A stretch of 64,000 nt of DNA from Polynucleobacter alcilacus (GTDB taxonomy: Bacteria; Pseudomonadota; Gammaproteobacteria; Burkholderiales; Burkholderiaceae), in the NCBI RefSeq assembly GCF_018881545.1, contig NZ_JACVQD010000001.1:710039-774038 (forward strand). Reading direction: 5' to 3'. The translations under genes were made by a program, and so were the position numbers. The notes beneath the pieces are model-generated. The model saw only the letters and a program-made list of their open reading frames with translations. It did no database searches and was not told where the DNA came from. Below are positions 1 through 64,000 of this stretch, in pieces (the stretch's first letter is position 1; each line of letters opens with the position of its first letter).

Positions 1-1038
1 AATGACTCGGCTCGGGGCTTCCCGCATATCGTCGGTATTGGGTTTAAATGCCAAACCCCACAGCGCAAATTTCTTATTCGATAAGTCTGCACCAAAGCGC
101 TTTTCAATCTTTTCTACCAGAATGTACTTTTGTAGCTCATTTACCGCTTCCACAGCATTCAAGATCTTGAGATCTCTGCCGTGCTCCATTGCAGTTTTAG
201 ATAAAGCCGAAACATCCTTCGGAAAGCAAGAGCCACCATAGCCAGTACCTGGATATAAAAAGCCAAAACCAATACGAGAATCTGAACCAATACCTTGACG
301 AACAGCTTCAATATCTGCACCTACCAAATCAGCAAGATTTGCTAGTTCGTTCATAAAGGAGATACGGGTCGCGAGCATTGCATTAGCCGCATATTTTGTG
401 AGCTCCGCACTTTTGACATCCATGTAATAAGTACGCTCATGATGACGATTAAATGGGGCATAGAGTTTGCGCATTTGCTCTTTAGCACGCAGACCCGCTG
501 GCGTACTTTCAGTGCCAATCACAATGCGATCTGGACGCATAAAGTCTTCAACTGCTGCACCCTCCTTTAAGAACTCAGGATTAGAGACCACGGAACATAA
601 GTCAGTTGGTAGATTTCTTTTTTGGAGCTCTTCAGTAATGGCGGCAGATACCCTATCTGCAGTTCCTACCGGTACCGTAGATTTATCGACAATGACTTTA
701 GGGGTAGATGCATGGCGGCCAATATTGCGAGCAGCAGCAACGACATATTGCAAATCAGCTGAACCATCTTCATCTGGTGGAGTACCAACCGCAATAAATT
801 GAATATCGCCATGCGCTACAGAAGCAGCAATATCAGTAGAGAATTGCAAACGACCAGCGGCACGATTGCGCTCGATCATTTCTTTTAAGCCTGGTTCGTA
901 AATAGGAACGCCACCAGAATTGAGGATCTCAATTTTTTTAGGATCCAGGTCTAAACAAAAAACATGATTACCCTGCTCTGCAAGACATGCCCCAGTAACT
1001 AAACCTACATAACCGCTACCAATAATAGTGACTTTCAA
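1..1038 (-). CDS. ugd: UDP-glucose 6-dehydrogenase, C-terminus cut by window edge
   Basis: The enzyme oxidises UDP-glucose to UDP-glucuronate with two NAD+, feeding cell-surface polysaccharide synthesis in the cytoplasm. The N-terminus reads [20 protein letters not shown], a Rossmann fold with GxGYVG. Further in are YEPGL and the STVPVGT segment typical of the UDP-glucose/GDP-mannose dehydrogenase family. The start is a TTG at 1036-1038 preceded by GGAGA at a good distance; no ATG start fits. About 346 residues are visible of the usual roughly 450, so the C-terminal UDP-binding domain lies outside the window. It follows lapB by 67 bases on the same strand. Confidence 0.93.
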
Positions 1039-1105
1039 TTTATCTCCAAACTATATTTCTGTCTAAACCATCATTACACGATAGCTTGATGACGATTTAA
1101 TTAAT

Positions 1106-2317
1106 TTACATTGAGGGACCGCTAGGTGCCACTCCCTCACTTCTTCTGGGAGAGTATGCCTCCCAATTATTACATCCAGGACACTGCCAATAAAACCGAC
1201 GAGCACGGAAGCCACAATTGCCACAAGTATATCGAGCTAAACTGGTAGTTCGTTGGCGCAAGAGCAGCAAAATAGATTGCAACTCCGAAAGTCTTTCTGG
1301 GTTAGCGCTACCCTCTTCCAAAGCCAGTCGTGTTTCTGCCAATTTAGATAAAGCACTTAAGCTAGGGGAGTGTTGCATCACATCAGCCAACATGATATTA
1401 GCGGCCTGTGGGCCCCGAATTTTCATGACCTGTTTATGAACGATGTCGAGTAATTCGCCAGATGCCTGGGTTGTCAATAAAGCGTACAGGCGATCTAATC
1501 CCTCATCTGATTTATTCACTGCGGCATGAGCTAGCATCCAGCGATCGGCCAAAAGATGCATATACGCTGGATGAGATACGGCAATCAAAGACCAGGCTTC
1601 AATTGCTTGAGCTGGGCGATCCATTGCCATCAAATAGTCACCCTGCAAAATTAAAGCGCGGGCGTGATTGGGAACTGCTTGTAAGGCGCGTTGAATCGAT
1701 TGCTCTGCTTCAATTAAATCCTTGCGACGCAAAGCCTCTTGAGCAAGCTCACAATGAAATTGGGCAATCTCAGTATGGTGGGGCTTGCCTTGTAAGCTCT
1801 CGAGCTCACGGGCGGCAATAATGGCTTTTTTCCAGTCACGCTCGACTTGATACATCTCCAACAGACTTTCTTTGGCAGGAACTGCATACTTACCTTCACC
1901 TACGCGATTCAAAGAAGCTTCGGCACGATCCAATAATCCCGCACGCAAAAAGTCGCGGCCCAGTTCATAAGCGGCGTGATCACGATCGCGTGGCTTTAAA
2001 TCATCACGATTCGCTAAATGCTGATGCACCCGAATAGCCCGCTCGGTTTCACCGCGCCGACGGAATAAGTTACCTAATGAAAAATGAAGTTCGATCGTTT
2101 CTGGATCTAGTTGCGCAATTTTGACTAGTGTCTCAATGGCTTGATCTGGCTGCTCGTTTAATAAGAGGCTTAAACCTTTGAATGTTGACCGCTGTTGCTG
2201 CATGCGCTCACGTTCATCCATCCGGTTTTCAAGGCGCAAATCCCAACGGGATGCCAACCACCCAATGCCAAACATAACGGGGATCAGCAAAAGCCAAGAT
2301 GTCGATATCTGAATCAT
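1106..2317 (-). CDS. lapB: Lipopolysaccharide assembly protein B (TPR protein)
   Basis: LapB (YciM) is an inner-membrane TPR protein that, in E. coli, controls LPS synthesis by steering LpxC to FtsH proteolysis. The sequence shows an N-terminal membrane anchor (about residues 4-21), a series of TPR repeats (about 45-330) and a C-terminal rubredoxin-like zinc/iron knuckle with Cys at 365, 368, 379 and 382. The length of 403 residues is close to the family's usual 390. It lies downstream of ihfB as in other Betaproteobacteria, but the small membrane protein gene lapA that often precedes it is absent: only 60 bases separate ihfB and lapB, and they hold a terminator-like hairpin. Confidence 0.92.
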   Translation of the reverse strand: MIQISTSWLLLIPVMFGIGWLASRWDLRLENRMDERERMQQQRSTFKGLSLLLNEQPDQAIETLVKIAQLDPETIELHFSLGNLFRRRGETERAIRVHQHLANRDDLKPRDRDHAAYELGRDFLRAGLLDRAEASLNRVGEGKYAVPAKESLLEMYQVERDWKKAIIAARELESLQGKPHHTEIAQFHCELAQEALRRKDLIEAEQSIQRALQAVPNHARALILQGDYLMAMDRPAQAIEAWSLIAVSHPAYMHLLADRWMLAHAAVNKSDEGLDRLYALLTTQASGELLDIVHKQVMKIRGPQAANIMLADVMQHSPSLSALSKLAETRLALEEGSANPERLSELQSILLLLRQRTTSLARYTCGNCGFRARRFYWQCPGCNNWEAYSPRRSEGVAPSGPSM

Positions 2318-2335
2318 CGCTTACAGAGTCTAAAT

Positions 2336-2358
2336 AAAAAAATGGCCCGAATGGACCA
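2336..2358 (-). terminator. Rho-independent terminator after ihfB
   Basis: On the minus strand a 6-bp stem (TGGTCC with GGGCCA, one T-G wobble, loop ATTC) is followed by seven T residues. It lies between the ihfB stop and the lapB start, so lapB is reached by read-through or its own promoter. Confidence 0.65.
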
Positions 2359-2377
2359 CTGAGGATGAGCCTGAATA

Positions 2378-2722
2378 CTAGGCACCAGAACCCTCTTTGG
2401 GTCCCACCTGCTTCAATGGCTTGTAATCTACGCGCTCACGCAATTCTTTACCGGGTTTAAAGTGTGGCACCCGTTTTTCTGGAATCAAAACCTTATCACC
2501 TGACTTTGGATTACGTCCGGTACGCGCAGGACGATGATGAAGTACAAAACTTCCTACGCCACGCAACTCGATACGCTTACCCTCGGCTAATGCCTGAGTC
2601 ATGGTGTCCAGCAAAGTTTTTACCGCCAACTCCACGTCCCTTGGTAAAAGCTGCGGAAACTGTTCCGCGAGGCTCTCCACTAGTTCGGAGCGGGTGATTG
2701 CTTGTTGCTCTTGATCTGTCAT
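2378..2722 (-). CDS. ihfB: Integration host factor subunit beta
   Basis: This is a DNA-bending nucleoid protein that works as a heterodimer with IhfA in transcription, recombination and replication. The 114 residues match the HU/IHF fold: an N-terminal helical part with the [13 protein letters not shown] segment and the beta-arm region with [10 protein letters not shown] and [10 protein letters not shown], the DNA-contacting signature. A short C-terminal extension of about 15 residues goes beyond the E. coli protein (94 residues), common in Betaproteobacteria. It sits directly after rpsA, the same order as in E. coli, separated by a hairpin followed by T residues. No clear Shine-Dalgarno sequence precedes the ATG. 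Confidence 0.95.
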
Positions 2723-2731
2723 GATCTATCA

Positions 2732-2765
2732 ATAAAAACCGCCGCTCTCCAGATGGAAAGCGGCG
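2732..2765 (-). terminator. Terminator or attenuator between rpsA and ihfB
   Basis: The minus strand carries a strong stem (CGCCGCT with AGCGGCG, extended past one mismatch by TCC/GGA pairing, loop ATCT) and then GTTTTTATT. It begins 8 bases after the rpsA stop and ends just before ihfB. This would reduce ihfB transcription relative to rpsA, if it acts as a terminator. Confidence 0.7.
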
Positions 2766-2773
2766 ATATTGAT

Positions 2774-4447
2774 TTAGCCTTGATTGTCCATTTTTGCTTT
2801 TAACAAAGCGCCTAAATTGGTAGTGCCAGACTGCGCATCACCTTGGAGCTTGCTCATTGCATCTTGTTGATCAGAACTATCCTTTGCTTTAATTGAAAGA
2901 TTGATGGCACGTGACTTACGATCGATATTAATGATCATTGCAGTAACGCTATCGCCTTCTTTTAATACATTACGTGCATCTTCAACCCGATCAGTTGAGA
3001 TTTCAGAAGCGCGCAAGTAAGCTTCAACTTCATCAGCCAAGTGAATCGTTGCACCTTTAGCATCAACACTCTTCACAGTACCGGTTACAAGGCTACCCTT
3101 GTCGCTTACGGATGTGTAATTATTGAATGGGTCACCAGACAATTGCTTGATACCAAGAGAGATACGCTCTTTCTCAACGTCAATTGCCAAAACGGTAGCT
3201 TCAACCTCATCACCTTTTTTGTATTTCTTAACAGCTTCTTCACCTGGTTCATTCCAAGAGATATCAGAGAGATGAACTAAGCCGTCGATGCCACCAGGCA
3301 AACCAATGAACACACCAAAGTCGGTAATCGACTTGATTGCGCCAGAAAGTGTGTCGCCTTTTTGTTGTGAACGTGAAAATTCTTCCCATGGATTTGCTTT
3401 GCACTGCTTGATGCCCAAGCTAATACGGCGCTTGTCTTCATCAATATCCAGAACCATGACTTCAACTTCAGTTCCCAATGCAGTCGCTTTACTTGGAGCA
3501 ACGTTCTTGTTAGTCCAATCCATTTCGGAAACGTGAACCAAACCTTCGATACCCGACTCAATTTCAACGAAAGCGCCGTAGTCAGTCAAGTTGGTTACCT
3601 TACCGAATAAACGGGTGTTTGGTGGGTAACGACGTGCGATACCAACCCATGGATCATCACCAAGCTGTTTCACGCCAAGTGAAACACGGTTCTTCTCTTG
3701 ATCAAACTTCAAAATCTTCGCGGTAACTTCTTGGCCAACAGTCAACATCTCGCTTGGGTGACGTACACGACGCCACGCCAAATCGGTAATGTGCAAGAGA
3801 CCATCGATACCACCGAGGTCAACGAACGCGCCGTAATCAGTGATGTTCTTAACCAGGCCAGTAACAACTGCACCTTCTTTGAGGTTAGACATCAACTTCG
3901 CACGCTCTTCACCTTGGCTAGCTTCAACTACCGCACGACGTGACAACACGACGTTGTTACGCTTACGGTCAAGCTTGATAACCTTGAACTCCATAGTCTT
4001 ACCTTCGTAAGGACTAGTGTCTTTAATAGGACGGGTATCAACGAGTGATCCAGGCAAGAATGCGCGGATCCCGTTCACCATCACAGTCAAGCCACCTTTA
4101 ACCTTACCAGTAACAGTACCGGTAACGATCTCAGCTTGCTCGAGTGCTTTTTCCAGGTTCATCCATGATGCCAAGCGTTTCGCTTTATCACGGGAGAGGA
4201 TGGTGTCACCATAGCCGTTCTCAAGAGCATCAATAGCAACAGAAACGAAATCGCCAGGCGCTACTTCAATCTCGCCAGCGTCGTTATGGAATTCTTCAAC
4301 AGGAATAAACGCTTCAGACTTTAAGCCGGCGTTAACAACGACGAAGTTATGGTCGATGCGAAGAACTTCAGCCGAAATAACTTGGCCGGTCTTCATATTC
4401 GAGCGGGTTAATGATTCTTCAAATAATTCTGCAAATGATTCAGACAT
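2774..4447 (-). CDS. rpsA: 30S ribosomal protein S1
   Basis: S1 binds mRNA and helps dock it on the 30S subunit. The 557 residues match the proteobacterial form with six S1/OB-fold repeats, visible as recurring DYGAFV/DFGVFI...GLVHxSD blocks from about residue 15 to 525. The first two repeats are the degenerate ribosome-binding type. The start [12 protein letters not shown] is the usual one. The sequence just before the ATG lacks a Shine-Dalgarno motif, a known property of E. coli rpsA, which S1 represses autogenously. Upstream is cmk, as in many proteobacteria. Confidence 0.97.
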
Positions 4448-4590
4448 GTGTATTCACTTTGTGCCGCCAGAAGGCCCGACGGGTTAGGTTAAAAAAGCCT
4501 TAAAGAAACACGCTAATGAAATGATCGCGTTGTGGAGTTTCTTAAGACGCCAAAAGTACTTCTACTACTAACTACTTACTACTTACAAAA
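4448..4590 (-). promoter_or_regulatory. rpsA leader region
   Basis: This 143-base gap between cmk and rpsA probably holds the rpsA 5' leader. It has no SD-like purine run before the rpsA ATG (the upstream bases read AAAGTGAATACAC) and contains GC-rich, self-complementary stretches such as CCCGTCGGG. By analogy with E. coli this could be the site of S1 autoregulation. Near the cmk end there is a low-complexity stretch rich in TACTAC/TACTTAC units (about 4556-4588). Confidence 0.45.
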
Positions 4591-5253
4591 CTAAAGAATC
4601 TCAGATTGATACCAATCTAAAACTGTTTTTACTGCTTGATCTATCGATAAATCTGATGTTTCAAGCACTTTTGCACCATCTGCAATTAAGAGGGGCGCGG
4701 TACCTCGACTACTGTCTCTGACATCTCGCTCCTGCAAATCTTGCAATAAGTCAGAAAGTTTAGCAGAAATTCCCTTAGCTATCAATTGCTTATAGCGACG
4801 TTCTGCTCTGGCAGCAGCGGTTGCGGTCAAAAAAACCTTCAAAACTGCGTCTGGAAAGATGATGCTGGCCATATCTCGACCATCAGCAACCAGACCCGGA
4901 GATTGGCAAAAACTGCGTTGTAGGCATACTAAAGCGGATCGAAGCTCGGGATGCACTGCCAAGGTAGAGGCCCTCAGGCCAATGTTTTCAGTGCGGATCG
5001 CCTCTGTGACATCCTCTCCATCCAGTAAAACCTGACTATTTTTGAATGAAATCAGTAATTTAGGAACTAAAAGACCCAATTCATGGCCATTTTTGACATC
5101 AATTCCACGTTTCTCACTAGCCAGAGCCACTAAACGATAGAGTGCCCCACTATCCAAGTAATGAAAACCTAATTTTTCTGCCACTAAAGATGCAACCGTA
5201 CCTTTGCCTGAGGCAGTTGGACCATCAATGGCAATGACGGGAAATGGACTCAT
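4591..5253 (-). CDS. cmk: (d)CMP kinase
   Basis: Cytidylate kinase phosphorylates CMP and dCMP with ATP in the pyrimidine nucleotide pool. The P-loop GPTASGKGT is at about residues 12-20, followed by the LDSGALYR substrate segment. The [13 protein letters not shown] block and the arginine-rich ERRYKQ lid segment are also family marks. The length of 220 residues is typical. It follows aroA by 15 bases on the same strand, the conserved aroA-cmk-rpsA order, so it is probably co-transcribed with the aromatic genes. Confidence 0.95.
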
Positions 5254-5268
5254 GAAGTGGATTGTGAG

Positions 5269-6597
5269 TTAACTGACTACTTTCGCAAATTCAGCGAAGT
5301 AAGTTGGAAAAGTTTTGGCTACGCAATGCGGTTCGTTAATTTTTAAAGCATGTGGACCAAAAGCCGCCAGAGAGAAACACATTGCCATGCGATGGTCATC
5401 GTAAGTATCAATACCATCGCTTGGTGATTTCCAATCCCCTTGTGCTGGCGCATTCACCACAATGTAGTCGGCACCCTCTTCAACGGTCGCGCCAACTTTT
5501 CTTAATTCACTTGCCATGGCAGCAATACGATCGGTTTCTTTAACGCGCCAGCTCGCAATATTGTTCAAACGAGTAGGGCCTTCTGCAAATAATGCAGCAA
5601 CTGCAAGTGTCATCGCTGCATCTGGTATCTCAGTGCAATCGATCGTAATGCCATTTAATCTTCCGCTCGCATTTTTGACACCAGCTACTTCAATCCAATC
5701 CTCACCCGCAGTAATGTTGGCTCCCATCAAGGCAAGTGCATCAGCGAATGCTACATCGCCTTGAATGCTGTCACTACCAACACCCAGCACGCGCACAGGG
5801 CCGCCACCGATAGCACCTAAAGCCAAGAAATAAGAGGCAGAAGATGCATCTCCTTCAACAGATAGCTGGCCAGGACTCTTGTAAACGGCACCTACTGTTT
5901 TTGCGGGAATCACAAATGATTGTGAATCTGGACAAGTCACATTAATACCAAAGCGCGCCATGAGTTTTAGGGTGATATCAATGTACGGACGTGAAATCAG
6001 TTCACCAAGTACTTCAATTCGAACAGGTTCGCTTGCCACTAAAGGTAAAGCCATGAGTAGTGCGGTTAAAAATTGGCTAGATACATCACCACGTACCTTA
6101 ACAACATCTTTAATTTGAATATCCGCCGCTGAGATCTTAATGGGGGGATAACCATCTTGCAATTCGTAATCAATCTTGGCACCTACTTGACGCAAGCCAT
6201 CTACTAAATCTCGTATGGGTCTTTCATGCATGCGTGGCACACCTGATAAACGATAGTTGCCACCTTGCATGGCGAGCGCTGCAGTTAAAGGGCGTATAGC
6301 AGTGCCAGCATTACCCATCAACAAATCTGCTTCACGCACTGGAAATTGGCCGCCGCAACCTTCGACTGTGCAAATATGGTTTGCCTGATCAGTGACTGAT
6401 AAGCCCAATTGACGCAGGGCATTACGCATGATCTGAGTGTCATCAGCATCTAATAAGTTCTTGAGTATCGTAGTGCCAGAAGCAAGTGCTGCCAGTAACA
6501 GCGCGCGATTAGAAATACTTTTAGATCCCGGTAAAACAATCGAGCCCTGGGCTCGCTTGAATGGTCCAATCGTAATATCTGGCAAACCACTCATCAA
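5269..6597 (-). CDS. aroA: 3-phosphoshikimate 1-carboxyvinyltransferase (EPSP synthase)
   Basis: The enzyme joins shikimate 3-phosphate and PEP to give EPSP, the sixth step of the shikimate pathway. The N-terminal [17 protein letters not shown] block holds the PEP/S3P-binding lysine and arginine. The [16 protein letters not shown] block (about residues 93-108) carries the conserved G-N-A-G-T-A-x-R-P motif, with an alanine after the glycine as in the glyphosate-sensitive class I type. The [13 protein letters not shown] block is near the C-terminus. The length is 442 residues. The start overlaps the tyrA stop by 4 bases, indicating translational coupling. Confidence 0.96.
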
Positions 6598-7475
6598 ATC
6601 ACATCCAAATCTTGACGCGCTTTAGATGCCTTATTGAATAATTTCTCTAAACCGGCGCCATCGTTTTCTGCAATCAATTTACGCATGTGATTAACGATTA
6701 ATAAATACCGGTCTAACTCTTTGAGAATGGCAGTGTGATTTCCCAAGCAAATATCACGCCACATCTCTGGACTAGATGCAGCAATACGGGTGAAGTCTTT
6801 AAAGCCAGCCCCCACATGATCTAATTTTTGATCAGCATCTTCTGAATTCACGACACTTGCCATCAATGCATAAGAAAGCAGATGGGGTAGATGGGATACA
6901 GCAGCATAAATCGCATCGTGTTGCACACTACCAATCTTTTTCACGGTTGAACCGACTGACTCCCAAAAGCCTATGATCAAGGCCGTATCTTCAGGAGAAT
7001 TTTCTTGTAAAGGACAAACGATCGTTTGTTTTCCTTGAAATAAATCTGCCTTTGCAGCACTGGCTCCATGTTGAGCACCACCCGCAATTGGATGCGCGGG
7101 CACAAACTGACATGCCTTTTTACCTAAGACTTCTTTGGCAGCCAAGATGACATCACCTTTGGTACTACCCGCATCGGTGATCATTGTTTTGGGTTCAAGA
7201 TATGGCTCTATCACTTCAAAGGCAGTGCGCATTTGAGCTACAGGCGTGCACAGTACGATCACATCAGACTGCTTAGCAGCCTCAACTAAATCCACCACGC
7301 CATCAATCGCACCGATCTTTTGCGCTAACTCTAGATTTTCTTTGCTGCGACCGACACCTAAGACTTTAGTTACCACGCCCGCCTGCTTGAGCGCTAAACC
7401 TAAAGATGCACCAATCAGGCCAACACCAACGATAGTGACAGTGCCATAATTGCTTGCAGGATTAATGATGGTCAT
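6594..7475 (-). CDS. tyrA: Prephenate dehydrogenase
   Basis: The enzyme converts prephenate to 4-hydroxyphenylpyruvate, the tyrosine branch (or arogenate to tyrosine in some homologues). The N-terminus has the NAD(P)-binding [10 protein letters not shown] motif at about residues 17-26. The DAGSTKGDV and [10 protein letters not shown] blocks are the catalytic-region signatures (HPIAG). The 293 residues are a monofunctional TyrA without chorismate mutase or ACT domains. It overlaps aroA by 4 bases and lies 57 bases after hisC, with a 12-bp tandem repeat in the gap. Confidence 0.94.
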
Positions 7476-7488
7476 AAGTAATTTTGCT

Positions 7489-7536
7489 GTTTATTTCGTT
7501 ATTTATTTCGTTGTTTATTTCGACGTTTATTTTTAT
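7489..7536. repeat. Four tandem 12-bp units between tyrA and hisC
   Basis: Read on the plus strand, units start with gtttatttcgtt at 7489, atttatttcgtt at 7501, gtttatttcgac at 7513 and gtttatttttat at 7525. The fourth, degenerate unit covers the hisC stop codon. Unit number may vary between strains. Confidence 0.85.
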
Positions 7537-8657
7537 TGTTGAACCAAGATTTCTTTTAAAGCAGCAATGAACGCAGCATTTTCTTCTGGCAAACCAATAG
7601 AAATGCGCAGCCACTGCGGCAACCCATAATTGCCAACTGGACGAACAATAATGCCGCGCTTGAGCAACTCGAGATTAATCCGCACACCCGCTTGATCATC
7701 ATCGCCCACTTTGACTAAGACAAAGTTTCCAGCAGATGGTAAATACTGCAGCCCAAATTGTTCAAATGCTTTAGTCAGCTGTTCGTATCCAGCACGATTG
7801 AGATCAAAACCTTGCTGCAAAAATACTTTGTCTTGAAACGCCGCAATAGCTGCAGCTTGAGCCAAGCTATTGACATTGAAGGGCTGACGAATGCGATTCA
7901 GTAAATCGGTTAGGTGGGGTTGAGCAACGCCATACCCAATCCGCAGTCCAGCCAGGCCATAGGCTTTAGAGAAGCTGCGCGACAGGATCATATTCGGAAA
8001 GCGCTTAACCCAAGCAATCGCGTCATAACGCTGTGCAGGGGTGAGGTATTCGTTATAGGCTTCATCCAGCACGACCACCACATGGGGTGGGATTGCTATT
8101 AAGAAATCTTCAATCTCTTTTGCACTCAAATAACTACCGGTTGGGTTATTCGGATTGGCTACGAAAACCAATTTGGCTTTATCGCCAGCGGCTTTAACTG
8201 CAACCAACATTGCAGGCAAGTCATGGCCATAAGCAGCAGTTGCAGATACTTCTACCGCTTTAGCACCAACAGCTTGAGTAGCAAGTGGATAGACAGCAAA
8301 AGCATGTTTAGAGAAGATCACTTCATCGCCTGCTTGTGCCACGGCGCGGGCTGCCAACTCTAAGATGTCATTACTGCCGTTACCCAAAGTAATCCAGTCG
8401 CTTGGTACACCCAAAGAGGTAGACAAGACATTCTTTAATTCAAAGCCATTGGAATCTGGATAGCGACCTAGATCACTCGCCGCTTTAAGCATGGCCTCTT
8501 GTGCGGACTTCGGCATTCCAAGGGGGTTCTCATTGGAAGCCAGCTTCACAATTTTGCTTTCATCCAAGCCATACTCGCGCGCTACCTCACTAATGGGACG
8601 ACCCCCAACATAAGGTGCAATGGCATGAATGTGTTTTAAACCAATCTTAGAAGTCAT
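7533..8657 (-). CDS. hisC: Histidinol-phosphate aminotransferase
   Basis: This is a PLP-dependent class II aminotransferase. Its position between pheA and tyrA suggests that it may also act on aromatic keto acids, as HisC2-type enzymes do. Visible marks are KLASNENPLG near residue 40, the NPNNPTG substrate/PLP loop at about residues 168-174, LDEAYNEY with the PLP-ring aspartate, and SFSKAYGLAGLRIGY with the PLP lysine at about residue 232. The length of 374 residues is normal. pheA ends 11 bases upstream. Confidence 0.92.
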   Translation of the reverse strand: MTSKIGLKHIHAIAPYVGGRPISEVAREYGLDESKIVKLASNENPLGMPKSAQEAMLKAASDLGRYPDSNGFELKNVLSTSLGVPSDWITLGNGSNDILELAARAVAQAGDEVIFSKHAFAVYPLATQAVGAKAVEVSATAAYGHDLPAMLVAVKAAGDKAKLVFVANPNNPTGSYLSAKEIEDFLIAIPPHVVVVLDEAYNEYLTPAQRYDAIAWVKRFPNMILSRSFSKAYGLAGLRIGYGVAQPHLTDLLNRIRQPFNVNSLAQAAAIAAFQDKVFLQQGFDLNRAGYEQLTKAFEQFGLQYLPSAGNFVLVKVGDDDQAGVRINLELLKRGIIVRPVGNYGLPQWLRISIGLPEENAAFIAALKEILVQQ

Positions 8658-8668
8658 TCCGAGTCTTA

Positions 8669-9748
8669 CTAGGCTGAATGAGGATAAGAACCCAGGTTCT
8701 TATAGAAAGCTGCAGTTTCTTTAAGCTCTTCTAAAGCCTGCACTACCTTAGGATCATCTGCATGACCAGCAATATCAATATAGAAGTGATACTCCCAAGT
8801 GCCCTTACGTGCAGGACGAGATTCGAAACGATTCATGGATACACCATGTTTTGCTAAAGGTGCAAGCAAGCGATGTACCGCACCAGGCTGATTGTCAACC
8901 GACAAGACTAAGGAGGTTTGATCTTTACCAGTTGACTGACATTCATAGTTGCCAACGATCACAAAACGCGTACGGTTATGAGGGTCATCATGAATCTGTA
9001 CTGCTACGGCTTGCAAGCCATAGGTTTCTTGTGCAGGCTCTCCAGCAATTGCAGCTAAGGTAGGATCACTTGCAGCTAAGCGAGCAGCTTCAGCATTACT
9101 GCTAACCGCTTGACGCTGCAACTGTGGTGTGTGCTCACTTAACCATTGCTGGCACTGCGCTAAAGCTTGGGCATGCGCGCAAACCGTTGTTACGCCTTCT
9201 AGACTACCGCTCTTAGTAAGGAGGTGGTGATGTATCGGCAACACCACTTCACCACTAATGTGCATTGGTGAATCCAATAACAAATCTAAGGTTCGAGAAA
9301 TTGCGCCCTCGCTAGAATTCTCAACCGGCACCACACCAAATTGCGCAGCACCCTTCTCTACCGATTTAAAGACTTCATCAATACTGGTGCAGGCTAAGCC
9401 GGAGATTGAATGTCCAAAAAAAGTTTGTGCTGCTTGCTCAGAAAAAGTGCCTGCTGGGCCGAGATAAGCAATTGTTTGACGAGCTTCTAAAGCTCTACAG
9501 GCAGACATCACCTCGCGCCAGATAGCAGCAATACCATCGGGCAATAAAGGACCCTCATTGATTTCTTGTAAGCGAGCAACAACCTGACGCTCACGCTCAG
9601 GACGAAAGACTGGGGAAGAGAAACCGCCTTTGACATGCCCTACTTCTTGCGCCGCTTTAGCGCGCTGCGTCAGCAAATCTAACATTGCTGCGTCCAATGC
9701 ATCAATTTTTTCTCGCAGGGGGGCTAAGCGCTGTTCTTCAGTACCCAT
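8669..9748 (-). CDS. pheA: Bifunctional chorismate mutase / prephenate dehydratase
   Basis: This P-protein turns chorismate into prephenate and then phenylpyruvate for phenylalanine synthesis. Residues 1-90 are an AroQ-type chorismate mutase domain (LREKIDALDAAMLDLL, FRPERERQV). The prephenate dehydratase domain follows from about residue 93 (AYLGPAGTFSEQA, VPVENSSEGAI). Residues 275-359 are an ACT domain with ESRP, which usually mediates feedback inhibition by phenylalanine. The start shares one base with the serC stop, so the two genes are probably translationally coupled. Confidence 0.96.
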   Translation of the reverse strand: MGTEEQRLAPLREKIDALDAAMLDLLTQRAKAAQEVGHVKGGFSSPVFRPERERQVVARLQEINEGPLLPDGIAAIWREVMSACRALEARQTIAYLGPAGTFSEQAAQTFFGHSISGLACTSIDEVFKSVEKGAAQFGVVPVENSSEGAISRTLDLLLDSPMHISGEVVLPIHHHLLTKSGSLEGVTTVCAHAQALAQCQQWLSEHTPQLQRQAVSSNAEAARLAASDPTLAAIAGEPAQETYGLQAVAVQIHDDPHNRTRFVIVGNYECQSTGKDQTSLVLSVDNQPGAVHRLLAPLAKHGVSMNRFESRPARKGTWEYHFYIDIAGHADDPKVVQALEELKETAAFYKNLGSYPHSA

Positions 9749-10845
9749 TAAGCCCGCCTTTCAAAATCACGCATAAACTCAACTAAGGCTTTAACGCCTT
9801 CCAATGGCATCGCGTTATAAATACTTGCACGCATGCCGCCCGCGGCTTTATGACCCCGTAGCGCAACCAAGCCAGCCGCAGACGATTGAGTCAAAAACTC
9901 TGCATTCAGGTTCTCATCTTTTAGGAAGAAAGTCACGTTCATGCGTGAGCGGCAAGCTTTTGTGACGCGATTTTCATACAAACTACTTTGATCTAAGAAG
10001 TTATAGAGTAAATCAGCCTTTTCTTGATTACGCTGTTCCATCACCTTCACGCCGCCTTGCTTGAGTAACCACTTAAATCCTAAGCCGGCCATGTAAATCG
10101 AGAAAGTGGGGGGTGTATTGATCATGGACTGGGTTCCAGCCTGTATAGACCAGTCCCAAATCGTTGGCGTAATGCCCATGCTGTGGCCAATTAAATCCTT
10201 GCGCACAATCACAATCGTCACGCCCGATGGACCGAGATTTTTCTGAGCGCCACCGAACCAAACGCCACACTGATTGATATCCATCTCCTTAGAGAGAATA
10301 TTGCTAGAAATATCTGCTACCAAGGGTACATCACCAACATCGGGGATATCTGGAAACTCAACACCACCGATAGTTTCATTCGCGCAGTAGAGCACATAGG
10401 CAGCATCATTTGATAACTGCCAAGATGATCGCGCGGGAATGGTATTAAACTTTTCAGCAGCAGACGAGGCTACTAAGTTGACTGCGCCATATTTCTGCGC
10501 TTCTTTATAGGATTTTTCTGACCAGACTCCAGTAACGATGTAATCCGCCTTAGGACCATTCTTAGCCAGTGGCATGAGATTCATTGGAATCGCTGCGTTC
10601 TGCCCTAAGCCACCACCTTGTAAGAGCAGAATTTCATAAGTGTCAGGGATGCTCATCAAGGTGCGTAAATCCTGTATCACCTCTTCATATACTTCCATGA
10701 AGTCTTTACTGCGATGACTGATTTCCATCACGCTAGTTCCAAGCCCGCGCCAGTTCAGCATTTCATCGGCGGCCTGCTGCAACACAGCTTCAGGTAAGGT
10801 TGCAGGCCCCGCAGCGAAATTAAAGATGCGGCGGTCGAAGCTCAT
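9748..10845 (-). CDS. serC: Phosphoserine aminotransferase
   Basis: SerC makes 3-phosphoserine for serine synthesis and also serves pyridoxal phosphate synthesis. The NFAAGPATLP N-terminus, SHRSKDF block and the PLP-lysine segment GGAQKNLGPSG (about residues 198-208) identify it. The length of 365 residues is typical. It follows gyrA by 27 bases, with a small stem-loop (TGACGC/GCGTCA) over the gyrA stop region, and precedes pheA. This gyrA-serC-pheA order is conserved in Betaproteobacteria. Confidence 0.96.
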   Translation of the reverse strand: MSFDRRIFNFAAGPATLPEAVLQQAADEMLNWRGLGTSVMEISHRSKDFMEVYEEVIQDLRTLMSIPDTYEILLLQGGGLGQNAAIPMNLMPLAKNGPKADYIVTGVWSEKSYKEAQKYGAVNLVASSAAEKFNTIPARSSWQLSNDAAYVLYCANETIGGVEFPDIPDVGDVPLVADISSNILSKEMDINQCGVWFGGAQKNLGPSGVTIVIVRKDLIGHSMGITPTIWDWSIQAGTQSMINTPPTFSIYMAGLGFKWLLKQGGVKVMEQRNQEKADLLYNFLDQSSLYENRVTKACRSRMNVTFFLKDENLNAEFLTQSSAAGLVALRGHKAAGGMRASIYNAMPLEGVKALVEFMRDFERRA

Positions 10846-10872
10846 CGTGTTAACTAATCGAGTGATGACGCC

Positions 10873-13584
10873 TTAAGCGTCACCCGCCGCATCAGAATTA
10901 GAATCGGTTGCTGGATCTGCAGATTCATCACCCTCTTCAGCATCATCAGTGCCCTCATCATCAGAATCACTTTCAGCAATACGCTGTAGACCTGACAATC
11001 GAGTACCTTCATCTACGTTGATCAAAGTCACGCCTTGAGTAGCGCGGCCCATCTCCCGAATTTCAGAAACGCGCGTGCGCACCAAGATGCCACCTGTGGT
11101 GATCAACATAATTTGATCTTCAGGAGAGACCAATGAAGCAGCGACTACTTTACCGTTGCGTTCTGTAGTCTGAATGGCAATCATGCCCTTAGTGCCACGC
11201 CCATGACGGGTGTATTCAGCGATTGGAGTGCGTTTACCAAAACCATTTTCAGTCGCAGTGAGAACGCTGCTTGGAACAGCCATACCATTCTCATCGACGA
11301 CTGCTGCTTCAGCACCTTCTGCAGCCTCAGCTGGAGCTACCAACATCGCAATGACTTGATGACCTACACCCAAGTTCATACCACGTACACCACGTGCCGT
11401 ACGACCCATTGGGCGAACATCATTCTCATCAAAGCGCACTGCTTTACCAGCGTCGGAGAACAACATCACATCATGTTGGCCGTCAGTAATCGCTGCACCT
11501 ACCAAGAAATCGCTCTCATTTAAGTCCACCGCAATAATGCCGGCCTTACGTGGGTTAGAGAAGTCTGATAAACGCGTTTTCTTCACTGTTCCAAGGCTAG
11601 TTGCCATAAAGACGTAATGATCATCTTGATAGCCCTTAATTGGGAGAATGACCGTAATTTTTTCGCCTTCGATCAACGGGAACATATTGACTATTGGCTT
11701 GCCGCGTGAGGTACGACTTCCTTGCGGAACTTCCCATACTTTGAGCCAATACATGCGACCACGATCGGAGAAACACAAAATAATGTCATGCGTATTTGCT
11801 ACAAAGAGTGTGTCAAACCAATCTTCATTCTTCGTTGCGGCTGCCTGTTTGCCACGTCCACCGCGCTTTTGCGCACGATATTCACTTAATGGCTGGCTCT
11901 TCATATAACCCGTATTGGAAAGAGTCACCACCATATCTTGTGGCGTAATCAAGTCTTCCGTAAAGAGTTCAGTTGCATTCATCTCAATGAATGAACGTCG
12001 ACCAGAATCGCCACCAGCAACGCCAAACTCAGCTTGAACTTCTTTTAACTCAGATTCAATCACAGAGGTCACACGCTCTGGCTTAGCTAATAAGTCCAGC
12101 AAGTCAGAAATTTCGGACATCACTTCTTTGTACTCACTCACAATCTTGTCTTGCTCAAGACCAGTCAAGCGCTGTAAACGCATCTGCAAAATTTCTTGCG
12201 CTTGACTATCTGATAGGCGATACAAACCGGAAGTTTGCATACCGTATTCAGGTAACAAACCTTCTGGACGGTAGGCATTACGACCGCCAGGCGTATCGGT
12301 CTCTGCGCGCGCCAACATCTCGCGCACCATTGAAGAGTCCCACGCTTTACTCATCAACTCTTGCTTTGCAATGACTGGATTCGCTGCTGCTTTAATAGTG
12401 GCAATGAATTCATCGATATTCGCTAATGCCACTGCTAAGCCTTCTAATACGTGACCACGATCACGCGCTTTGCGCAATTCAAAAATCGTTCGACGCGTTA
12501 CTACTTCGCGACGATGCTGCAAGAAGTACTCCAGCATTTGTTTCAAGTTCAACAAGCGTGGCTGGTTGTCTACCAATGCCACCATATTCATGCCGAAGTT
12601 ATCTTGTAGCTGAGTACTCTTATATAAATTATTGAGAACCACTTCAGGCACTTCGCCACGTTTGAGCTCAATCACAACCCGCATACCGGATTTATCCGAC
12701 TCATCCCGTAAATCAGAAATACCTTCGACTTTTTTCTCATTCACCAGTTCGGCAATGCGCTCGAGCAAGTTCTTTTTATTCACTTGATACGGCAATTCAT
12801 CAACGATGATGGCCTGACGAGCGCCTTTATCGATATCTTCGAAGTGAGTCTTCGCTCTCATTACCACACGGCCACGACCTGTGCGATAGCCCTCACGAAC
12901 CCCTTGAACACCGTAAATAATGCCGGCGGTAGGAAAATCCGGGGCTGGGATGATCTCAATCAGCTCGTCAATCGTACATTCTGGGTTGTGGAGCACATGT
13001 AGACAGGCCGTAATCACCTCATCCAGGTTATGCGGGGGAATATTGGTCGCCATGCCTACCGCAATGCCTGAGCTACCGTTAATTAGCAAATTAGGCACTT
13101 TTGCGGGAAGAATCAGGGGTTCTTTCTCACTACCATCGTAATTTGGCCCAAAATCAACGGTTTCCTTGTCCAAATCAGCCAAAAGCTCATGGGCGATCTT
13201 GCGCAGGCGGATCTCGGTATAGCGCATAGCAGCTGCGTTATCGCCGTCTACAGAGCCAAAATTGCCCTGCCCGTCAACCAGCATATAGCGCAGGGAGAAA
13301 TCCTGAGCCATACGAACGATCGTGTCATACACCGCAGAATCACCGTGCGGATGGTATTTACCGATTACATCGCCAACTATACGGGCAGATTTTTTGTAAG
13401 CTCGGTTCCAATCGTTGTTTAATTCATACATAGCGAATAAGACCCGGCGGTGAACCGGTTTGAGGCCGTCACGCACGTCTGGCAGGGCTCTGCCGACGAT
13501 GACGCTCATTGCGTAGTCCAAATAGGACCGCCGCATTTCGTCTTCGAGGGATATTGGTAGTGTTTCTTTAGCGGCTTGTTCCAT
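10873..13584 (-). CDS. gyrA: DNA gyrase subunit A
   Basis: GyrA is the DNA breakage-reunion subunit of gyrase, which supercoils DNA together with GyrB. Numbering matches E. coli: active-site Tyr122 in AMRYTE, and Ser83 and Asp87 in GDSAVYD of the quinolone-resistance-determining region, both the sensitive-type residues. The C-terminal beta-pinwheel begins near residue 530 and includes the GyrA box in the form QKRGGRG. The last 30 residues or so form an acidic D/E-rich tail. The 903 residues are slightly longer than the E. coli protein (875). Confidence 0.97.
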
Positions 13585-13744
13585 CTAGAAATAATATCAT
13601 TTTGATGACGGGTGGCCCCTATGCTAAGATTCTGTCAGTTTGTACGAAATTGAGATGTGTCGCTTTGCAGTTTTTTGCATCAAGGTAGGGCGAACTACAT
13701 TTAAGTTTGACTTTAATTAAAAAAGAGATTTTTGAGGACGAAAA
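13585..13744. promoter_or_regulatory. Divergent promoter region gyrA / OmpA-like gene
   Basis: These 160 bases separate the divergent gyrA and OmpA-like genes and must carry both promoters. I see no convincing -35/-10 pair at normal spacing on either strand. The OmpA-like gene has a clear Shine-Dalgarno, TTGAGGACG, just before its ATG. Confidence 0.45.
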
Positions 13745-14320
13745 ATGAACAAAACCCTGAAAGTGTTGCTCGCTTCTGTTATTACCGTTTCTGCTTCTGC
13801 AGCGATGGCTTCTGATAACTGGCAAAACGGCGACGGCGCCCTAAACTGGAAAAACGGCGACGGCACATTGTGCTGGCGTGATAACAACTGGACACCTGCA
13901 ACAGCCGCTAAGGGTTGTGATGGTGCTTTAGTTCCTGCTGCTGCTCCTGCTGCTGGCGTTAGCCAAAGCAAGATCACTTTGCAAGCTGACACACTTTATG
14001 ACTTTGACAAAGCTACATTGAAGCCAGAAGGAATGGCTACTTTGGACAAGATCGCTAGAGATTTGAGCAAGATCAAGTTAGAAGTCATTATTGCTGTTGG
14101 AAACACGGATAGCATTGGTACTGATGCATACAACATGGCCCTCGGTCAGCGTCGTGCACAGTCCGTTAAAGCTTACTTAGTAAGCAAAGGTGTTGACGGT
14201 AGCCGTATCTACACAGAATCAAAAGGCAAGAGCAATCCAGTTGCAAGCAATGCAACTGCTGAAGGCCGCGCTAAGAACCGCCGTACCGACATCGAAGTTG
14301 TTGGTACAGCAGCTAAGTAA
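13745..14320 (+). CDS. OmpA-family outer-membrane/periplasmic protein
   Basis: This is probably a peptidoglycan-anchoring envelope protein. Residues 1-22 are a signal peptide ending SAAMA. Next are two copies of a 9-residue unit (WxNGDGxLx) with a third partial copy, then an alanine/proline linker (about 55-72). Residues 80-190 form an OmpA C-terminal domain: LYDFDKATLKPEG, GNTDSIGTDAYN and AEGRAKNRRTDIEVV, the last carrying the peptidoglycan-binding arginines. No beta-barrel domain is present, so it is not a full OmpA porin. A strong terminator follows. Alternative names would be Pal-like or OprF-like C-terminal protein. Confidence 0.88.
   Translation: MNKTLKVLLASVITVSASAAMASDNWQNGDGALNWKNGDGTLCWRDNNWTPATAAKGCDGALVPAAAPAAGVSQSKITLQADTLYDFDKATLKPEGMATLDKIARDLSKIKLEVIIAVGNTDSIGTDAYNMALGQRRAQSVKAYLVSKGVDGSRIYTESKGKSNPVASNATAEGRAKNRRTDIEVVGTAAK
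13820..13873 (+). repeat. Two 27-bp tandem units inside the OmpA-like gene
   Basis: Units start at 13820 and 13847, with a partial third unit from 13874. Each encodes W-x-N-G-D-G-x-L-x. The repeat is in frame, directly after the signal peptide. Confidence 0.75.
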
Positions 14321-14334
14321 TTCACCTTACTTGT

Positions 14335-14363
14335 AAAAAAGCCCGCCTCGTGCGGGCTTTTTT
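14335..14363 (+). terminator. Rho-independent terminator after OmpA-like gene
   Basis: A perfect GCCCGC/GCGGGC stem with loop CTCGT is flanked by six A residues and six T residues, extending to an A-T stem. It ends transcription of the OmpA-like gene before ubiG. Confidence 0.9.
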
Positions 14364-14417
14364 ATTTCCGCTATATTCGTAGATTCCTTTATCAGCTCTC
14401 CTGAAAACCTTGCGACC

Positions 14418-15107
14418 ATGAACGTAGACCAATCTGAAATCGACAAATTTAGCGCCCTAGCCCATCGCTGGTGGGATCCCAATAGTGAATTCAAACCACT
14501 ACATGCAATCAATCCCTTGCGTCTGAACTGGATCAAAACCTTCGTTAATCTAGAAGGCAAGAAAGTGCTTGATATTGGCTGTGGTGGCGGCATTCTGGCT
14601 GAATCAATTGCGCAATCCGGCGCTGATACCACTGGCATTGATTTATCCGAGAAAGCACTCAAAGTTGCTGAGTTACATGCCTTAGAAGTAGGTGCTAGCC
14701 TCACTTACCGCGCGATCTCTGCTGAAGCGCTAGCCGATGAACAGCCAGAACAATACGACGTAGTGACTTGTATGGAGATGCTGGAGCACGTTCCTGATCC
14801 AGCTTCGGTGGTTAGGGCCTGCGCCAAACTCTGCAAGCCTGGTGGCACACTCTTTTTTAGCACTTTGAATCGCAATCCTAAGTCCTACTTATTTGCCATT
14901 ATTGGCGCAGAGTACATTCTTAAACTACTCCCAAAAGGCACTCACGAATACGCTAAATTTATTAAACCGTCTGAACTCCTTGCCTTTACTCGCCATGCAG
15001 GACTGGAGATGTTGGGTATGAAAGGTTTAAGTTATAACCCCCTCACTCAGGTTTATAGCCTCAGCGCCGATGTAGATGTGAATTACATGATTGCAGTTCG
15101 CAAGTAA
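14418..15107 (+). CDS. ubiG: Ubiquinone biosynthesis O-methyltransferase
   Basis: UbiG carries out both O-methylations in ubiquinone synthesis with S-adenosylmethionine. The N-terminus has the family block [22 protein letters not shown] motif I is [13 protein letters not shown] at about residues 49-61, and the acidic residue ending motif II is in [18 protein letters not shown] is the post-motif region typical of UbiG. The length of 229 residues fits. It is followed 20 bases later by gph, a ubiG-gph order common in proteobacteria. Confidence 0.95.
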
Positions 15108-15127
15108 GTGAAAGCGCAAATCAAAGC

Positions 15128-15808
15128 ATGAGTAATTTAACAAGCCCCTATCACGGGATCTTTTTTGATTTAGATGGCACATTAGTCGATACCGCACCGG
15201 ATTTAGTAGCGGCAATCAATCAATTGCTTGTAGCGCGTAATTTATCTCCAAAGCCATATGAATTTCTGCGGCCTTATGCGTCCGCAGGAGCGCGTGGCTT
15301 ACTCGAAGGCGCGTTTGGTATCGGCACCGATCACCCGGATTTCATTCCTTTGCGGGATGAGTTCTACAGTAATTATGAAAAAGCATTGTTTGTAAATAGC
15401 AAACTATTTGATGGCATGGATCATCTACTAAATCAAATGGATGAAGCCAAACTCCCTTGGGGAATTATTACCAATAAGAGTGAGCGCTTTACAAACCCCC
15501 TGACGGATCTCATGGGACTGCGTCAGAGGGCTATTTCTACAGTATCCGGTGACACGACACCGCACTCAAAGCCACATCCAGAACCCCTTTTGCATGCTGC
15601 CAGAGTGGCCAATATCGATCCCACGAAGTCTATCTACGTAGGTGACGACCTTAGAGACATTGTTGCAGGGAAAGCTGCAGGCATGCTAACCGTTGCAGCT
15701 AGTTATGGTTACTGTGGCTGCAAAGAGCATCCTGAGGCCTGGGGGGCTGATTTCCTCATTAATAAACCCCTTGATTTGCTGCAAATCATCTTTCCCAATA
15801 AGGGATAA
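15128..15808 (+). CDS. gph: Phosphoglycolate phosphatase (HAD family)
   Basis: The protein likely dephosphorylates 2-phosphoglycolate. The nucleophile motif FDLDGTLVDTAPDL begins near residue 12, with the cap domain behind it. Motif III lysine is in ITNKSERF, and the motif IV acidic residues are in VGDDLRDIVAGKAAGM. The length of 226 residues is normal for Gph. The second function of this family in such neighbourhoods (N-acetylmuramic acid 6-phosphate phosphatase, MupP-like) cannot be excluded by eye. Confidence 0.87.
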   Translation: MSNLTSPYHGIFFDLDGTLVDTAPDLVAAINQLLVARNLSPKPYEFLRPYASAGARGLLEGAFGIGTDHPDFIPLRDEFYSNYEKALFVNSKLFDGMDHLLNQMDEAKLPWGIITNKSERFTNPLTDLMGLRQRAISTVSGDTTPHSKPHPEPLLHAARVANIDPTKSIYVGDDLRDIVAGKAAGMLTVAASYGYCGCKEHPEAWGADFLINKPLDLLQIIFPNKG

Positions 15809-15819
15809 GCCAAAAGATA

Positions 15820-15850
15820 TTGGGCAATTTCAGGCTGGACGCTTTAAAAT
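15820..15850 (+). promoter_or_regulatory. Possible ssrA promoter
   Basis: A TAAAAT -10-like hexamer at 15845-15850 lies 24 bases before the mature tmRNA 5' end. The best upstream match to a -35 is TTGGGC at 15820-15825, with a spacing of 19, longer than ideal. Confidence 0.4.
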
Positions 15851-15873
15851 AAGGTTTCTTATGCATGAACTCT

Positions 15874-16232
15874 GGGGTCGACATGGTTTCGACGTGGATT
15901 ACAAAGCATCAAGGGCATACCGAGGACCCGTTATCTCGTAAATCAATGGGAATGTAATAACTGCAAACGACGAACGTTTCGCACTAGCCGCTTAAATGCG
16001 GTTGCCCCTGAACTGATTCTCTCTTGGGTCAGGTAGCGCAAGCTACATCAGGGTCATTTACAAGAGATAAGATCACTTCATGTCACGGGGAATGATTCGA
16101 AAATTTAGTGAATCGTCAATAAGGAACGTGTCAATCCGTGCCTAACTGATTAAATCAAACGATATGACTAAGTATGTAGAACTTGTTGTGGAGGATTTGC
16201 GGACGCGGGTTCGATTCCCGCCGACTCCACCA
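15874..16232 (+). ncRNA. ssrA: Transfer-messenger RNA (tmRNA)
   Basis: tmRNA with SmpB rescues stalled ribosomes and tags the nascent peptide for degradation. The 5' end GGGGTCG pairs with CGACTCC near the 3' end, including the G3-U pair recognised by alanyl-tRNA synthetase, and the gene encodes its own CCA end. The T-arm GGTTCGATTCC is present. The tag frame runs from GCA at 15963 to TAA at 15995 and reads ANDERFALAA. It is a one-piece tmRNA of about 359 nt. Confidence 0.97.
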
Positions 16233-16264
16233 TTCACTAGCCATCTCTTTTAATGGCTGCAACT

Positions 16265-16298
16265 AACCTCTTCATCCAATTGGATTTAGAGGTTTTTT
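16265..16298 (+). terminator. Rho-independent terminator of ssrA
   Basis: A 7-bp outer stem (AACCTCT/AGAGGTT) and a 4-bp inner stem (ATCC/GGAT, loop AATT) are followed by a run of T residues. It lies about 30 bases after the CCA end. Confidence 0.85.
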
Positions 16299-16312
16299 GT
16301 TGATACCCTAAC

Positions 16313-18178
16313 CTAATCAGCCTCTATTGCAATGTGGTCCGGCACCAAGTGCTCCCGATAGCGCTGATACATTTGGGTGTAGGCAGCCTCTAGATGTTTA
16401 GTAAAAAGCGCTGTATTGAAGAGCGGCTTGGTTAGGCGGTTAGCATGTAAGCGATTTTTTATCAGCTGCAATTTTTGGGGATGAGTAGCCAACTCAATAG
16501 CTAAGCTCTCATACTGCTCTTGGGAGTATGTAATTAATTCATTAAGCCCAATCGCATTTAATAAGCTAGCGGCGACTCTTCCTGGGAAAGTATCACCCAC
16601 ACAAGTGACTACTGGTAACTCTGCCCACAAAGCATCGCTTGCAGTTGTATGGGCATTGTAAGGAAGTGTATCTAAGAAAAGATTTGCAACTTGGTGTCTA
16701 GCAAGATGTTCAGGAAGAGGCAACCTAGTGGCAAAAATAATTCTGTCTGGTGAAATACCCCGTTTCAAAGCCTCCGATTTGAGATTTCTGACTGCGGGAG
16801 CATTATCTTCAATTAACCAAAGGATACTAGCATCCACCGCTTTGAGAATTCTCATCCAACCATCAAAAGTTTCTGGTGTAATTTTGTAACTGTTATTAAA
16901 GCAGCAAAAAATAAATCCTGATTCGGGTAAACCCAATTCCTTCCTTGTGAGTTTCTGATCTGCAATGACTCGCTTTGAATCATTCGCTTGATAGGTATTC
17001 GGAAGATAGGCCACTTTTTCAACATAAAACTGGCGGCTCGCTGGAGGGATGACAAATGAATCTGCAATGATGTAATCCATATACTCAGCTCCCAGCGTCC
17101 CCGGAAAGCCAAGGTAATTCACCTGAATAGGTGCAACGTGATGCGCAAAAATATTTTGCCGAGCTTCTCCAAAGTATCCATTTAAGTTAACCAAAATATC
17201 AATTTTCAAATCCTGAATTAACTGGATAACTAATTGGTCTGTCATATGACTGATATTGATGATTTCCTTAAAGGCCTTTTCCATTCTAGGGCGAAGCTTA
17301 CCGCCATCATTCCAGCCATTATCCAAGGCGTAGACATCGAAACGCTGATGATCGTGAGACTCATAGACACCAGCCATCAAAACAGATGTGGCTTGATCCC
17401 TAAACTCTCCACACAAATAAGCAATTCGAATTTTTCGCTCACCTGATTCGATAGCTCTAACAGAGGTCGTTTTAGCTGCAGGAAATCTCGTCTCTACAAA
17501 AAGTTTTGCGGCCAATAAAAGATCACTTTCTGACCTAGATATCCCCTGGAAACCAAATGGCTCAACAACCTTTTCATGATTGCGTAAGTCTTGCTGCACT
17601 TTTAAACACAATCCTTCTAAATCCTGCCAATCACAGATGAGCATTTTATAATGCAGAATAATTCCCAGTAAAAAAGGTTCGGATGGCCTCATCTGATACG
17701 CTGTGATGTAGGCATGCAAAGCTTCTTCATAACGCTTTAATTCACCGAAAATCTTGCCCTTATTGAACCAAGCCTCCATTAAATCCGGCTTGAGTGCTAT
17801 AGCTCTTTCATAGCAATCAAGAGCGTCCTCACGTTGTCTTAAGTTGTCAAGACTTCTCCCATAGTTAAGCCAAGCATCTTGATTTACGGGGTCTAATTCA
17901 ACTGCCTTGAGATGATGCTGAATAGCATCTGACTCCCTTTGTAGAGATGAAAAAGCTTTTGCAATATTGAAATGAAGCAGGGGGTTGTCTGGAGTAAATT
18001 CCAAACACTGATTCAGAAAAATTAAGGCATCATCTGGACGACCTTGCATTCCATAAACGATTCCCATCAAATGCAAAGCTTCTGGATTATGAGGCTCTAA
18101 CTGAACAATCCCTTTTAGCAGAAGTTCAGCCTCGCCTAATTTATTTGACTGCAAAGCGTCGAAGACTTTTTGGAGCAT
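16313..18178 (-). CDS. TPR protein with O-GlcNAc-transferase-like glycosyltransferase domain
   Basis: The protein joins an N-terminal TPR array (about residues 1-190, at least four repeats) to a family 41 glycosyltransferase-like region (about 245-610), the arrangement of eukaryotic OGT and plant SPINDLY. Visible OGT-type blocks are AHHVAPIQVNYLGFPGTLG, IFCCFNNSYKITPETF and the UDP-sugar loop region LFLDTLPYNAHTTASDALWA. In bacteria such proteins glycosylate HMW-type adhesins or cytoplasmic/flagellar proteins; the target here is unknown. It stands alone, downstream of the ssrA terminator on the opposite strand. No signal peptide is seen, so it is probably cytoplasmic. Confidence 0.85.
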   Translation of the reverse strand: MLQKVFDALQSNKLGEAELLLKGIVQLEPHNPEALHLMGIVYGMQGRPDDALIFLNQCLEFTPDNPLLHFNIAKAFSSLQRESDAIQHHLKAVELDPVNQDAWLNYGRSLDNLRQREDALDCYERAIALKPDLMEAWFNKGKIFGELKRYEEALHAYITAYQMRPSEPFLLGIILHYKMLICDWQDLEGLCLKVQQDLRNHEKVVEPFGFQGISRSESDLLLAAKLFVETRFPAAKTTSVRAIESGERKIRIAYLCGEFRDQATSVLMAGVYESHDHQRFDVYALDNGWNDGGKLRPRMEKAFKEIINISHMTDQLVIQLIQDLKIDILVNLNGYFGEARQNIFAHHVAPIQVNYLGFPGTLGAEYMDYIIADSFVIPPASRQFYVEKVAYLPNTYQANDSKRVIADQKLTRKELGLPESGFIFCCFNNSYKITPETFDGWMRILKAVDASILWLIEDNAPAVRNLKSEALKRGISPDRIIFATRLPLPEHLARHQVANLFLDTLPYNAHTTASDALWAELPVVTCVGDTFPGRVAASLLNAIGLNELITYSQEQYESLAIELATHPQKLQLIKNRLHANRLTKPLFNTALFTKHLEAAYTQMYQRYREHLVPDHIAIEAD

Positions 18179-18218
18179 TTGAAGACTTAAGTTTATTTTG
18201 GATTAATTTTATAGCTAT

Positions 18219-19394
18219 TTAGGCTACTGCCAAACGCCATAAGGAGGTCAGTTCTGCGGAACGGGCTTTGTACAGGGCATTTTCCTTATCAAACACCTTT
18301 TGATGTGTAGGTTTAGTATCTAGGCGTCCAAGAACCTTCAACCCTGCATCCTCAATCCAAGCAAGTAACTCCTCTCGAGTTCGTAAACCCAAGTGCTCAG
18401 CTAAATCTGAAAGAATGAGCCATCCCTCACCACCAATCAACAGGTGATCTTTCAGATTTTCCAGAAATCCTTTTAACATTTGACTCTCAGGGTCATATAT
18501 AGCCTGTTCAAGTGAAGAGCTAGGTCTTGCTGGCAGCCATGGTGGATTACAAACAATCAGCGCTGCTTTTTCTTCTGGAAATAGGTTTATTTTCAGAATT
18601 TCGATCTGGGAGGATAAACCTAGGCGTGCAATATTTTCTTGAGCGCAGGCAATAGCACGATCGTCAATATCTGTTGCCACAATTTTTTTGATCTCTCGCA
18701 TCGCCAATACAACTGACAACACACCCGTGCCCGTCCCAATATCAAAGGCAATAGAATTTTTCTGTAGGGAAATCGGCAGAGGTACCTTCAGAAGTAATTC
18801 AATATATTCACCACGTATGGGCGAAAATACTCCGTAGTGCGGATGGATACGAATTTCTTCATCATCCCTCGCTAGAACTGGTACTCCCTTCTTACGCCAC
18901 TCGTGAGCGCTAATAACACCAAGCAACTCCCGCAATGAAATGACATAAGGCTCTATCTGCTCTCCATAAGCCTCAAGGCAGGCTTGGTAAACATCAGGCG
19001 CACGTCTTAAGGAGATTGTATGGTCAGCGTTAATCTGTATGAGAATCATCCCAAGGATGCGAGCCCGTTGCGATTGAGCAAGGCGATGAAGATTGAACGT
19101 ATCTAAAGAACTTTTAGTTTTCTCTTTTACAACTCTATCGGCTCTAGTGGATTTCTTGGAGGGTTTATCCACCCTTCTCACTAAAGCTTGTAAGAGCTGC
19201 TTGGCATTCTGAAAGTCGCCCCGATAGAGTATTGCCCTACCTTCACACGCCAATCGATAGGCCGCATCTGCTGTTAATGTGTCATCACCAAGAGTCACTT
19301 TTTGATGAGGTCTGATGGCATGTTCTGAATGCCATTTTGCAGAGCAAGTATTTTCGCCCTCATCCCATTGAATCATGTATTTAAGTTGCGTCAA
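18219..19394 (-). CDS. Class I SAM-dependent methyltransferase (HemK/RlmG-like)
   Basis: Motif I FDIGTGTGVLSVVLA is near residue 218, followed by the ATDIDDRAI acidic motif and NPPW at about residue 288, the (N/D)PP(Y/F/W) motif of N-methylating enzymes acting on a planar nitrogen in protein glutamine, DNA or RNA. The roughly 200-residue N-terminal part has no recognised fold by eye. The substrate is unknown. The assigned start is a TTG immediately after the upstream gene's stop; an ATG six codons in is an alternative, and neither has a good Shine-Dalgarno. It is the last gene of a Bug-CMD-methyltransferase operon. Confidence 0.75.
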   Translation of the reverse strand: MTQLKYMIQWDEGENTCSAKWHSEHAIRPHQKVTLGDDTLTADAAYRLACEGRAILYRGDFQNAKQLLQALVRRVDKPSKKSTRADRVVKEKTKSSLDTFNLHRLAQSQRARILGMILIQINADHTISLRRAPDVYQACLEAYGEQIEPYVISLRELLGVISAHEWRKKGVPVLARDDEEIRIHPHYGVFSPIRGEYIELLLKVPLPISLQKNSIAFDIGTGTGVLSVVLAMREIKKIVATDIDDRAIACAQENIARLGLSSQIEILKINLFPEEKAALIVCNPPWLPARPSSSLEQAIYDPESQMLKGFLENLKDHLLIGGEGWLILSDLAEHLGLRTREELLAWIEDAGLKVLGRLDTKPTHQKVFDKENALYKARSAELTSLWRLAVA

Positions 19395-19952
19395 TTAGGC
19401 CGGAGGATGATCTTCTGGGTGAACATCTAAAGCTATCAAGAAACGTGACACCATGTTGTAAGCAGCAATCACTGTCACCAACTCTACTGTATCGGTGCTA
19501 CCCAATTCTTTTTGCAAGCGTTTCATTAACTCAGGGTCAACTTTGATATTACGAGTCATCTGAAACGTTAAATCGACGGCATCATTTTCAGTTTGAGTGA
19601 ATGTATTTCTGGGGAAATTTTCCTGACCAATTAAACGTAGACCTTGAACTTGATTTTCAGTCCCCCCCGCCTTGATAAAAGGAGGCGCATGATGAAAAAA
19701 CTCATACTCAGCGCCATTGAGTACCGCGACACCACACATGGCCAACTCACGTAGCTTAGGATTCAAAGAAAGGTTGTTACGAATCTCACCAATAAAATGA
19801 TTCCAGCCTTTTGCAATTGGCACACTATGTAAAAGCATCCGATCCAGATTAATGAACTGGCCGCCACGTCTTTGACGAATAGCAGCAACCAGTTCCGCTG
19901 GCTCTGCTAAATCGATTGGCTGATAAGGAATTAAACGTTCAGACATATCCAC
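19395..19952 (-). CDS. Carboxymuconolactone decarboxylase family protein
   Basis: The 185 residues have the all-helical CMD/AhpD-like pattern, with the central ELAMCGVAVLNGAEYEFFHHAP helix. The catalytic CxxC of AhpD-type peroxidases is absent, so a disulfide-reductase role is unlikely. Proteins of this subgroup near Bug receptors are usually annotated as lactone decarboxylase-like with unknown substrate. It begins 3 bases after the Bug receptor's stop and ends against the methyltransferase start, so the three genes form one transcription unit. Confidence 0.78.
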   Translation of the reverse strand: MDMSERLIPYQPIDLAEPAELVAAIRQRRGGQFINLDRMLLHSVPIAKGWNHFIGEIRNNLSLNPKLRELAMCGVAVLNGAEYEFFHHAPPFIKAGGTENQVQGLRLIGQENFPRNTFTQTENDAVDLTFQMTRNIKVDPELMKRLQKELGSTDTVELVTVIAAYNMVSRFLIALDVHPEDHPPA

Positions 19953-19955
19953 TCT

Positions 19956-20957
19956 CTACTGACTGGTTTCTTTAATGTTGTTCTCAATAACAAACTTGCC
20001 CCAAATACCAATTTGTTTACCAATAAATTCACGAGCGGTTTCAGGGGTACCACCAACAATTTCAATGCCTTGAGATTTAAACTTCTCAGCAACTACTGGC
20101 GTTTTCAATGCTTTATTCAATGCCTTGTTCATTGAATCCACAATCGCAGGTGAGGTTTTACCTGGAGCTAGGACTGCCCACCAAGCAGGCGCATTAAAGC
20201 CCGGGAAGCCACTTTCAGATACCGTAGGCACATTTGGTAAGCCTGGCACTCTTTTAGATGTCGTAATGACCAAAGGAATCACGCCACCACTCTCAATATG
20301 GGGTTTCACCAAAAATTCTGAGCCGATGGCTAGTTGTACTTGTCCGCCTAAAACATCTTGCATTAAAGGGCCGCCGCCGCGATAAGGAATGTGATTCCAA
20401 TCAAATCCTGCTTGCTTGGCTAAGCGGGCCATCGCTAAATGTCCCAAGCTACCAATACCAATCGAGCCATAACTAAATGGCTTACCTGCTTTAGACATTT
20501 CCACCAATTGCTTAAAGCTCGTAATACCAGAATTCTTACTTGCCACCAGAACCATCGGGGAAGTGCCCACCAAAATGACAGGCGCAATATCCTTAATCGT
20601 GTCATAGGGGAGTTTGTCTTTTAGGCTAGGATTCACACCATGGGTATCAAATACCACCGCAAAGGTATACCCATCCGGGTCAGCTCTTGTCATCGCTGAA
20701 GTACCAATGACACCAGAAGCACCCCCGATGTTTTCCACAATGACGTTTTGCTTTAATTCAGCTTGCAAGGCGGGTGCCAAAACACGAGCGACTTGATCAA
20801 CAGATCCACCAGGCGGGAAAACAGCAATCAGGCGGATGGGTTTTTGGCTTGGCCAAGTTCCTACGCCACCAGATTGAGCCATCACAACGCAGCTGGCTCC
20901 CATAGCTAATATCGCTATAAATAAGGCTCTTTTGGCCATTTTTACTAAAAACCGCAT
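19956..20957 (-). CDS. Bug/TctC-family periplasmic solute receptor (1 of 5)
   Basis: Bug proteins bind organic acids in the periplasm; the best known work with TctAB permeases. Residues 1-27 are a signal peptide ending VMAQ. The mature protein starts with WPSQKPIRLIAVFPPGGSVD, the family's N-terminal loop, and has DPDGYTFA, IPYRGGGPLMQDVLGGQ and a C-terminal lobe typical of the fold. The length of 333 residues is normal. No TctA or TctB gene lies nearby. It heads an operon with a CMD-family protein and a methyltransferase. The ligand is unknown. Confidence 0.92.
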   Translation of the reverse strand: MRFLVKMAKRALFIAILAMGASCVVMAQSGGVGTWPSQKPIRLIAVFPPGGSVDQVARVLAPALQAELKQNVIVENIGGASGVIGTSAMTRADPDGYTFAVVFDTHGVNPSLKDKLPYDTIKDIAPVILVGTSPMVLVASKNSGITSFKQLVEMSKAGKPFSYGSIGIGSLGHLAMARLAKQAGFDWNHIPYRGGGPLMQDVLGGQVQLAIGSEFLVKPHIESGGVIPLVITTSKRVPGLPNVPTVSESGFPGFNAPAWWAVLAPGKTSPAIVDSMNKALNKALKTPVVAEKFKSQGIEIVGGTPETAREFIGKQIGIWGKFVIENNIKETSQ

Positions 20958-21045
20958 GGACTGTCTCCTTTAGTTAAGACCTCAAGATTACCACCCCCAT
21001 GGCCTATTTGCTCGATAATGCTGGGGTAGCCTGAAGAGAAAAAAA

Positions 21046-21816
21046 ATGAATTCGATTTTAAATATTGCCGCCTATTTATTTGTCAGTCTTGATGGACTGC
21101 CAGAGTTGCGCGCCAAAATGCTGAGTGAATGCAATAGCCGAGAACTAAAAGGCACGATTTTGCTTACTGGTGAAGGTATCAATCTATTCTTAGCCGGAAA
21201 AGAGTCTGAGTTACGGGGCTTTCTCGATTGGCTCCGGGCGGACCCCCGCTTCAAATCCCTTGAAGCAAAAGAAAGTTGGTCAGAAGATCAGCCGTTTAAA
21301 AAGATGCTGATCAAACTCAAAAATGAAATTATTCGCATGAATCACCCCGCGATTCGACCTGAAGAAGGCCGTGCGAATTTCATTTCCCCGAAGAAGCTCC
21401 AGGAATGGCTTGATCGTGGTTCAGATGACTTGGGTCGCCCTGTGCTGATGGTGGATACCCGTAATGCATTTGAAGTCGATTACGGCACATTCGAAAATGC
21501 CCTACATTTCAATATTGAAAAGTTTACTGAATTTCCACAAGCAATTAGTGCCCATAAGGAAGCGTTAATGGACAAAACTCTAGTGAGTTTTTGTACCGGC
21601 GGAATCCGTTGTGAGAAATCGGGCCTCTATATGCGGGAAATCGGCTTGCAACACAGCTATCAACTAGAAGGTGGGATTTTGAAATACTTCGAAGAAGTTG
21701 GCTCTGCGCATTACAAAGGCACTTGTTTTGTATTTGATGAGCGCGAAGCCCTTGAGCCCAACCTGGATTCGATTCCGCTTGAGAACTCCATCCGGAAAAA
21801 ACTCAAAGCGGGTTAG
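21046..21816 (+). CDS. trhO: tRNA uridine(34) hydroxylase (rhodanese-domain protein)
   Basis: TrhO (YceA) makes 5-hydroxyuridine at the wobble position of certain tRNAs in an oxygen-dependent reaction. The N-terminal ferredoxin-like domain (about residues 1-95) is followed by a rhodanese domain with VDTRNAFEVDYGTF and the active-site loop FCTGGIRCEKSGLYM (Cys near 186 and 191). The 256 residues match the UPF0176 family, and a C-terminal acidic/cysteine-poor tail fits this form. It is divergent from the Bug operon on its left. Confidence 0.88.
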   Translation: MNSILNIAAYLFVSLDGLPELRAKMLSECNSRELKGTILLTGEGINLFLAGKESELRGFLDWLRADPRFKSLEAKESWSEDQPFKKMLIKLKNEIIRMNHPAIRPEEGRANFISPKKLQEWLDRGSDDLGRPVLMVDTRNAFEVDYGTFENALHFNIEKFTEFPQAISAHKEALMDKTLVSFCTGGIRCEKSGLYMREIGLQHSYQLEGGILKYFEEVGSAHYKGTCFVFDEREALEPNLDSIPLENSIRKKLKAG

Positions 21817-21823
21817 ACCCAAA

Positions 21824-22126
21824 TCAAGCAGACTTACCCACTAGAGTCATATGCTCCACAAAAGGGGGTTTAACAAAAAAAGGTCCAACGATTGCACGCC
21901 AATCAGCAAACGCTGCTGAACCGCGAAAATCAACCGTGTGGTTCTCTAAGCTATCCCAATAAATCAGAAGCAAATAGCGCGATGGGCTTTCGAGGCTATG
22001 GTTTACCTTATAGCCACGGAAACCTTTTGCCTTTGAGATTACTGTGTCTACGCCTCTCAAAATAGCCTCCTCAAACTCCTTCTGCTTGGCCGGGTCAATT
22101 TCTAGGTTGCAATGTTCCAAAATCAT
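21824..22126 (-). CDS. Antibiotic biosynthesis monooxygenase-domain protein
   Basis: The 100-residue protein shows the dimeric alpha-beta barrel pattern: HCNLEIDPAKQKEFEEAI, then a beta strand reading YLLLIYWDSLENH, and the conserved FRGSAAFADWRAIVGPFF segment. This fold includes quinol monooxygenases and heme-degrading enzymes, but function cannot be set from sequence alone. It converges on trhO with a 7-base gap and is divergent from the second Bug receptor gene. Confidence 0.8.
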   Translation of the reverse strand: MILEHCNLEIDPAKQKEFEEAILRGVDTVISKAKGFRGYKVNHSLESPSRYLLLIYWDSLENHTVDFRGSAAFADWRAIVGPFFVKPPFVEHMTLVGKSA

Positions 22127-22215
22127 GAGGTTTCCTTAGTCAAAATAGATCTGCTATCAATAGTAAACTTACTTCAAAGCAGCACATTAAAAAAACAATC
22201 ATCCGGACCAGAGAT

Positions 22216-23217
22216 ATGTCTAAAGCTTCCAATCGGCCAAAGCCGATTTTTTTATCCTCCTTTATTGCCTTTGCAACAGCGCTGATTAGCTTAAGTGTTC
22301 AGGCTCAGTCTGCGGCCCCTGCTTACCCCATCAAACCCATTAAGCTCATAGCCCCTGTAGCGGCAGGTGGGGGTTTAGACAATATTGCGCGCGCCGTGGC
22401 AGAAAAACTCTCACGTTCGCTTGGTCAGACAGTCGTTGTAGAAAATATGGGGGGCGGTGGCGGTGCTATTGCCTCTCAAGCCACAGCCAAAGCACCAGCA
22501 GATGGCTACACCTTAATGATTGCTTACGTAGGAACTCATGGGACTAATCCAGCAGTTCGCAAGTTACCTTACGATGCAATCAAAGATTTCACACCCATTG
22601 GCATGATTGGCGCAACACCGAACGTACTCATTATTAATCCCGAATTACCCATTAATAATCTCAAAGAGTTTATCGAGTACGCTAAAAAAAATCCTGCTAA
22701 ATTAAGTTATGGCTCTGCAGGCCCCGGCACACTCACTCACCTAGGCATGGAGCAATTCAAATTGGCTGCCGGTATTTTCATGGTCCATGTGCCCTATCGT
22801 GGGGTAGGTCCTGCCTATACTGACCTATTGGCTGGGCAAACCCAAGCCATGTTCCCCACCCTCTTTGCTGCCTTACCCTATATCAACACCAATCGCGTGC
22901 GTGGCTTAGCTGTTACTGGGGCCAAACGCAGCTCAGCTGCACCGAACATTCCCACCTTCAAAGAGCTGGGTTACAGCGGCTTTGATGGCCAGCAATGGTA
23001 CGGCCTAGTTGGCCCAGCTAATCTTCCACCTGCCATTGTTGCAAAATTAAATATGGAGCTCAATAAGGTACTTGCCTTACCGGACTTCTCAGAAAAAATG
23101 ACCAGTGAAGCGATGACGCTGATGCCAATGACGCCTCCACAATTTACCAACTACATCAAAGAAGATATTGCACGCTGGGCAAAAGTAGCTAAAGACCGCC
23201 ATATCGAAATTGACTAA
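22216..23217 (+). CDS. Bug/TctC-family periplasmic solute receptor (2 of 5)
   Basis: A signal peptide covers about residues 1-30 (ending VQAQ), then YPIKPIKLIAPVAAGGGLDN, PADGYTLMI and VPYRGVGPAYTDLLAGQ give the Bug fold. It is followed within 51 bases by MmgE/PrpD and a hydroxyacid dehydrogenase on the same strand. The context suggests a receptor for a hydroxy-di- or tricarboxylate. No cognate permease is present in the window. Confidence 0.92.
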   Translation: MSKASNRPKPIFLSSFIAFATALISLSVQAQSAAPAYPIKPIKLIAPVAAGGGLDNIARAVAEKLSRSLGQTVVVENMGGGGGAIASQATAKAPADGYTLMIAYVGTHGTNPAVRKLPYDAIKDFTPIGMIGATPNVLIINPELPINNLKEFIEYAKKNPAKLSYGSAGPGTLTHLGMEQFKLAAGIFMVHVPYRGVGPAYTDLLAGQTQAMFPTLFAALPYINTNRVRGLAVTGAKRSSAAPNIPTFKELGYSGFDGQQWYGLVGPANLPPAIVAKLNMELNKVLALPDFSEKMTSEAMTLMPMTPPQFTNYIKEDIARWAKVAKDRHIEID

Positions 23218-23268
23218 ATCTATCCTCATCACACCTTTTATCATTCAATATTCATCATAGGAAATCTC

Positions 23269-24642
23269 ATGTCCCACGCGATTGCCGCAGCAGCGGATCT
23301 TAATGCACCTCCCGTCACCAAGATATTGGCTGAGTTTGTTACCTCACATCCAAGTCAGGGATGGACAGCTGAGGTAGAACATGAAGCACATCGGACATTT
23401 TTAAATTGGCTCGGTTGCGCTATCGGTGCAGCAAATCATGAAAGCGTTGAATCTTCATTAGCTGCTATTCGTGAATTTCAGCCAGCACCTCAAGCCAGTA
23501 TTTTGGGACGTAAAGATAAAGTGGATATGGGTGGCGCTGCTTTAATTAACGGCATCAGTTCACATACCTTTGACTTTGATGATACTCACCTAAAGACGGT
23601 AATCCATCCTGCTGGTCCAGTTGCCTCCGCCATTCTGGCACTAGGAGAACATACCAATGCCAACGGCCGTCAACTCATTGACTCCCTCGTCTTGGGGATT
23701 GATGTTGCTTGTCGGGTAGGTAACGCAATGTACCCAGATCACTATCACCGTGGCTGGCATATTACCGGCTCTACCGGAATGCTTGGTTCCGCCGCAGCTT
23801 GTTCACGCCTAATGGGCCTTGATCTTCAAAAAACAACTATGGCCTTAGGTATTGCTGCCTCTCAACCAGTTGGTATGCGTGAGCAATTTGGCACGATGAC
23901 CAAACCATTCCACCCAGGTGGCGCTGCACGTGCGGGGCAACTTTCTGCGCTCTTGGCTAAACACGGATTTACTGCCAGCCCTAAAGCACTCGAAGCGGGT
24001 CGTGGTTATATGCAAACTGTCTCAACCAAGTGTGATTGGTCGGAGATTGATCGTGAGCTTGGAAAATCATTTGAAATTTCACTCAACACTTACAAACCTT
24101 TTGCTTGCGGAATTGTGATTCATCCAGCGATTGATGCGTGTGCGCAATTGCGCGCCCAAGGAGTGAAAGCAGAAGATGTTGAGCGGATTGAGTTGCGCGT
24201 TCATCCTTTAGTGCTCGAACTCACTGGTAAGAAAACACCTAAAGATGGTCTTGAAGGAAAGTTTAGCGTGTATCACGGCTGTGCTGTTGGCCTGATTTTT
24301 GGCCAAGCAGGTGAAGGTGAATATGCAGACGATATCGTCAATCGTTCAGATGTGCTTGCCTTGCGAGCAAAAGTAAATGCCACAACCGATACCTCTATCA
24401 GCGAAGCCTCGGTTGATGTCAAAGCGATATTGAAAGACGGTAAAGAAGTACATATCTTCGTGAAAAATGCGATCGGCTCTGTTGAGAACCCAATGAGTGA
24501 CGCAAACTTAGAGCAAAAATTTACTAGCCTTGCAGAACCGATCATCGGCGCAGAAAAAACCCGCCAGCTCATTTCTGTTCTATGGAAATTGGGTCAAGCT
24601 TATGATCTCAAGCAAATTCTCAGTCTTTGCACTCCCGACTAA
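23269..24642 (+). CDS. MmgE/PrpD family protein
   Basis: Family members include 2-methylcitrate dehydratase (PrpD), cis-aconitate decarboxylase and iminodisuccinate epimerase. Visible marks are FLNWLGCAIGAANHES near residue 45, the SHTFDFDDTH block at about 100-110, and the GMREQFGTMTKPFHPGGAARAG block at about 205-226, which carries the family's conserved lysine, histidine and glycine-rich turn. The 457 residues match the family. The prpB/prpC genes of the methylcitrate cycle are not next to it, so a true PrpD role is doubtful; dehydration or isomerisation of a Bug-imported acid is more likely. Confidence 0.87.
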   Translation: MSHAIAAAADLNAPPVTKILAEFVTSHPSQGWTAEVEHEAHRTFLNWLGCAIGAANHESVESSLAAIREFQPAPQASILGRKDKVDMGGAALINGISSHTFDFDDTHLKTVIHPAGPVASAILALGEHTNANGRQLIDSLVLGIDVACRVGNAMYPDHYHRGWHITGSTGMLGSAAACSRLMGLDLQKTTMALGIAASQPVGMREQFGTMTKPFHPGGAARAGQLSALLAKHGFTASPKALEAGRGYMQTVSTKCDWSEIDRELGKSFEISLNTYKPFACGIVIHPAIDACAQLRAQGVKAEDVERIELRVHPLVLELTGKKTPKDGLEGKFSVYHGCAVGLIFGQAGEGEYADDIVNRSDVLALRAKVNATTDTSISEASVDVKAILKDGKEVHIFVKNAIGSVENPMSDANLEQKFTSLAEPIIGAEKTRQLISVLWKLGQAYDLKQILSLCTPD

Positions 24643-24666
24643 ATTGATTAGAAAGTATTCATAACT

Positions 24667-25641
24667 ATGGCTTCATTACCAAACATCGTCATTCTGGGTG
24701 ATTACGAACGCGCCCTGCGTCGCTTCTCGCATTGGGAAAAACTGGATCAACAAGCCAATCTGACCATTCATCATGAGCCTTTGCGCGATGAAGCACTATA
24801 TGAAGCAGTGAAGGATGCTGACGCCATTGCCCTCGTGAGGGACCGCTCGCCTTTTAATGAGGCAATGATTGCGCGCCTACCGAAGCTCAAGTTTTTCATG
24901 TTTACGGGTGAGCGCAATGGCACTCTTGAAGCATCCGCACTCCTATCCAGAAATATTCCGATTGCCTGCTCACCCGGCGGGCCCTCAAAAGAAACTACTG
25001 CCGAACTCACTTGGGCTTTAATTCTAGGAGCCTCAAAGCGTCTAATCGAAGAAAACAAGCTCATTTCTACAGGCGGTTGGCGCGATGGGCTTTCTGTCTT
25101 ACCGATGCTCTCTGGCGAAAGATTAGGCGTCATGGGTCTTGGCGCAATTGGTAGTCGTGTTGCCCGTGTTGGTGCAGCCTTTGGTATGGAAGTGGTGACG
25201 TGGAGTCCGCGGATGACTCCTGAGCGTGCTGCTGCTGAAAACGCGAAATCAGTGAGCCTTGAAGAGTTACTGAAGACTTCAAAAATCGTCACCATGCATT
25301 TAGTTGCTGGCCCCGGAACCAAAGGACTTATCAGTGCAGATCAATTGGCTTTGATGCGCCCCGACGCCATTTTAGTCAACACCTCACGTGCCGCCTTGAT
25401 TAATATGACCGATCTACAAAAAGCACTCTCTGCTGGCAGACCAGGACAGGCAGCTATCGATGTCTTTGATGTCGAACCCCTCCCAGAAACAGATCCCTTG
25501 CGTAACACGCCAAATCTTTTGGTGACACCCCATCTTGGATTTATTGCGGAACCAATTTTTGCAGCATTCTCTAAAGGTATTACAGAGGCTCTAGAAGCCT
25601 GGTTGGAAAACAAACCTGCACCGCACCCATTTAAACCTTAA
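24667..25641 (+). CDS. D-2-hydroxyacid dehydrogenase (NAD-dependent)
   Basis: The protein has the two-domain D-hydroxyacid dehydrogenase fold. The dinucleotide-binding segment is LGVMGLGAIGSRVARVG (about residues 154-170). The catalytic triad can be placed at Arg in LVNTSRAALIN, Glu in FDVEPLP and His in VTPHLGF. The length is 324 residues. It starts 24 bases after MmgE/PrpD, so the two probably act on the same acid. It is a paralogue of the dehydrogenase at 32231-33160. Confidence 0.88.
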   Translation: MASLPNIVILGDYERALRRFSHWEKLDQQANLTIHHEPLRDEALYEAVKDADAIALVRDRSPFNEAMIARLPKLKFFMFTGERNGTLEASALLSRNIPIACSPGGPSKETTAELTWALILGASKRLIEENKLISTGGWRDGLSVLPMLSGERLGVMGLGAIGSRVARVGAAFGMEVVTWSPRMTPERAAAENAKSVSLEELLKTSKIVTMHLVAGPGTKGLISADQLALMRPDAILVNTSRAALINMTDLQKALSAGRPGQAAIDVFDVEPLPETDPLRNTPNLLVTPHLGFIAEPIFAAFSKGITEALEAWLENKPAPHPFKP

Positions 25642-25656
25642 TAAGCCTCAATAATT

Positions 25657-26193
25657 TTGAAAACACTCACCCCCAAGCAACTGTTTATCGGGTTTAGCAA
25701 GATTGGCATGTCAGGTTTTGGGGGCGTCTTGCCCTGGGCACGCCGCACTATCGTTGAACAAGAAAAATGGCTCACCTCAGAAGAATTCAGTGCGATGCTG
25801 GGTATTTGTCAGATTGTTCCTGGACCTAATATTGTGAATCTCGCCGTTTGTGTAGGCAGTCGCTTTGCTGGAGTGTCTGGGGCTCTAGCCGCAGTACTAG
25901 GGCTCACTTTAGGTCCGGTAGCTTTAGTGATCCTGCTAGGCATGCTGTATGAGCACTATAGCTACATGCCGATGGTGCAGGGGATGCTACGCGGCATCTC
26001 AGCAGTGGGAGTTGGCCTGATTGCGAGCACCGGTTTTAAGATGATGTGTTCCGAATTAAACTATCCCCCGATGCTCATTGTGATTCTCTTTACAGTGCTA
26101 GCAGCGAGTTACTTTCAGCTAGGCTTGGGCTGGGTGGTGTTGCTGGCATCACCCTTGGCATTTTTTCTTGCTCGCAAGAAAGCCAATCGATGA
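25657..26193 (+). CDS. Chromate transporter (CHR) family protein, first half-size subunit
   Basis: This is a short-chain CHR protein of 178 residues with about six membrane segments. The FSKIGMSGFGGVLPWARR N-terminus and GICQIVPGPNIVNLAVCVG block (about residues 48-66) are the family signature; PGPN is also seen in the second gene. Short CHR proteins work as pairs. The start is a TTG. Chromate efflux is the known function of some members, but the metabolic context leaves the substrate open. Confidence 0.85.
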   Translation: MKTLTPKQLFIGFSKIGMSGFGGVLPWARRTIVEQEKWLTSEEFSAMLGICQIVPGPNIVNLAVCVGSRFAGVSGALAAVLGLTLGPVALVILLGMLYEHYSYMPMVQGMLRGISAVGVGLIASTGFKMMCSELNYPPMLIVILFTVLAASYFQLGLGWVVLLASPLAFFLARKKANR

Positions 26194-26714
26194 TCAGCAC
26201 CTTAGCCAGTCTCTTTGTAAAGCTTTCCGCTTTCTCGCTAGTGGCCTTTGGTGGCATTAATGCCCTCCTGCCAGCCTTATATGATCTCTCTGTAAATCAA
26301 GAACATTGGATTAATACACAAACCTTTGCCGACTATTTTGCGATTGCTCAGGCTGCGCCGGGTCCCAACCTCATGACCGTCACACTCATTGGCTGGAATG
26401 TGGGCGGCGTTCTTGGGGCGGTAATAGCCACTGTTGCAATCGCATGGCCTTCGTCCATCATGATCTTTTTCTTGCAACGCACTATCCTGAATCTACGGGA
26501 TAAGAAAAAACAACAAGTGATTCAGTACGCTGCTGGTGCACTCGCGGTTGGATTAGTATTGGCCGCTGCATGGGGTATTGCGGTACAGATTAATCACAGT
26601 ATTGCGGCACACCTATTGACGATTGGCACAATCGCGATTACCTACTTTACGCGTTGGCACCCTCTTTATCTCATCGTCATTGGTGGAGTATTGGGTGTCT
26701 TGGGATTTATTTAA
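26190..26714 (+). CDS. Chromate transporter (CHR) family protein, second half-size subunit
   Basis: The real start is the ATG at 26190, which overlaps the stop of the first CHR gene (ATGA); a longer in-frame reading from 26046 lies wholly inside that gene and is not supported. The 174-residue protein begins MISTLASLFVKLSAFSLVAFGGINALLP and repeats the family signature as AIAQAAPGPNLMTVTLIGW. It has about six membrane segments. The two halves presumably form one transporter. Confidence 0.85.
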   Translation: MISTLASLFVKLSAFSLVAFGGINALLPALYDLSVNQEHWINTQTFADYFAIAQAAPGPNLMTVTLIGWNVGGVLGAVIATVAIAWPSSIMIFFLQRTILNLRDKKKQQVIQYAAGALAVGLVLAAAWGIAVQINHSIAAHLLTIGTIAITYFTRWHPLYLIVIGGVLGVLGFI

Positions 26715-26734
26715 ATAGTATTCAGAGGATAAAA

Positions 26735-27712
26735 ATGAGAACGTTAAAAGGCTTATTTATTTGTCTAGTAGGTTTTGGGGTCGTCTTCAGTCCCATGTCT
26801 TTTGCGCAGACTAACTACCCCAATAAACCCATTAATTTCATCGTGCCTTATGGAGCTGGTGGCAGCGCTGACTCACGTAGTCGCCAGATTGCTCAAAAAA
26901 TGAGTGTCCTTCTGAAACAGTCAATTGTGATTGATAATAAACCTGGCGCTGGCGGCAATATTGGCACGGAGTTCGTTGCGCGCGCTGCACCAGATGGTTA
27001 CACCATTGGTATGGGCAACTTCGCCCCCATGGCAGTCAATAAAACCTTATTCGGCAATTTGCGTTACGACCCTGAAACCGATTTAAGCCCTGTGATGTTG
27101 GTGGAAAAGGGCCCGCTCGTTCTCGTAGTCAACCCAAACTCTTCTTATAAAACAATTCAAGATATTGTGAATGCTGCAAAAGCCAAGCCAGGTGTTTTGA
27201 CTTTTTCATCGGGAGGTATTGGTGGAAGTCATCAGCTATCTGCTGAGTTATTTGAACTCAATGCAGGCATCAGCATGATTCATGTGCCATATAAGAGTGG
27301 CTCAGCTGCACTCACAGACCTCATGGCGGGTAACGTTGACCTCATGTTTGACCAAATGTATTCAGCCGTACCGAACATCAAAGCAGACAAACTTCGTCCC
27401 ATCGCCATTACCAGCAAAAAACGTTCGCCATTACTACCGAATGTTCCTAGCTTTGCAGAACTGGGCTATCCAAAGGTAGAAGTTCTAAATTGGCAAGGTT
27501 TGATCGTGCCAAAAGGTACCCCAAAGGCAATCATTGATAAATTAAATGCGGCTGCCAACGAAGCCCTTAAAGATCCTCAGCTACGTGAATTAATGCTCTC
27601 GCAGGGCAATGAAATTGGTGGTGGTAGTCCAGCAGAATTTGCAGCATTAATCAAATCAGAAGCGGCTAAATGGAGCGCTGTAGTCAAAATCGCTAACATC
27701 AAACCAGAATAA
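26735..27712 (+). CDS. Bug/TctC-family periplasmic solute receptor (3 of 5)
   Basis: The ATG at 26735 follows the Shine-Dalgarno AGAGGAT and opens a signal peptide (MRTLKGLFICLVGFG...SFAQ), so the longer in-frame reading from 26654 is rejected. The mature part has YPNKPINFIVPYGAGGSADSR, APDGYTIGM and VPYKSGSAALTDLMAGN, typical of Bug receptors. It is the second receptor in this 5-kb catabolic block and lies 20 bases after the CHR genes. The ligand is unknown. Confidence 0.92.
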   Translation: MRTLKGLFICLVGFGVVFSPMSFAQTNYPNKPINFIVPYGAGGSADSRSRQIAQKMSVLLKQSIVIDNKPGAGGNIGTEFVARAAPDGYTIGMGNFAPMAVNKTLFGNLRYDPETDLSPVMLVEKGPLVLVVNPNSSYKTIQDIVNAAKAKPGVLTFSSGGIGGSHQLSAELFELNAGISMIHVPYKSGSAALTDLMAGNVDLMFDQMYSAVPNIKADKLRPIAITSKKRSPLLPNVPSFAELGYPKVEVLNWQGLIVPKGTPKAIIDKLNAAANEALKDPQLRELMLSQGNEIGGGSPAEFAALIKSEAAKWSAVVKIANIKPE

Positions 27713-27715
27713 GAT

Positions 27716-28093
27716 TTACTTCAGCGCTTGATAAGTCAGAATACCTAAGAAGGTTAAAACTAAAGAGCCAACAAGGTGCAGCAGTGCTGTACCTAATGCC
27801 CAGGTAAATTCTCCACGCTGCATCATCACAACTACCTCAGCAGAAAAACTAGAGAAGGTCGTTAAACCGCCAAGAAAACCCGTAATTACAAAAAGCTTCC
27901 ACTCAGGCGAGAGATTTGGATTATTTCCGAAGAAGGCAATAGCAATACCAATCAGGTAGCCACCGACTAGATTGGATATCAAAGTACCCAAAGGAATAAT
28001 TGAAGCGGTTCCTGCCATTAAGAAATTAAAGGCCGTTCTTAATAGGGCGCCGAAACCGGCACCAAAAAAGACTGCGAAAATAGATGGCCACAT
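27716..28093 (-). CDS. crcB: Fluoride ion transporter CrcB/FluC
   Basis: Fluc channels export fluoride as dual-topology dimers. The 125 residues contain four hydrophobic segments, the GAGFGALLRTAFN N-terminus, the LGTLISNLVGGYLIG segment with the conserved asparagine, and TGFLGGLTTFSSFSAE, which carries the Thr/Ser and Phe residues of the fluoride path. It starts 9 bases after the DODA-type dioxygenase gene's stop. No fluoride riboswitch was recognised upstream. Confidence 0.93.
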   Translation of the reverse strand: MWPSIFAVFFGAGFGALLRTAFNFLMAGTASIIPLGTLISNLVGGYLIGIAIAFFGNNPNLSPEWKLFVITGFLGGLTTFSSFSAEVVVMMQRGEFTWALGTALLHLVGSLVLTFLGILTYQALK

Positions 28094-28102
28094 AATCTTG
28101 AT

Positions 28103-28882
28103 TTATTGAATTGAAAAGCCGAGCATGCTAATGGAGCTCATTTCGATACCATCAGTGTAGATTTTGACATGCTCACCCTCTTCTTGTAATGCAAGGGCAT
28201 ATAAAGCCGGCCAATAATGCTCAGCTGTGGGGACAGATAAATGCGCTGAGTCACCATACTTCTCCCAGTCAATCAATGGTTCATGATGATTAGCGCGAAT
28301 TTGAGATACAAAAAAATCGTTAAAGTCTTTAGCCCAAGGATAAGGTTCTGCGTCTTGCTGCCAATGAATAGTCCGCAAGTTATGCACTACATTACCGCTT
28401 GATAGAATCAGGATATTTTCATCACGTAAAGGGCGCAATTGCTTAGCCAACTCATAATGCTGGCGAGCTGACATGGAACCATCTAGACTGAGTTGCACCA
28501 CTGGAACATCTGCTGCTGGATACATGTACTTCAAAACAGACCATGCGCCATGATCAATGCCCCACTCATTCTCTTCAAGAACAATGGGGACATTTAATAA
28601 TTCTTGAACACGATCGGCTAGCGCGGGACTTCCAGGCGCTGGATATTCAATCTCAAACAACTCCTGCGGAAAGCCACCAAAGTCGTGAATCGTTTTAGGT
28701 TTTGGCATCGCGGTGACCCATACTCCTCGGGTTACCCAATGCGCCGAAATGAGCAATATGGCATCGGGCCGCTTGAACGATTTACTGAGATCAGCCCAAG
28801 CCGTGGTGTAACGGTTAGGCTCGATAGCATACATAGGACTGCCATGGCCAGCGAAAACTGCAGGTTGGCGCTGGCTAGTCAT
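28103..28882 (-). CDS. DODA-type extradiol aromatic ring-opening dioxygenase (YgiD-like)
   Basis: The family (class III LigB-like, zinc- or iron-dependent) opens catechol-type rings; E. coli YgiD acts on L-DOPA. Metal ligands are expected at His13 in AGHGSPM, at the histidine in ISAHWVTRG and further C-terminal histidines; GIDHGAWSVLKYMYP and VQLSLDGSMSARQHYE are family blocks. The length of 259 residues matches YgiD. Physiological substrate unknown. It precedes crcB and follows a 45-residue membrane protein gene on the same strand. Confidence 0.87.
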   Translation of the reverse strand: MTSQRQPAVFAGHGSPMYAIEPNRYTTAWADLSKSFKRPDAILLISAHWVTRGVWVTAMPKPKTIHDFGGFPQELFEIEYPAPGSPALADRVQELLNVPIVLEENEWGIDHGAWSVLKYMYPAADVPVVQLSLDGSMSARQHYELAKQLRPLRDENILILSSGNVVHNLRTIHWQQDAEPYPWAKDFNDFFVSQIRANHHEPLIDWEKYGDSAHLSVPTAEHYWPALYALALQEEGEHVKIYTDGIEMSSISMLGFSIQ

Positions 28883-28891
28883 TAATGCGAA

Positions 28892-29029
28892 TTAGCCGAA
28901 TACGAAACCAGTATGAGCTGCTACCAATGCAAACAAAATCGCCAGACTTGTAGCGGCGGCTAGCATCACAACCAAAGTAATGATCTTTTTGTTAATTTCT
29001 TCTTTAGATTCGTTATGCCATTCGTTCAT
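28892..29029 (-). CDS. Small single-pass membrane protein (45 residues)
   Basis: An ATG at 29027-29029 preceded by GAGGATTTAGC opens a 45-codon frame ending in TAA. The protein has a charged, Glu/Lys-rich N-terminus (MNEWHNESKEEINKK) and one hydrophobic segment (about residues 16-38) ending AHTGFVFG. I do not recognise the family. The good Shine-Dalgarno, the sensible protein architecture and the fit in an otherwise empty gap between two genes of the same strand support it. Function unknown. Confidence 0.72.
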   Translation of the reverse strand: MNEWHNESKEEINKKIITLVVMLAAATSLAILFALVAAHTGFVFG

Positions 29030-29073
29030 GCTAAATCCTCTGTAAATACATTAATTAGTGAGGTAATTATCCA

Positions 29074-29241
29074 CTATCGTCCGCGACCGGCCTTGCGCAT
29101 CATGCCTTTTCCGCCCCCAAAGCCTGCTTGAGGCCTTCCGGCTGGGCCAGATGGGCCTTTGGGGACTGGTGGACGTGCTGGCGGCTTAGCCACTAATGGT
29201 TTAGCCGGGTTCTTTGGGTCGGGTTTCTTATCGTCAGTCAC
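29074..29241 (-). CDS. Small basic proline/glycine-rich protein (55 residues)
   Basis: A GTG start at 29239-29241, preceded by AGGAGCAAAAAA, opens a 55-codon frame. The protein is rich in Pro, Gly, Lys and Arg, starting MTDDKKPDPKNPAKP, with a collagen-like GPSGPAGRPQ stretch and a FGGGKGMMRKAGRGR tail. It is probably intrinsically disordered and may bind nucleic acid, by charge alone. I do not recognise the family. It lies upstream of the 45-residue membrane protein and divergent from the M50 protease gene 29 bases away. Confidence 0.65.
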   Translation of the reverse strand: MTDDKKPDPKNPAKPLVAKPPARPPVPKGPSGPAGRPQAGFGGGKGMMRKAGRGR

Positions 29242-29270
29242 TTTTTTGCTCCTATGGATATCATATTGCC

Positions 29271-29939
29271 ATGATTACTGACTATTCTATCCAAGCTGTC
29301 GCAATTAATGCGATTCCCTTAATTTTCGCTATTACGATTCATGAAGCAGCCCATGGTTATGTGGCTCGTCAATTTGGTGACAATACGGCGTATATGCTGG
29401 GGCGAGTTACCCTCAATCCGGCTAAGCATATAGACCCCGTTGGCACTATCCTTATTCCCTTGGTGCTCCTAATTACCGGATCTCCATTTCTGGTGGGCTA
29501 TGCAAAACCAGTACCTGTGAATTTTGGACGCCTCAGAAACCCCAGAATTGACTCAATTTGGGTCGCTCTAGCCGGTCCTGGGTCTAACTTTATTCAAGCG
29601 CTGATTTGGGCGGTATTGCTCATCTGCCTAATGGGATTTGGAGTCGAAGAAAAGTTTCTTATCTCCATGTCGCAAGCGGGAATTTCCTGGAATATTGGCT
29701 TGCTCGTTTTTAATCTCTTTCCACTACCTCCGCTTGATGGGGGCCGGATTCTTTCCAGCCTGCTTCCAGCCCGACAATCAATTGCGCTTGGCAAACTAGA
29801 GCCCTGGGGATTTTTTATCGTTCTGGCGCTAGTCTTCACTGGAATCATCGGCAGTCTGTGGATGGAGCCCTTGATGGCTTTCTTCAAATGGATACTCTAT
29901 CTTTTCACGATTCCACTACAGATGATCTTCGGGGCCTAG
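29271..29939 (+). CDS. Site-2 protease family (M50) membrane metalloprotease
   Basis: The ATG at 29271 gives a protein starting MITDYSIQAVAINAIPLIFA; the in-frame extension from 29214 overlaps the divergent 55-residue gene and adds no membrane-like sequence. The zinc motif HEAAHGY (about residues 22-28) and the NLFPLPPLDGGRI block (about 149-161, the third ligand Asp) define the family. The protein has about five membrane segments and 222 residues, without PDZ domains, so it is the short SpoIVFB/YwhC-like type rather than RseP. Substrate unknown. Confidence 0.9.
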   Translation: MITDYSIQAVAINAIPLIFAITIHEAAHGYVARQFGDNTAYMLGRVTLNPAKHIDPVGTILIPLVLLITGSPFLVGYAKPVPVNFGRLRNPRIDSIWVALAGPGSNFIQALIWAVLLICLMGFGVEEKFLISMSQAGISWNIGLLVFNLFPLPPLDGGRILSSLLPARQSIALGKLEPWGFFIVLALVFTGIIGSLWMEPLMAFFKWILYLFTIPLQMIFGA

Positions 29940-30029
29940 GTAAAACAAAGGACATCTATATGAGGTATGCTGTTTTTGAGTTTCCAATGATTTAGCCCCC
30001 CTTACATAACTACTTACTAGAGGTTTGAT

Positions 30030-30482
30030 ATGAAATTAAACAAGATAATTTTAGCGGGTACCGCAACAGTTCTAGCTATTGGTGCAGGTGTTGCTTTTGC
30101 TCAGTTTCAAAAACCCGAAGATGCCATTAAGTATCGTCAAAGTGTGTTTACAGTGATGGGCAACTCCTTTGGAAAAATTAGTGCCGTTGTAAAAGGTGAG
30201 GCCCCTTACAACAAAGATGAGCTTGCAAAGAACGCCGCTATTGTGGCGATGATGTCCACTTTGCCATGGCAGGCATTCGGACCGGGTACTGAAGGCGGCA
30301 AAGCACAGTCTGATATCTGGTCAGATAGCGCCAAGTTCAAAGCGGCTTCTGAAAAAATGCAGTTGGCTGCAGTCGATTTAAATAAAGCCGCTCAATCTGG
30401 CGACTTGGAAAGTATTAAGAAAGCCTTTGGCGCTACAGGGGCAAGCTGCAAGAATTGCCATGATGACTTTAGGAAGAAGTAA
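30030..30482 (+). CDS. Cytochrome c' (class II c-type cytochrome)
   Basis: A signal peptide (about residues 1-24, ending VAFA) is followed by the four-helix-bundle cytochrome c' pattern. The heme motif CKNCH is at residues 140-144, near the C-terminus as expected for this class. Family members bind NO, and some transfer electrons. The 150-residue length is normal. It converges on a cytochrome b561 gene 19 bases away, which may be its redox partner. Heme attachment would need the Ccm system encoded at the window's right end. Confidence 0.93.
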   Translation: MKLNKIILAGTATVLAIGAGVAFAQFQKPEDAIKYRQSVFTVMGNSFGKISAVVKGEAPYNKDELAKNAAIVAMMSTLPWQAFGPGTEGGKAQSDIWSDSAKFKAASEKMQLAAVDLNKAAQSGDLESIKKAFGATGASCKNCHDDFRKK

Positions 30483-30501
30483 TTCTGAAAGTATTGCTAA
30501 T

Positions 30502-31182
30502 TTATTTTGTAATCAGGTAGCCGACCACTACCGCGATCACGCTCAACAAAAACAGCGCTATTCCACGTTGTAGAGCCCCATCCTTGGAGGCATGACCCAA
30601 GTCCGAAGGCAAGTAATTTGCTTCCTGGCTTGGGTCAATTTCTTTATCACCGTCTAACATGGGCTTCACAAGATTTTCTCCCTTGAATTTCTGGTAATAA
30701 ACGATGGCAGCAATATGGATTGCAATCAAGCTGTAAATCACCACTTGATTGCCTTCGTGAATACTGGATAGAAGTGATACGGTTGCATTCGATACATATT
30801 TGGCGAATGGGCCTTGAAAAGCAATCTCATCATCGACAAATAAACCCGTAGCTACTTGAACACTTAAGGCTATTAATAAAGCAAATACCGAAAGTGCTCC
30901 CAAGGGATTGTGTCCTAGATATTGAGGCCCCCTACCTTGAAGATAATTAAGCAAACCCTGGCGCGTTGGAAAGAATGATGTAAAACGTGCATGCTTAGAG
31001 CCAATGAAACCCCAGCTGAGCCGAAATAACAGTAAGGTCAAAATGCAATACCCAAAACGGGCATGCCACTCGATTGCATTACCGCCAAGATTGACACTAA
31101 TCAAACTGCCAACAATGCAGAACACCAATAGCCAATGAAATAGCCGAATAGGTAAATCCCAAACACGTATTATTTTCTTCAT
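30502..31182 (-). CDS. Cytochrome b561, di-heme membrane protein
   Basis: The protein has a cytochrome b561/Ni-Fe hydrogenase cytochrome b fold. Features are IRVWDLPIRLFHWLLVF at residues 5-21 with a heme-ligand histidine, AIEWHARFGYCILTLLLFRLSWGFIGSKHARF near 37-68, and IAIHIAAIVYYQKFKGENLVKPM at about 151-173. It probably passes electrons from quinol to a periplasmic cytochrome such as the neighbouring cytochrome c'. A last hydrophobic segment follows a hydrophilic loop at the C-terminus. 226 residues. Confidence 0.9.
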   Translation of the reverse strand: MKKIIRVWDLPIRLFHWLLVFCIVGSLISVNLGGNAIEWHARFGYCILTLLLFRLSWGFIGSKHARFTSFFPTRQGLLNYLQGRGPQYLGHNPLGALSVFALLIALSVQVATGLFVDDEIAFQGPFAKYVSNATVSLLSSIHEGNQVVIYSLIAIHIAAIVYYQKFKGENLVKPMLDGDKEIDPSQEANYLPSDLGHASKDGALQRGIALFLLSVIAVVVGYLITK

Positions 31183-31204
31183 GCATTAAGGATAAAGCAA
31201 AGTC

Positions 31205-32146
31205 TTATTGAATTTCCGGCAAGTCTTTTTGAATGATTTTTAAACCCTCCCGCAAAGCCTCTTGATAGCGCTTGCGCTCTGCCTGAATTGTTTCTGCAGT
31301 CCAAGGATAAAAACCTTCTCCTGTTTTCATGCCAAATTTTCCGCTGGCTACGCGTTCGCTTAGGCACTTTGCAATAGTGGACGAGTTATTTAAAGAGGGG
31401 TAAATGGTAGTTCCACCAGCAGCATGAATCTCCAGTCCCGCATGATCTCTCTGCATTGCTGGGCCAGCTGCAATGTACCGAAAGCCAAAACCAAAACGTA
31501 CCGCCTTATCAATATCTTCGGGGCTACAAATACCTGCATCTACCATGGAGAAGGCTTCACGCGATAAGGCATGCTGCAATCGGTTTGCCAAAAATCCTGG
31601 TAAATCTTTTTTGACCGTTACGGGAACCATGCCACAGGCAGTCATTAATCTTGATAGGCTTTCGCCAACCATCGGCGACGTTTTTTCACCATAGACAACC
31701 TCTACACAGGGAACCAAATGGGCTGGCATGAAGAAATGTAAACCAATCATGCGAGCCGCTGTTTTCAATCCAGCTGCAATTTGGCTAATCGGAAAGCTAG
31801 TGCTATTGCTTGCTAAGACTGCTTCCGGTTTTGCATACTTTTCCAGCTTGGCAAATAATTCCTGTTTGATATCGAGACGCTCTGGAACGCACTCAATTAC
31901 CAAGTCGATATCAGACCAATCAACCTCTTCTAATGTGCCAGCGACCGTTAGAAGATGAATACGATGCTCATAACCGAGTTCAGTCATGGTATTCACAAAG
32001 TAATCCGGTAATAAGGCTCGGCGCTCAGTAGTCAGTTCAACCACCTGGACGGCACAGCCCCCTCGCGCGCAAACTGCAGCAACATCGGCCCCCATCGTGC
32101 CACCGCCGACAATGACTACTTTGGTTTCAGCTGGGGTAAACAACAT
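31205..32146 (-). CDS. 3-hydroxyacyl-CoA dehydrogenase-like protein, paralogue A
   Basis: The protein has an NAD-binding domain (VVIVGGGTMGADVAAVCARGG, residues 10-30) and a C-terminal 3HCDH domain. The catalytic His-Glu dyad keeps the usual 12-residue spacing in HFFMPAHLVPCVE, but the canonical asparagine of HFxNP is a methionine and the motif gains a second histidine. This points to a substrate different from ordinary acyl-CoA. The 313 residues are monofunctional. A paralogue with the same MPAH motif is at 38495-39421; the two flank the TRAP locus. Substrate unknown. Confidence 0.85.
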   Translation of the reverse strand: MLFTPAETKVVIVGGGTMGADVAAVCARGGCAVQVVELTTERRALLPDYFVNTMTELGYEHRIHLLTVAGTLEEVDWSDIDLVIECVPERLDIKQELFAKLEKYAKPEAVLASNSTSFPISQIAAGLKTAARMIGLHFFMPAHLVPCVEVVYGEKTSPMVGESLSRLMTACGMVPVTVKKDLPGFLANRLQHALSREAFSMVDAGICSPEDIDKAVRFGFGFRYIAAGPAMQRDHAGLEIHAAGGTTIYPSLNNSSTIAKCLSERVASGKFGMKTGEGFYPWTAETIQAERKRYQEALREGLKIIQKDLPEIQ

Positions 32147-32230
32147 GACAAATTCTCCTAAAGGGACAGACTTTTATCTAAAAATCCACATACAATGAGA
32201 CCATTATTCCAATAAAAAACATAGTGAGAC

Positions 32231-33160
32231 ATGATCCCCGTCAATTCGGTGCTACAGGTCGGCCATTTCCCTGAAATGATGCAGGCGGAAATAGATCGAC
32301 GCTTTACCCCTACCCGCCATCTAGATCCCCAAGCTCCAGCGCCAGCCGGAAACTTTGAGGCGATTTTGATTCGCTCCAATACCAAGCTGCCTGAAGCTTT
32401 GGTAAAACAAATTCCGAGCATCCACCTAGTAGCTACTTGTGGCGTGGGCTACGACAACCTACCCTTGGCTTACCTAAAGCAGCATGGCATTCAGGCTACT
32501 AATACTCCGGGCGTCCTAAATGATGCTGTCTGTGAATTAGCGATAGGGATGATGTTTGGACTTCTGCGGCGCCTCCCTGAATCTCAGGAATACGTCAAAA
32601 GTCTCGCATGGTCTCAGGCCCCATTCAAGCTGACCACCACCCTAGCAGGCAAACGTGTGGGGATTGCGGGCATGGGACGCATAGGTCAAGACTTAGCCAA
32701 ACGACTTGAACCTTTTAAAGTTGCCATCGCGTACTCTGGGCCAAATCCAAAACCCTTACCTTATAAGCACTATTTCAGCGTTAAAGATTTAGCCCAGAAT
32801 TGTGATGTTCTCTTTCTGGCCTGCCCTGCTACCCCAGATACTGAAAGAATGATTAATGCCGAGGTTCTTGAGGCCCTAGGACCCACTGGATACCTGATTA
32901 ATATAGCTCGCGGGAGCGTAGTCGACGAGACTGCTCTTTTAGATGCACTGCAGCATAAAAAGATCGCTGGAGCTGCTCTAGATGTATTCGACAATGAACC
33001 TCATCCCAATACTGCTTTTTTACATCTTGAAAATGTTTTATTAACCCCTCATATTGGGAGCGCCACCGCAGAAACACGGATAGCCATGACCAATTTAGCG
33101 GTAGATAATTTAGAAGCTTTCTTTACACAACAACCACTTCTCTCGGAAGTACATTATTAA
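32231..33160 (+). CDS. 2-hydroxyacid dehydrogenase (D-isomer specific, NAD(P)-dependent)
   Basis: The protein has the D-2-hydroxyacid dehydrogenase fold with substrate loop VATCGVGYDNLPL, nucleotide motif VGIAGMGRIGQDLAKRL (about 138-154), catalytic Arg in INIARGSVVDE, Glu in FDNEPHP and His in LTPHIGSATAET. GHPR/glyoxylate-type enzymes share this layout. The length is 309 residues. It begins 13 bases before the aldolase-family gene, so it probably acts in the same route as the TRAP-imported substrate. It is divergent from paralogue A. Confidence 0.9.
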   Translation: MIPVNSVLQVGHFPEMMQAEIDRRFTPTRHLDPQAPAPAGNFEAILIRSNTKLPEALVKQIPSIHLVATCGVGYDNLPLAYLKQHGIQATNTPGVLNDAVCELAIGMMFGLLRRLPESQEYVKSLAWSQAPFKLTTTLAGKRVGIAGMGRIGQDLAKRLEPFKVAIAYSGPNPKPLPYKHYFSVKDLAQNCDVLFLACPATPDTERMINAEVLEALGPTGYLINIARGSVVDETALLDALQHKKIAGAALDVFDNEPHPNTAFLHLENVLLTPHIGSATAETRIAMTNLAVDNLEAFFTQQPLLSEVHY

Positions 33161-33172
33161 AACGGAGTCAGC

Positions 33173-34099
33173 ATGACCATTTCTTTAATTCCATCCACTC
33201 TACCTGCAGTGTTATCCCCAGTATTAACACCGTTCAAAGCAGATAGCACTCCAGACGCACAAAAATTGCTCAAGCAATGCAAATGGCTAGAGGCAAATGG
33301 TGTTGGTCAGGCAATCTTTGGAACCAACTCCGAAGCAAATTCGATGTCAGCCACACAAAAGATGAATACGCTTACCGCACTGATTGAAGGCGGCTTAAAC
33401 CCAGAGCATATGATGCCCGGTACTGGCTCAACTTCTGTCGAAAGCACTTATAGAATGACCGCCCATGCTGTGAGCCATAAATGTGCGGGTGTATTGATGT
33501 TGCCACCCTTCTACTACAAAGATATTACAGATGATGGTCTGTTTGCCTACTTTTCTGAAGTAATTCAAAGGATTGGAAATCCAGCATTACAAATTTATAT
33601 TTACAACATCCCTCCTGTTACCAAAATCAATTTAAGTCTCGCACTACTAGAACGCTTAATAAAAGAGTACCCAAAAACTGTAGTTGGTATGAAAGATAGC
33701 TCTGGTGATTGGGAATACACAGAATCTGTCATTAAGCTATTGGCTCACTCGGGCTTCCGTGTCTATGCAGGTAGTGAAACATTTCTGATGCGTACCTTAC
33801 GTGCTGGTGGCGTTGGCTGTATTTCTGCGACTGCAAACGTCAATCCAAAAGCAATTGCTGACGTAGCGACACACTGGAGAGAGTCTGATGCTGATGAACG
33901 CCAAGCAGATTTAGATCAAATACGCGGAATTTTTGCTAAATATCAAATGATTGCCGGCATGAAAACCGCAGTGGCGCATTACAGCAATGATCCCGAATGG
34001 TTAAGAGTACGCCCACCACTAGTGCAGTTGAGTGCTGACCAACAAGCCATGTTATTGAGTGAGTTAAAAGCAATTAATTTCAGCATGCCAGGTCTGTAA
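33173..34099 (+). CDS. Dihydrodipicolinate synthase/N-acetylneuraminate lyase family protein
   Basis: This is a class I aldolase-type (beta/alpha)8 barrel. The Schiff-base lysine is in VVGMKDSSGDW (about residue 178) and the catalytic tyrosine in IYIYNIPPVTKI (about residue 147). The GTNSEANSMS loop replaces the GTTGE of true DapA, so DapA is unlikely. Members near TRAP transporters and enolase-superfamily enzymes often cleave or dehydrate 2-keto-3-deoxy sugar acids. The ATG has a GGAG Shine-Dalgarno. 308 residues. Confidence 0.88.
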   Translation: MTISLIPSTLPAVLSPVLTPFKADSTPDAQKLLKQCKWLEANGVGQAIFGTNSEANSMSATQKMNTLTALIEGGLNPEHMMPGTGSTSVESTYRMTAHAVSHKCAGVLMLPPFYYKDITDDGLFAYFSEVIQRIGNPALQIYIYNIPPVTKINLSLALLERLIKEYPKTVVGMKDSSGDWEYTESVIKLLAHSGFRVYAGSETFLMRTLRAGGVGCISATANVNPKAIADVATHWRESDADERQADLDQIRGIFAKYQMIAGMKTAVAHYSNDPEWLRVRPPLVQLSADQQAMLLSELKAINFSMPGL

Positions 34100-34132
34100 T
34101 TCAAAATCTTCAAGAGATAAATAGGAGACAAA

Positions 34133-35083
34133 ATGAAACTATTCAAAATCATTACCTTATCACTCGGCTTTTTATGCGCTAGTGCTCATGCACAAAATAT
34201 CTCAATTGCTACTGGTGGTACTGGTGGCGTTTATTACCCAATGGGTGGTGGTCTTGCAGCAGTACTTTCAAGCAAGGTACCGGGAATGTCAGCAACTGCT
34301 GAAGTTACAGGGGGCTCTGTTGATAATTTAAAGCTAATAGGTACTGGCAATCCCTATGTTGGTTTTTCCATGGCAGATGCAGCAAAAGATGCTCAAACTG
34401 GTGCTGACAAGTTTAAAGATAAGCCCATTGATGTTCGCACCTTACTCATACTCTACCCAAACCTCATGCATGTCGCTACAGTTGAATCTACAGGCATTAA
34501 AACTATGAGTGACCTCAAGGGTAAACGTGTTAGTACTGGAGCACCAGGTAGCGCAACTGAAGTGATGGCATTTCGTCTACTTGAAGCAGCTGGTCTTGAC
34601 CCTAATAAAGATGTTAAACGCGAACGCTTGAGTGTTGCTGAGTCTGTGAATGCGGTAAAAGACCGCAAGATTGATGCATTTTTTTGGGTCGGCGGTTTAC
34701 CAACAGCAGCCGTTACAGACTTAGCCAATAGTCCTGGCATGAAAATTGTCATGGTAGATACATCGGCTGAAGTTCCTGCCATGAATAAAAAATATGGAAA
34801 CTTGTATTTTCCATCGGTGATTACCAAGCAGACCTATAGTGGTATGGCTAAAGATAATAATGTGGCTGCCGTTGCCAACATCCTCGTTGTCAATGCCAAT
34901 ATGCCGAATGATGAGGCGTATAAAATTGTCAAGGCTATTTTTGATAATCAACTTGAGCTAGTTCGTTCACATGCCGAATATAGGAATGTAAAACTAGAAA
35001 ATCAAAAAGCGAATGCGACGCCAGTTGCCTATCATCCCGGCGCATTGAAATACTTTAAAGAAAAAGGTATCAAAGTCAACTAA
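34133..35083 (+). CDS. TAXI-family TRAP transporter solute-binding protein
   Basis: A signal peptide (about residues 1-21, ending AHAQ) is followed by ISIATGGTGGVYYPMGGGLA, the hallmark N-terminus of TAXI receptors, and by LKGKRVSTGAPGSATEVMAFRLLEAAGLD. It would deliver a substrate to the fused TRAP permease encoded 72 bases downstream. A stem-loop lies between the two genes. 316 residues. Ligand unknown; the neighbours suggest a sugar acid or other hydroxy acid rather than an amino acid. Confidence 0.93.
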   Translation: MKLFKIITLSLGFLCASAHAQNISIATGGTGGVYYPMGGGLAAVLSSKVPGMSATAEVTGGSVDNLKLIGTGNPYVGFSMADAAKDAQTGADKFKDKPIDVRTLLILYPNLMHVATVESTGIKTMSDLKGKRVSTGAPGSATEVMAFRLLEAAGLDPNKDVKRERLSVAESVNAVKDRKIDAFFWVGGLPTAAVTDLANSPGMKIVMVDTSAEVPAMNKKYGNLYFPSVITKQTYSGMAKDNNVAAVANILVVNANMPNDEAYKIVKAIFDNQLELVRSHAEYRNVKLENQKANATPVAYHPGALKYFKEKGIKVN

Positions 35084-35091
35084 GCTTTATC

Positions 35092-35112
35092 GGGGTGAGT
35101 GAATCTCACCCC
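35092..35112 (+). terminator. Intercistronic hairpin between TRAP receptor and permease
   Basis: A perfect 8-bp stem GGGGTGAG/CTCACCCC with loop TGAAT follows the receptor stop. It is followed by TTCT rather than a T tract, so it is more likely an mRNA-stabilising or partial terminator element allowing more receptor than permease. Confidence 0.6.
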
Positions 35113-35155
35113 TTCTGCATTATTGCGCTATAGAAATATAAAAATAGGCTGAGAT

Positions 35156-37168
35156 ATGAACCAAAACGTAATCGATAACGAAACCCAAGAAAAGCTGGAT
35201 GCCTTCATTAAGCAAGAGGAGGGCGATTCCAATGACTACAAAGGGCTTTTGGCTACATTTATTACCTTGGTTGCAGTGGGTATGTCTTTGTTTCATCTCT
35301 ATGCCGCCTATTCGATTGTTCCAACTCACCAACTGCGGGTCATTCACGTTGCTCTAGTCTTATTTTTAGTGTTCCTAAGTTTTCCGATTGCAGCCCGCTT
35401 TAAAAATCGCCTCATGTTTTGGGATGTACTATTTGCTATAGGATCAGTTGCGATCGCTTATTACATTCTGGCTGGTGGCGATGATTTCATGGACAGAAAT
35501 ACTGCGCCAAATTCAACCGACGTCATCATTGGTATTGGACTCATCCTACTCATTTTGGAAAGCGTGAGAAGAACCAATGGCCTGGTATTAGTTTCGGTTA
35601 CTGTTTTGTTTCTGCTCTATGCCCTTTTTGGTAATTACCTCCCAGCACCATGGACTCATAAAGGATATGACCTCTCTCGTTTGGTTGGCTATATGTATAT
35701 GACGCTTGAGGGCATTTATGGGACTGCGGTCGATGTATCTGCCACCTTAATTATTCTATTCACGATCTTTGGCGCCTTTTTGCAATTTACTGGCGCAGGT
35801 AAGTTCTTTATTGATTTCTCCTTTGCGGCTATGGGCGGTAAATCTTCCGGCGTTGGCAGAACCATTGTGTTGTCTTCCTTCTTGATGGGTGGTCCGTCTG
35901 GCTCTGGAGTGGCTACTACTGTTACTGTAGGATCTGTTGCAGCGCCAATGCTAGAGAAGGTGGGTTACGAAAAGAATGCCGCTGGTGGTCTATTAGCTGC
36001 CGGGGGCCTAGGTGCCATTATTTCGCCACCAGTTCTAGGCGCAGCCGCATTCTTGATTGCAGACTTCCTCAAGATTTCGTATCTGGATGTATTGCTGATG
36101 GCAACTATTCCAACCATCCTGTTTTATCTTGGCTTATTTGTCATGGTAGAAATCGATGTGCGCAAATACGGTATGAAGCACATTCATTTTGAATCCGCAG
36201 AAAGTGCATGGGAGCTCACCAAAAAATACTGGTTCCATTTCTTTTCTCTTATTTCAATTGTAGTGTTCATGATGTTTGGTTTCTCACCAGTCATGTCAGT
36301 ATTTTGGGCAACGGTGGTGTCGGCTTTCTCCAGCATGCTACGCAAAGATACAGCCATCATTCCTTGGGCTTGGTTTAAAGGCAAAGAACCCATCTTCTCT
36401 GGCTTATTTAACTCCAACCTCACAAAAGCACTTGCTGCAGGCTCAACAGGGGTTTTGGCAATTGCCGCTACCTGCGCGGGTGCTGGCTTGATTGTTGGCA
36501 CAGTGACCTTAACAGGGCTCGGTCTTAAATTTAGCTCGATCGTCATTCAGTATGCAGGTGGATCACTCTTACTCACTGCTATCTTTACCGCTTTAATCGT
36601 CTGGATCGTTGGCCTCGCAGTGCCTGTCACGGCGTCTTACATTATTTGCGCGGTGATTGCTGCTCCGGCATTAATTAACTTAGGTGTACCAGCTTTTGCT
36701 GCCCATATGTTTATCTTCTACTACGCTGTTCTTTCAGAAGTCTCGCCGCCGACTGCCCTCTCTCCATTTGCAGCAGCAGCGATATGTAAGGGCAATCCGT
36801 ATAAAACGACATTACAAACTTGGAAGTATGTAGCACCGGCGATTCTGGTGCCATTCATGTTCGTATTAGACAAGTCTGGTGTCAGCTTGCTCTTAATGGG
36901 ATCCAGTAGCGCCTTGGAGCAGGCTGATTGGATGCAGATTGCTTGGATCTCATTTACTGCAGTAGTGGGAATTATCTGTTTAGCTGGTGGTCTACAAGGA
37001 TGGTTTATTGAGAAAACCAAAACCTTTGAGCGCGTCATCATGGTCGTCTCTGGGGTTGCTTTAGCTTATCCCTCAACAGAAGCTGATCTGCTTGGTTTCA
37101 TTGGCTTTGGCTTAGTCCTACTCACCCAAACAATGACTCACTTAAAGCTAAATCGCAAACCCATTTAG
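35156..37168 (+). CDS. Fused TRAP transporter permease (DctQM-type)
   Basis: The 670-residue protein joins the small 4-TM domain (about residues 40-170) to the large 12-TM domain (about 180-600), the fusion used by TAXI systems. The large domain shows the repeated GGPSGSGVATTVTVGSVAAPMLEKVGY and AAGGLGAIISPPVLGAAAFL blocks, and VSPPTALSPFAAAAI, all family signatures. It sits in the inner membrane and uses an ion gradient. A few further hydrophobic segments form the C-terminus. Confidence 0.94.
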   Translation: MNQNVIDNETQEKLDAFIKQEEGDSNDYKGLLATFITLVAVGMSLFHLYAAYSIVPTHQLRVIHVALVLFLVFLSFPIAARFKNRLMFWDVLFAIGSVAIAYYILAGGDDFMDRNTAPNSTDVIIGIGLILLILESVRRTNGLVLVSVTVLFLLYALFGNYLPAPWTHKGYDLSRLVGYMYMTLEGIYGTAVDVSATLIILFTIFGAFLQFTGAGKFFIDFSFAAMGGKSSGVGRTIVLSSFLMGGPSGSGVATTVTVGSVAAPMLEKVGYEKNAAGGLLAAGGLGAIISPPVLGAAAFLIADFLKISYLDVLLMATIPTILFYLGLFVMVEIDVRKYGMKHIHFESAESAWELTKKYWFHFFSLISIVVFMMFGFSPVMSVFWATVVSAFSSMLRKDTAIIPWAWFKGKEPIFSGLFNSNLTKALAAGSTGVLAIAATCAGAGLIVGTVTLTGLGLKFSSIVIQYAGGSLLLTAIFTALIVWIVGLAVPVTASYIICAVIAAPALINLGVPAFAAHMFIFYYAVLSEVSPPTALSPFAAAAICKGNPYKTTLQTWKYVAPAILVPFMFVLDKSGVSLLLMGSSSALEQADWMQIAWISFTAVVGIICLAGGLQGWFIEKTKTFERVIMVVSGVALAYPSTEADLLGFIGFGLVLLTQTMTHLKLNRKPI

Positions 37169-37202
37169 ATTGATTGTTAGCTTAATTCTCATTGATCTAG
37201 TA

Positions 37203-37228
37203 ATAAGGCCCGCAATTGCGGGCCTTAT
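37203..37228. terminator. Bidirectional terminator-like palindrome
   Basis: A perfect 26-base inverted repeat (ATAAGGCCCGCAA and its complement) lies between the convergent permease and enolase-superfamily genes. The A/T ends give short U-rich tails either way, so it could end both transcripts. Confidence 0.7.
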
Positions 37229-37254
37229 CAATTTGAACGCAATCTCTCAAAGAT

Positions 37255-38388
37255 CTAGACAATCTTCGTCCAGGCAGCTTTACCAGCGTACTTCTTCACG
37301 GCGGCCTCATCGAATTCAAATCCCAATCCTGGAGTTTGATGCAAGATTAAGTCACCATTCTTAAAGGTAAGCTGCTTATTAATGAGTCTGCGGAAATTAA
37401 GCACTTGGTCATCTAAAAAGAATTCTACAAAGCGTGCATTTGGGGTGGCGGCAACTAATGGTGCATGGAGATCATGCATCCAATGAGGACAGACAGTCAC
37501 CCCTTTTGAATCTGCATAGGCAGCAATCCTGCGCCACTCGGTAATACCACCACATACTGCAGCATCTGCTTGCAAAATAATAGCGCCACCTGCATCGATC
37601 AATTCTCTAAAACGCCAGCGCCCTGCTTCCATCTCTCCTGTTGCAACATTGATTTTTGTTGAGCGGGCTAAAGCCGCATGCAAATCAATCGCATCTGGTG
37701 AGAATGGCTCTTCAATCCAATAGGGGTTATAAGCCTCGAAGCGACGCACGTACTCTAGCGCAGTAGGCAAATCTCGCCAAGCGTTATTTGCATCGAGGGT
37801 CAATAAAATGTCATCACCAATTGCCTTGCGAGCAGCTTTAACGCGAGCCTCTTCTTCAGCTGGCGATAAGCGGCCAACCTTCATCTTCACTGCTTTAAAT
37901 CCTTGTTTAACGTAAGACTCCATTTCTTTGCCGAGCATGGCAGGGGTCTTACCTTTCAAGTAATAGCCCCCACTTGCGTAGGCAGGTACGCGATCATCCA
38001 CTACGCAACCGAGATACTGATGCAAGGGCAAGCCAACTGATCGGGCATTCAAATCCCAAAGTGCTGTATCCAATATAGAAATACCACGCATGACTGCGCC
38101 AGAACGTCCTTGCAAAATCGAATCGTTATACATCTCCATCCACAAACCCTCGCTACGATGGCTATTCTGACCAATGAGTTTTGGGGCTAGTAATTGTTCT
38201 ACAGCAAGCTTGGCAATATCACCGCCAGCGCTACCTACATAACAAAAGCCAATGCCCTCATTGCCATCTTTAGCGCGCACTTTAACCAAACAGTAGTGGC
38301 GCTCGGTTACGGTTCGAGTAGAAAATGAAGTGACCTTATCTAAAGGAACTACTGCTGTGGCAACCTGCACAGATTCGATAATCGGCAT
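37255..38388 (-). CDS. Mandelate racemase/muconate lactonising enzyme family protein
   Basis: This is an enolase-superfamily enzyme, which abstracts the proton alpha to a carboxylate. The KMK of AVKMKVGR (about residues 161-167) is the KxK base motif. Metal ligands are Asp in TLDANNAW, Glu in WIEEPF and Glu in VATGEME. The ADAAVCGGITEW and CPHWMHDLH segments supply the Asp-His dyad of the mandelate racemase subgroup. It is likely a sugar-acid dehydratase or racemase. 377 residues. It is convergent with the TRAP permease and divergent from paralogue B. Confidence 0.9.
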   Translation of the reverse strand: MPIIESVQVATAVVPLDKVTSFSTRTVTERHYCLVKVRAKDGNEGIGFCYVGSAGGDIAKLAVEQLLAPKLIGQNSHRSEGLWMEMYNDSILQGRSGAVMRGISILDTALWDLNARSVGLPLHQYLGCVVDDRVPAYASGGYYLKGKTPAMLGKEMESYVKQGFKAVKMKVGRLSPAEEEARVKAARKAIGDDILLTLDANNAWRDLPTALEYVRRFEAYNPYWIEEPFSPDAIDLHAALARSTKINVATGEMEAGRWRFRELIDAGGAIILQADAAVCGGITEWRRIAAYADSKGVTVCPHWMHDLHAPLVAATPNARFVEFFLDDQVLNFRRLINKQLTFKNGDLILHQTPGLGFEFDEAAVKKYAGKAAWTKIV

Positions 38389-38494
38389 CTAGACTCCTTA
38401 TTTTAAAAAATTATTGTATCGATAAATTAAATACTAGGCATTAGTCTGAATAAGGAATAATTCAGTGATTAATTCTTCAATGGGTGGACTAGCT

Positions 38495-39421
38495 ATGAGC
38501 AAAGTTGTCGTAATAGGGACGGGCACAATGGGGGCAGGCATTGCAGGGGGGTTTCTGGCCCATGGGACAGATATCGTCATCCTGGGGCGTACCCAAGCTA
38601 AAGCGGAGGCCTGTTTCGATGCAATCAAAGTCTGTGCCAATTCTACGAATGCGCAATGGTCCAAATTAGGTGGTCAATTGTTGGCGGGCAGTATTGCTGA
38701 GTGGAACGACTGGACTGATACGGATTTGATCATTGAAACTGTCTCGGAGCGCTTAGACCTCAAGAAGGCGATCTTTGCACATTTAGATCAACGGGTCCCT
38801 CCTCATATTCCTATTGGCAGCAATAGCTCGGGATTTCCAATAAGTGATATAGCTGAAGATCTTGCCACCGCCAATCGAATGTTCAATACCCACTATTTCA
38901 TGCCAGCCCATATTGTCCCCCTGGTAGAAATTGTCTTAGGTAAGCAATCGAGCCCTGAAATTGCGAATCAGGTTTGTGAGTTTTATAAAGCACATGACAA
39001 AAAACCGGTGTTGGTAAAAAAAGATATTCCAGGATTTTTAGCAAACCGTATTCAACATGCCTTAATGCGAGAAGCGCTCTCTCTGGTACAAGCAGGAATT
39101 GCTACACCAGAAGATATTGATACGGCAGTGCGTTATAGCTTTGGTTTTCGTTACGCCGCTGTTGGCCCAATGACGCAGAAAGAAATTTCTGGATGGGAAG
39201 GAATGGCCCTAGCTGCAGAGCTAATCTATCCCACCTTATCTAATATCTCTACTCCACCTACTTGCGTCACTGACTTAGTAAAAAGTGGCAAAACTGGCAT
39301 TGCTAAAGGCGCTGGATTTCGAAGTTGGAGTGCAGAAGAGGCGGACATCATTCAAAAGAATTATGAAGAACGCTTAAAAGCGGCATTTGCAGTGCTTAAG
39401 GTTGCGCCAGACCAAGGCTAG
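38495..39421 (+). CDS. 3-hydroxyacyl-CoA dehydrogenase-like protein, paralogue B
   Basis: The NAD-binding segment MSKVVVIGTGTMGAGIAGGFLAHG starts at the ATG 38495; a GTG ten codons upstream (38465) is a possible but less likely start because homologous proteins begin near the nucleotide fold. The active-site block HYFMPAHIVPLVE keeps the His-Glu dyad but has Met for the canonical Asn, as in paralogue A. KKDIPGFLANRIQHALMREALSLV and the SFGFRYAAVGPM segments also match A closely. About 308 residues. Substrate unknown; the pairing with a TRAP/enolase locus suggests oxidation of a hydroxy acid or its CoA ester. Confidence 0.84.
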   Translation: MSKVVVIGTGTMGAGIAGGFLAHGTDIVILGRTQAKAEACFDAIKVCANSTNAQWSKLGGQLLAGSIAEWNDWTDTDLIIETVSERLDLKKAIFAHLDQRVPPHIPIGSNSSGFPISDIAEDLATANRMFNTHYFMPAHIVPLVEIVLGKQSSPEIANQVCEFYKAHDKKPVLVKKDIPGFLANRIQHALMREALSLVQAGIATPEDIDTAVRYSFGFRYAAVGPMTQKEISGWEGMALAAELIYPTLSNISTPPTCVTDLVKSGKTGIAKGAGFRSWSAEEADIIQKNYEERLKAAFAVLKVAPDQG

Positions 39422-39483
39422 ATTTAATTTGCTGCGCTACAGCATAATTATCGGCATTAGAAGCAACATTATTAGATAATTAC

Positions 39484-40908
39484 GTGGTGAATAAAAAAGT
39501 AACTTGTCGCTCGCTCTTTTCGAGAGGGGCTCTCATTCTGATTGGCTGCACTTGTCTTAGCCTGCTCGCAGGGTTAGTTACTACAGCCAATGCCCAAACT
39601 AACCCAGTACGCAAAAAAGTGATTGTGCAGACTAGCAAGCCTGGGGGTTTCAAAGATCCTGCGGCCAGTGGAGCATCAAAAACCAATAGCCTAAATCCAG
39701 CACTCTTTCAGCGCAAAGATCCTGATGAGCTCGTGCTTGATAGCGCCGGAAACTTGGACTACCGAGTAGTTCAAGGGTGCATGCGTCGTAACTTTAACGA
39801 AGATAACTTACCAAAGAGCATTGGCATTAGTAATCCACAACTATCTGAGTTCTTTAAAAACCAAACTAAGACCTTTTTTGACCGCATGCGTGGGGAATGT
39901 ATTCCATACGCAGCCGCATTTGGAAGTCGTAATCGCTTTGATTCCCTTAGCATCATGAATGGTCCGATTCAAGATAGCAAAACCGAGGTTTGGACTTTTA
40001 CTCCATCAGCATTTGGTGGTTTTTTGATTCAACAAGACTACCTCAGAAATGAATCTAAAAATCTCACAGAGATTCGTATTCCCTTGCGCGATGTGTTGTA
40101 TGACCAGCGTAAAGTTGGAGATAGGCTTCCAGTCGAATTGGTTTGGGAGCTCAATTCTTTGATTAAGCAAATTTATCCAGAAGAAAATAACTCGCTTGAG
40201 AACTCCAATAGCGTAGTGCGCCTGATCGTGGATTTTGGTGACCGCGAGAGATGGGCCCAAATTTGGGCTGCCGAAATTATTGATCCCACTAATAAAGAGG
40301 TATTTGCTAGCGCATTTTGGGTAGATCGCAATGAGATCCCTGGAGGGTTTTTTACCGGTAGCGGGGAGTCTCTCGAGCGCTCGTTTTGGACTAACCCGCT
40401 AAGCTATCGCCGTATCTCACGGGGAGTAGGAAACGTACGCGTCTCCTCTAGCAAACGCGTAAGTAATAAGGCTCCAACCGTGCAGGCAACACCGGCTAAA
40501 CAACGTTATCGCGCCCATATGGGAATTGATTATGCAGCCCCAATTGGTACACCGATCTTTAGCGTTGCCAACGGGAAGGTGGCCCATATTGGTTACAGCG
40601 GTGCTTTTGGGAATTTAGTTATCTTGGAACACCCCGGAAACTATCTTACCTACTATGCCCACTTAAGTAATTACAACGTTGAATTAGAAGTAGGTAATGA
40701 TGTGCGTCGCGGATTAGAGATTGGTTATGTAGGCTCAACTGGAAGATCTACCGGCCCTCATCTACACTTTGAGCTCAGAAAAAATGGCATCTATGTCGAT
40801 CCTTACGCCCCTAAGACTCAACTCGATTTATGGTCTATGCGCGATAACGAAAGCGGCCAACTTACGAGAGAAATTCTATTACTGGGCAGCCCCATCAAAC
40901 AAAACTGA
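39484..40908 (+). CDS. M23-family peptidoglycan endopeptidase
   Basis: An N-terminal hydrophobic signal/anchor (about residues 15-37) precedes a roughly 300-residue region with helical and OB-like parts and the LytM domain (about 340-440). Zinc ligands are His and Asp in AHMGIDYAAP and the HLH of TGPHLHFEL. With all ligands present it should be an active hydrolase of the peptide cross-bridge, unlike EnvC/NlpD activators. The start is a GTG, with a second GTG directly after it. Two flanking domains resemble cell-wall peptidases of the MepM type. 474 residues. Confidence 0.9.
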   Translation: MVNKKVTCRSLFSRGALILIGCTCLSLLAGLVTTANAQTNPVRKKVIVQTSKPGGFKDPAASGASKTNSLNPALFQRKDPDELVLDSAGNLDYRVVQGCMRRNFNEDNLPKSIGISNPQLSEFFKNQTKTFFDRMRGECIPYAAAFGSRNRFDSLSIMNGPIQDSKTEVWTFTPSAFGGFLIQQDYLRNESKNLTEIRIPLRDVLYDQRKVGDRLPVELVWELNSLIKQIYPEENNSLENSNSVVRLIVDFGDRERWAQIWAAEIIDPTNKEVFASAFWVDRNEIPGGFFTGSGESLERSFWTNPLSYRRISRGVGNVRVSSSKRVSNKAPTVQATPAKQRYRAHMGIDYAAPIGTPIFSVANGKVAHIGYSGAFGNLVILEHPGNYLTYYAHLSNYNVELEVGNDVRRGLEIGYVGSTGRSTGPHLHFELRKNGIYVDPYAPKTQLDLWSMRDNESGQLTREILLLGSPIKQN

Positions 40909-40941
40909 CCTACTTTCTAATAGATGAGATGGAATAGAAAT

Positions 40942-40966
40942 AAAAAAAGGGGTCCAGATGGACCCC
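40942..40966 (-). terminator. Rho-independent terminator of the universal stress gene
   Basis: On the minus strand a perfect 7-bp stem GGGGTCC/GGACCCC with loop ATCT is followed by seven T residues. It lies just after the stress-protein stop. Confidence 0.9.
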
Positions 40967-40988
40967 AGTCTTTCAGTCTGAGATGGTA

Positions 40989-41429
40989 TTAACCAAGCAC
41001 CAATACTGGTAGCTTCGTATGCACAATCACCTCGTGTGTTTCGCTACCCAGTAAAAGCCCGCTAATGCCGGTGCGCTTATGGGAAGCCATGACAATCACA
41101 TCAGCCTTAGATTTTTTGGCGCCATCTAAAATACCTTCAGATAAATTGGTATTAGATATATGCAAGGTCTTGGTTGTGATGCCTGACCCAAGAGCAGTTG
41201 CCGCTTTTTTGAAAACATCTTTAGCGTAGGTTTCGCAGACCTTCTGATGGTCCTTTTGAGTAATTCCATAACCCATTGTGCTATCGGAGTACACCATTGG
41301 CGGCAAGGGATCAGAAACATAAACCAAGGTCACTGAAGCGCCATCTGCTTTTGCAAGCTCAGCCACCTTTTTCAAGGACTTTTTACTAATATCTGAACCA
41401 TCTACTGGCACCAATAAATGCTTGAACAT
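40989..41429 (-). CDS. Universal stress protein (UspA family)
   Basis: The 146-residue protein is a single Usp domain. It begins FKHLLVPVDGSDISKKSL and ends with the nucleotide-binding loop MASHKRTGISGLLLGSETHEVIVHTKLPVLVL, which fits the G-x2-G-x9-G(S/T) ATP-binding pattern. It is monocistronic with its own terminator. The ATG has a Shine-Dalgarno, AGGGAGAC. Precise role unknown; relatives aid survival under energy or oxygen limitation. Confidence 0.94.
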   Translation of the reverse strand: MFKHLLVPVDGSDISKKSLKKVAELAKADGASVTLVYVSDPLPPMVYSDSTMGYGITQKDHQKVCETYAKDVFKKAATALGSGITTKTLHISNTNLSEGILDGAKKSKADVIVMASHKRTGISGLLLGSETHEVIVHTKLPVLVLG

Positions 41430-41517
41430 ACTGTCTCCCTTTAAATTGAACTAGAAATCTGTACTTTCCATCATAATGCTTATTATTGGTCTATTAAAGC
41501 TCAAAAGGATAACTTAA

Positions 41518-41919
41518 TTGCTCAAGTATGCTGGCATCTATCTTTCGTTTCTCGTTACGCTGATCGCAATTGATTTAGTTTGGCTCTTAGGCATCGCTAA
41601 AAACCTATATCGCAATGACATGGGTGATCTGATGGCAAGTGAGCCCAAACTTATTGCTGGTCTCGCCTTCTATCTGCTGTATGCCTTGGGCGTGTGTATT
41701 TTTGTCATCATTCCCGCCCTCTCAAAGCAATCTCTTTTATATGCACTGCAATATGGCGCCCTCTTTGGCCTATTTTGCTATATGACCTATGACCTGACTA
41801 ATCTAGCCGTCATCCGAGATTTTCCAACTCGTCTGGCATTGGTAGATATTGCTTGGGGAAGTTTTGTAACCGCACTTACAGCAGGATTTGCTTACTGGGT
41901 TGGAAATAGACTGTCCTAG
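41518..41919 (+). CDS. DUF2177 family membrane protein
   Basis: The 133-residue protein has four hydrophobic segments and the DUF2177 pattern: YLSFLVTLIAIDLVWLLGIAKNLYRNDMGDLM near the N-terminus and YDLTNLAVIRDFPTRLALVDIAWGSFVTAL near the C-terminus. Function is unknown for the family. The start is a TTG with AAAGGA about 10 bases before it. The SulP gene starts 31 bases downstream of its stop, so the two may be co-transcribed. Confidence 0.85.
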   Translation: MLKYAGIYLSFLVTLIAIDLVWLLGIAKNLYRNDMGDLMASEPKLIAGLAFYLLYALGVCIFVIIPALSKQSLLYALQYGALFGLFCYMTYDLTNLAVIRDFPTRLALVDIAWGSFVTALTAGFAYWVGNRLS

Positions 41920-41950
41920 CAATAGATACAGCCCCACCTCCAAAGCCCCA

Positions 41951-43579
41951 ATGTTTTTTCAACCCAAACTCTTCAAGACTTTTGCGGGCTATGACCAAAC
42001 TCTCTTTGTCAAAGATGTATTGGCAGGAATAACTGTCGGTATTGTGGCGCTCCCTTTAGCAATGGCATTTGCCATCGCTAGCGGACTCAAACCAGAAGCC
42101 GGCATCTTTACTGCGATTATTGCTGGCGGACTGATCTCGCTACTGGGGGGCAGCCGCGTACAAATCGGTGGGCCTGCAGGGGCTTTTATTGTGATCGTGT
42201 ATGGCATTGTTGAGCGCTATGGGGTTTCTAACCTATTACTAGCAACAGCGATGTCAGGAGTATTTTTAATACTCATGGGGGCTTTTCGTCTTGGCACCCT
42301 AGTTCGCTTTATACCCATCGCAGTCATTATTGGCTTTACCAATGGCATTGCCTTTTTGATTGGCTTATCGCAAATCAAAGATTTTTTTGGGCTCCAAATT
42401 GAGAAAATGCCTGCCCATTTTTTCCAAGCAGTCCAAGCGCTCTATCTCGCCGCCGATACATTCAATCCGATTGCACTGACTGTCGCATGTGGCAGTCTGG
42501 GCATCATTATTTTCTGGAGACTCTTTCAAAAGCGTCTAGGATTTTTGCATCACATACCAGGAACCGTGATTGCGATGATTCTGGCAACGGTCTTTACTAC
42601 TCTTTTGGATTTACCAATAGATACTATCGGCAGTCAATTTGGTGGCATTCCTTCTTCTCTGCCGAGCTTTGAATGGATACCGGTAAGTTGGGGTACTGCA
42701 CAATATATGGTGGCTCCTGCCCTTACCTTAGCCATACTGGGAGCCATTGAGTCCTTGCTTTGCGCCCGGATTGCCGACGGTCTCATTCATGATCGCCATG
42801 ATTCCAATCAAGAGTTGATGGCTCAGGGTGTTGCAAATATAGTCACCCCTTTCTTTGGCGGTATGCCGGCAACAGGCACGATTGCACGTACAGTCACCAA
42901 TGTAGAAAGTGGGGCGAGTACCCCTATTTCTGGGATTGTCCATGCGCTCACCTTATTAGCGATTGTGTTATTTGCGGCGCCTCTCGCTAAAAACATTCCC
43001 TTGGCAAGTCTTGCAGCAATCTTGATGTATGTCGCTTGGAATATGGGTGAGTGGCGAAAGTTTATTGATCTCAAACAATTTCGGCTACCGTATCGCATTA
43101 CTATCTTGAGTGTTTTTCTGTTGACTGTGATTCTAGATCTCACAGTTGCCGTAGAAGTGGGTCTACTCTCAGCCTTTATTACTTTTATTTACCGCATCTC
43201 CAGTCTTTCTCGCTGCGAAATTGCAGAAGCAAAAATTTATCCTGCACTAAATAATCTCAAAGGGAAAATTGATGCCTACCGAATTTATGGTGCCATCTTT
43301 TTTGGTGCGGTCAAACTCTTAGAAACCATTGAAGAGAACTTACCCTCTCAAACTTTATTGCTCGATCTGAAGAATGTCATTTACATTGATACCTCTGGCA
43401 TGGAAACCATTTCCGAATTGACCCACCTTTGTAAAGTGCACAATGTCAGGCTAATCATCTGCGGCTTAGATCATCAGCCCTATGAAATGGCAGAGCGGAG
43501 CGGCTTCCTCGAAAAATTACCGCAAGATTGCCTCTACCCCGACCTAATCTCCGGAATAGCAGCGGCGACTTCTTCTTAA
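41951..43579 (+). CDS. SulP-family anion transporter with STAS domain
   Basis: SulP proteins move sulfate, bicarbonate or other anions. The ATG at 41951 starts the natural N-terminus MFFQPKLFKTFAGYDQ; the in-frame upstream part from 41888 overlaps the DUF2177 gene and is rejected. The DVLAGITVGIVALPLAMAFAIASGL segment is the SulP signature, followed by ten or more membrane segments to about residue 410. A C-terminal STAS domain has LLDLKNVIYIDTSGMETI. About 542 residues. The substrate cannot be fixed by sequence. Confidence 0.92.
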   Translation: MFFQPKLFKTFAGYDQTLFVKDVLAGITVGIVALPLAMAFAIASGLKPEAGIFTAIIAGGLISLLGGSRVQIGGPAGAFIVIVYGIVERYGVSNLLLATAMSGVFLILMGAFRLGTLVRFIPIAVIIGFTNGIAFLIGLSQIKDFFGLQIEKMPAHFFQAVQALYLAADTFNPIALTVACGSLGIIIFWRLFQKRLGFLHHIPGTVIAMILATVFTTLLDLPIDTIGSQFGGIPSSLPSFEWIPVSWGTAQYMVAPALTLAILGAIESLLCARIADGLIHDRHDSNQELMAQGVANIVTPFFGGMPATGTIARTVTNVESGASTPISGIVHALTLLAIVLFAAPLAKNIPLASLAAILMYVAWNMGEWRKFIDLKQFRLPYRITILSVFLLTVILDLTVAVEVGLLSAFITFIYRISSLSRCEIAEAKIYPALNNLKGKIDAYRIYGAIFFGAVKLLETIEENLPSQTLLLDLKNVIYIDTSGMETISELTHLCKVHNVRLIICGLDHQPYEMAERSGFLEKLPQDCLYPDLISGIAAATSS

Positions 43580-43583
43580 CTCT

Positions 43584-44303
43584 TTAAGAAATACAGAATC
43601 CACCTTTTAGCAATGCATCTGGCAATAACCAAGCGCGATACAAACCAAACCCGCCAGCTGTAAACAATAATGCGGCAGCTAAATAGCGTACCCAGACATA
43701 ATGCCCAAACTGAGTAAGCGCCGCAGAGAATTTAGAGATCAATAAAAGATTGGGCAAAGTACCTAGGCCGAAGGCGAACATCAAGGCTGCACCAGTTGCC
43801 ACATCGCCGGATAAAAATGCGAGCGGTAATACGCTATAGACCAAACCGCAAGGCACTAAACCCCAAAGCATGCCGCTAAACCAGCGAGAAGGTCCGCTAG
43901 CCATTTGGCCCAAATGCTTAGCCCAATAGCCCGCAATTTTGCTACTTAGCCATTTTCCGCCAAGAACCCCTGTGGATTTACCCTGCCTTAACAAACGCCA
44001 GCCCATCAAAATGAGAATCAGCGAGGTGATAGCAAATAAGGGGCGTTGGATAGGAAGCAGATTTTGTTGCCAAACCACGACCCCCATCAAGCCGGCAATG
44101 GCTCCCAATAGGACATAAGTGCTAATCCGCCCAAAATGCATTACTACCTGTAGGTAAAAAAGCTCAGATTTAGACCTTAATGGCATCTCTAGGGCCCCTG
44201 GACGCTCTATGGCAGCCGCAATGCCACCGCACATCAAGGCGCAGTGCCAGCCGCTAACTAAAGCGCCCAGAAACACCGCCAAGAGCAAGCTCGTAGTTAG
44301 CAT
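43584..44303 (-). CDS. Sulfite exporter TauE/SafE (DsbD-like) membrane protein
   Basis: The 239-residue protein has about six membrane segments. The N-terminal FLGALVSGWHCALMCGG (about residues 11-27) is the HCxxMCGG motif of the DsbD_2 branch, whose cysteine could take part in metal or thiol chemistry. Homologues commonly neighbour cbb3 oxidase genes and are thought to assist heme or copper insertion. Here it is divergent from fnr, next to the cco cluster, which supports that role. It converges with SulP, with only a 4-base gap. Confidence 0.82.
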   Translation of the reverse strand: MLTTSLLLAVFLGALVSGWHCALMCGGIAAAIERPGALEMPLRSKSELFYLQVVMHFGRISTYVLLGAIAGLMGVVVWQQNLLPIQRPLFAITSLILILMGWRLLRQGKSTGVLGGKWLSSKIAGYWAKHLGQMASGPSRWFSGMLWGLVPCGLVYSVLPLAFLSGDVATGAALMFAFGLGTLPNLLLISKFSAALTQFGHYVWVRYLAAALLFTAGGFGLYRAWLLPDALLKGGFCIS

Positions 44304-44379
44304 TGCTTACATAAAAGATAGGTAAAAGTGCTGATATCCATAGCAATAGCATAAACTGCACTCATAGTATTGACTCAAT

Positions 44380-45147
44380 ATGAATTACAAACCTACCGAC
44401 TCCCCTACCAGCAAATGCTCAGTCTGCGTGTTGGGTCAGTTTTGCCTTCCAGTGGGGCTCAGTAGTAGTGAAGTTTTACAAGTAGACACCCTTGTAAAAG
44501 AGCGGGTCCATCTCCAAAAAGGAGAAAGCCTTTATCGCCATGGTGATCCTTTAACTTCGGTTTACAGCGTGCGCTTTGGCACACTCAAAACAGAATACTG
44601 TCTACAGGACGGTCGTCAACAAGTGATTGGCTTTCATCTACCTGGTGAAATATTAGGACTTGATGGAATTGGAGAAGGTCACTATCAATCCGACGCCATT
44701 GCTTTAGAAGAAAGTGAAGTTTGTATTATTCGCTATGATGCCTTTGAAGATTTGGCGCGTCAGATTCCTGTTCTCCAAAATCAATTCCATAAGATTATGA
44801 GTCGGGAGCTGACACAAGATCAACGTCATCTCCTCTCTCTTGGCACCATGCGTGCTGAAGAAAGATTGGCAGCATTCTTATTAAGCCTATCGCAACGCTT
44901 GGCTGCGCGCGGCTATCTCAATAATGAATTTGATTTACGGATGAGCCGCGTTGAAATTGGTAGTTACTTAGGCATCCAGATTGAAACAGTAAGTCGCATG
45001 CTTTCGCGCTTTGCAGAATCAGGCCTGATTCAGATTAAACAACGTCACATTAAATTGATTGATATGGATGGTCTGTATGAGCTAGCTGGTATCCCCAATC
45101 CTGACAGACATGGCTGCGCTGTAGAAACACCAATCAAACAGGTTTAA
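44380..45147 (+). CDS. fnr: FNR-type oxygen-responsive transcription regulator
   Basis: This is a Crp/Fnr-family activator with an oxygen-labile [4Fe-4S] cluster. Cluster ligands are visible as Cys13, Cys16 and Cys22 (spacing x2, x5 as in E. coli FNR) and Cys115. The C-terminal helix-turn-helix reads VEIGSYLGIQIETVSRMLSRF, with the E-x-x-S-R contact residues for TTGAT half sites. 255 residues. It sits beside the cco operon and is the likely activator of ccoN through the perfect FNR box at 50387-50400. An 11-base palindrome ATTGACTCAAT abuts its start codon. Confidence 0.95.
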   Translation: MNYKPTDSPTSKCSVCVLGQFCLPVGLSSSEVLQVDTLVKERVHLQKGESLYRHGDPLTSVYSVRFGTLKTEYCLQDGRQQVIGFHLPGEILGLDGIGEGHYQSDAIALEESEVCIIRYDAFEDLARQIPVLQNQFHKIMSRELTQDQRHLLSLGTMRAEERLAAFLLSLSQRLAARGYLNNEFDLRMSRVEIGSYLGIQIETVSRMLSRFAESGLIQIKQRHIKLIDMDGLYELAGIPNPDRHGCAVETPIKQV

Positions 45148-45404
45148 ATTAAACCGCGGTCGTTCTCTTTCCCATCAGCCGCTTCAATCCCAGGCAAGAT
45201 ATAGGCGGTTAAGGCGCTAGAAATCGCACAGAAGATCCAAATTACAAAGAAGCCAATGGTGTAAACACCTTCATCTGAAATGTCAGGATGATGCCCAAAG
45301 AACAAAAGGTCTTGTGGATGAATCACTGTAAATAGCAAGCCTTCCCCCATGCCTGCCACTAAAAATGATGGCCACAAAATCCAGATCAAGAGGCGGTATT
45401 TCAT
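45144..45404 (-). CDS. Unrecognised 86-residue membrane protein at the end of the cco operon
   Basis: The protein has two or three hydrophobic segments (about residues 5-28 and 48-71) joined by a loop with HPQDLLFFGHHPDISDEGVYTIG, rich in His and Asp. It overlaps ccoH by 4 bases (ATGA), so it is translated with the cbb3 assembly genes; its 3' end overlaps the convergent fnr gene by 4 bases. I do not recognise the family. The location implies a role in oxidase assembly, stability or metal supply, but that is inference. Confidence 0.8.
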   Translation of the reverse strand: MKYRLLIWILWPSFLVAGMGEGLLFTVIHPQDLLFFGHHPDISDEGVYTIGFFVIWIFCAISSALTAYILPGIEAADGKENDRGLI

Positions 45405-45604
45405 TTTGGAGCCTGTGCATCTTTGAGTTGCTCGACTTTTAAGCCTTGCTTATTTATACCATCGCGTAAAGGCTTGTCAGCATGTAGGTTGATCGCCAAA
45501 TAAATGGTAATGATGCAGCCGATCATCGCTACCGCTGGACCGCTAATCAATAGCCATGGCCACAACTGTTTCCACCAAGACTTATTAATGTGCTGTTCTG
45601 TCAT
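45401..45604 (-). CDS. ccoH: CcoH/FixH-like cbb3 oxidase assembly protein
   Basis: FixH-family proteins stabilise cbb3 oxidase during assembly. The ATG at 45604 has the upstream GGAGAGGA Shine-Dalgarno; a GTG at 45619 is an in-frame alternative. The protein of 67 residues has one membrane segment (about 16-38) and the PAVAMIGCIITIYLAINLHADKPL block resembling the N-terminal half of FixH. It is shorter than typical FixH (about 150), so the periplasmic beta domain is missing. It follows ccoG by 26 bases. Confidence 0.78.
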   Translation of the reverse strand: MTEQHINKSWWKQLWPWLLISGPAVAMIGCIITIYLAINLHADKPLRDGINKQGLKVEQLKDAQAPK

Positions 45605-45630
45605 AGGAATCCTCTCCACTGTGTACCATC

Positions 45631-47088
45631 TTAACGGGGAATAAAGAAACTCGATTTTTCATTACGAGTTCTCGTGATTGAATGGTCCCCATCAAGCTCT
45701 TGCGCGCTTACATCAAAATAAATTGGGTAATTTCCAGGATCATTTTGGCCAATAGTAGTGCTCACTTTAATCGGGAGCAACTGGTTACTAGCTGGGCTAA
45801 CATCAATCATGGTGATTTCTTTACCTTGAGAGTTTAGGATCTTCAAATCATCCAAACCAGTAGCTTTTACTTGTACCTTCATGGAATGCTCAGAGGCATT
45901 CATAATCTGAATGCGATAAATATTTTCAATTCGAACACCCTCAACCTCACGCGCCAAGGCACCGCGATCTCGCATAATATCCACGCGTAATGGATTCCGC
46001 GTAACTAAAGATATCAAGAAAGCGGATGCTAATACCGTAATAAATGCTGTGTAGATCAAAACCCGAGGACGCAGGATATGGCGCATGGCACTTTGATTCG
46101 ATTCTTGATCTTCAATCGCACGTTCAGTGGTGTAGCGAATTAAGCCTTTTGGATAATCCACCTTCTCCATCACCTGATCGCAGGCATCTATACAAGCACC
46201 ACAACCAATACACATATATTGCAGGCCATCACGGATATCAATACCCGTTGGACATACTTGTACACAAATACTGCAATCAACACAATCGCCCAATCCTAGA
46301 GAGTTATGATCTGCCGATTTACTTCGGCTACCTCTTGGCTCGCCACGGACTTTGTCATACGTAACTAAGAAAGTATCTTTATCCACCATCACGCTTTGGA
46401 AGCGCGCATAGGGACACATGTATTTACAAACCTGTTCACGCATAAATCCTGCGTTACCCCAAGTAGCAAAGCCATAGAAACACAGCCAGAAAGTCTGCCA
46501 AGGTCCCAAAGATAAATGGATTAAGGCTGAGCCTAGGGTGGTAATTGGGGTGAAGTAGCCAATAAAGGTAAAGCCCGTCCAGAATGCGATGAGAAGCCAA
46601 AGAAAATGCTTGGTGATCTTCAAGCGCCATTTTTTGAAGCCCCAGGGCCACTCTTCCCCGTCCAAACGAATGCGTGCAAAGCGATCACCTTCGACCTTAC
46701 GTTCAATCCACATAAAGATTTCGGTATATACCGTTTGTGGGCAAGCATACCCGCAAAATAGACGTCCAGCGACTGCAGTAAAGAGAAATAAAGCTAAGGC
46801 AGACAGAATTAATAAGAGCGTGAGATAAATCACGTCTTGTGGCCAGAGCACGAGACCAAAGATATAAAACTTGCGCTGAATTAAATCAAATAAAACAGCC
46901 TGGCGATCATTCCAATTCACCCATGGCAAGCCGTAAAACAGTAGCTGGGTGGCAAAAATAAGAACGAAGCGCCAGCGGGCAAAGAGGCCAGATACCGAGC
47001 GCGGATAAATCTTGCGCCGGACCTCGTATAAAGATTCCTCTATTACTTCAATCGGAACAGGTTTTCCACCCGGCGAATGACTCGGCAC
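45631..47088 (-). CDS. ccoG: CcoG/RdxA-type polyferredoxin, cbb3 copper assembly
   Basis: CcoG is a membrane ferredoxin that reduces Cu(II) to Cu(I) for cbb3 assembly. The protein has five membrane segments (the cluster from about residue 40 to 230, then 350-370), the RLFCGYACPQTVYTEIFMW motif, two 4Fe-4S motifs (CVDCSICVQVCPTGIDIRDG and CIGCGACIDACD) and a C-terminal Ig-like periplasmic domain (about 375-480). 485 residues. It starts 3 bases after the ccoP stop. Confidence 0.93.
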   Translation of the reverse strand: MPSHSPGGKPVPIEVIEESLYEVRRKIYPRSVSGLFARWRFVLIFATQLLFYGLPWVNWNDRQAVLFDLIQRKFYIFGLVLWPQDVIYLTLLLILSALALFLFTAVAGRLFCGYACPQTVYTEIFMWIERKVEGDRFARIRLDGEEWPWGFKKWRLKITKHFLWLLIAFWTGFTFIGYFTPITTLGSALIHLSLGPWQTFWLCFYGFATWGNAGFMREQVCKYMCPYARFQSVMVDKDTFLVTYDKVRGEPRGSRSKSADHNSLGLGDCVDCSICVQVCPTGIDIRDGLQYMCIGCGACIDACDQVMEKVDYPKGLIRYTTERAIEDQESNQSAMRHILRPRVLIYTAFITVLASAFLISLVTRNPLRVDIMRDRGALAREVEGVRIENIYRIQIMNASEHSMKVQVKATGLDDLKILNSQGKEITMIDVSPASNQLLPIKVSTTIGQNDPGNYPIYFDVSAQELDGDHSITRTRNEKSSFFIPR

Positions 47089-47091
47089 TAC

Positions 47092-48018
47092 TTACTTCGC
47101 TGCTGCTGGCTGCTGATTATTCGACAAACCCCAAACATAAGCAGTCAACAACTGAATTTTTTCAGGGCTCAACACTTTATCCTGAGCCGGCATCATTGCC
47201 ATACGACCTTTGGTAATCGTTTCAACAATAGTTGCCTCTGAACCGCCATATAACCAGGTCTTGTCGGTCAAGTTCGGTGCGCCCAAAGCAATATTGCCCT
47301 TGCCGTCTGTGCCATGACACGCTACGCAATTGGCTTTAAATACTTCAGCCCCACGCTCCGCCTTAATATCGTCAGCTGGCAAACCCGAAAGGCTGCGAAC
47401 GTAATTGGCAACATCCACAATTTGCTTACTATCTAATTGTGGGAATGGAGGCATCACGCCACTACGACCATTAGTAATAGTGGTCTTAATATTCTCCGGT
47501 GAACCACCGTAAAGCCAGTCACGATCCGTCAAATTCGGAAAGCCTTTAGAGCCCCCTGCATCAGAACCATGGCACTGTGCACAGGAATTCAAGAACAAGC
47601 GCTGCCCCATTTCACGCGCTTTTGGATCCGCCGCAACTTGCACAATATCCATCTTTACATACTTAGCATAAACAGGCTTAAGCTCATCGTTTGCAGTGGT
47701 CATTGAACTCATCAACGCACCATCAGTGCTGTAACCCAAGATGCCTGGATAAGATCCTAATCCTGGATAAAGCATGAGATAGACCAATCCAAAAATACAA
47801 GAGATCAAGAACATCCACATCCACCAGCGTGGCAATGGATTATTTAATTCACGTAAATCCCCATCCCATACGTGACCAGTATCTGTCACTTGACCATCTG
47901 GCCCAAGAATGACCTTTGTCTTACGAACAGAAGCTAAAAGCCAGATACACCAAAAAATACCGATCAATGAAACGAGTGCGATGTAAGTACTCCAACCGCT
48001 GCTAAAAAAGTCACTCAT
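47092..48018 (-). CDS. ccoP: cbb3-type cytochrome c oxidase subunit III (diheme)
   Basis: CcoP carries electrons to CcoO and the catalytic subunit. It has two N-terminal membrane segments (about residues 12-30 and 66-85) and two c-type heme sites, CAQCH at 146-150 and CVACH at 231-235, each with a downstream methionine ligand region (VMPPFPQL and MMPAQDK). 308 residues. The start overlaps the ccoQ stop (ATGA). Confidence 0.95.
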   Translation of the reverse strand: MSDFFSSGWSTYIALVSLIGIFWCIWLLASVRKTKVILGPDGQVTDTGHVWDGDLRELNNPLPRWWMWMFLISCIFGLVYLMLYPGLGSYPGILGYSTDGALMSSMTTANDELKPVYAKYVKMDIVQVAADPKAREMGQRLFLNSCAQCHGSDAGGSKGFPNLTDRDWLYGGSPENIKTTITNGRSGVMPPFPQLDSKQIVDVANYVRSLSGLPADDIKAERGAEVFKANCVACHGTDGKGNIALGAPNLTDKTWLYGGSEATIVETITKGRMAMMPAQDKVLSPEKIQLLTAYVWGLSNNQQPAAAK

Positions 48019-48182
48019 GATTTGTCCTTACTGAATTCATCGGGAAGATCAAATGGAAGTTCAGCTGATTCCTGATTAGCCTTCTTCCTGCTAGGAGACC
48101 AAGCCCACCAGACAATCCCAACAAAAAAGGTGAGTCCAATGACTGTTGAAAATGCAGAGAGATAAGGTGTGATCATTTCCAT
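48015..48182 (-). CDS. ccoQ: cbb3 oxidase small subunit CcoQ
   Basis: The 55-residue protein MEMITPYLSAFSTVIGLTFF... has one membrane segment (about residues 8-28), a WWAWSPSRKK basic turn and an acidic tail, the usual CcoQ/FixQ form. It fills the gap between ccoO and ccoP. The ATG is 23 bases after the ccoO stop and the TGA overlaps ccoP's ATG. CcoQ stabilises the CcoP-CcoNO interaction. Confidence 0.9.
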   Translation of the reverse strand: MEMITPYLSAFSTVIGLTFFVGIVWWAWSPSRKKANQESAELPFDLPDEFSKDKS

Positions 48183-48205
48183 TTGATTTTTATCGTATTA
48201 ATTAA

Positions 48206-48856
48206 TTACTTCGCCACAACTTCATCAACGGTGATATACCGACGTGAAATACCTAAGCCTTGGAGATAAGCGACTAATGCATCCATTTCAGTTTTACCCT
48301 CTAATTCTTTGGGAGCATTGGCAATATCTTCATCGGTATAAGGCACACCCAAACGACGCATCGCAACCATATGGGACTGGATGGAAGATGCGTCTGCGGC
48401 ATTCTTCATTAACCAAGGATATCCAGGCATATTGGACTCAGGAACGACATCACGGGGATTATTGAGATGAATCTGGTGCCATGCATCTGAGTAACGGGCA
48501 CCAACACGCGCCAAGTCTGGGCCAGTGCGTTTGCTACCCCATAAAAATGGATGATCGAAAACAGACTCGCCAGCCAAAGAGTAAGGGCCGTAACGCTCTA
48601 CTTCTGAACGCAGAGTTCGGATTTGCTGAGAATGGCAACCGACACATCCTTCGCGCTGATAAATATCACGGCCCGCTAAACGCAATGCAGTGTATGGAAC
48701 AACACCTGGACTAGGCTCAGTGGTGGTATGTTGGAAAAACAAGGGAACAATTTGAACCAAACCGGCAATGGATACCACTACTATCGTTGCAATAATTAGC
48801 CAGCCAACGTTCTTCTCAAGTGTTCCATGGGAAAAGAATTTATTTTCACTAGACAT
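48206..48856 (-). CDS. ccoO: cbb3-type cytochrome c oxidase subunit II (monoheme)
   Basis: CcoO is a membrane-anchored monoheme cytochrome c. It has one N-terminal membrane segment (about residues 18-40), and the heme motif [10 protein letters not shown] starts at residue 71. The [32 protein letters not shown] block and MPGYPWL, with the methionine ligand, are characteristic. 216 residues. It begins 10 bases after the ccoN stop. Confidence 0.96.
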
Positions 48857-48866
48857 TTTCTTCTCC

Positions 48867-50309
48867 TTAGTGAGCCGCTATAGACGCTTGTGGAATAGCA
48901 GCGTCAATGAATTTTTTACCAATAACTGTCTTGTATACGTTGTAAGCCATCAACAACATACCGCCTAAATAGCACAGTCCGCCTAATAAACGAATCACAT
49001 AGAAAGGATAAGTCGCTTTAACTGACTCAACAAAGCTGTAAGTCAAAGTTCCATCAGGCTCAAATGCCCTCCACATCAAACCTTGCATCACACCCGCAAT
49101 CCACATTGCAGCGATGTAAATCACGACACCGATGGTTGCGATCCAGAAATGGACTTCGATTAACTTCGTGCTGTACATATCCCGTTGACCAACTAAACGT
49201 GGGATCAGGTAGTAGAGAGAACCAATCGTAATCATGGCAACCCAACCCAAGGCACCTGAATGCACGTGACCAATAGTCCAGTCTGTGTAGTGAGACAAGC
49301 TGTTCACAGTCTTAATCGACATCATGGAACCTTCGAAGGTTGACATACCGTAGAAGGACAATGCAACGACTAAGAACTTCAAGATAGGATCACGGCGCAA
49401 TTTATACCAAGCACCAGATAAAGTCATGATGCCGTTGATCATGCCGCCCCATGATGGAGCGAGCAGAATCAATGAGAACACCATACCCAAAGACTGGGTC
49501 CAGTCTGGCAAGGAAGTGTGTTGTAAGTGATGTGGGCCTGCCCACATATAGGTAAAGTTTAAAGCCCAGAAGTGGACGATAGATAAGCGATAGGAATAGA
49601 TTGGACGCTCTGCTTGCTTAGGAATGAAGTAGTACATCATGCCTAGGAAGCTGGTAGTCAAGAAGAAGCCTACAGCGTTATGGCCATACCACCATTGAAC
49701 CATCGCATCTTGTACACCAGCATAAGCAGAGTAGGATTTCCATAGGCTAGCAGGCATCTCTAAGTTATTAAAGATATGGAGAATGGCGATCGTCAGAATG
49801 TATGCGCCGAAGAACCAGTTAGAAACATAAATATGTTTCGTCTTGCGCTTCATGATGGTGCCAAAGAAAACTACAGCATATGCAACCCATACAACAGTAA
49901 TGAGAAGATCAATTGGCCACTCTAACTCTGCATACTCTTTGGAAGTAGAAATACCCAATGGCAAGGTTACCGCTGCTAATACGATTACCGCTTGCCAACC
50001 CCAGAAGGTGAATGCGGCTAATTTGTCGCAAAAAAGTCGTGCCTGACACGTGCGCTGAACAATGTAATAGGATGTTGCAAACAGCGCTGAGCCACCAAAC
50101 GCAAATATCACCGCGTTGGTATGTAAGGGACGTAAGCGACCGTAGCTCAGCCAAGGAATATTAAAAGTGATTTCTGGCCAGATGAGCTGGGCTGCAAGAA
50201 TAACTCCCACGAGCATGCCAACAATTCCCCAGAGCACAGTGACGATGGCAAATTGACTGACAACCTTGTAATTGAAGGTATCTTGATTACTCCCCACGGT
50301 AAGTCCCAT
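48867..50309 (-). CDS. ccoN: cbb3-type cytochrome c oxidase subunit I (catalytic)
   Basis: CcoN holds the low-spin heme b and the heme b3-CuB site and reduces oxygen at high affinity. The protein has twelve membrane segments and the histidine ligands in [34 protein letters not shown] and [12 protein letters not shown]. The start is the ATG at 50309, with AGGAG five bases before it; the longest frame from 50366 would begin upstream of the predicted transcription start and adds no homologous sequence. 480 residues. FNR box and -10 element lie directly upstream. Confidence 0.95.
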
Positions 50310-50358
50310 GGTTTCTCCTTTTTTGTGACCAAACGACATAATCCAAATGACTGGATTG

Positions 50359-50364
50359 ATTATC
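50359..50364 (-). promoter_or_regulatory. -10 element of the ccoN promoter
   Basis: GATAAT on the minus strand matches TATAAT at five of six bases. Its centre is 32 bases from the FNR box centre, the class II spacing; the start of transcription would be near 50352. An 11-base palindrome TTGATTATCAA (50356-50366) overlaps it. Confidence 0.7.
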
Positions 50365-50386
50365 AAAGTAAGGCTTTGAGGGGGAT

Positions 50387-50400
50387 TTGATCTATATCAA
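50387..50400 (-). promoter_or_regulatory. FNR box upstream of ccoN
   Basis: TTGATCTATATCAA matches the FNR consensus TTGAT-N4-ATCAA at all ten fixed bases. Together with the -10 element at 50359-50364, it places FNR at about -41.5, for activation under low oxygen. Confidence 0.88.
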
Positions 50401-50471
50401 AAAGGGAAGGCCAAAATAGGGCTCAACCGGAAGAAGAATTACTACCTCTGATGAACTCAGTAGAAATAGAT

Positions 50472-50651
50472 CTACTTTTGAGGGTGTTCGCTAACTATAT
50501 GGGGCTTAGGTACGTCGTCATCCATCAAAATTGCCTGGCCTGGGCCCTCTAAGTCGTCAAACTGGCCACTTTTGATGGACCAGCTAAAAATCCAAACGAG
50601 GAGGCCCACCAAAACTAGGGAGATAGGGATAAGTAGAAATAAGCTTTCCAT
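50472..50651 (-). CDS. ccoS: cbb3 oxidase assembly protein CcoS
   Basis: CcoS is needed for cofactor insertion in cbb3 oxidase. The 59-residue protein MESLFLLIPISLVLVGLLVW... has one membrane segment followed by the family block WSIKSGQFDDLEGPGQAILMDDD (about residues 24-46). It is too short for many gene callers. It starts 9 bases after the ccoI stop, and the FNR-box region and ccoN lie downstream. Confidence 0.92.
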   Translation of the reverse strand: MESLFLLIPISLVLVGLLVWIFSWSIKSGQFDDLEGPGQAILMDDDVPKPHIVSEHPQK

Positions 50652-50660
50652 CGCTATAGT

Positions 50661-53105
50661 CTAAGCTTTTCGCAAACGCCATGCATTTAAAGTCACTGCA
50701 AGCGAGGATAAAGACATCCCAATACCGGCTACCCATGGATTTACCAAACCTATCATGGCAGCCGGAATCGCCAGTAGGTTATATACCAAAGCCCATAATA
50801 AATTTTCTTTAATGATGGTTTGAGTCTTATCTGCCAGAGCCAATGTTCTGGCTAAAGGCTCCAATGACACTGCAGTCAGAATAGCATCCGCACCTGCAGC
50901 TGCTAGTGGGGCACCAGCACCAACCGCAATAGAAATATCTGCGCGCGCTAATAAGGGAGCATCGTTCACGCCATCACCAATTGCCCAGACCACACGACCT
51001 TGTTTTTGTAAGGCCTGGATATATTCATATTTATCTTCAGGAGTGCAGCCCCCTTGATAACTTTGAATACCAACGTGGTGAGCCCACCAAGCCACCGTTG
51101 CGGGATCATCACCAGAAACTACATGTACAGTGATGTTTCTTGATCTTGCGGTCTTTAATAATTGCTCTAAGCCTGGTCGTGGTGTGTCTAAGAAAATAAA
51201 GCTCGCGATCAGTCCTTGCTCATCTGCTAAATGGACTTGGCCATATTGCCCCACCTGCGCATCTTGCTGAACGCCAACCCAAGCTGCACTCCCCAAGCGA
51301 TATACCCCTGAAGATAAGCCTTTCCCCAATTGATTGATGACTGGCTCAAGTAATTCTGGAATAACTAAATTCTCTGACTGTGATGCGCGTAATAAAGAAA
51401 GGGCTAATGGATGCCTTTGACCAGCTTCCAACGCCACAGCCAAGGCAAGCGCATCTTCACGGTGATAGCCTGATCGCAAATGGATGATTTCTTGTAACTC
51501 TGGTTGACCCATCGTTAAAGTGCCAGTCTTATCCAATACCAGATCCGTAGCCTTCACTAAACCTTCCATCACATGGCCACGCACAATCAGTAAGCCTAAT
51601 TTGGTTACTGCACCTTGTGCGGCTGCCATCGCTGTTGGCACTGCGAGCGATAAAGCGCAAGGACAACTCGCCACCAATACCGAAACTAACACTGTCCAAG
51701 CTCGACTTGGATCAAAGTACCACCAAACTACTGCGGAAATAAATGCACTTAGCAATAAGAATGCAACAAAATAGGCAGCCCACTTCTCTGCTAGGCTCAC
51801 CATCACTGGTTTTGCAAGTAGTGCTTGATCTAACAAGGAAGCAATTCCGGCAATGCGGGTAGATTGCCCCACTGCGTCAATTCTCATGAACAACGGATTC
51901 AGAATGTTATGCGTACCTGCATAAACGCGATCGCCAATTTTTTTCTCAACCGGTTTTGATTCACCGGTTAGCAAAGATTCATCTAAGGCGCTAGCATTTT
52001 CAATCACGATGCCATCGGCAGGAACGACTTCTCCAGGAGATACGCGAAGTATTTCACCTGGTTTGCAATTGACGACTGGCACTACTTCAATTTCTTGCGA
52101 AGCTGGGTAATTAAAGGCACGCTCACAGGTAGCGGGCAATTGTTTTACGAGCGCCTCTGCCCCGCCCTGCGCATCTTGCCTTGCCAATAACTCCACATAC
52201 CGTGCTGCCAAGATGAATGCGACGAACATCGTGATGGAATCAAAATAGCTGGGGCCTGAGCCAGTGATTAAATTAATCGTTCCGGCAATAAAAGCCAATG
52301 CGAGAGCGAGAGCAATCGGAACATCCATCCCCAACAGATGGGTTTTCTTGAAGGACGCTACGCTACGCCAAGCAGCTTGAAAGATGGGTCCTGCTGAATA
52401 CACCATTACCGGGACTGTGAGTACCCAGCTTGTCCAGCCTAACAAGCGATCAAACTCTGGCGTAATATCTGCACCCGTATAGGAAGGCCACGCATACATC
52501 ATGACCTGCATCATGCCGAGCAGCGCTACTCCCAATCTGGTGAGTAACTGCCGTCTTTCTTTCTTGGCTCTATCTAGCGCTAAGGAAGGCTCAAAGGGCC
52601 AAGCCTCATAACCAATGCGCTCAATCTCAAAAAGCAATCTTGCTAGGCTCGTACTATCTGGAGAAAACCGCACAATGACTTTTTGTGTCACGTAATTGAT
52701 TTGCACATCTTTTACGCCAGCGATGCGGCGTAAGTGTTGTTCGCATAGCCACACACAGGCAGCACACCGAATTCTTTCTAAACGCAAAGTGGTTTCTAGA
52801 TCACCAGAATCTCCATGGGGGCGAGTAAAACGGCCTCGCAGTGAAGGGTCGTCATAAGGCTTTAGCTTGTCTGGGATTTCATTCAGGGCCAAGTAGGCTG
52901 CAGGCTTCTCACCAGATTGCACTCGGCGCGTATAAAAGACCTCTAGACCTTCACCATGAATCGTTTGCGCAATCGCCATACAACCAGAGCAGCAAAATGG
53001 GCGACTAACGCCATTGAGTTTAGACTCAATCAGTTCATCTGGGGCGATCTCACTGAAGCAATGGTAACAAGATAAAGTGATTTTCTTGTTCATAGCAGAG
53101 ATCAT
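50661..53105 (-). CDS. ccoI: Copper-transporting P1B-type ATPase for cbb3 assembly
   Basis: CcoI exports Cu(I) to the periplasm for the CuB site. The N-terminus has a cysteine-rich metal-binding domain (Cys13, Cys16, Cys38, Cys39, Cys42) and an HMA domain with CAAC at 114-117. The core shows the CPC of SCPCALSL in the sixth membrane segment, the phosphorylation motif DKTGTLT, the HP of QRHPLAL and GDGVNDAPLL. 814 residues. The ATG overlaps the MFS gene's stop (ATGA); an internal ATG four codons later is a possible start. Confidence 0.93.
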   Translation of the reverse strand: MISAMNKKITLSCYHCFSEIAPDELIESKLNGVSRPFCCSGCMAIAQTIHGEGLEVFYTRRVQSGEKPAAYLALNEIPDKLKPYDDPSLRGRFTRPHGDSGDLETTLRLERIRCAACVWLCEQHLRRIAGVKDVQINYVTQKVIVRFSPDSTSLARLLFEIERIGYEAWPFEPSLALDRAKKERRQLLTRLGVALLGMMQVMMYAWPSYTGADITPEFDRLLGWTSWVLTVPVMVYSAGPIFQAAWRSVASFKKTHLLGMDVPIALALALAFIAGTINLITGSGPSYFDSITMFVAFILAARYVELLARQDAQGGAEALVKQLPATCERAFNYPASQEIEVVPVVNCKPGEILRVSPGEVVPADGIVIENASALDESLLTGESKPVEKKIGDRVYAGTHNILNPLFMRIDAVGQSTRIAGIASLLDQALLAKPVMVSLAEKWAAYFVAFLLLSAFISAVVWWYFDPSRAWTVLVSVLVASCPCALSLAVPTAMAAAQGAVTKLGLLIVRGHVMEGLVKATDLVLDKTGTLTMGQPELQEIIHLRSGYHREDALALAVALEAGQRHPLALSLLRASQSENLVIPELLEPVINQLGKGLSSGVYRLGSAAWVGVQQDAQVGQYGQVHLADEQGLIASFIFLDTPRPGLEQLLKTARSRNITVHVVSGDDPATVAWWAHHVGIQSYQGGCTPEDKYEYIQALQKQGRVVWAIGDGVNDAPLLARADISIAVGAGAPLAAAGADAILTAVSLEPLARTLALADKTQTIIKENLLWALVYNLLAIPAAMIGLVNPWVAGIGMSLSSLAVTLNAWRLRKA

Positions 53106-54337
53106 GTCCTAGCTTTACGCATCCAACCATTACGCCGTTCATACATCACAAACAGCACGCCCCATATGACTATGGCAGCATACGCCCATATCCAGGCAAC
53201 TTGGGAAGAGCGTGAACCAGAAATATCTAATACAAAACCAAAAATTGCTGGGCCTAATAAACCGCCGCCAAAGCCCATTAAAGAATGCAAGCCCATTGCT
53301 GCACCCTTCATATTTTCTTGTGCACTAATCACCAAGCCTGCAGTTAAGGTTGCAGAATCCGCCATGATAAAAATAGCATGCCCAACGGCTAGAGCAACAA
53401 TCAGCCACCAGGATTGACCAGTAGAGCTAGCTAGCGCGATACCCATGACTGCACTAGTCAGCATTGCTATACATACCCACTTTTGACGCCCTACTCGCAG
53501 GGCAATTTCATTTCCTAAAATTGAAGCAGGCACACCAAAGAAATTAATCACGCCAGATAAAGTCGTTGCTGCCAAGAAAAATGTTTCGCCAGTAGTGATC
53601 GTACAAAATGCAAAGAAGGCTACGATCCAACTTCGAGAGGCAAATAACTCAAGGGTATGGGCGGTATAACCAAAGATAAATCCAGAGGCTTTTTTATCTT
53701 GCAATACCAATTTCCATTTATTTACTGGAAATAGATCATGCAAGCGAATGCGGATTGGCCCCTGCCACTTGTCATGTTGTAGAGGTGCGATGAATAACCA
53801 AACAATCAAAAAAGCAGTAAACGGCCCTAAGGCAATCAAACCAAATACATAACGCCAACCCAAGGCCTCCAAGATCCAGCCAGAGCATAAATAAGAGAAG
53901 CCCGTACCAATACCGAAGAAGGCGGTATAAAAAGCAATGTGTCGAGTAAGCTCTCCAGACTGAATACGATCCGATAGTATTTTGAGACCAGGCATATAGG
54001 TACCCGCTAGCCCTGCTCCGTTGATCGCCATAAAAACTAAGGCAGTCCAAAAGTTATTAGCAAAGACTCCCATCCCTAGAAGGCCGAAAGTCGCCGATAG
54101 CCCACCGATCAAATATACCTTGCGAGCGTCTACTCGATCAGTCAAAGCGGTCGCTAAAGGGACAGCTAACATATAGCCAAAGAAAAATGCGCTGGCAATT
54201 AAACCAGACTGGAGATTACTTAAATGCCATTCTTCCTGCAGCACTGTCAGCACGACAGCATAGCAAGCAAAGCCCAATAAAGCACAGGTTTGTGCCATGA
54301 GCATCAGAGGGGTGTAAGCAGCCGAACGAAAGCGCAT
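53102..54337 (-). CDS. MFS transporter coupled to ccoI
   Basis: The 411-residue protein has twelve predicted membrane segments and the MFS motif A-like GYMLAVPLATALTDRVDARKVYL (about residues 54-76). It overlaps ccoI by 4 bases, implying translational coupling. Such linkage raises the possibility of copper import for the oxidase, as done by the MFS protein CcoA in Rhodobacter. However, I could not find the MxxxM and HxxxM metal motifs of CcoA here, so general MFS transport of another solute is equally possible. Confidence 0.8.
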   Translation of the reverse strand: MRFRSAAYTPLMLMAQTCALLGFACYAVVLTVLQEEWHLSNLQSGLIASAFFFGYMLAVPLATALTDRVDARKVYLIGGLSATFGLLGMGVFANNFWTALVFMAINGAGLAGTYMPGLKILSDRIQSGELTRHIAFYTAFFGIGTGFSYLCSGWILEALGWRYVFGLIALGPFTAFLIVWLFIAPLQHDKWQGPIRIRLHDLFPVNKWKLVLQDKKASGFIFGYTAHTLELFASRSWIVAFFAFCTITTGETFFLAATTLSGVINFFGVPASILGNEIALRVGRQKWVCIAMLTSAVMGIALASSTGQSWWLIVALAVGHAIFIMADSATLTAGLVISAQENMKGAAMGLHSLMGFGGGLLGPAIFGFVLDISGSRSSQVAWIWAYAAIVIWGVLFVMYERRNGWMRKART

Positions 54338-54422
54338 AAGGTGTCATTTAAAACGTGAGCCCATTCTACTCGCCCTAAAGCCTCAAGACCCGCTACACTA
54401 ACAAAAACAAGGCGGAGACAGT

Positions 54423-55406
54423 ATGAAAAATCAACAGATTCCAAGGTACTTTGTACAAGCTTGTGCCGCTCTTCTATTCGGCCTTGGTAGTACATTGACT
54501 ATGGCCGATAACTACCCATCCAAACCCATCAAAGCGATCGTTCCTTTTGCGCCTGGAAGCACGACAGATCAAATTGGTCGTGCCTTTGCTGTCAAGATGT
54601 CTGAGCTCTTAGGTCAACCAGTGGTGATTGAAAATCGGCCCGGCGCCAATGGGCTCATTGGTGCTGATTTTGTTGCTAAAGCTCCAGCAGATGGCTACAC
54701 CATTTTATTTGGTACCAATAGTACGAATGCTGCTCTCAAAAGTTTAGTAAAAAATCTGCCCTATAACCAAGATACTGCCTTTACTCCGATTGGCTACTTT
54801 GGTTCTGCACCGCTCATCATTACCATCAATAATGAGGTGCCGGCAAAATCACTCAATGGATTTGTCTCCTTAGCGAAAGCAAATCCTGGAAAAATGACTT
54901 TTGCTTATGCGAGTACATCGCAACGAGTTTCCTCAGAAATGCTAGCCAGTGCTGCAGATATCAAAATGACGGGCGTTTCTTATAAGAGTGGGCCCAATGC
55001 CATGACCGATGTGATTGGCGGTCAAGTCAATATGTTTACAGCCGATTTTGGAGTGACCTTACCCCAAGTGCAGGCTGGCAAAATCCGCGGGCTAGCAGTC
55101 ACTTCATTAAAACGTTCTCCCGCCATTCCAGAATTACCTACTGTTAATGAAGCACTTGGTATCAAGGGATATGAGCTGATTGCTTTCTTTGCCGCATTTG
55201 GTCCTGCTGATATGCCAAAAGAGGCGATTCTCAAACTCAATAAAGCAATCAATGACGCAGCAAAATCAAAAGACGTGATTGAGCGCTTTTCTGCAATGGG
55301 TTTTGAAACCCAACCCGGTACACCAGAGGCGCTAGGTCAAAAAATTAAATTAGAGACTGCAAAATGGGCAAAGGCTATTAAAGAAGCTGGTATCGAACCA
55401 GAATAA
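54423..55406 (+). CDS. Bug/TctC-family periplasmic solute receptor (4 of 5)
   Basis: A signal peptide (about residues 1-29, ending TMAD) is followed by YPSKPIKAIVPFAPGSTTDQ, the family's first loop, PADGYTILFG and VSYKSGPNAMTDVIGGQ. 327 residues. It is divergent from the MFS-ccoI-ccoS unit and convergent with a 2OG-Fe dioxygenase gene, with no adjacent permease. Ligand unknown. Confidence 0.92.
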   Translation: MKNQQIPRYFVQACAALLFGLGSTLTMADNYPSKPIKAIVPFAPGSTTDQIGRAFAVKMSELLGQPVVIENRPGANGLIGADFVAKAPADGYTILFGTNSTNAALKSLVKNLPYNQDTAFTPIGYFGSAPLIITINNEVPAKSLNGFVSLAKANPGKMTFAYASTSQRVSSEMLASAADIKMTGVSYKSGPNAMTDVIGGQVNMFTADFGVTLPQVQAGKIRGLAVTSLKRSPAIPELPTVNEALGIKGYELIAFFAAFGPADMPKEAILKLNKAINDAAKSKDVIERFSAMGFETQPGTPEALGQKIKLETAKWAKAIKEAGIEPE

Positions 55407-55425
55407 GCCGTCTCAATGAGCCATC

Positions 55426-56181
55426 TTATTGTTGGCTGCGGTTGGGTGAGTCCTGAAAACCACTCGACCGATAAGTGAGCACGAGAGTATCGCGATAACC
55501 ATAATCACCCAGCGGCTGAATCGGTGTGGATTCATGAATCATACGCTCATCATTCATGAGCAATAAAGACCATGGCTGTGCCAAAGTAAAGCGCAAGCCA
55601 GCTGAGCCAGCGGCATTAAAAATTCTGGTCTCGCCGCCTTTCATGCCAACGCGATTCAATAAGAACACTGCCACAAAATCGACACCATCACGATGCGCAC
55701 CTTCAGGGGTTGGTCGACCTATACCATCGGTTGTATCAATACGGAACTGATGCGCTTCTACAAACCAAGTGGTGACTGGCTTCAAACTATTTAGTAAATG
55801 TGCAATACCCATCAATACAGCTTGCCACGCAGGGTCATTCAATAATTTTTCTTGAACGGGTTCAAACCAGCGCTCAATACCACCATGCAATGCGTTGTAA
55901 TTCACTGATTGCCAATGCGCACGATGCGGTACTAAATGGAGTTGCTCACCCTTAATCTCATAACTCGCATGACGGCGAAAACGGTAACGTCCCCCATCTT
56001 TCAAATAAGGGTCGCGAGGCAAGCCTTCCCAAAACGGGGTTAAGCCTTGTAAATCGCCAAGAGAGAGTCCGCTAATCTCGGCAACCGATTCAGCAGAAGC
56101 CACTACATAACCATCGGTACGCAAAGCTCCAGCGAGCTCTTTGACCGGAGTGAGTGGAGGTGCTAAAAGGGCATTAGGCAT
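55426..56181 (-). CDS. 2OG-Fe(II) dioxygenase family protein
   Basis: The protein belongs to the 2OG-Fe dioxygenase family with a double-stranded beta-helix. The His-x-Asp iron motif is HRDGVDFVAVFLLNR (about residues 163-177), with an Arg-rich PTPEGAHRDG lead; the distal His is in MIHESTPI and the 2-oxoglutarate arginine in LTYRSSGF. Some relatives hydroxylate free amino acids. 251 residues. It lies downstream of a Bug receptor gene on the same strand with a 32-base gap. Confidence 0.83.
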   Translation of the reverse strand: MPNALLAPPLTPVKELAGALRTDGYVVASAESVAEISGLSLGDLQGLTPFWEGLPRDPYLKDGGRYRFRRHASYEIKGEQLHLVPHRAHWQSVNYNALHGGIERWFEPVQEKLLNDPAWQAVLMGIAHLLNSLKPVTTWFVEAHQFRIDTTDGIGRPTPEGAHRDGVDFVAVFLLNRVGMKGGETRIFNAAGSAGLRFTLAQPWSLLLMNDERMIHESTPIQPLGDYGYRDTLVLTYRSSGFQDSPNRSQQ

Positions 56182-56213
56182 AGCGGTATTTTAGGGCAAT
56201 ACGCTTACTAGCA

Positions 56214-57176
56214 TTAATCTAGCTGAGCGCCCGAAGCCTTCACAATTTTTACCCATTTAGCCAATTCATCCTTGAGAAGAGTGCCGAGCTTAGCGGGTGG
56301 GACCGGACTCAGATCTAAACCCTGTGCAATCAGCTTTTCTCGCACATCTGCCCGGCTCATGGTTTTATCCATTGCTACCTGGTTCTTCTTAATGACGTCT
56401 GCGCTCACCCCCATAGGAGCAAATGTGGCGACCCAAACCTCTCCCACACAATCAGGGTAGGTTTCAGCAATGGTTGGAATTTCTGGTGCTGCACTAGATC
56501 GCTTAGCAGAGCTAATCGCAATGGCTTGTAACTTGCCAGCCTTAATGTAAGTTAATGCCGAAGGCAGGCTAGCGAAAGCGAGAGGAACTTGGCCTCCCAA
56601 TACATCATTGATCGCAGGAGCTACACCCTTGTAAGGAATATGTTGCATCTCAATTCCAGCGCTGGTATTTAGCATGGCGCCAAGCAAGTGACTGATGGTG
56701 CCATTACCAGCGGAAGCATAGGACAGCTCGCCGGGTTTTTTCTTGGCAGCTGCAACAACATCAGCCAAAGTTTTATAAGGTGATCCCGGCGGAGAAACCA
56801 AAACATAAGGCGTTGCGCCAATGTAATACAAGGGCACAAAATCATTGATCGGATCAAATCCCGGGTTCTTATACAAAGCGGGATTAATTGCCTGAGCACT
56901 ATTAATAGTGAGAAGCAAGGTATAACCATCCTTAGGTGCACGCGCCACACTTTGTGTACCAATATTGCCACCCGCTCCAGGTCTATTCTCAACAATAATG
57001 GCTGTGCCGATCGACTCCCCAAAAGCAGGTGCGATTAGACGGGCAACAATATCATTTGTTCCGCCAGCAGCTTGTGGCACCACTAAAGCAATCGGTTTAT
57101 TGGGATAAGGTTGCGCAGCCAATTGAAAAGCAGCTAAGGCGCAAATGACTCCGAGGATATATTGAGTGATTCTCAT
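56214..57176 (-). CDS. Bug/TctC-family periplasmic solute receptor (5 of 5)
   Basis: The ATG at 57176 is placed behind GGAACTTAAT and starts the signal peptide MRITQYILGVICALAAFQLAAQ; an in-frame ATG four codons upstream is an alternative. The mature protein has YPNKPIALVVPQAAGGTND, APKDGYTLLLT and IPYKGVAPAINDVLGGQ. About 320 residues. It precedes a 2OG-Fe dioxygenase gene, suggesting a shared substrate. Divergent from the SDR gene. Confidence 0.91.
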   Translation of the reverse strand: MRITQYILGVICALAAFQLAAQPYPNKPIALVVPQAAGGTNDIVARLIAPAFGESIGTAIIVENRPGAGGNIGTQSVARAPKDGYTLLLTINSAQAINPALYKNPGFDPINDFVPLYYIGATPYVLVSPPGSPYKTLADVVAAAKKKPGELSYASAGNGTISHLLGAMLNTSAGIEMQHIPYKGVAPAINDVLGGQVPLAFASLPSALTYIKAGKLQAIAISSAKRSSAAPEIPTIAETYPDCVGEVWVATFAPMGVSADVIKKNQVAMDKTMSRADVREKLIAQGLDLSPVPPAKLGTLLKDELAKWVKIVKASGAQLD

Positions 57177-57327
57177 ATTAAGTTCCATCCCTACATTGAT
57201 TCAACCAATTTAAACACCCATAATTGTCGCGTTTATTTAATGCATTATGCCCCCAGGCTAGCAATCGGCGTAGATTCAAATCCCGCCGAATAAACCAAGA
57301 TAAGATAAAGCCTTTCTAACCCCAAAA

Positions 57328-58095
57328 ATGACTATGAACACAGCAGACACTAAAGTAGCCCTAGTAACGGGCGCAGGAACTGGCATCGGCAAAGCAGCTG
57401 CTAAAGCGCTACTCAAAGGTGGTTACAAGGTCGTTTTAACTGGCCGAAATCTTGACCGACTCAAATTGGCAATTTCTGTCATTGGCGGTACAGATGAAAA
57501 CTGTCTTGCTGTTGCCTGCGACGTGGGTAAACCAGAGGAAGTAAAAAAACTCTTTGCAGCATTGACTACTAAATTTGCTCGTATCGACGTGCTCTTCAAT
57601 AATGCTGGCATGGGCGCTCCAGCCATTCCAATGGAAGATCTGACATATGAGCAGTGGATGAATGTAGTAAACGCTAATTTATGTGGTGCATTCTTATGTT
57701 CGCAAGAAGCGATTCGCATGATGAAAGCGCAGTCCCCTCAAGGCGGCAGAATAATCAATAACGGCTCGATCTCCGCACATGCACCACGACCCATGTCCGC
57801 GCCTTACACGGCAACTAAACATGCCATTAGCGGTTTAACCAAAACCATTGCATTGGATGGTCGCCCATTTAATATTGCATGCGGTCAAATTGATATTGGC
57901 AACGCTGCTACTGAGATGACTGAACGGATGGCTGCTGGCATCCTACAAGCAGATCAATCGATTAAGGTAGAGCCTCGTATGGACGTAGACCATGTTGGTG
58001 AAGCCGTGCTCCATATGGCGCAACTACCTCTCGAGAGTAATATTCTTTCGATGACCATCATGGCAACCAATATGCCTTTTGTTGGTAGAGGCTAA
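57328..58095 (+). CDS. Short-chain dehydrogenase/reductase
   Basis: This is a classical SDR with the nucleotide motif [15 protein letters not shown] (about residues 15-29), the NNAGMG structural motif near 91-96 and the active site Ser in [10 protein letters not shown] with YTATK (about 160-164). 255 residues. The Asn-Ser-Tyr-Lys tetrad is complete, so it should be active. The substrate is unknown. It stands alone, convergent with ccmI. Confidence 0.9.
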
Positions 58096-58107
58096 AAAAG
58101 AAACAGC

Positions 58108-59298
58108 TTACTGGCGAACTTGATCAATCAAGAGTCGAACATTATTCGCGCCGACTTTAACTATTTGCGGATTTGAAATTAAATCCCCTGCTTCAGGTTT
58201 TGCCATTCCCGTTTTGGAGATTCTGACTTCAATAGATACCTCCGCTAACTGCGAAAGCGGTGCACTGGGATTCATCGCTAAGGAGTCATTCAGTGAGAAG
58301 CTCATCGGGAAATCAGTAATGGTAGTTTTGAGGACTGCTACTGGCATCCGTTCACCAGGTTTACGAGCAATTACCATCACGATATCTCCTGACTTAATCC
58401 TCGACTTCAAATCAGAAGATAACTCGATCTTGCCGCTAATACTTTGACCGCTAACTACACTTGGACTGACTGATGGCAGACCCGCTTTAATCCGCGCTTC
58501 CGCAATTGAGCCTTCTAATGAGCGGGCCTCATCAGTTCCTGGCGGGATTTGTTTTGCAAGTTTCTCCCAAGTCTGTACCGCAGCCTTGTAATTGCCAGAA
58601 GTGTATGAGGCAGTGCCTGATAGCCAGAGCGCCATCAAATTATTTGGGTCTAGCTTTAAGGCTTGATTAATAAGTTCAAGCGGTTTACCGGCAAAGTTGC
58701 CATTGGCATTGGCGGCAAGGACATCTGCGTAATCACTTAAGAGCTGTGGATCTGTGTCTATAAAGCTGCCTGCACGTTCATAGGCTTTAGCAGCATCTTC
58801 GTTCCGACCTAAGATCCGATACGAACGAGCCAACATGGCCCACCCCTTAAAATTACTTGGGTCTTTTTCCATTTTGGCCGCAAACTCAGCAACCATTTTG
58901 TCAACACCTTCGCGTGACAATGGTTGCTCGGCATTGCTTGCAATGACCCCAGGGGCTTCACCCAAATAAAAATACAACCCTGAAGACAGCAACACAATAA
59001 ATACACAGAGACCAATAATCGTTTTTTTAGTAGACCCCATTACAGAGCGATCATCTTCCTCATTGGTATCTTGGAAAAGTCGTTGACGCATCTCCGCATG
59101 AGAAATCTCATAGTCATCTGCCTGAATTAAGCCGGAAGCACGCTCTACCTCTAATTTATCGAGCTCTTCACGATAAATAGCAGCGTTCATTTGACGTCTG
59201 GAAGTAGCCTCAACTTTTGCTGGAAAAATAAACGGGCGTAAAAGCAATACCATCACCAAGATTAACAAGAGGACTGCCGGGACTAGAAACATGGTCAT
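58108..59298 (-). CDS. ccmI: Cytochrome c maturation protein CcmI (TPR)
   Basis: CcmI is the apocytochrome c chaperone that works with CcmF and CcmH. It has two N-terminal membrane segments (about residues 2-22 and 90-108) with the YREELDKLEVERASGLI coiled loop between, a TPR region (about 130-240) and a C-terminal periplasmic domain ending VRLLIDQVRQ. 396 residues. The start overlaps the ccmH stop by 4 bases. Confidence 0.92.
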   Translation of the reverse strand: MTMFLVPAVLLLILVMVLLLRPFIFPAKVEATSRRQMNAAIYREELDKLEVERASGLIQADDYEISHAEMRQRLFQDTNEEDDRSVMGSTKKTIIGLCVFIVLLSSGLYFYLGEAPGVIASNAEQPLSREGVDKMVAEFAAKMEKDPSNFKGWAMLARSYRILGRNEDAAKAYERAGSFIDTDPQLLSDYADVLAANANGNFAGKPLELINQALKLDPNNLMALWLSGTASYTSGNYKAAVQTWEKLAKQIPPGTDEARSLEGSIAEARIKAGLPSVSPSVVSGQSISGKIELSSDLKSRIKSGDIVMVIARKPGERMPVAVLKTTITDFPMSFSLNDSLAMNPSAPLSQLAEVSIEVRISKTGMAKPEAGDLISNPQIVKVGANNVRLLIDQVRQ

Positions 59299-59771
59299 GT
59301 ATTACCCTCTTCCTCAACGCTACTATTCCTTAGTAAGGTGTCAATTTTTTTGTTATCAGCATCAGATAGAGCGGTAGTTGGAATAAGGCTATTTCTCCGA
59401 CGCAGATACATTAACAAGCCTGCTATGCCAATCAGAAGAATTACAAAAGGCCCAATCCACAACAGCCAAGTGATCGGTTTAACGGGTGGGCGGTACAAGA
59501 CAAAATCGCCATAGCGCTCAACCATAAATGCCCTAATTTGATCATCACTCTTACCCTCTTTAATAAGAGTTCTAATTTCTCGACGCAGATCATTAGCCAA
59601 GTCAGAGCGAGAACCTGCAAGAGATTCATTCTGACAAACTAAACAACGCATTTCTTCAGAAATACTGATTAAGCGTTGCTCCGTTTGTGGATCATCAGCT
59701 AAAGGAGCGGCATCTTTTGCAGACACCCCTAAACTCAAAAGACAAAGGATAATTAAGTAAATCTGTTTCAT
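59295..59771 (-). CDS. ccmH: Cytochrome c maturation protein CcmH
   Basis: CcmH is a membrane-anchored thiol oxidoreductase that keeps apocytochrome cysteines reduced. It has a signal peptide (about residues 1-18), the redox motif LRCxxCQ in the form MRCLVCQNESLAGS with Cys43 and Cys46, the FMVERYGDFVLYRPP block and one C-terminal membrane segment. 158 residues, the single-domain CcmL-like form. Overlaps both ccmG and ccmI by 4 bases. Confidence 0.94.
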   Translation of the reverse strand: MKQIYLIILCLLSLGVSAKDAAPLADDPQTEQRLISISEEMRCLVCQNESLAGSRSDLANDLRREIRTLIKEGKSDDQIRAFMVERYGDFVLYRPPVKPITWLLWIGPFVILLIGIAGLLMYLRRRNSLIPTTALSDADNKKIDTLLRNSSVEEEGNT

Positions 59772-60298
59772 GATTTCTTAAGCTCACTTATCAGGGGAAA
59801 TATTTTTTGATTCAGAAGATCAATAGTAATAGGCCCAATATGCTTAAAACGAATCACGCCAAGCTGATCGATAACATAGGTCTCTGGTACTCCATAAACA
59901 CCGTAATTGATGCCAACCCGACCATCGGCATCAAACGCAGAAAGTAAATACGGATTGCCCTGTTTTGCCAACATCGCTAGAGCATCTTCACGCTTATCTT
60001 TGTAATCTAATCCTATCAGTGGCGCCACTTGTGACTTAGCCAACTCCACGAGCACCGGATGCTCTTCACGACAAGCGACGCACCAAGAGGCCCAGACATT
60101 CAAGATCCAGACTTGGCCTTTCATACTGGCCGGAGAAAAAGACTTATTTATCTCCCCCAACTGCGAAATCTCAAACACGGGGGCTGCCTTACCAATCAAT
60201 GGTGATGGCACTTCATGAGGATCGCGGTTTAAGCCAATTGCCAAAAAGACAACGAGCACAATAAACAGAAGTAGAGGAATTAAAAATTTGGCTTTCAT
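59768..60298 (-). CDS. ccmG: Thiol:disulfide interchange protein CcmG/DsbE
   Basis: This membrane-tethered thioredoxin passes electrons from DsbD to the apocytochrome/CcmH step. It has an N-terminal anchor (residues 4-22), active site WCVAC (Cys73 and Cys76) in NVWASWCVACREEHP, and the GVYGVPETYVID cis-proline loop. 176 residues. Overlaps ccmF and ccmH by 4 bases each. Confidence 0.95.
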   Translation of the reverse strand: MKAKFLIPLLLFIVLVVFLAIGLNRDPHEVPSPLIGKAAPVFEISQLGEINKSFSPASMKGQVWILNVWASWCVACREEHPVLVELAKSQVAPLIGLDYKDKREDALAMLAKQGNPYLLSAFDADGRVGINYGVYGVPETYVIDQLGVIRFKHIGPITIDLLNQKIFPLISELKKS

Positions 60299-62214
60299 GT
60301 GGCCTGTTTTTTTAACTTAATACGATAACGTTTATCGGAAATAGCGAAAATGCCACCCAATGCCATCAAGAGGCAGCCGCCCCAGATCCAATCTACAAAC
60401 GGTTTGTAGTACACGCGCACGGCCCACGATGTATCACCCAATTCCTCACCAAGAGAAACATAGATATCCCGAGTTAAGCTGGCATTAATAGCTGCCTCAG
60501 TCATCGGCATCGTAGAAGAAAAGTAACTCCGCTTTTCTGGATACATTGTTGCTTCTAGTTGGCCATTTTTTGATAATAAGAACGTCCCACGCATAGCCTC
60601 ATAATTTGGCCCAGGTACTTTGTTGACACTTTGCAGTTGAATCTGATACCCACCTACAGAAACTGTTTCACCCGCCAACATACGTACATCTTTTTCTTCT
60701 TGGTAAGCACCAACCATGGTGACGCCAATCACAAAGACAGCAATACCAAGATGCGCCAATTGCATACCAATAAATGAACGGGTAGGTTTTCCAACTTTAG
60801 CCTGACGAACAAGCTGTAAGCAACCAGAAGCAATGACCCAGCAAGCCAGCAAGAAACCCATTCCAGCTAGCCAAGTAAATTCACCCATAACTAATGGAAT
60901 TGAAATACCAGCAAGCAAGGCCACTAGACCAGCTAACCACAAGCGTTTGATGACAGCAAGTAGATTGGTATTTTTCCAATTCGTCCAAGGGCCAATGCCC
61001 ATTAACACCAATAAAGGAATCATGATGGGCACAAATACGCTATTGAAATACGGTGGGCCTACAGAAATTTTTCCAAGGTGAAGCGCATCGATTAATAAAG
61101 GGTACAAAGTCCCCAGTAATACCGAACCAGCCGAGACTACTAGGAAGACATTGCCCAAAAGAATCAACGTTTCCCTTGAGCTCAAGCTAAATTTTCCGCC
61201 CATCGTACTCTTAGGAGCACGCCATGCGTATAAGGCCAATGAAGAGCCAACTACTAATACCAAGAAAACCAAAATAAAAACCCCGCGCCTAGGGTCAGTG
61301 GCAAATGCATGAACAGAGGTTAAAACGCCTGAGCGTACTAAGAAAGTTCCCAGCAGGGATAAAGAAAATGCTGTAATGGCTAACAATACGGTCCAGCTCT
61401 TAAAGCCGCCACGTTTTTCAGTTACTGCTAGAGAATGCAGTAAAGCCGTTCCAACAAGCCATGGAATAAAGGAGGCATTCTCAACGGGGTCCCAGAACCA
61501 CCAACCACCCCAACCTAATTCGTAATAGGCCCACCAAGAACCTAGAGCAATACCGAGCGTCAAAAATACCCAGGCCGCAGTGGTCCAGGGGCGTGACCAG
61601 CGCGCCCAAGCAGCATCTAATCTGCCGGAAAGTAAAGATGCAATTGCAAAGGCAAATGCCACTGAGAAGCCTACGTAACCCATGTAAAGCATTGGTGGAT
61701 GGAATACCAAACCAGGGTCTTGTAAAAGCGGGTTTAGCGAACGACCATCTTGCGCTGCAGGCAATAAGCGCGTAAATGGATTGGAGGTTGTTATTACAAA
61801 GAGGAGGAGTCCACTGCTGACTAGCCCCAGAACCCCAATCACCCTAGCAACCATAAACTCATCTAATGCTTTAGAGAGTTGTGCCACCAAAATCGTCCAA
61901 GTGCTTAATAAGAAAATCCATAATAGAAGCGAACCTTCATGTCCGCCCCAGACTGCACCCAGTCGATAAATGAATGGTAACTGCGAATTAGAATGCTCGG
62001 CCACATAAAGTACCGAAAAATCATTGATGTAAAAACTCCACGCTAAGATTCCGAAAGCGATTGCGAGCAAGAAGAAAACTGTTTGGGCAGCGGGTCTGGC
62101 TAATACCAGCCATTCACGACGACCCTGATGAGCGCCAATTAGCGGAAGCACTCCCTGAATGCACGCAACACAGAGCGCCAAAATTAATGCGTATTGCCCA
62201 AACTCAGGAATCAT
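60295..62214 (-). CDS. ccmF: Heme lyase CcmF
   Basis: CcmF is the membrane subunit of the heme lyase that ligates heme to apocytochrome c. It has about 15 membrane segments, the WWD domain [20 protein letters not shown] (about residues 234-253) and flanking heme-ligand histidines (HSNSQLP, LLHSLAV regions). The C-terminal periplasmic part (about 500-600) precedes a last membrane segment. 639 residues. Overlaps ccmE and ccmG. Confidence 0.96.
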
Positions 62215-62657
62215 TTGTTACTTCCATTGTTACTTCCATTTTTTTTTGCTTGATCTAATGCATGCTTTGCCTCAGGAGGCATATAGTTTTCATCATGCTT
62301 AGCAAGGACTTCGCTTGCAATAAATTCTCCCTGAGCATCCATACGACCTTGAATCACAGCGCCCTTACCCTCTTTAAATAGATCCGGAAGAATACCTGTA
62401 TACGCAACTGGAATATCCTTAACAAGATCAGTAATCACAAAATGGACTGTTAGGCCATCACGCCTTAAGGATCCATCCTTTACCATCCCGCCTATGCGAA
62501 AAGCCTGACCTTGCGGAGCTTTACCAGCAGCAACCTCACTAGGCGTGACATACAAAGCAATATTGCTATTCAATGCATTCAAAATTAATAGCGCAGCAAT
62601 CCCAATCGCCGCTAAGGCAGCAATAATAATTAAGGCGCGTTTATGTCTAGGCTTCAC
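62211..62657 (-). CDS. ccmE: Heme chaperone CcmE
   Basis: CcmE binds heme covalently in the periplasm and hands it to CcmF. It has an N-terminal membrane anchor (about residues 8-28), an OB-fold domain with [14 protein letters not shown], and the heme attachment motif HDENY (His121 and Tyr125). 148 residues. The C-terminal tail is a short NGSN-type repeat, made by a duplicated 12-base unit at the gene's end. Overlaps ccmD and ccmF by 4 bases. Confidence 0.95.
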
Positions 62658-62842
62658 TTACCACTTTCTTTATCAAACTGCTCTGCTAACTGCTCTTGCT
62701 TGAGCCTACGCACAATTGCCTTAAAGCGAGCACGAATAGTTAAAGGTTCCAAGAGCAAAATCAAAGCACAAACTCCAAAGCTACTCCACACATAAAGTGC
62801 GTAGCCTCCCATTGCAAAAAATTCAGCCGGGCTATTCCACAT
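62654..62842 (-). CDS. ccmD: Heme exporter protein CcmD
   Basis: CcmD is a small membrane protein that helps release holo-CcmE from the CcmABC complex. The ATG at 62842 shares one base with the ccmC stop (TAATG); the longer in-frame reading from 62875 overlaps ccmC and is rejected. The 62-residue protein starts [19 protein letters not shown], the usual CcmD pattern, with one membrane segment and a charged C-terminus. Confidence 0.9.
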
Positions 62843-63618
62843 TAGTTTTTTACCTCGCTTAATTGTCGCACCCAATCAGCATGAGATTCACGCTCAAGAA
62901 TGAGGGTACGAACCCGCATTAAGGCAACTGCAATGGAATACATCCACAAGCACAAAGTCATCAAAAGCATTCCCCAAAGCATGGTTTGAGCCATTGCCGG
63001 AGCTTTGGTTAAAGAAACTGACGCCCCTTGATGCAAGGTATTCCACCATTTAACTGAGAAATAAATAATAGGCACGTTAATTACACCGACTAAAGCCAAA
63101 ATGGCACCTGCTTTATCTGCCCTTCTGGGGTTATCAATCGAAGCCTGTAAAGAAATAAATCCTAAGTACAGGAATAGCAAAATTAACTCTGAAGTTAAGC
63201 GCGCATCCCAAACCCACCATGCACCCCACATCGGCTTGCCCCAAAAGGCTCCAGTCCACAAAGACAGAAACGCCATCCAAGCACCTACTGGCGCTAGGGC
63301 TTGTGCCATCATTGCCGATAGACGGGTATTAAAGATGAGGCCTAGGCCAGCCCATGCCGCCATCATGAGATAAATAAACATCGACATCCAGGAAGTGGGC
63401 ACATGGATAAAAATAATGCGATAGCCCTGACCCTGAACTGCATCAACAGGTGCCACAAAAAAACTCACCCATAAACCAGCAGCGCCAAAAACTAAGGAGA
63501 GCGCCCAAAAAAGAGGAATTAACTTTCCAGCAAGCGGGTAAAAAGTACTCGGACTTGAAAGTCTGAACCAGTTGATCAAGCGGTTATTCGAAAAGGAGGA
63601 ATTATTTGTTTGGCTCAT
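62842..63618 (-). CDS. ccmC: Heme exporter protein CcmC
   Basis: CcmC transfers heme to CcmE. It has six membrane segments, the WWD motif WGAWWVWDARLTSELIL (about residues 131-147) and flanking histidines in IHVPTSWMSMF and WWNTLHQGASVS. 258 residues. The start overlaps the ccmB stop by 4 bases. Confidence 0.95.
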   Translation of the reverse strand: MSQTNNSSFSNNRLINWFRLSSPSTFYPLAGKLIPLFWALSLVFGAAGLWVSFFVAPVDAVQGQGYRIIFIHVPTSWMSMFIYLMMAAWAGLGLIFNTRLSAMMAQALAPVGAWMAFLSLWTGAFWGKPMWGAWWVWDARLTSELILLFLYLGFISLQASIDNPRRADKAGAILALVGVINVPIIYFSVKWWNTLHQGASVSLTKAPAMAQTMLWGMLLMTLCLWMYSIAVALMRVRTLILERESHADWVRQLSEVKN

Positions 63619-64000
63619 TCAATCGCAATCTTTACAGCAGCACTACTTACCCAAGGTACAAATGCTAAGGACAAAATCAATAAGGCCCCTAACAAAGAAA
63701 AGTGTCCGGATGTATCTAGACCCACACTATTGGCATACACCGCCCCCGTACCGAAAATCAGCACGGGAATATATAAAGGCAAAATCAATAAACTCAACAA
63801 TACGCTAGCCCCCCGAACTCCAAGGGTGAGCGCGGCTCCAATAGAGCCCAATAAAGAAAGTACAGGCGTACCTAACAACAGCGTTCCCATTAATACATAT
63901 AAAGAATTGGCGTCTAAATCAAACTGAATCCCAATAATCGGGGCTAATAACACTAGAGGCAAACCACATACTATCCAATGCGCAACGATCTTGCCGGCCA
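63615..64000 (-). CDS. ccmB: Heme exporter protein CcmB, C-terminal part, cut by window edge
   Basis: CcmB is the membrane subunit of the CcmAB ABC exporter. The visible C-terminal 128 residues include AHWIVCGLPLVLLAPIIGIQF near the edge and four hydrophobic segments, typical of the family (about 220 residues in full). The frame stays open to the window end and the start lies beyond it; a TTG at 63962 is internal, not a true start. ccmA is expected next outside the window. Confidence 0.92.
   Translation of the reverse strand, partial: AGKIVAHWIVCGLPLVLLAPIIGIQFDLDANSLYVLMGTLLLGTPVLSLLGSIGAALTLGVRGASVLLSLLILPLYIPVLIFGTGAVYANSVGLDTSGHFSLLGALLILSLAFVPWVSSAAVKIAIE

Follow-up and report, generated by a model that had tools for sequence, protein, structure and literature searches.

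A conserved FNR box at class II spacing before ccoN predicts a low-oxygen promoter for the cbb3 oxidase operon of Polynucleobacter

The window, the whole 64,000-nucleotide stretch of the Polynucleobacter alcilacus genome that was analyzed here, contains a cbb3 oxidase operon in which ccoN (48867–50309; TIGR00780, 776.8 bits, cut-off 583.15), ccoO (48206–48856; TIGR00781, 287.9 bits, cut-off 200.65) and ccoP (47092–48018; TIGR00782, 303.9 bits, cut-off 179.95) follow one another in this order on the minus strand, all three above the cut-offs of their models. On the same strand, ccoG (45631–47088; TIGR02745, 492.8 bits, cut-off 316.7) lies downstream, and upstream are a gene for a 59-aa small membrane protein (50472–50651), which from its translation and position we take to be ccoS, and a gene for a copper P-type ATPase matching TIGR01511, TIGR01525 and PF12156 (50661–53105), presumably ccoI. 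The fnr gene (44380–45147, plus strand), encoding 255 aa, narrowly passes the NF008365 Fnr model (230.7 bits, cut-off 228) and is located 5.2 kb from the FNR box described below, in agreement with the distance of about 5 kb given in the sequence-only reading from which this analysis started. It is convergent with an ORF at 45144–45404 (minus strand), the stop codons of the two overlapping at 45144–45147. The ORF about 5 kb from the box on the opposite side (55426–56181) encodes a 2OG-Fe dioxygenase-family protein, not Fnr.

The segment 50310–50471 is exactly the gap between the end of ccoS (50472) and the ATG at 50309. Within this gap, the 14 bp at 50387–50400 read TTGATATAGATCAA on the minus strand, the strand of ccoN, and TTGATCTATATCAA on the plus strand, and match the FNR consensus TTGATNNNNATCAA at all 10 fixed bases, as had been claimed from the sequence alone. 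The same reading had placed the center of a GATAAT hexamer 32 bases from the center of the box, and this geometry holds as well: the candidate -10 element (50359–50364, minus strand) is separated from the box by 22 nt, with the centers 32 nt apart, so that the box would be centered at about -41.5, the class II position, and transcription is expected to start at approximately 50352, leaving a leader of about 43 nt. A Shine-Dalgarno sequence, AAGGAG (50315–50320), ends 5 nt before the ATG. No other perfect FNR palindrome exists in the window (mean of 0.09 per shuffle; 9 of 100 shuffles contain one), and with one mismatch allowed, 12 boxes are found versus 4.38 expected, a number reached by 1 of 100 shuffles; near-matches being this common in the window, the box on its own is weak evidence. 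Searched together, the box and ATAAT produced a single match in the window with zero mismatches and 2 matches with up to two mismatches (shuffle mean 0.32).

Conservation of this arrangement was assessed across 121 Polynucleobacter genomes. A ccoN match was detected in 96 of these and counted in 94, given that the oxidases of G018 and G100 are all remote ones with about 33% identity, which were excluded from the ccoN counts. The named relatives of the ccoN of the window include that of Polynucleobacter sp. MWH-HuK1, at 96%. Upstream regions were read for 90 loci and 89 were used, after dropping one (L006) with only 18 nt of upstream sequence; the 89 include neither the ccoN fragments in G042, G022 and G051 nor the main copy in G062, which is located at a contig start. 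The FNR box score was 10/10 in 63 of these loci, 9/10 in 21, 8/10 in 4 and 7/10 in 1, with 88 of the 89 thus reaching 8/10 or better, so the comparison of related genomes that the sequence-only reading had proposed as a check came out in its favor. GATAAT, GACAAT, TATAAT or CATAAT is present at a gap of 22 nt in 83 of the 89, with gaps of 21 nt in 2 and 23 nt in 1. Across the 86 distinct sequences, the mean information content was 1.74 bits per box column and 1.63 bits per -10 column, compared with 0.59 bits for the other columns. The two central bases of the box (50393–50394), which are outside the consensus, are TA in nearly the whole genus (100% and 99%).

The pattern TTGAY-N4-ATCAA-N23-ATAAT, scanned against the complete genomes, yielded 82 matches in 81 of the 121, versus 2 for the reversed control, kinship being ignored in this comparison. 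Most of the matches (76) fall at the fetched ccoN loci; three more are probably at ccoN, two judging by their contig position beside ccoN pieces (G051 and G062) and one, on a contig not linked to ccoN, by sequence similarity only (G022); the remaining three, namely, the second match of G049 and the matches of G015 and G078, are elsewhere. At two loci (L064 and L066, from G120 and G060), a second partial box, attgatctatat, directly follows the first, inside the spacer.

Outside the genus, 91 ccoN loci were compiled, comprising 74 of 80 from named contigs, by title mostly of beta- and gammaproteobacteria, and 17 from a family search; the two sets may overlap. Six loci (L140–L145) were left out of this count as genus members by name or by 88–99% identity, and the 17 from the family search are those of its matches that came with loci; all loci were oriented by protein similarity. 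A box of at least 8/10 was found within 300 nt of ccoN in 77 of the 91 loci, versus 6 of 91 in a same-sized control region of ccoN coding sequence, and a box of at least 9/10 in 57 versus none; 14 of the 91 lack a box of 8/10 within this distance. Dinucleotide shuffles of such upstream regions, some of them misoriented in this particular comparison, reach 8/10 in 13.5% and 9/10 in 1.1% of cases. In the 77 loci with a box, -10-like hexamers are concentrated at a gap of 22 nt (35 loci) and 21 nt (13 loci), and every other gap from 8 to 35 nt accounts for no more than 3. The central bases form a pyrimidine-purine step in 53 of the 77 boxes.

The ccoN ORF can be read from a TTG at 50366 (499 aa) or from the ATG at 50309 (480 aa), and the 19 additional residues of the TTG-initiated form overlie the -10 element. 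Among the 89 genus loci, GGAG is found at most 16 nt before the ATG in 86, and the distance from the box to the ATG is 77–82 nt in 70, varying by single bases while the ATG stays in place. Of the 80 relatives with GATAAT, only 11 have the counterpart of TTG 50366 in the reading frame of the ATG, and 6 have an open in-frame TTG. Because the TTG is rarely in frame and the box-to-ATG distance varies by single bases, the 19-residue extension is not conserved coding sequence. The relocation of the ccoN start to ATG 50309, suggested earlier from the predicted transcription start and the AGGAG that precedes the ATG, is thus upheld by the AAGGAG at 50320–50315 and strongly supported by conservation in the relatives.

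The likely regulator is encoded in the same module. Fnr of the window contains the CxxCx5C motif and a distal cysteine expected of cluster ligands (positions 13, 16, 22 and 115), and when 50 Fnr proteins were aligned, taken from 50 of the 104 genomes in which any Fnr match was detected, these four cysteines proved invariant, whereas the two other cysteines vary. The recognition helix reads ETVSR in all 50; the E..SR residues of this helix read TTGAT. With ccoN counted as present at 80% identity or more and Fnr at 45% or more, 92 of the 121 genomes encode both, 2 only ccoN (G043 and G051), 4 only Fnr (G015, G093, G106 and G115) and 23 neither (Fisher p = 1.5e-18, with kinship ignored). Related genomes are not independent points in this test, and because fnr is linked to the cco module, their joint absence may reflect single linked deletions. 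Of the two genomes with ccoN only, G043 (99% complete) encodes only an Fnr-like protein of 34% identity and has the sole 7/10 best box among the 89 loci, and G051, a draft that is 80% complete with no Fnr found, keeps the box. Autoregulation of fnr was rejected for the source genome, where the 160 nt that precede the cysteine motif of fnr contain no box above 6/10. In ten relatives with TTGACC-type ccoN boxes (fnr loci L308–L317), an FNR box of 9–10/10 is invariably present upstream of fnr, compared with a single locus among the 40 others that were read, so that autoregulation of fnr is possible in this one group.

Several other explanations of the box were weighed. A chance palindrome is conceivable in a genome that contains 19 perfect ones, and genomes devoid of Fnr are nearly as rich in them: over all 121, the density amounts to 8.36 per Mb in those with Fnr and 7.31 in those without (one-sided p = 0.018), and in a subset (64 of the 96 genomes with Fnr and 24 of the 25 without) 7.89 versus 7.42 (p = 0.13). 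With densities so close, most perfect palindromes appear to owe nothing to Fnr, and only position and conservation lend the ccoN box credibility; we therefore rejected the counting of perfect palindromes, which differs by about one per Mb between the two groups of genomes, as evidence of a regulon. The ccoN box and its exact spacing are conserved, however, and coincidence can be considered vanishingly improbable. The box could also be read by a CRP/FNR-family protein without an Fe-S cluster. A cNMP-domain search of the genome returned three matches, namely, Fnr, a channel-like membrane protein and one other such candidate, a 205-aa Crp-like protein (G000:C1:1851175–1851789) that lacks the CxxCx5C motif and has a PETLSR helix with the same E..SR residues as Fnr. 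Its distribution, however, does not follow the box: strong matches occur in 22 of the 27 genomes lacking ccoN (one of them broken by a stop) and no match was found in at least 15 box-bearing genomes, several of them drafts, whereas Fnr tracks ccoN. This protein was accordingly rejected as the reader of the box, a role that we regard as very unlikely for it.

Two further possibilities concern the promoter itself. If ccoN were mainly transcribed by read-through from ccoI and ccoS, the box would only modulate its expression; the three genes share one direction, and a search of 50250–50700 detected no terminator-like site. Against this possibility, which we deem unlikely, a complete -10 element and box are conserved directly before ccoN, and from 43079 to 54020 the window contains no further box with one mismatch or fewer, the one that follows, at 54021, being inside an MFS transporter ORF; some read-through may still occur. 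The sequence-only reading had, in addition, noticed a second palindrome over the -10 element and suggested that it could be a repressor site. The palindrome exists, TTGATTATCAA, a perfect 11-nt one at 50356–50366, and an operator at this place would block the -10 element and make for a two-input promoter. The window contains one further 11-mer of the TTGATTATCAA type, at 34941. In the genus, however, the full palindrome TTGATNATCAA is found at the equivalent place in only 21 of the 89 loci, and the bases beyond the -10 element drift, the three that follow it carrying 0.19–0.49 bits each versus the mean of 0.59 for the other non-motif columns. As the part outside the -10 element is not conserved, the repressor suggestion was rejected and appears highly improbable; the palindrome is probably fortuitous, consisting of the -10 element plus a chance extension.

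We consider it highly probable, then, that the ccoS-ccoN gap contains a class II FNR-dependent promoter activated by Fnr at low oxygen, with ccoN translated from ATG 50309. The box and its class II spacing are strongly supported by conservation within and beyond the genus and by co-occurrence with an Fnr that has intact ligands; the cluster, the binding, the start site, the oxygen response and the extent of the operon we infer from the general mechanism of FNR. At low oxygen, Fnr would hold a [4Fe-4S] cluster, dimerize and bind the 14-bp box at -41.5, and the bound protein would contact RNA polymerase such that transcription starts near 50352. This activation would raise the expression of ccoN, ccoO, ccoP and, probably, ccoG, and oxygen, by destroying the cluster, would turn the promoter off. 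Translation would begin at the ATG behind AAGGAG, and the TTG extension, lying inside the promoter, would not be made. Our findings give the high-affinity oxidase of a widespread freshwater genus a precisely placed and testable promoter, settle the ccoN start and show that many betaproteobacteria preserve the FNR-cbb3 wiring almost base pair for base pair; they leave the knowledge of FNR itself unchanged.

The other 18 perfect palindromes of the source genome were inspected in 4-kb stretches. Twelve are inside ORFs of at least 70 aa; of the six that are not, two precede ompW, one is in a photosynthesis region and three precede genes for a nitrile hydratase subunit, a sulfatase and a dehydroquinase. 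The box in the photosynthesis region (G000:C1:809241), before a B12-binding gene, was rejected as not conserved: none of the other 29 loci has a box of at least 9/10 near the aligned start of this gene, a start that is approximate in the distant ones. The source genome also encodes photosynthetic reaction-center genes (G000:C1:842398–844075), and ccoN is present in 27 of the 45 genomes with reaction centers versus 67 of the 76 without (p = 5.6e-4, with kinship ignored and a weak G072 match left out of the count).

The two perfect boxes before ompW (G000:C1:1930388–1930401 and 1930460–1930473) are 72 bp apart, and the one nearer to the gene is followed by GAAAAT at a gap of 22 nt. Two boxes of at least 9/10 are present in 29 of the first 30 ompW loci, with a spacing of 71–72 bp in 28 and 81 bp in one, and two boxes of at least 8/10 in 19 of 20 further loci, with spacings of 71–72, 49–50 or 32 bp; the sole exception among these 20, in G043, is an OmpW match of only 39%. 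The ompW gene of Escherichia coli, too, is described as having a pair of FNR sites, of which one activates and the other represses (PMC4886647). One Polynucleobacter genome (G041) has two FNR boxes before ompW, yet no Fnr or ccoN match, which may reflect a draft gap, a recent loss or another regulator. A tentative and somewhat doubtful extension of our interpretation is that Fnr, normally a global oxygen regulator, has become in Polynucleobacter a switch that serves little more than the cbb3 oxidase and ompW and that comes and goes with them. The class II pattern as a whole (box, 22 nt, NATAAT), of which a genome that has it contains about one copy, at ccoN, is consistent with this possibility, as are the roughly one extra perfect palindrome per Mb in genomes with Fnr, which approximately corresponds to the ccoN box and two ompW boxes, the absence of Fnr from 23 of the 27 genomes lacking ccoN, and the conservation of both ompW boxes; the ompW boxes of G041 argue against it. 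This evidence covers perfect palindromes and the exact joint pattern rather than weaker or differently spaced sites.

The arrangement proposed for ccoN is that of the class II FNR promoters of E. coli narG and dmsA, in which the box is near -41.5, over the -35 region, and a -10 element is present, although the target genes there are other than a cbb3 oxidase. Dinoroseobacter shibae is an alphaproteobacterium. In this aerobic anoxygenic phototroph, the Fe-S protein FnrL induces the cbb3 oxidase operon fixNOQPGHIS, but three further Dnr regulators are described (PMC5398030). In the literature searched, we found no description of FNR control of ccoN in Polynucleobacter; the cbb3 subunits of P. 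asymbioticus are reported to be more highly expressed beside one flagellate species, in an article the main text of which does not mention Fnr, according to a term search (PMC6629928). In Candidatus Accumulibacter, an FNR motif precedes the cbb3 operon and the transcripts follow oxygen, but in the part of that report available to us, the motif comes from MEME and is accompanied by neither a -10 spacing nor a footprint (PMC6446978). The closest parallel is Herbaspirillum seropedicae, where the transcripts that low aeration induces most strongly include fixNOP and ompW1, both identified as direct Fnr1 targets by ChIP-seq and RNA-seq (PMC5934665). The cbb3 operon and fnr are neighbors there, too, and ompW1 belongs to the same regulatory group; the differences are that H. 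seropedicae has three Fnr orthologues, compared with the one Fe-S Fnr found in the Polynucleobacter genome, and that the class II position (-42) given in the accessible part of the study concerns fnr1 rather than fixN (PMC5934665). Because FNR is already known to control the cbb3 operon in relatives such as Herbaspirillum, the promoter described here appears to be a correct but ordinary instance of this wiring.
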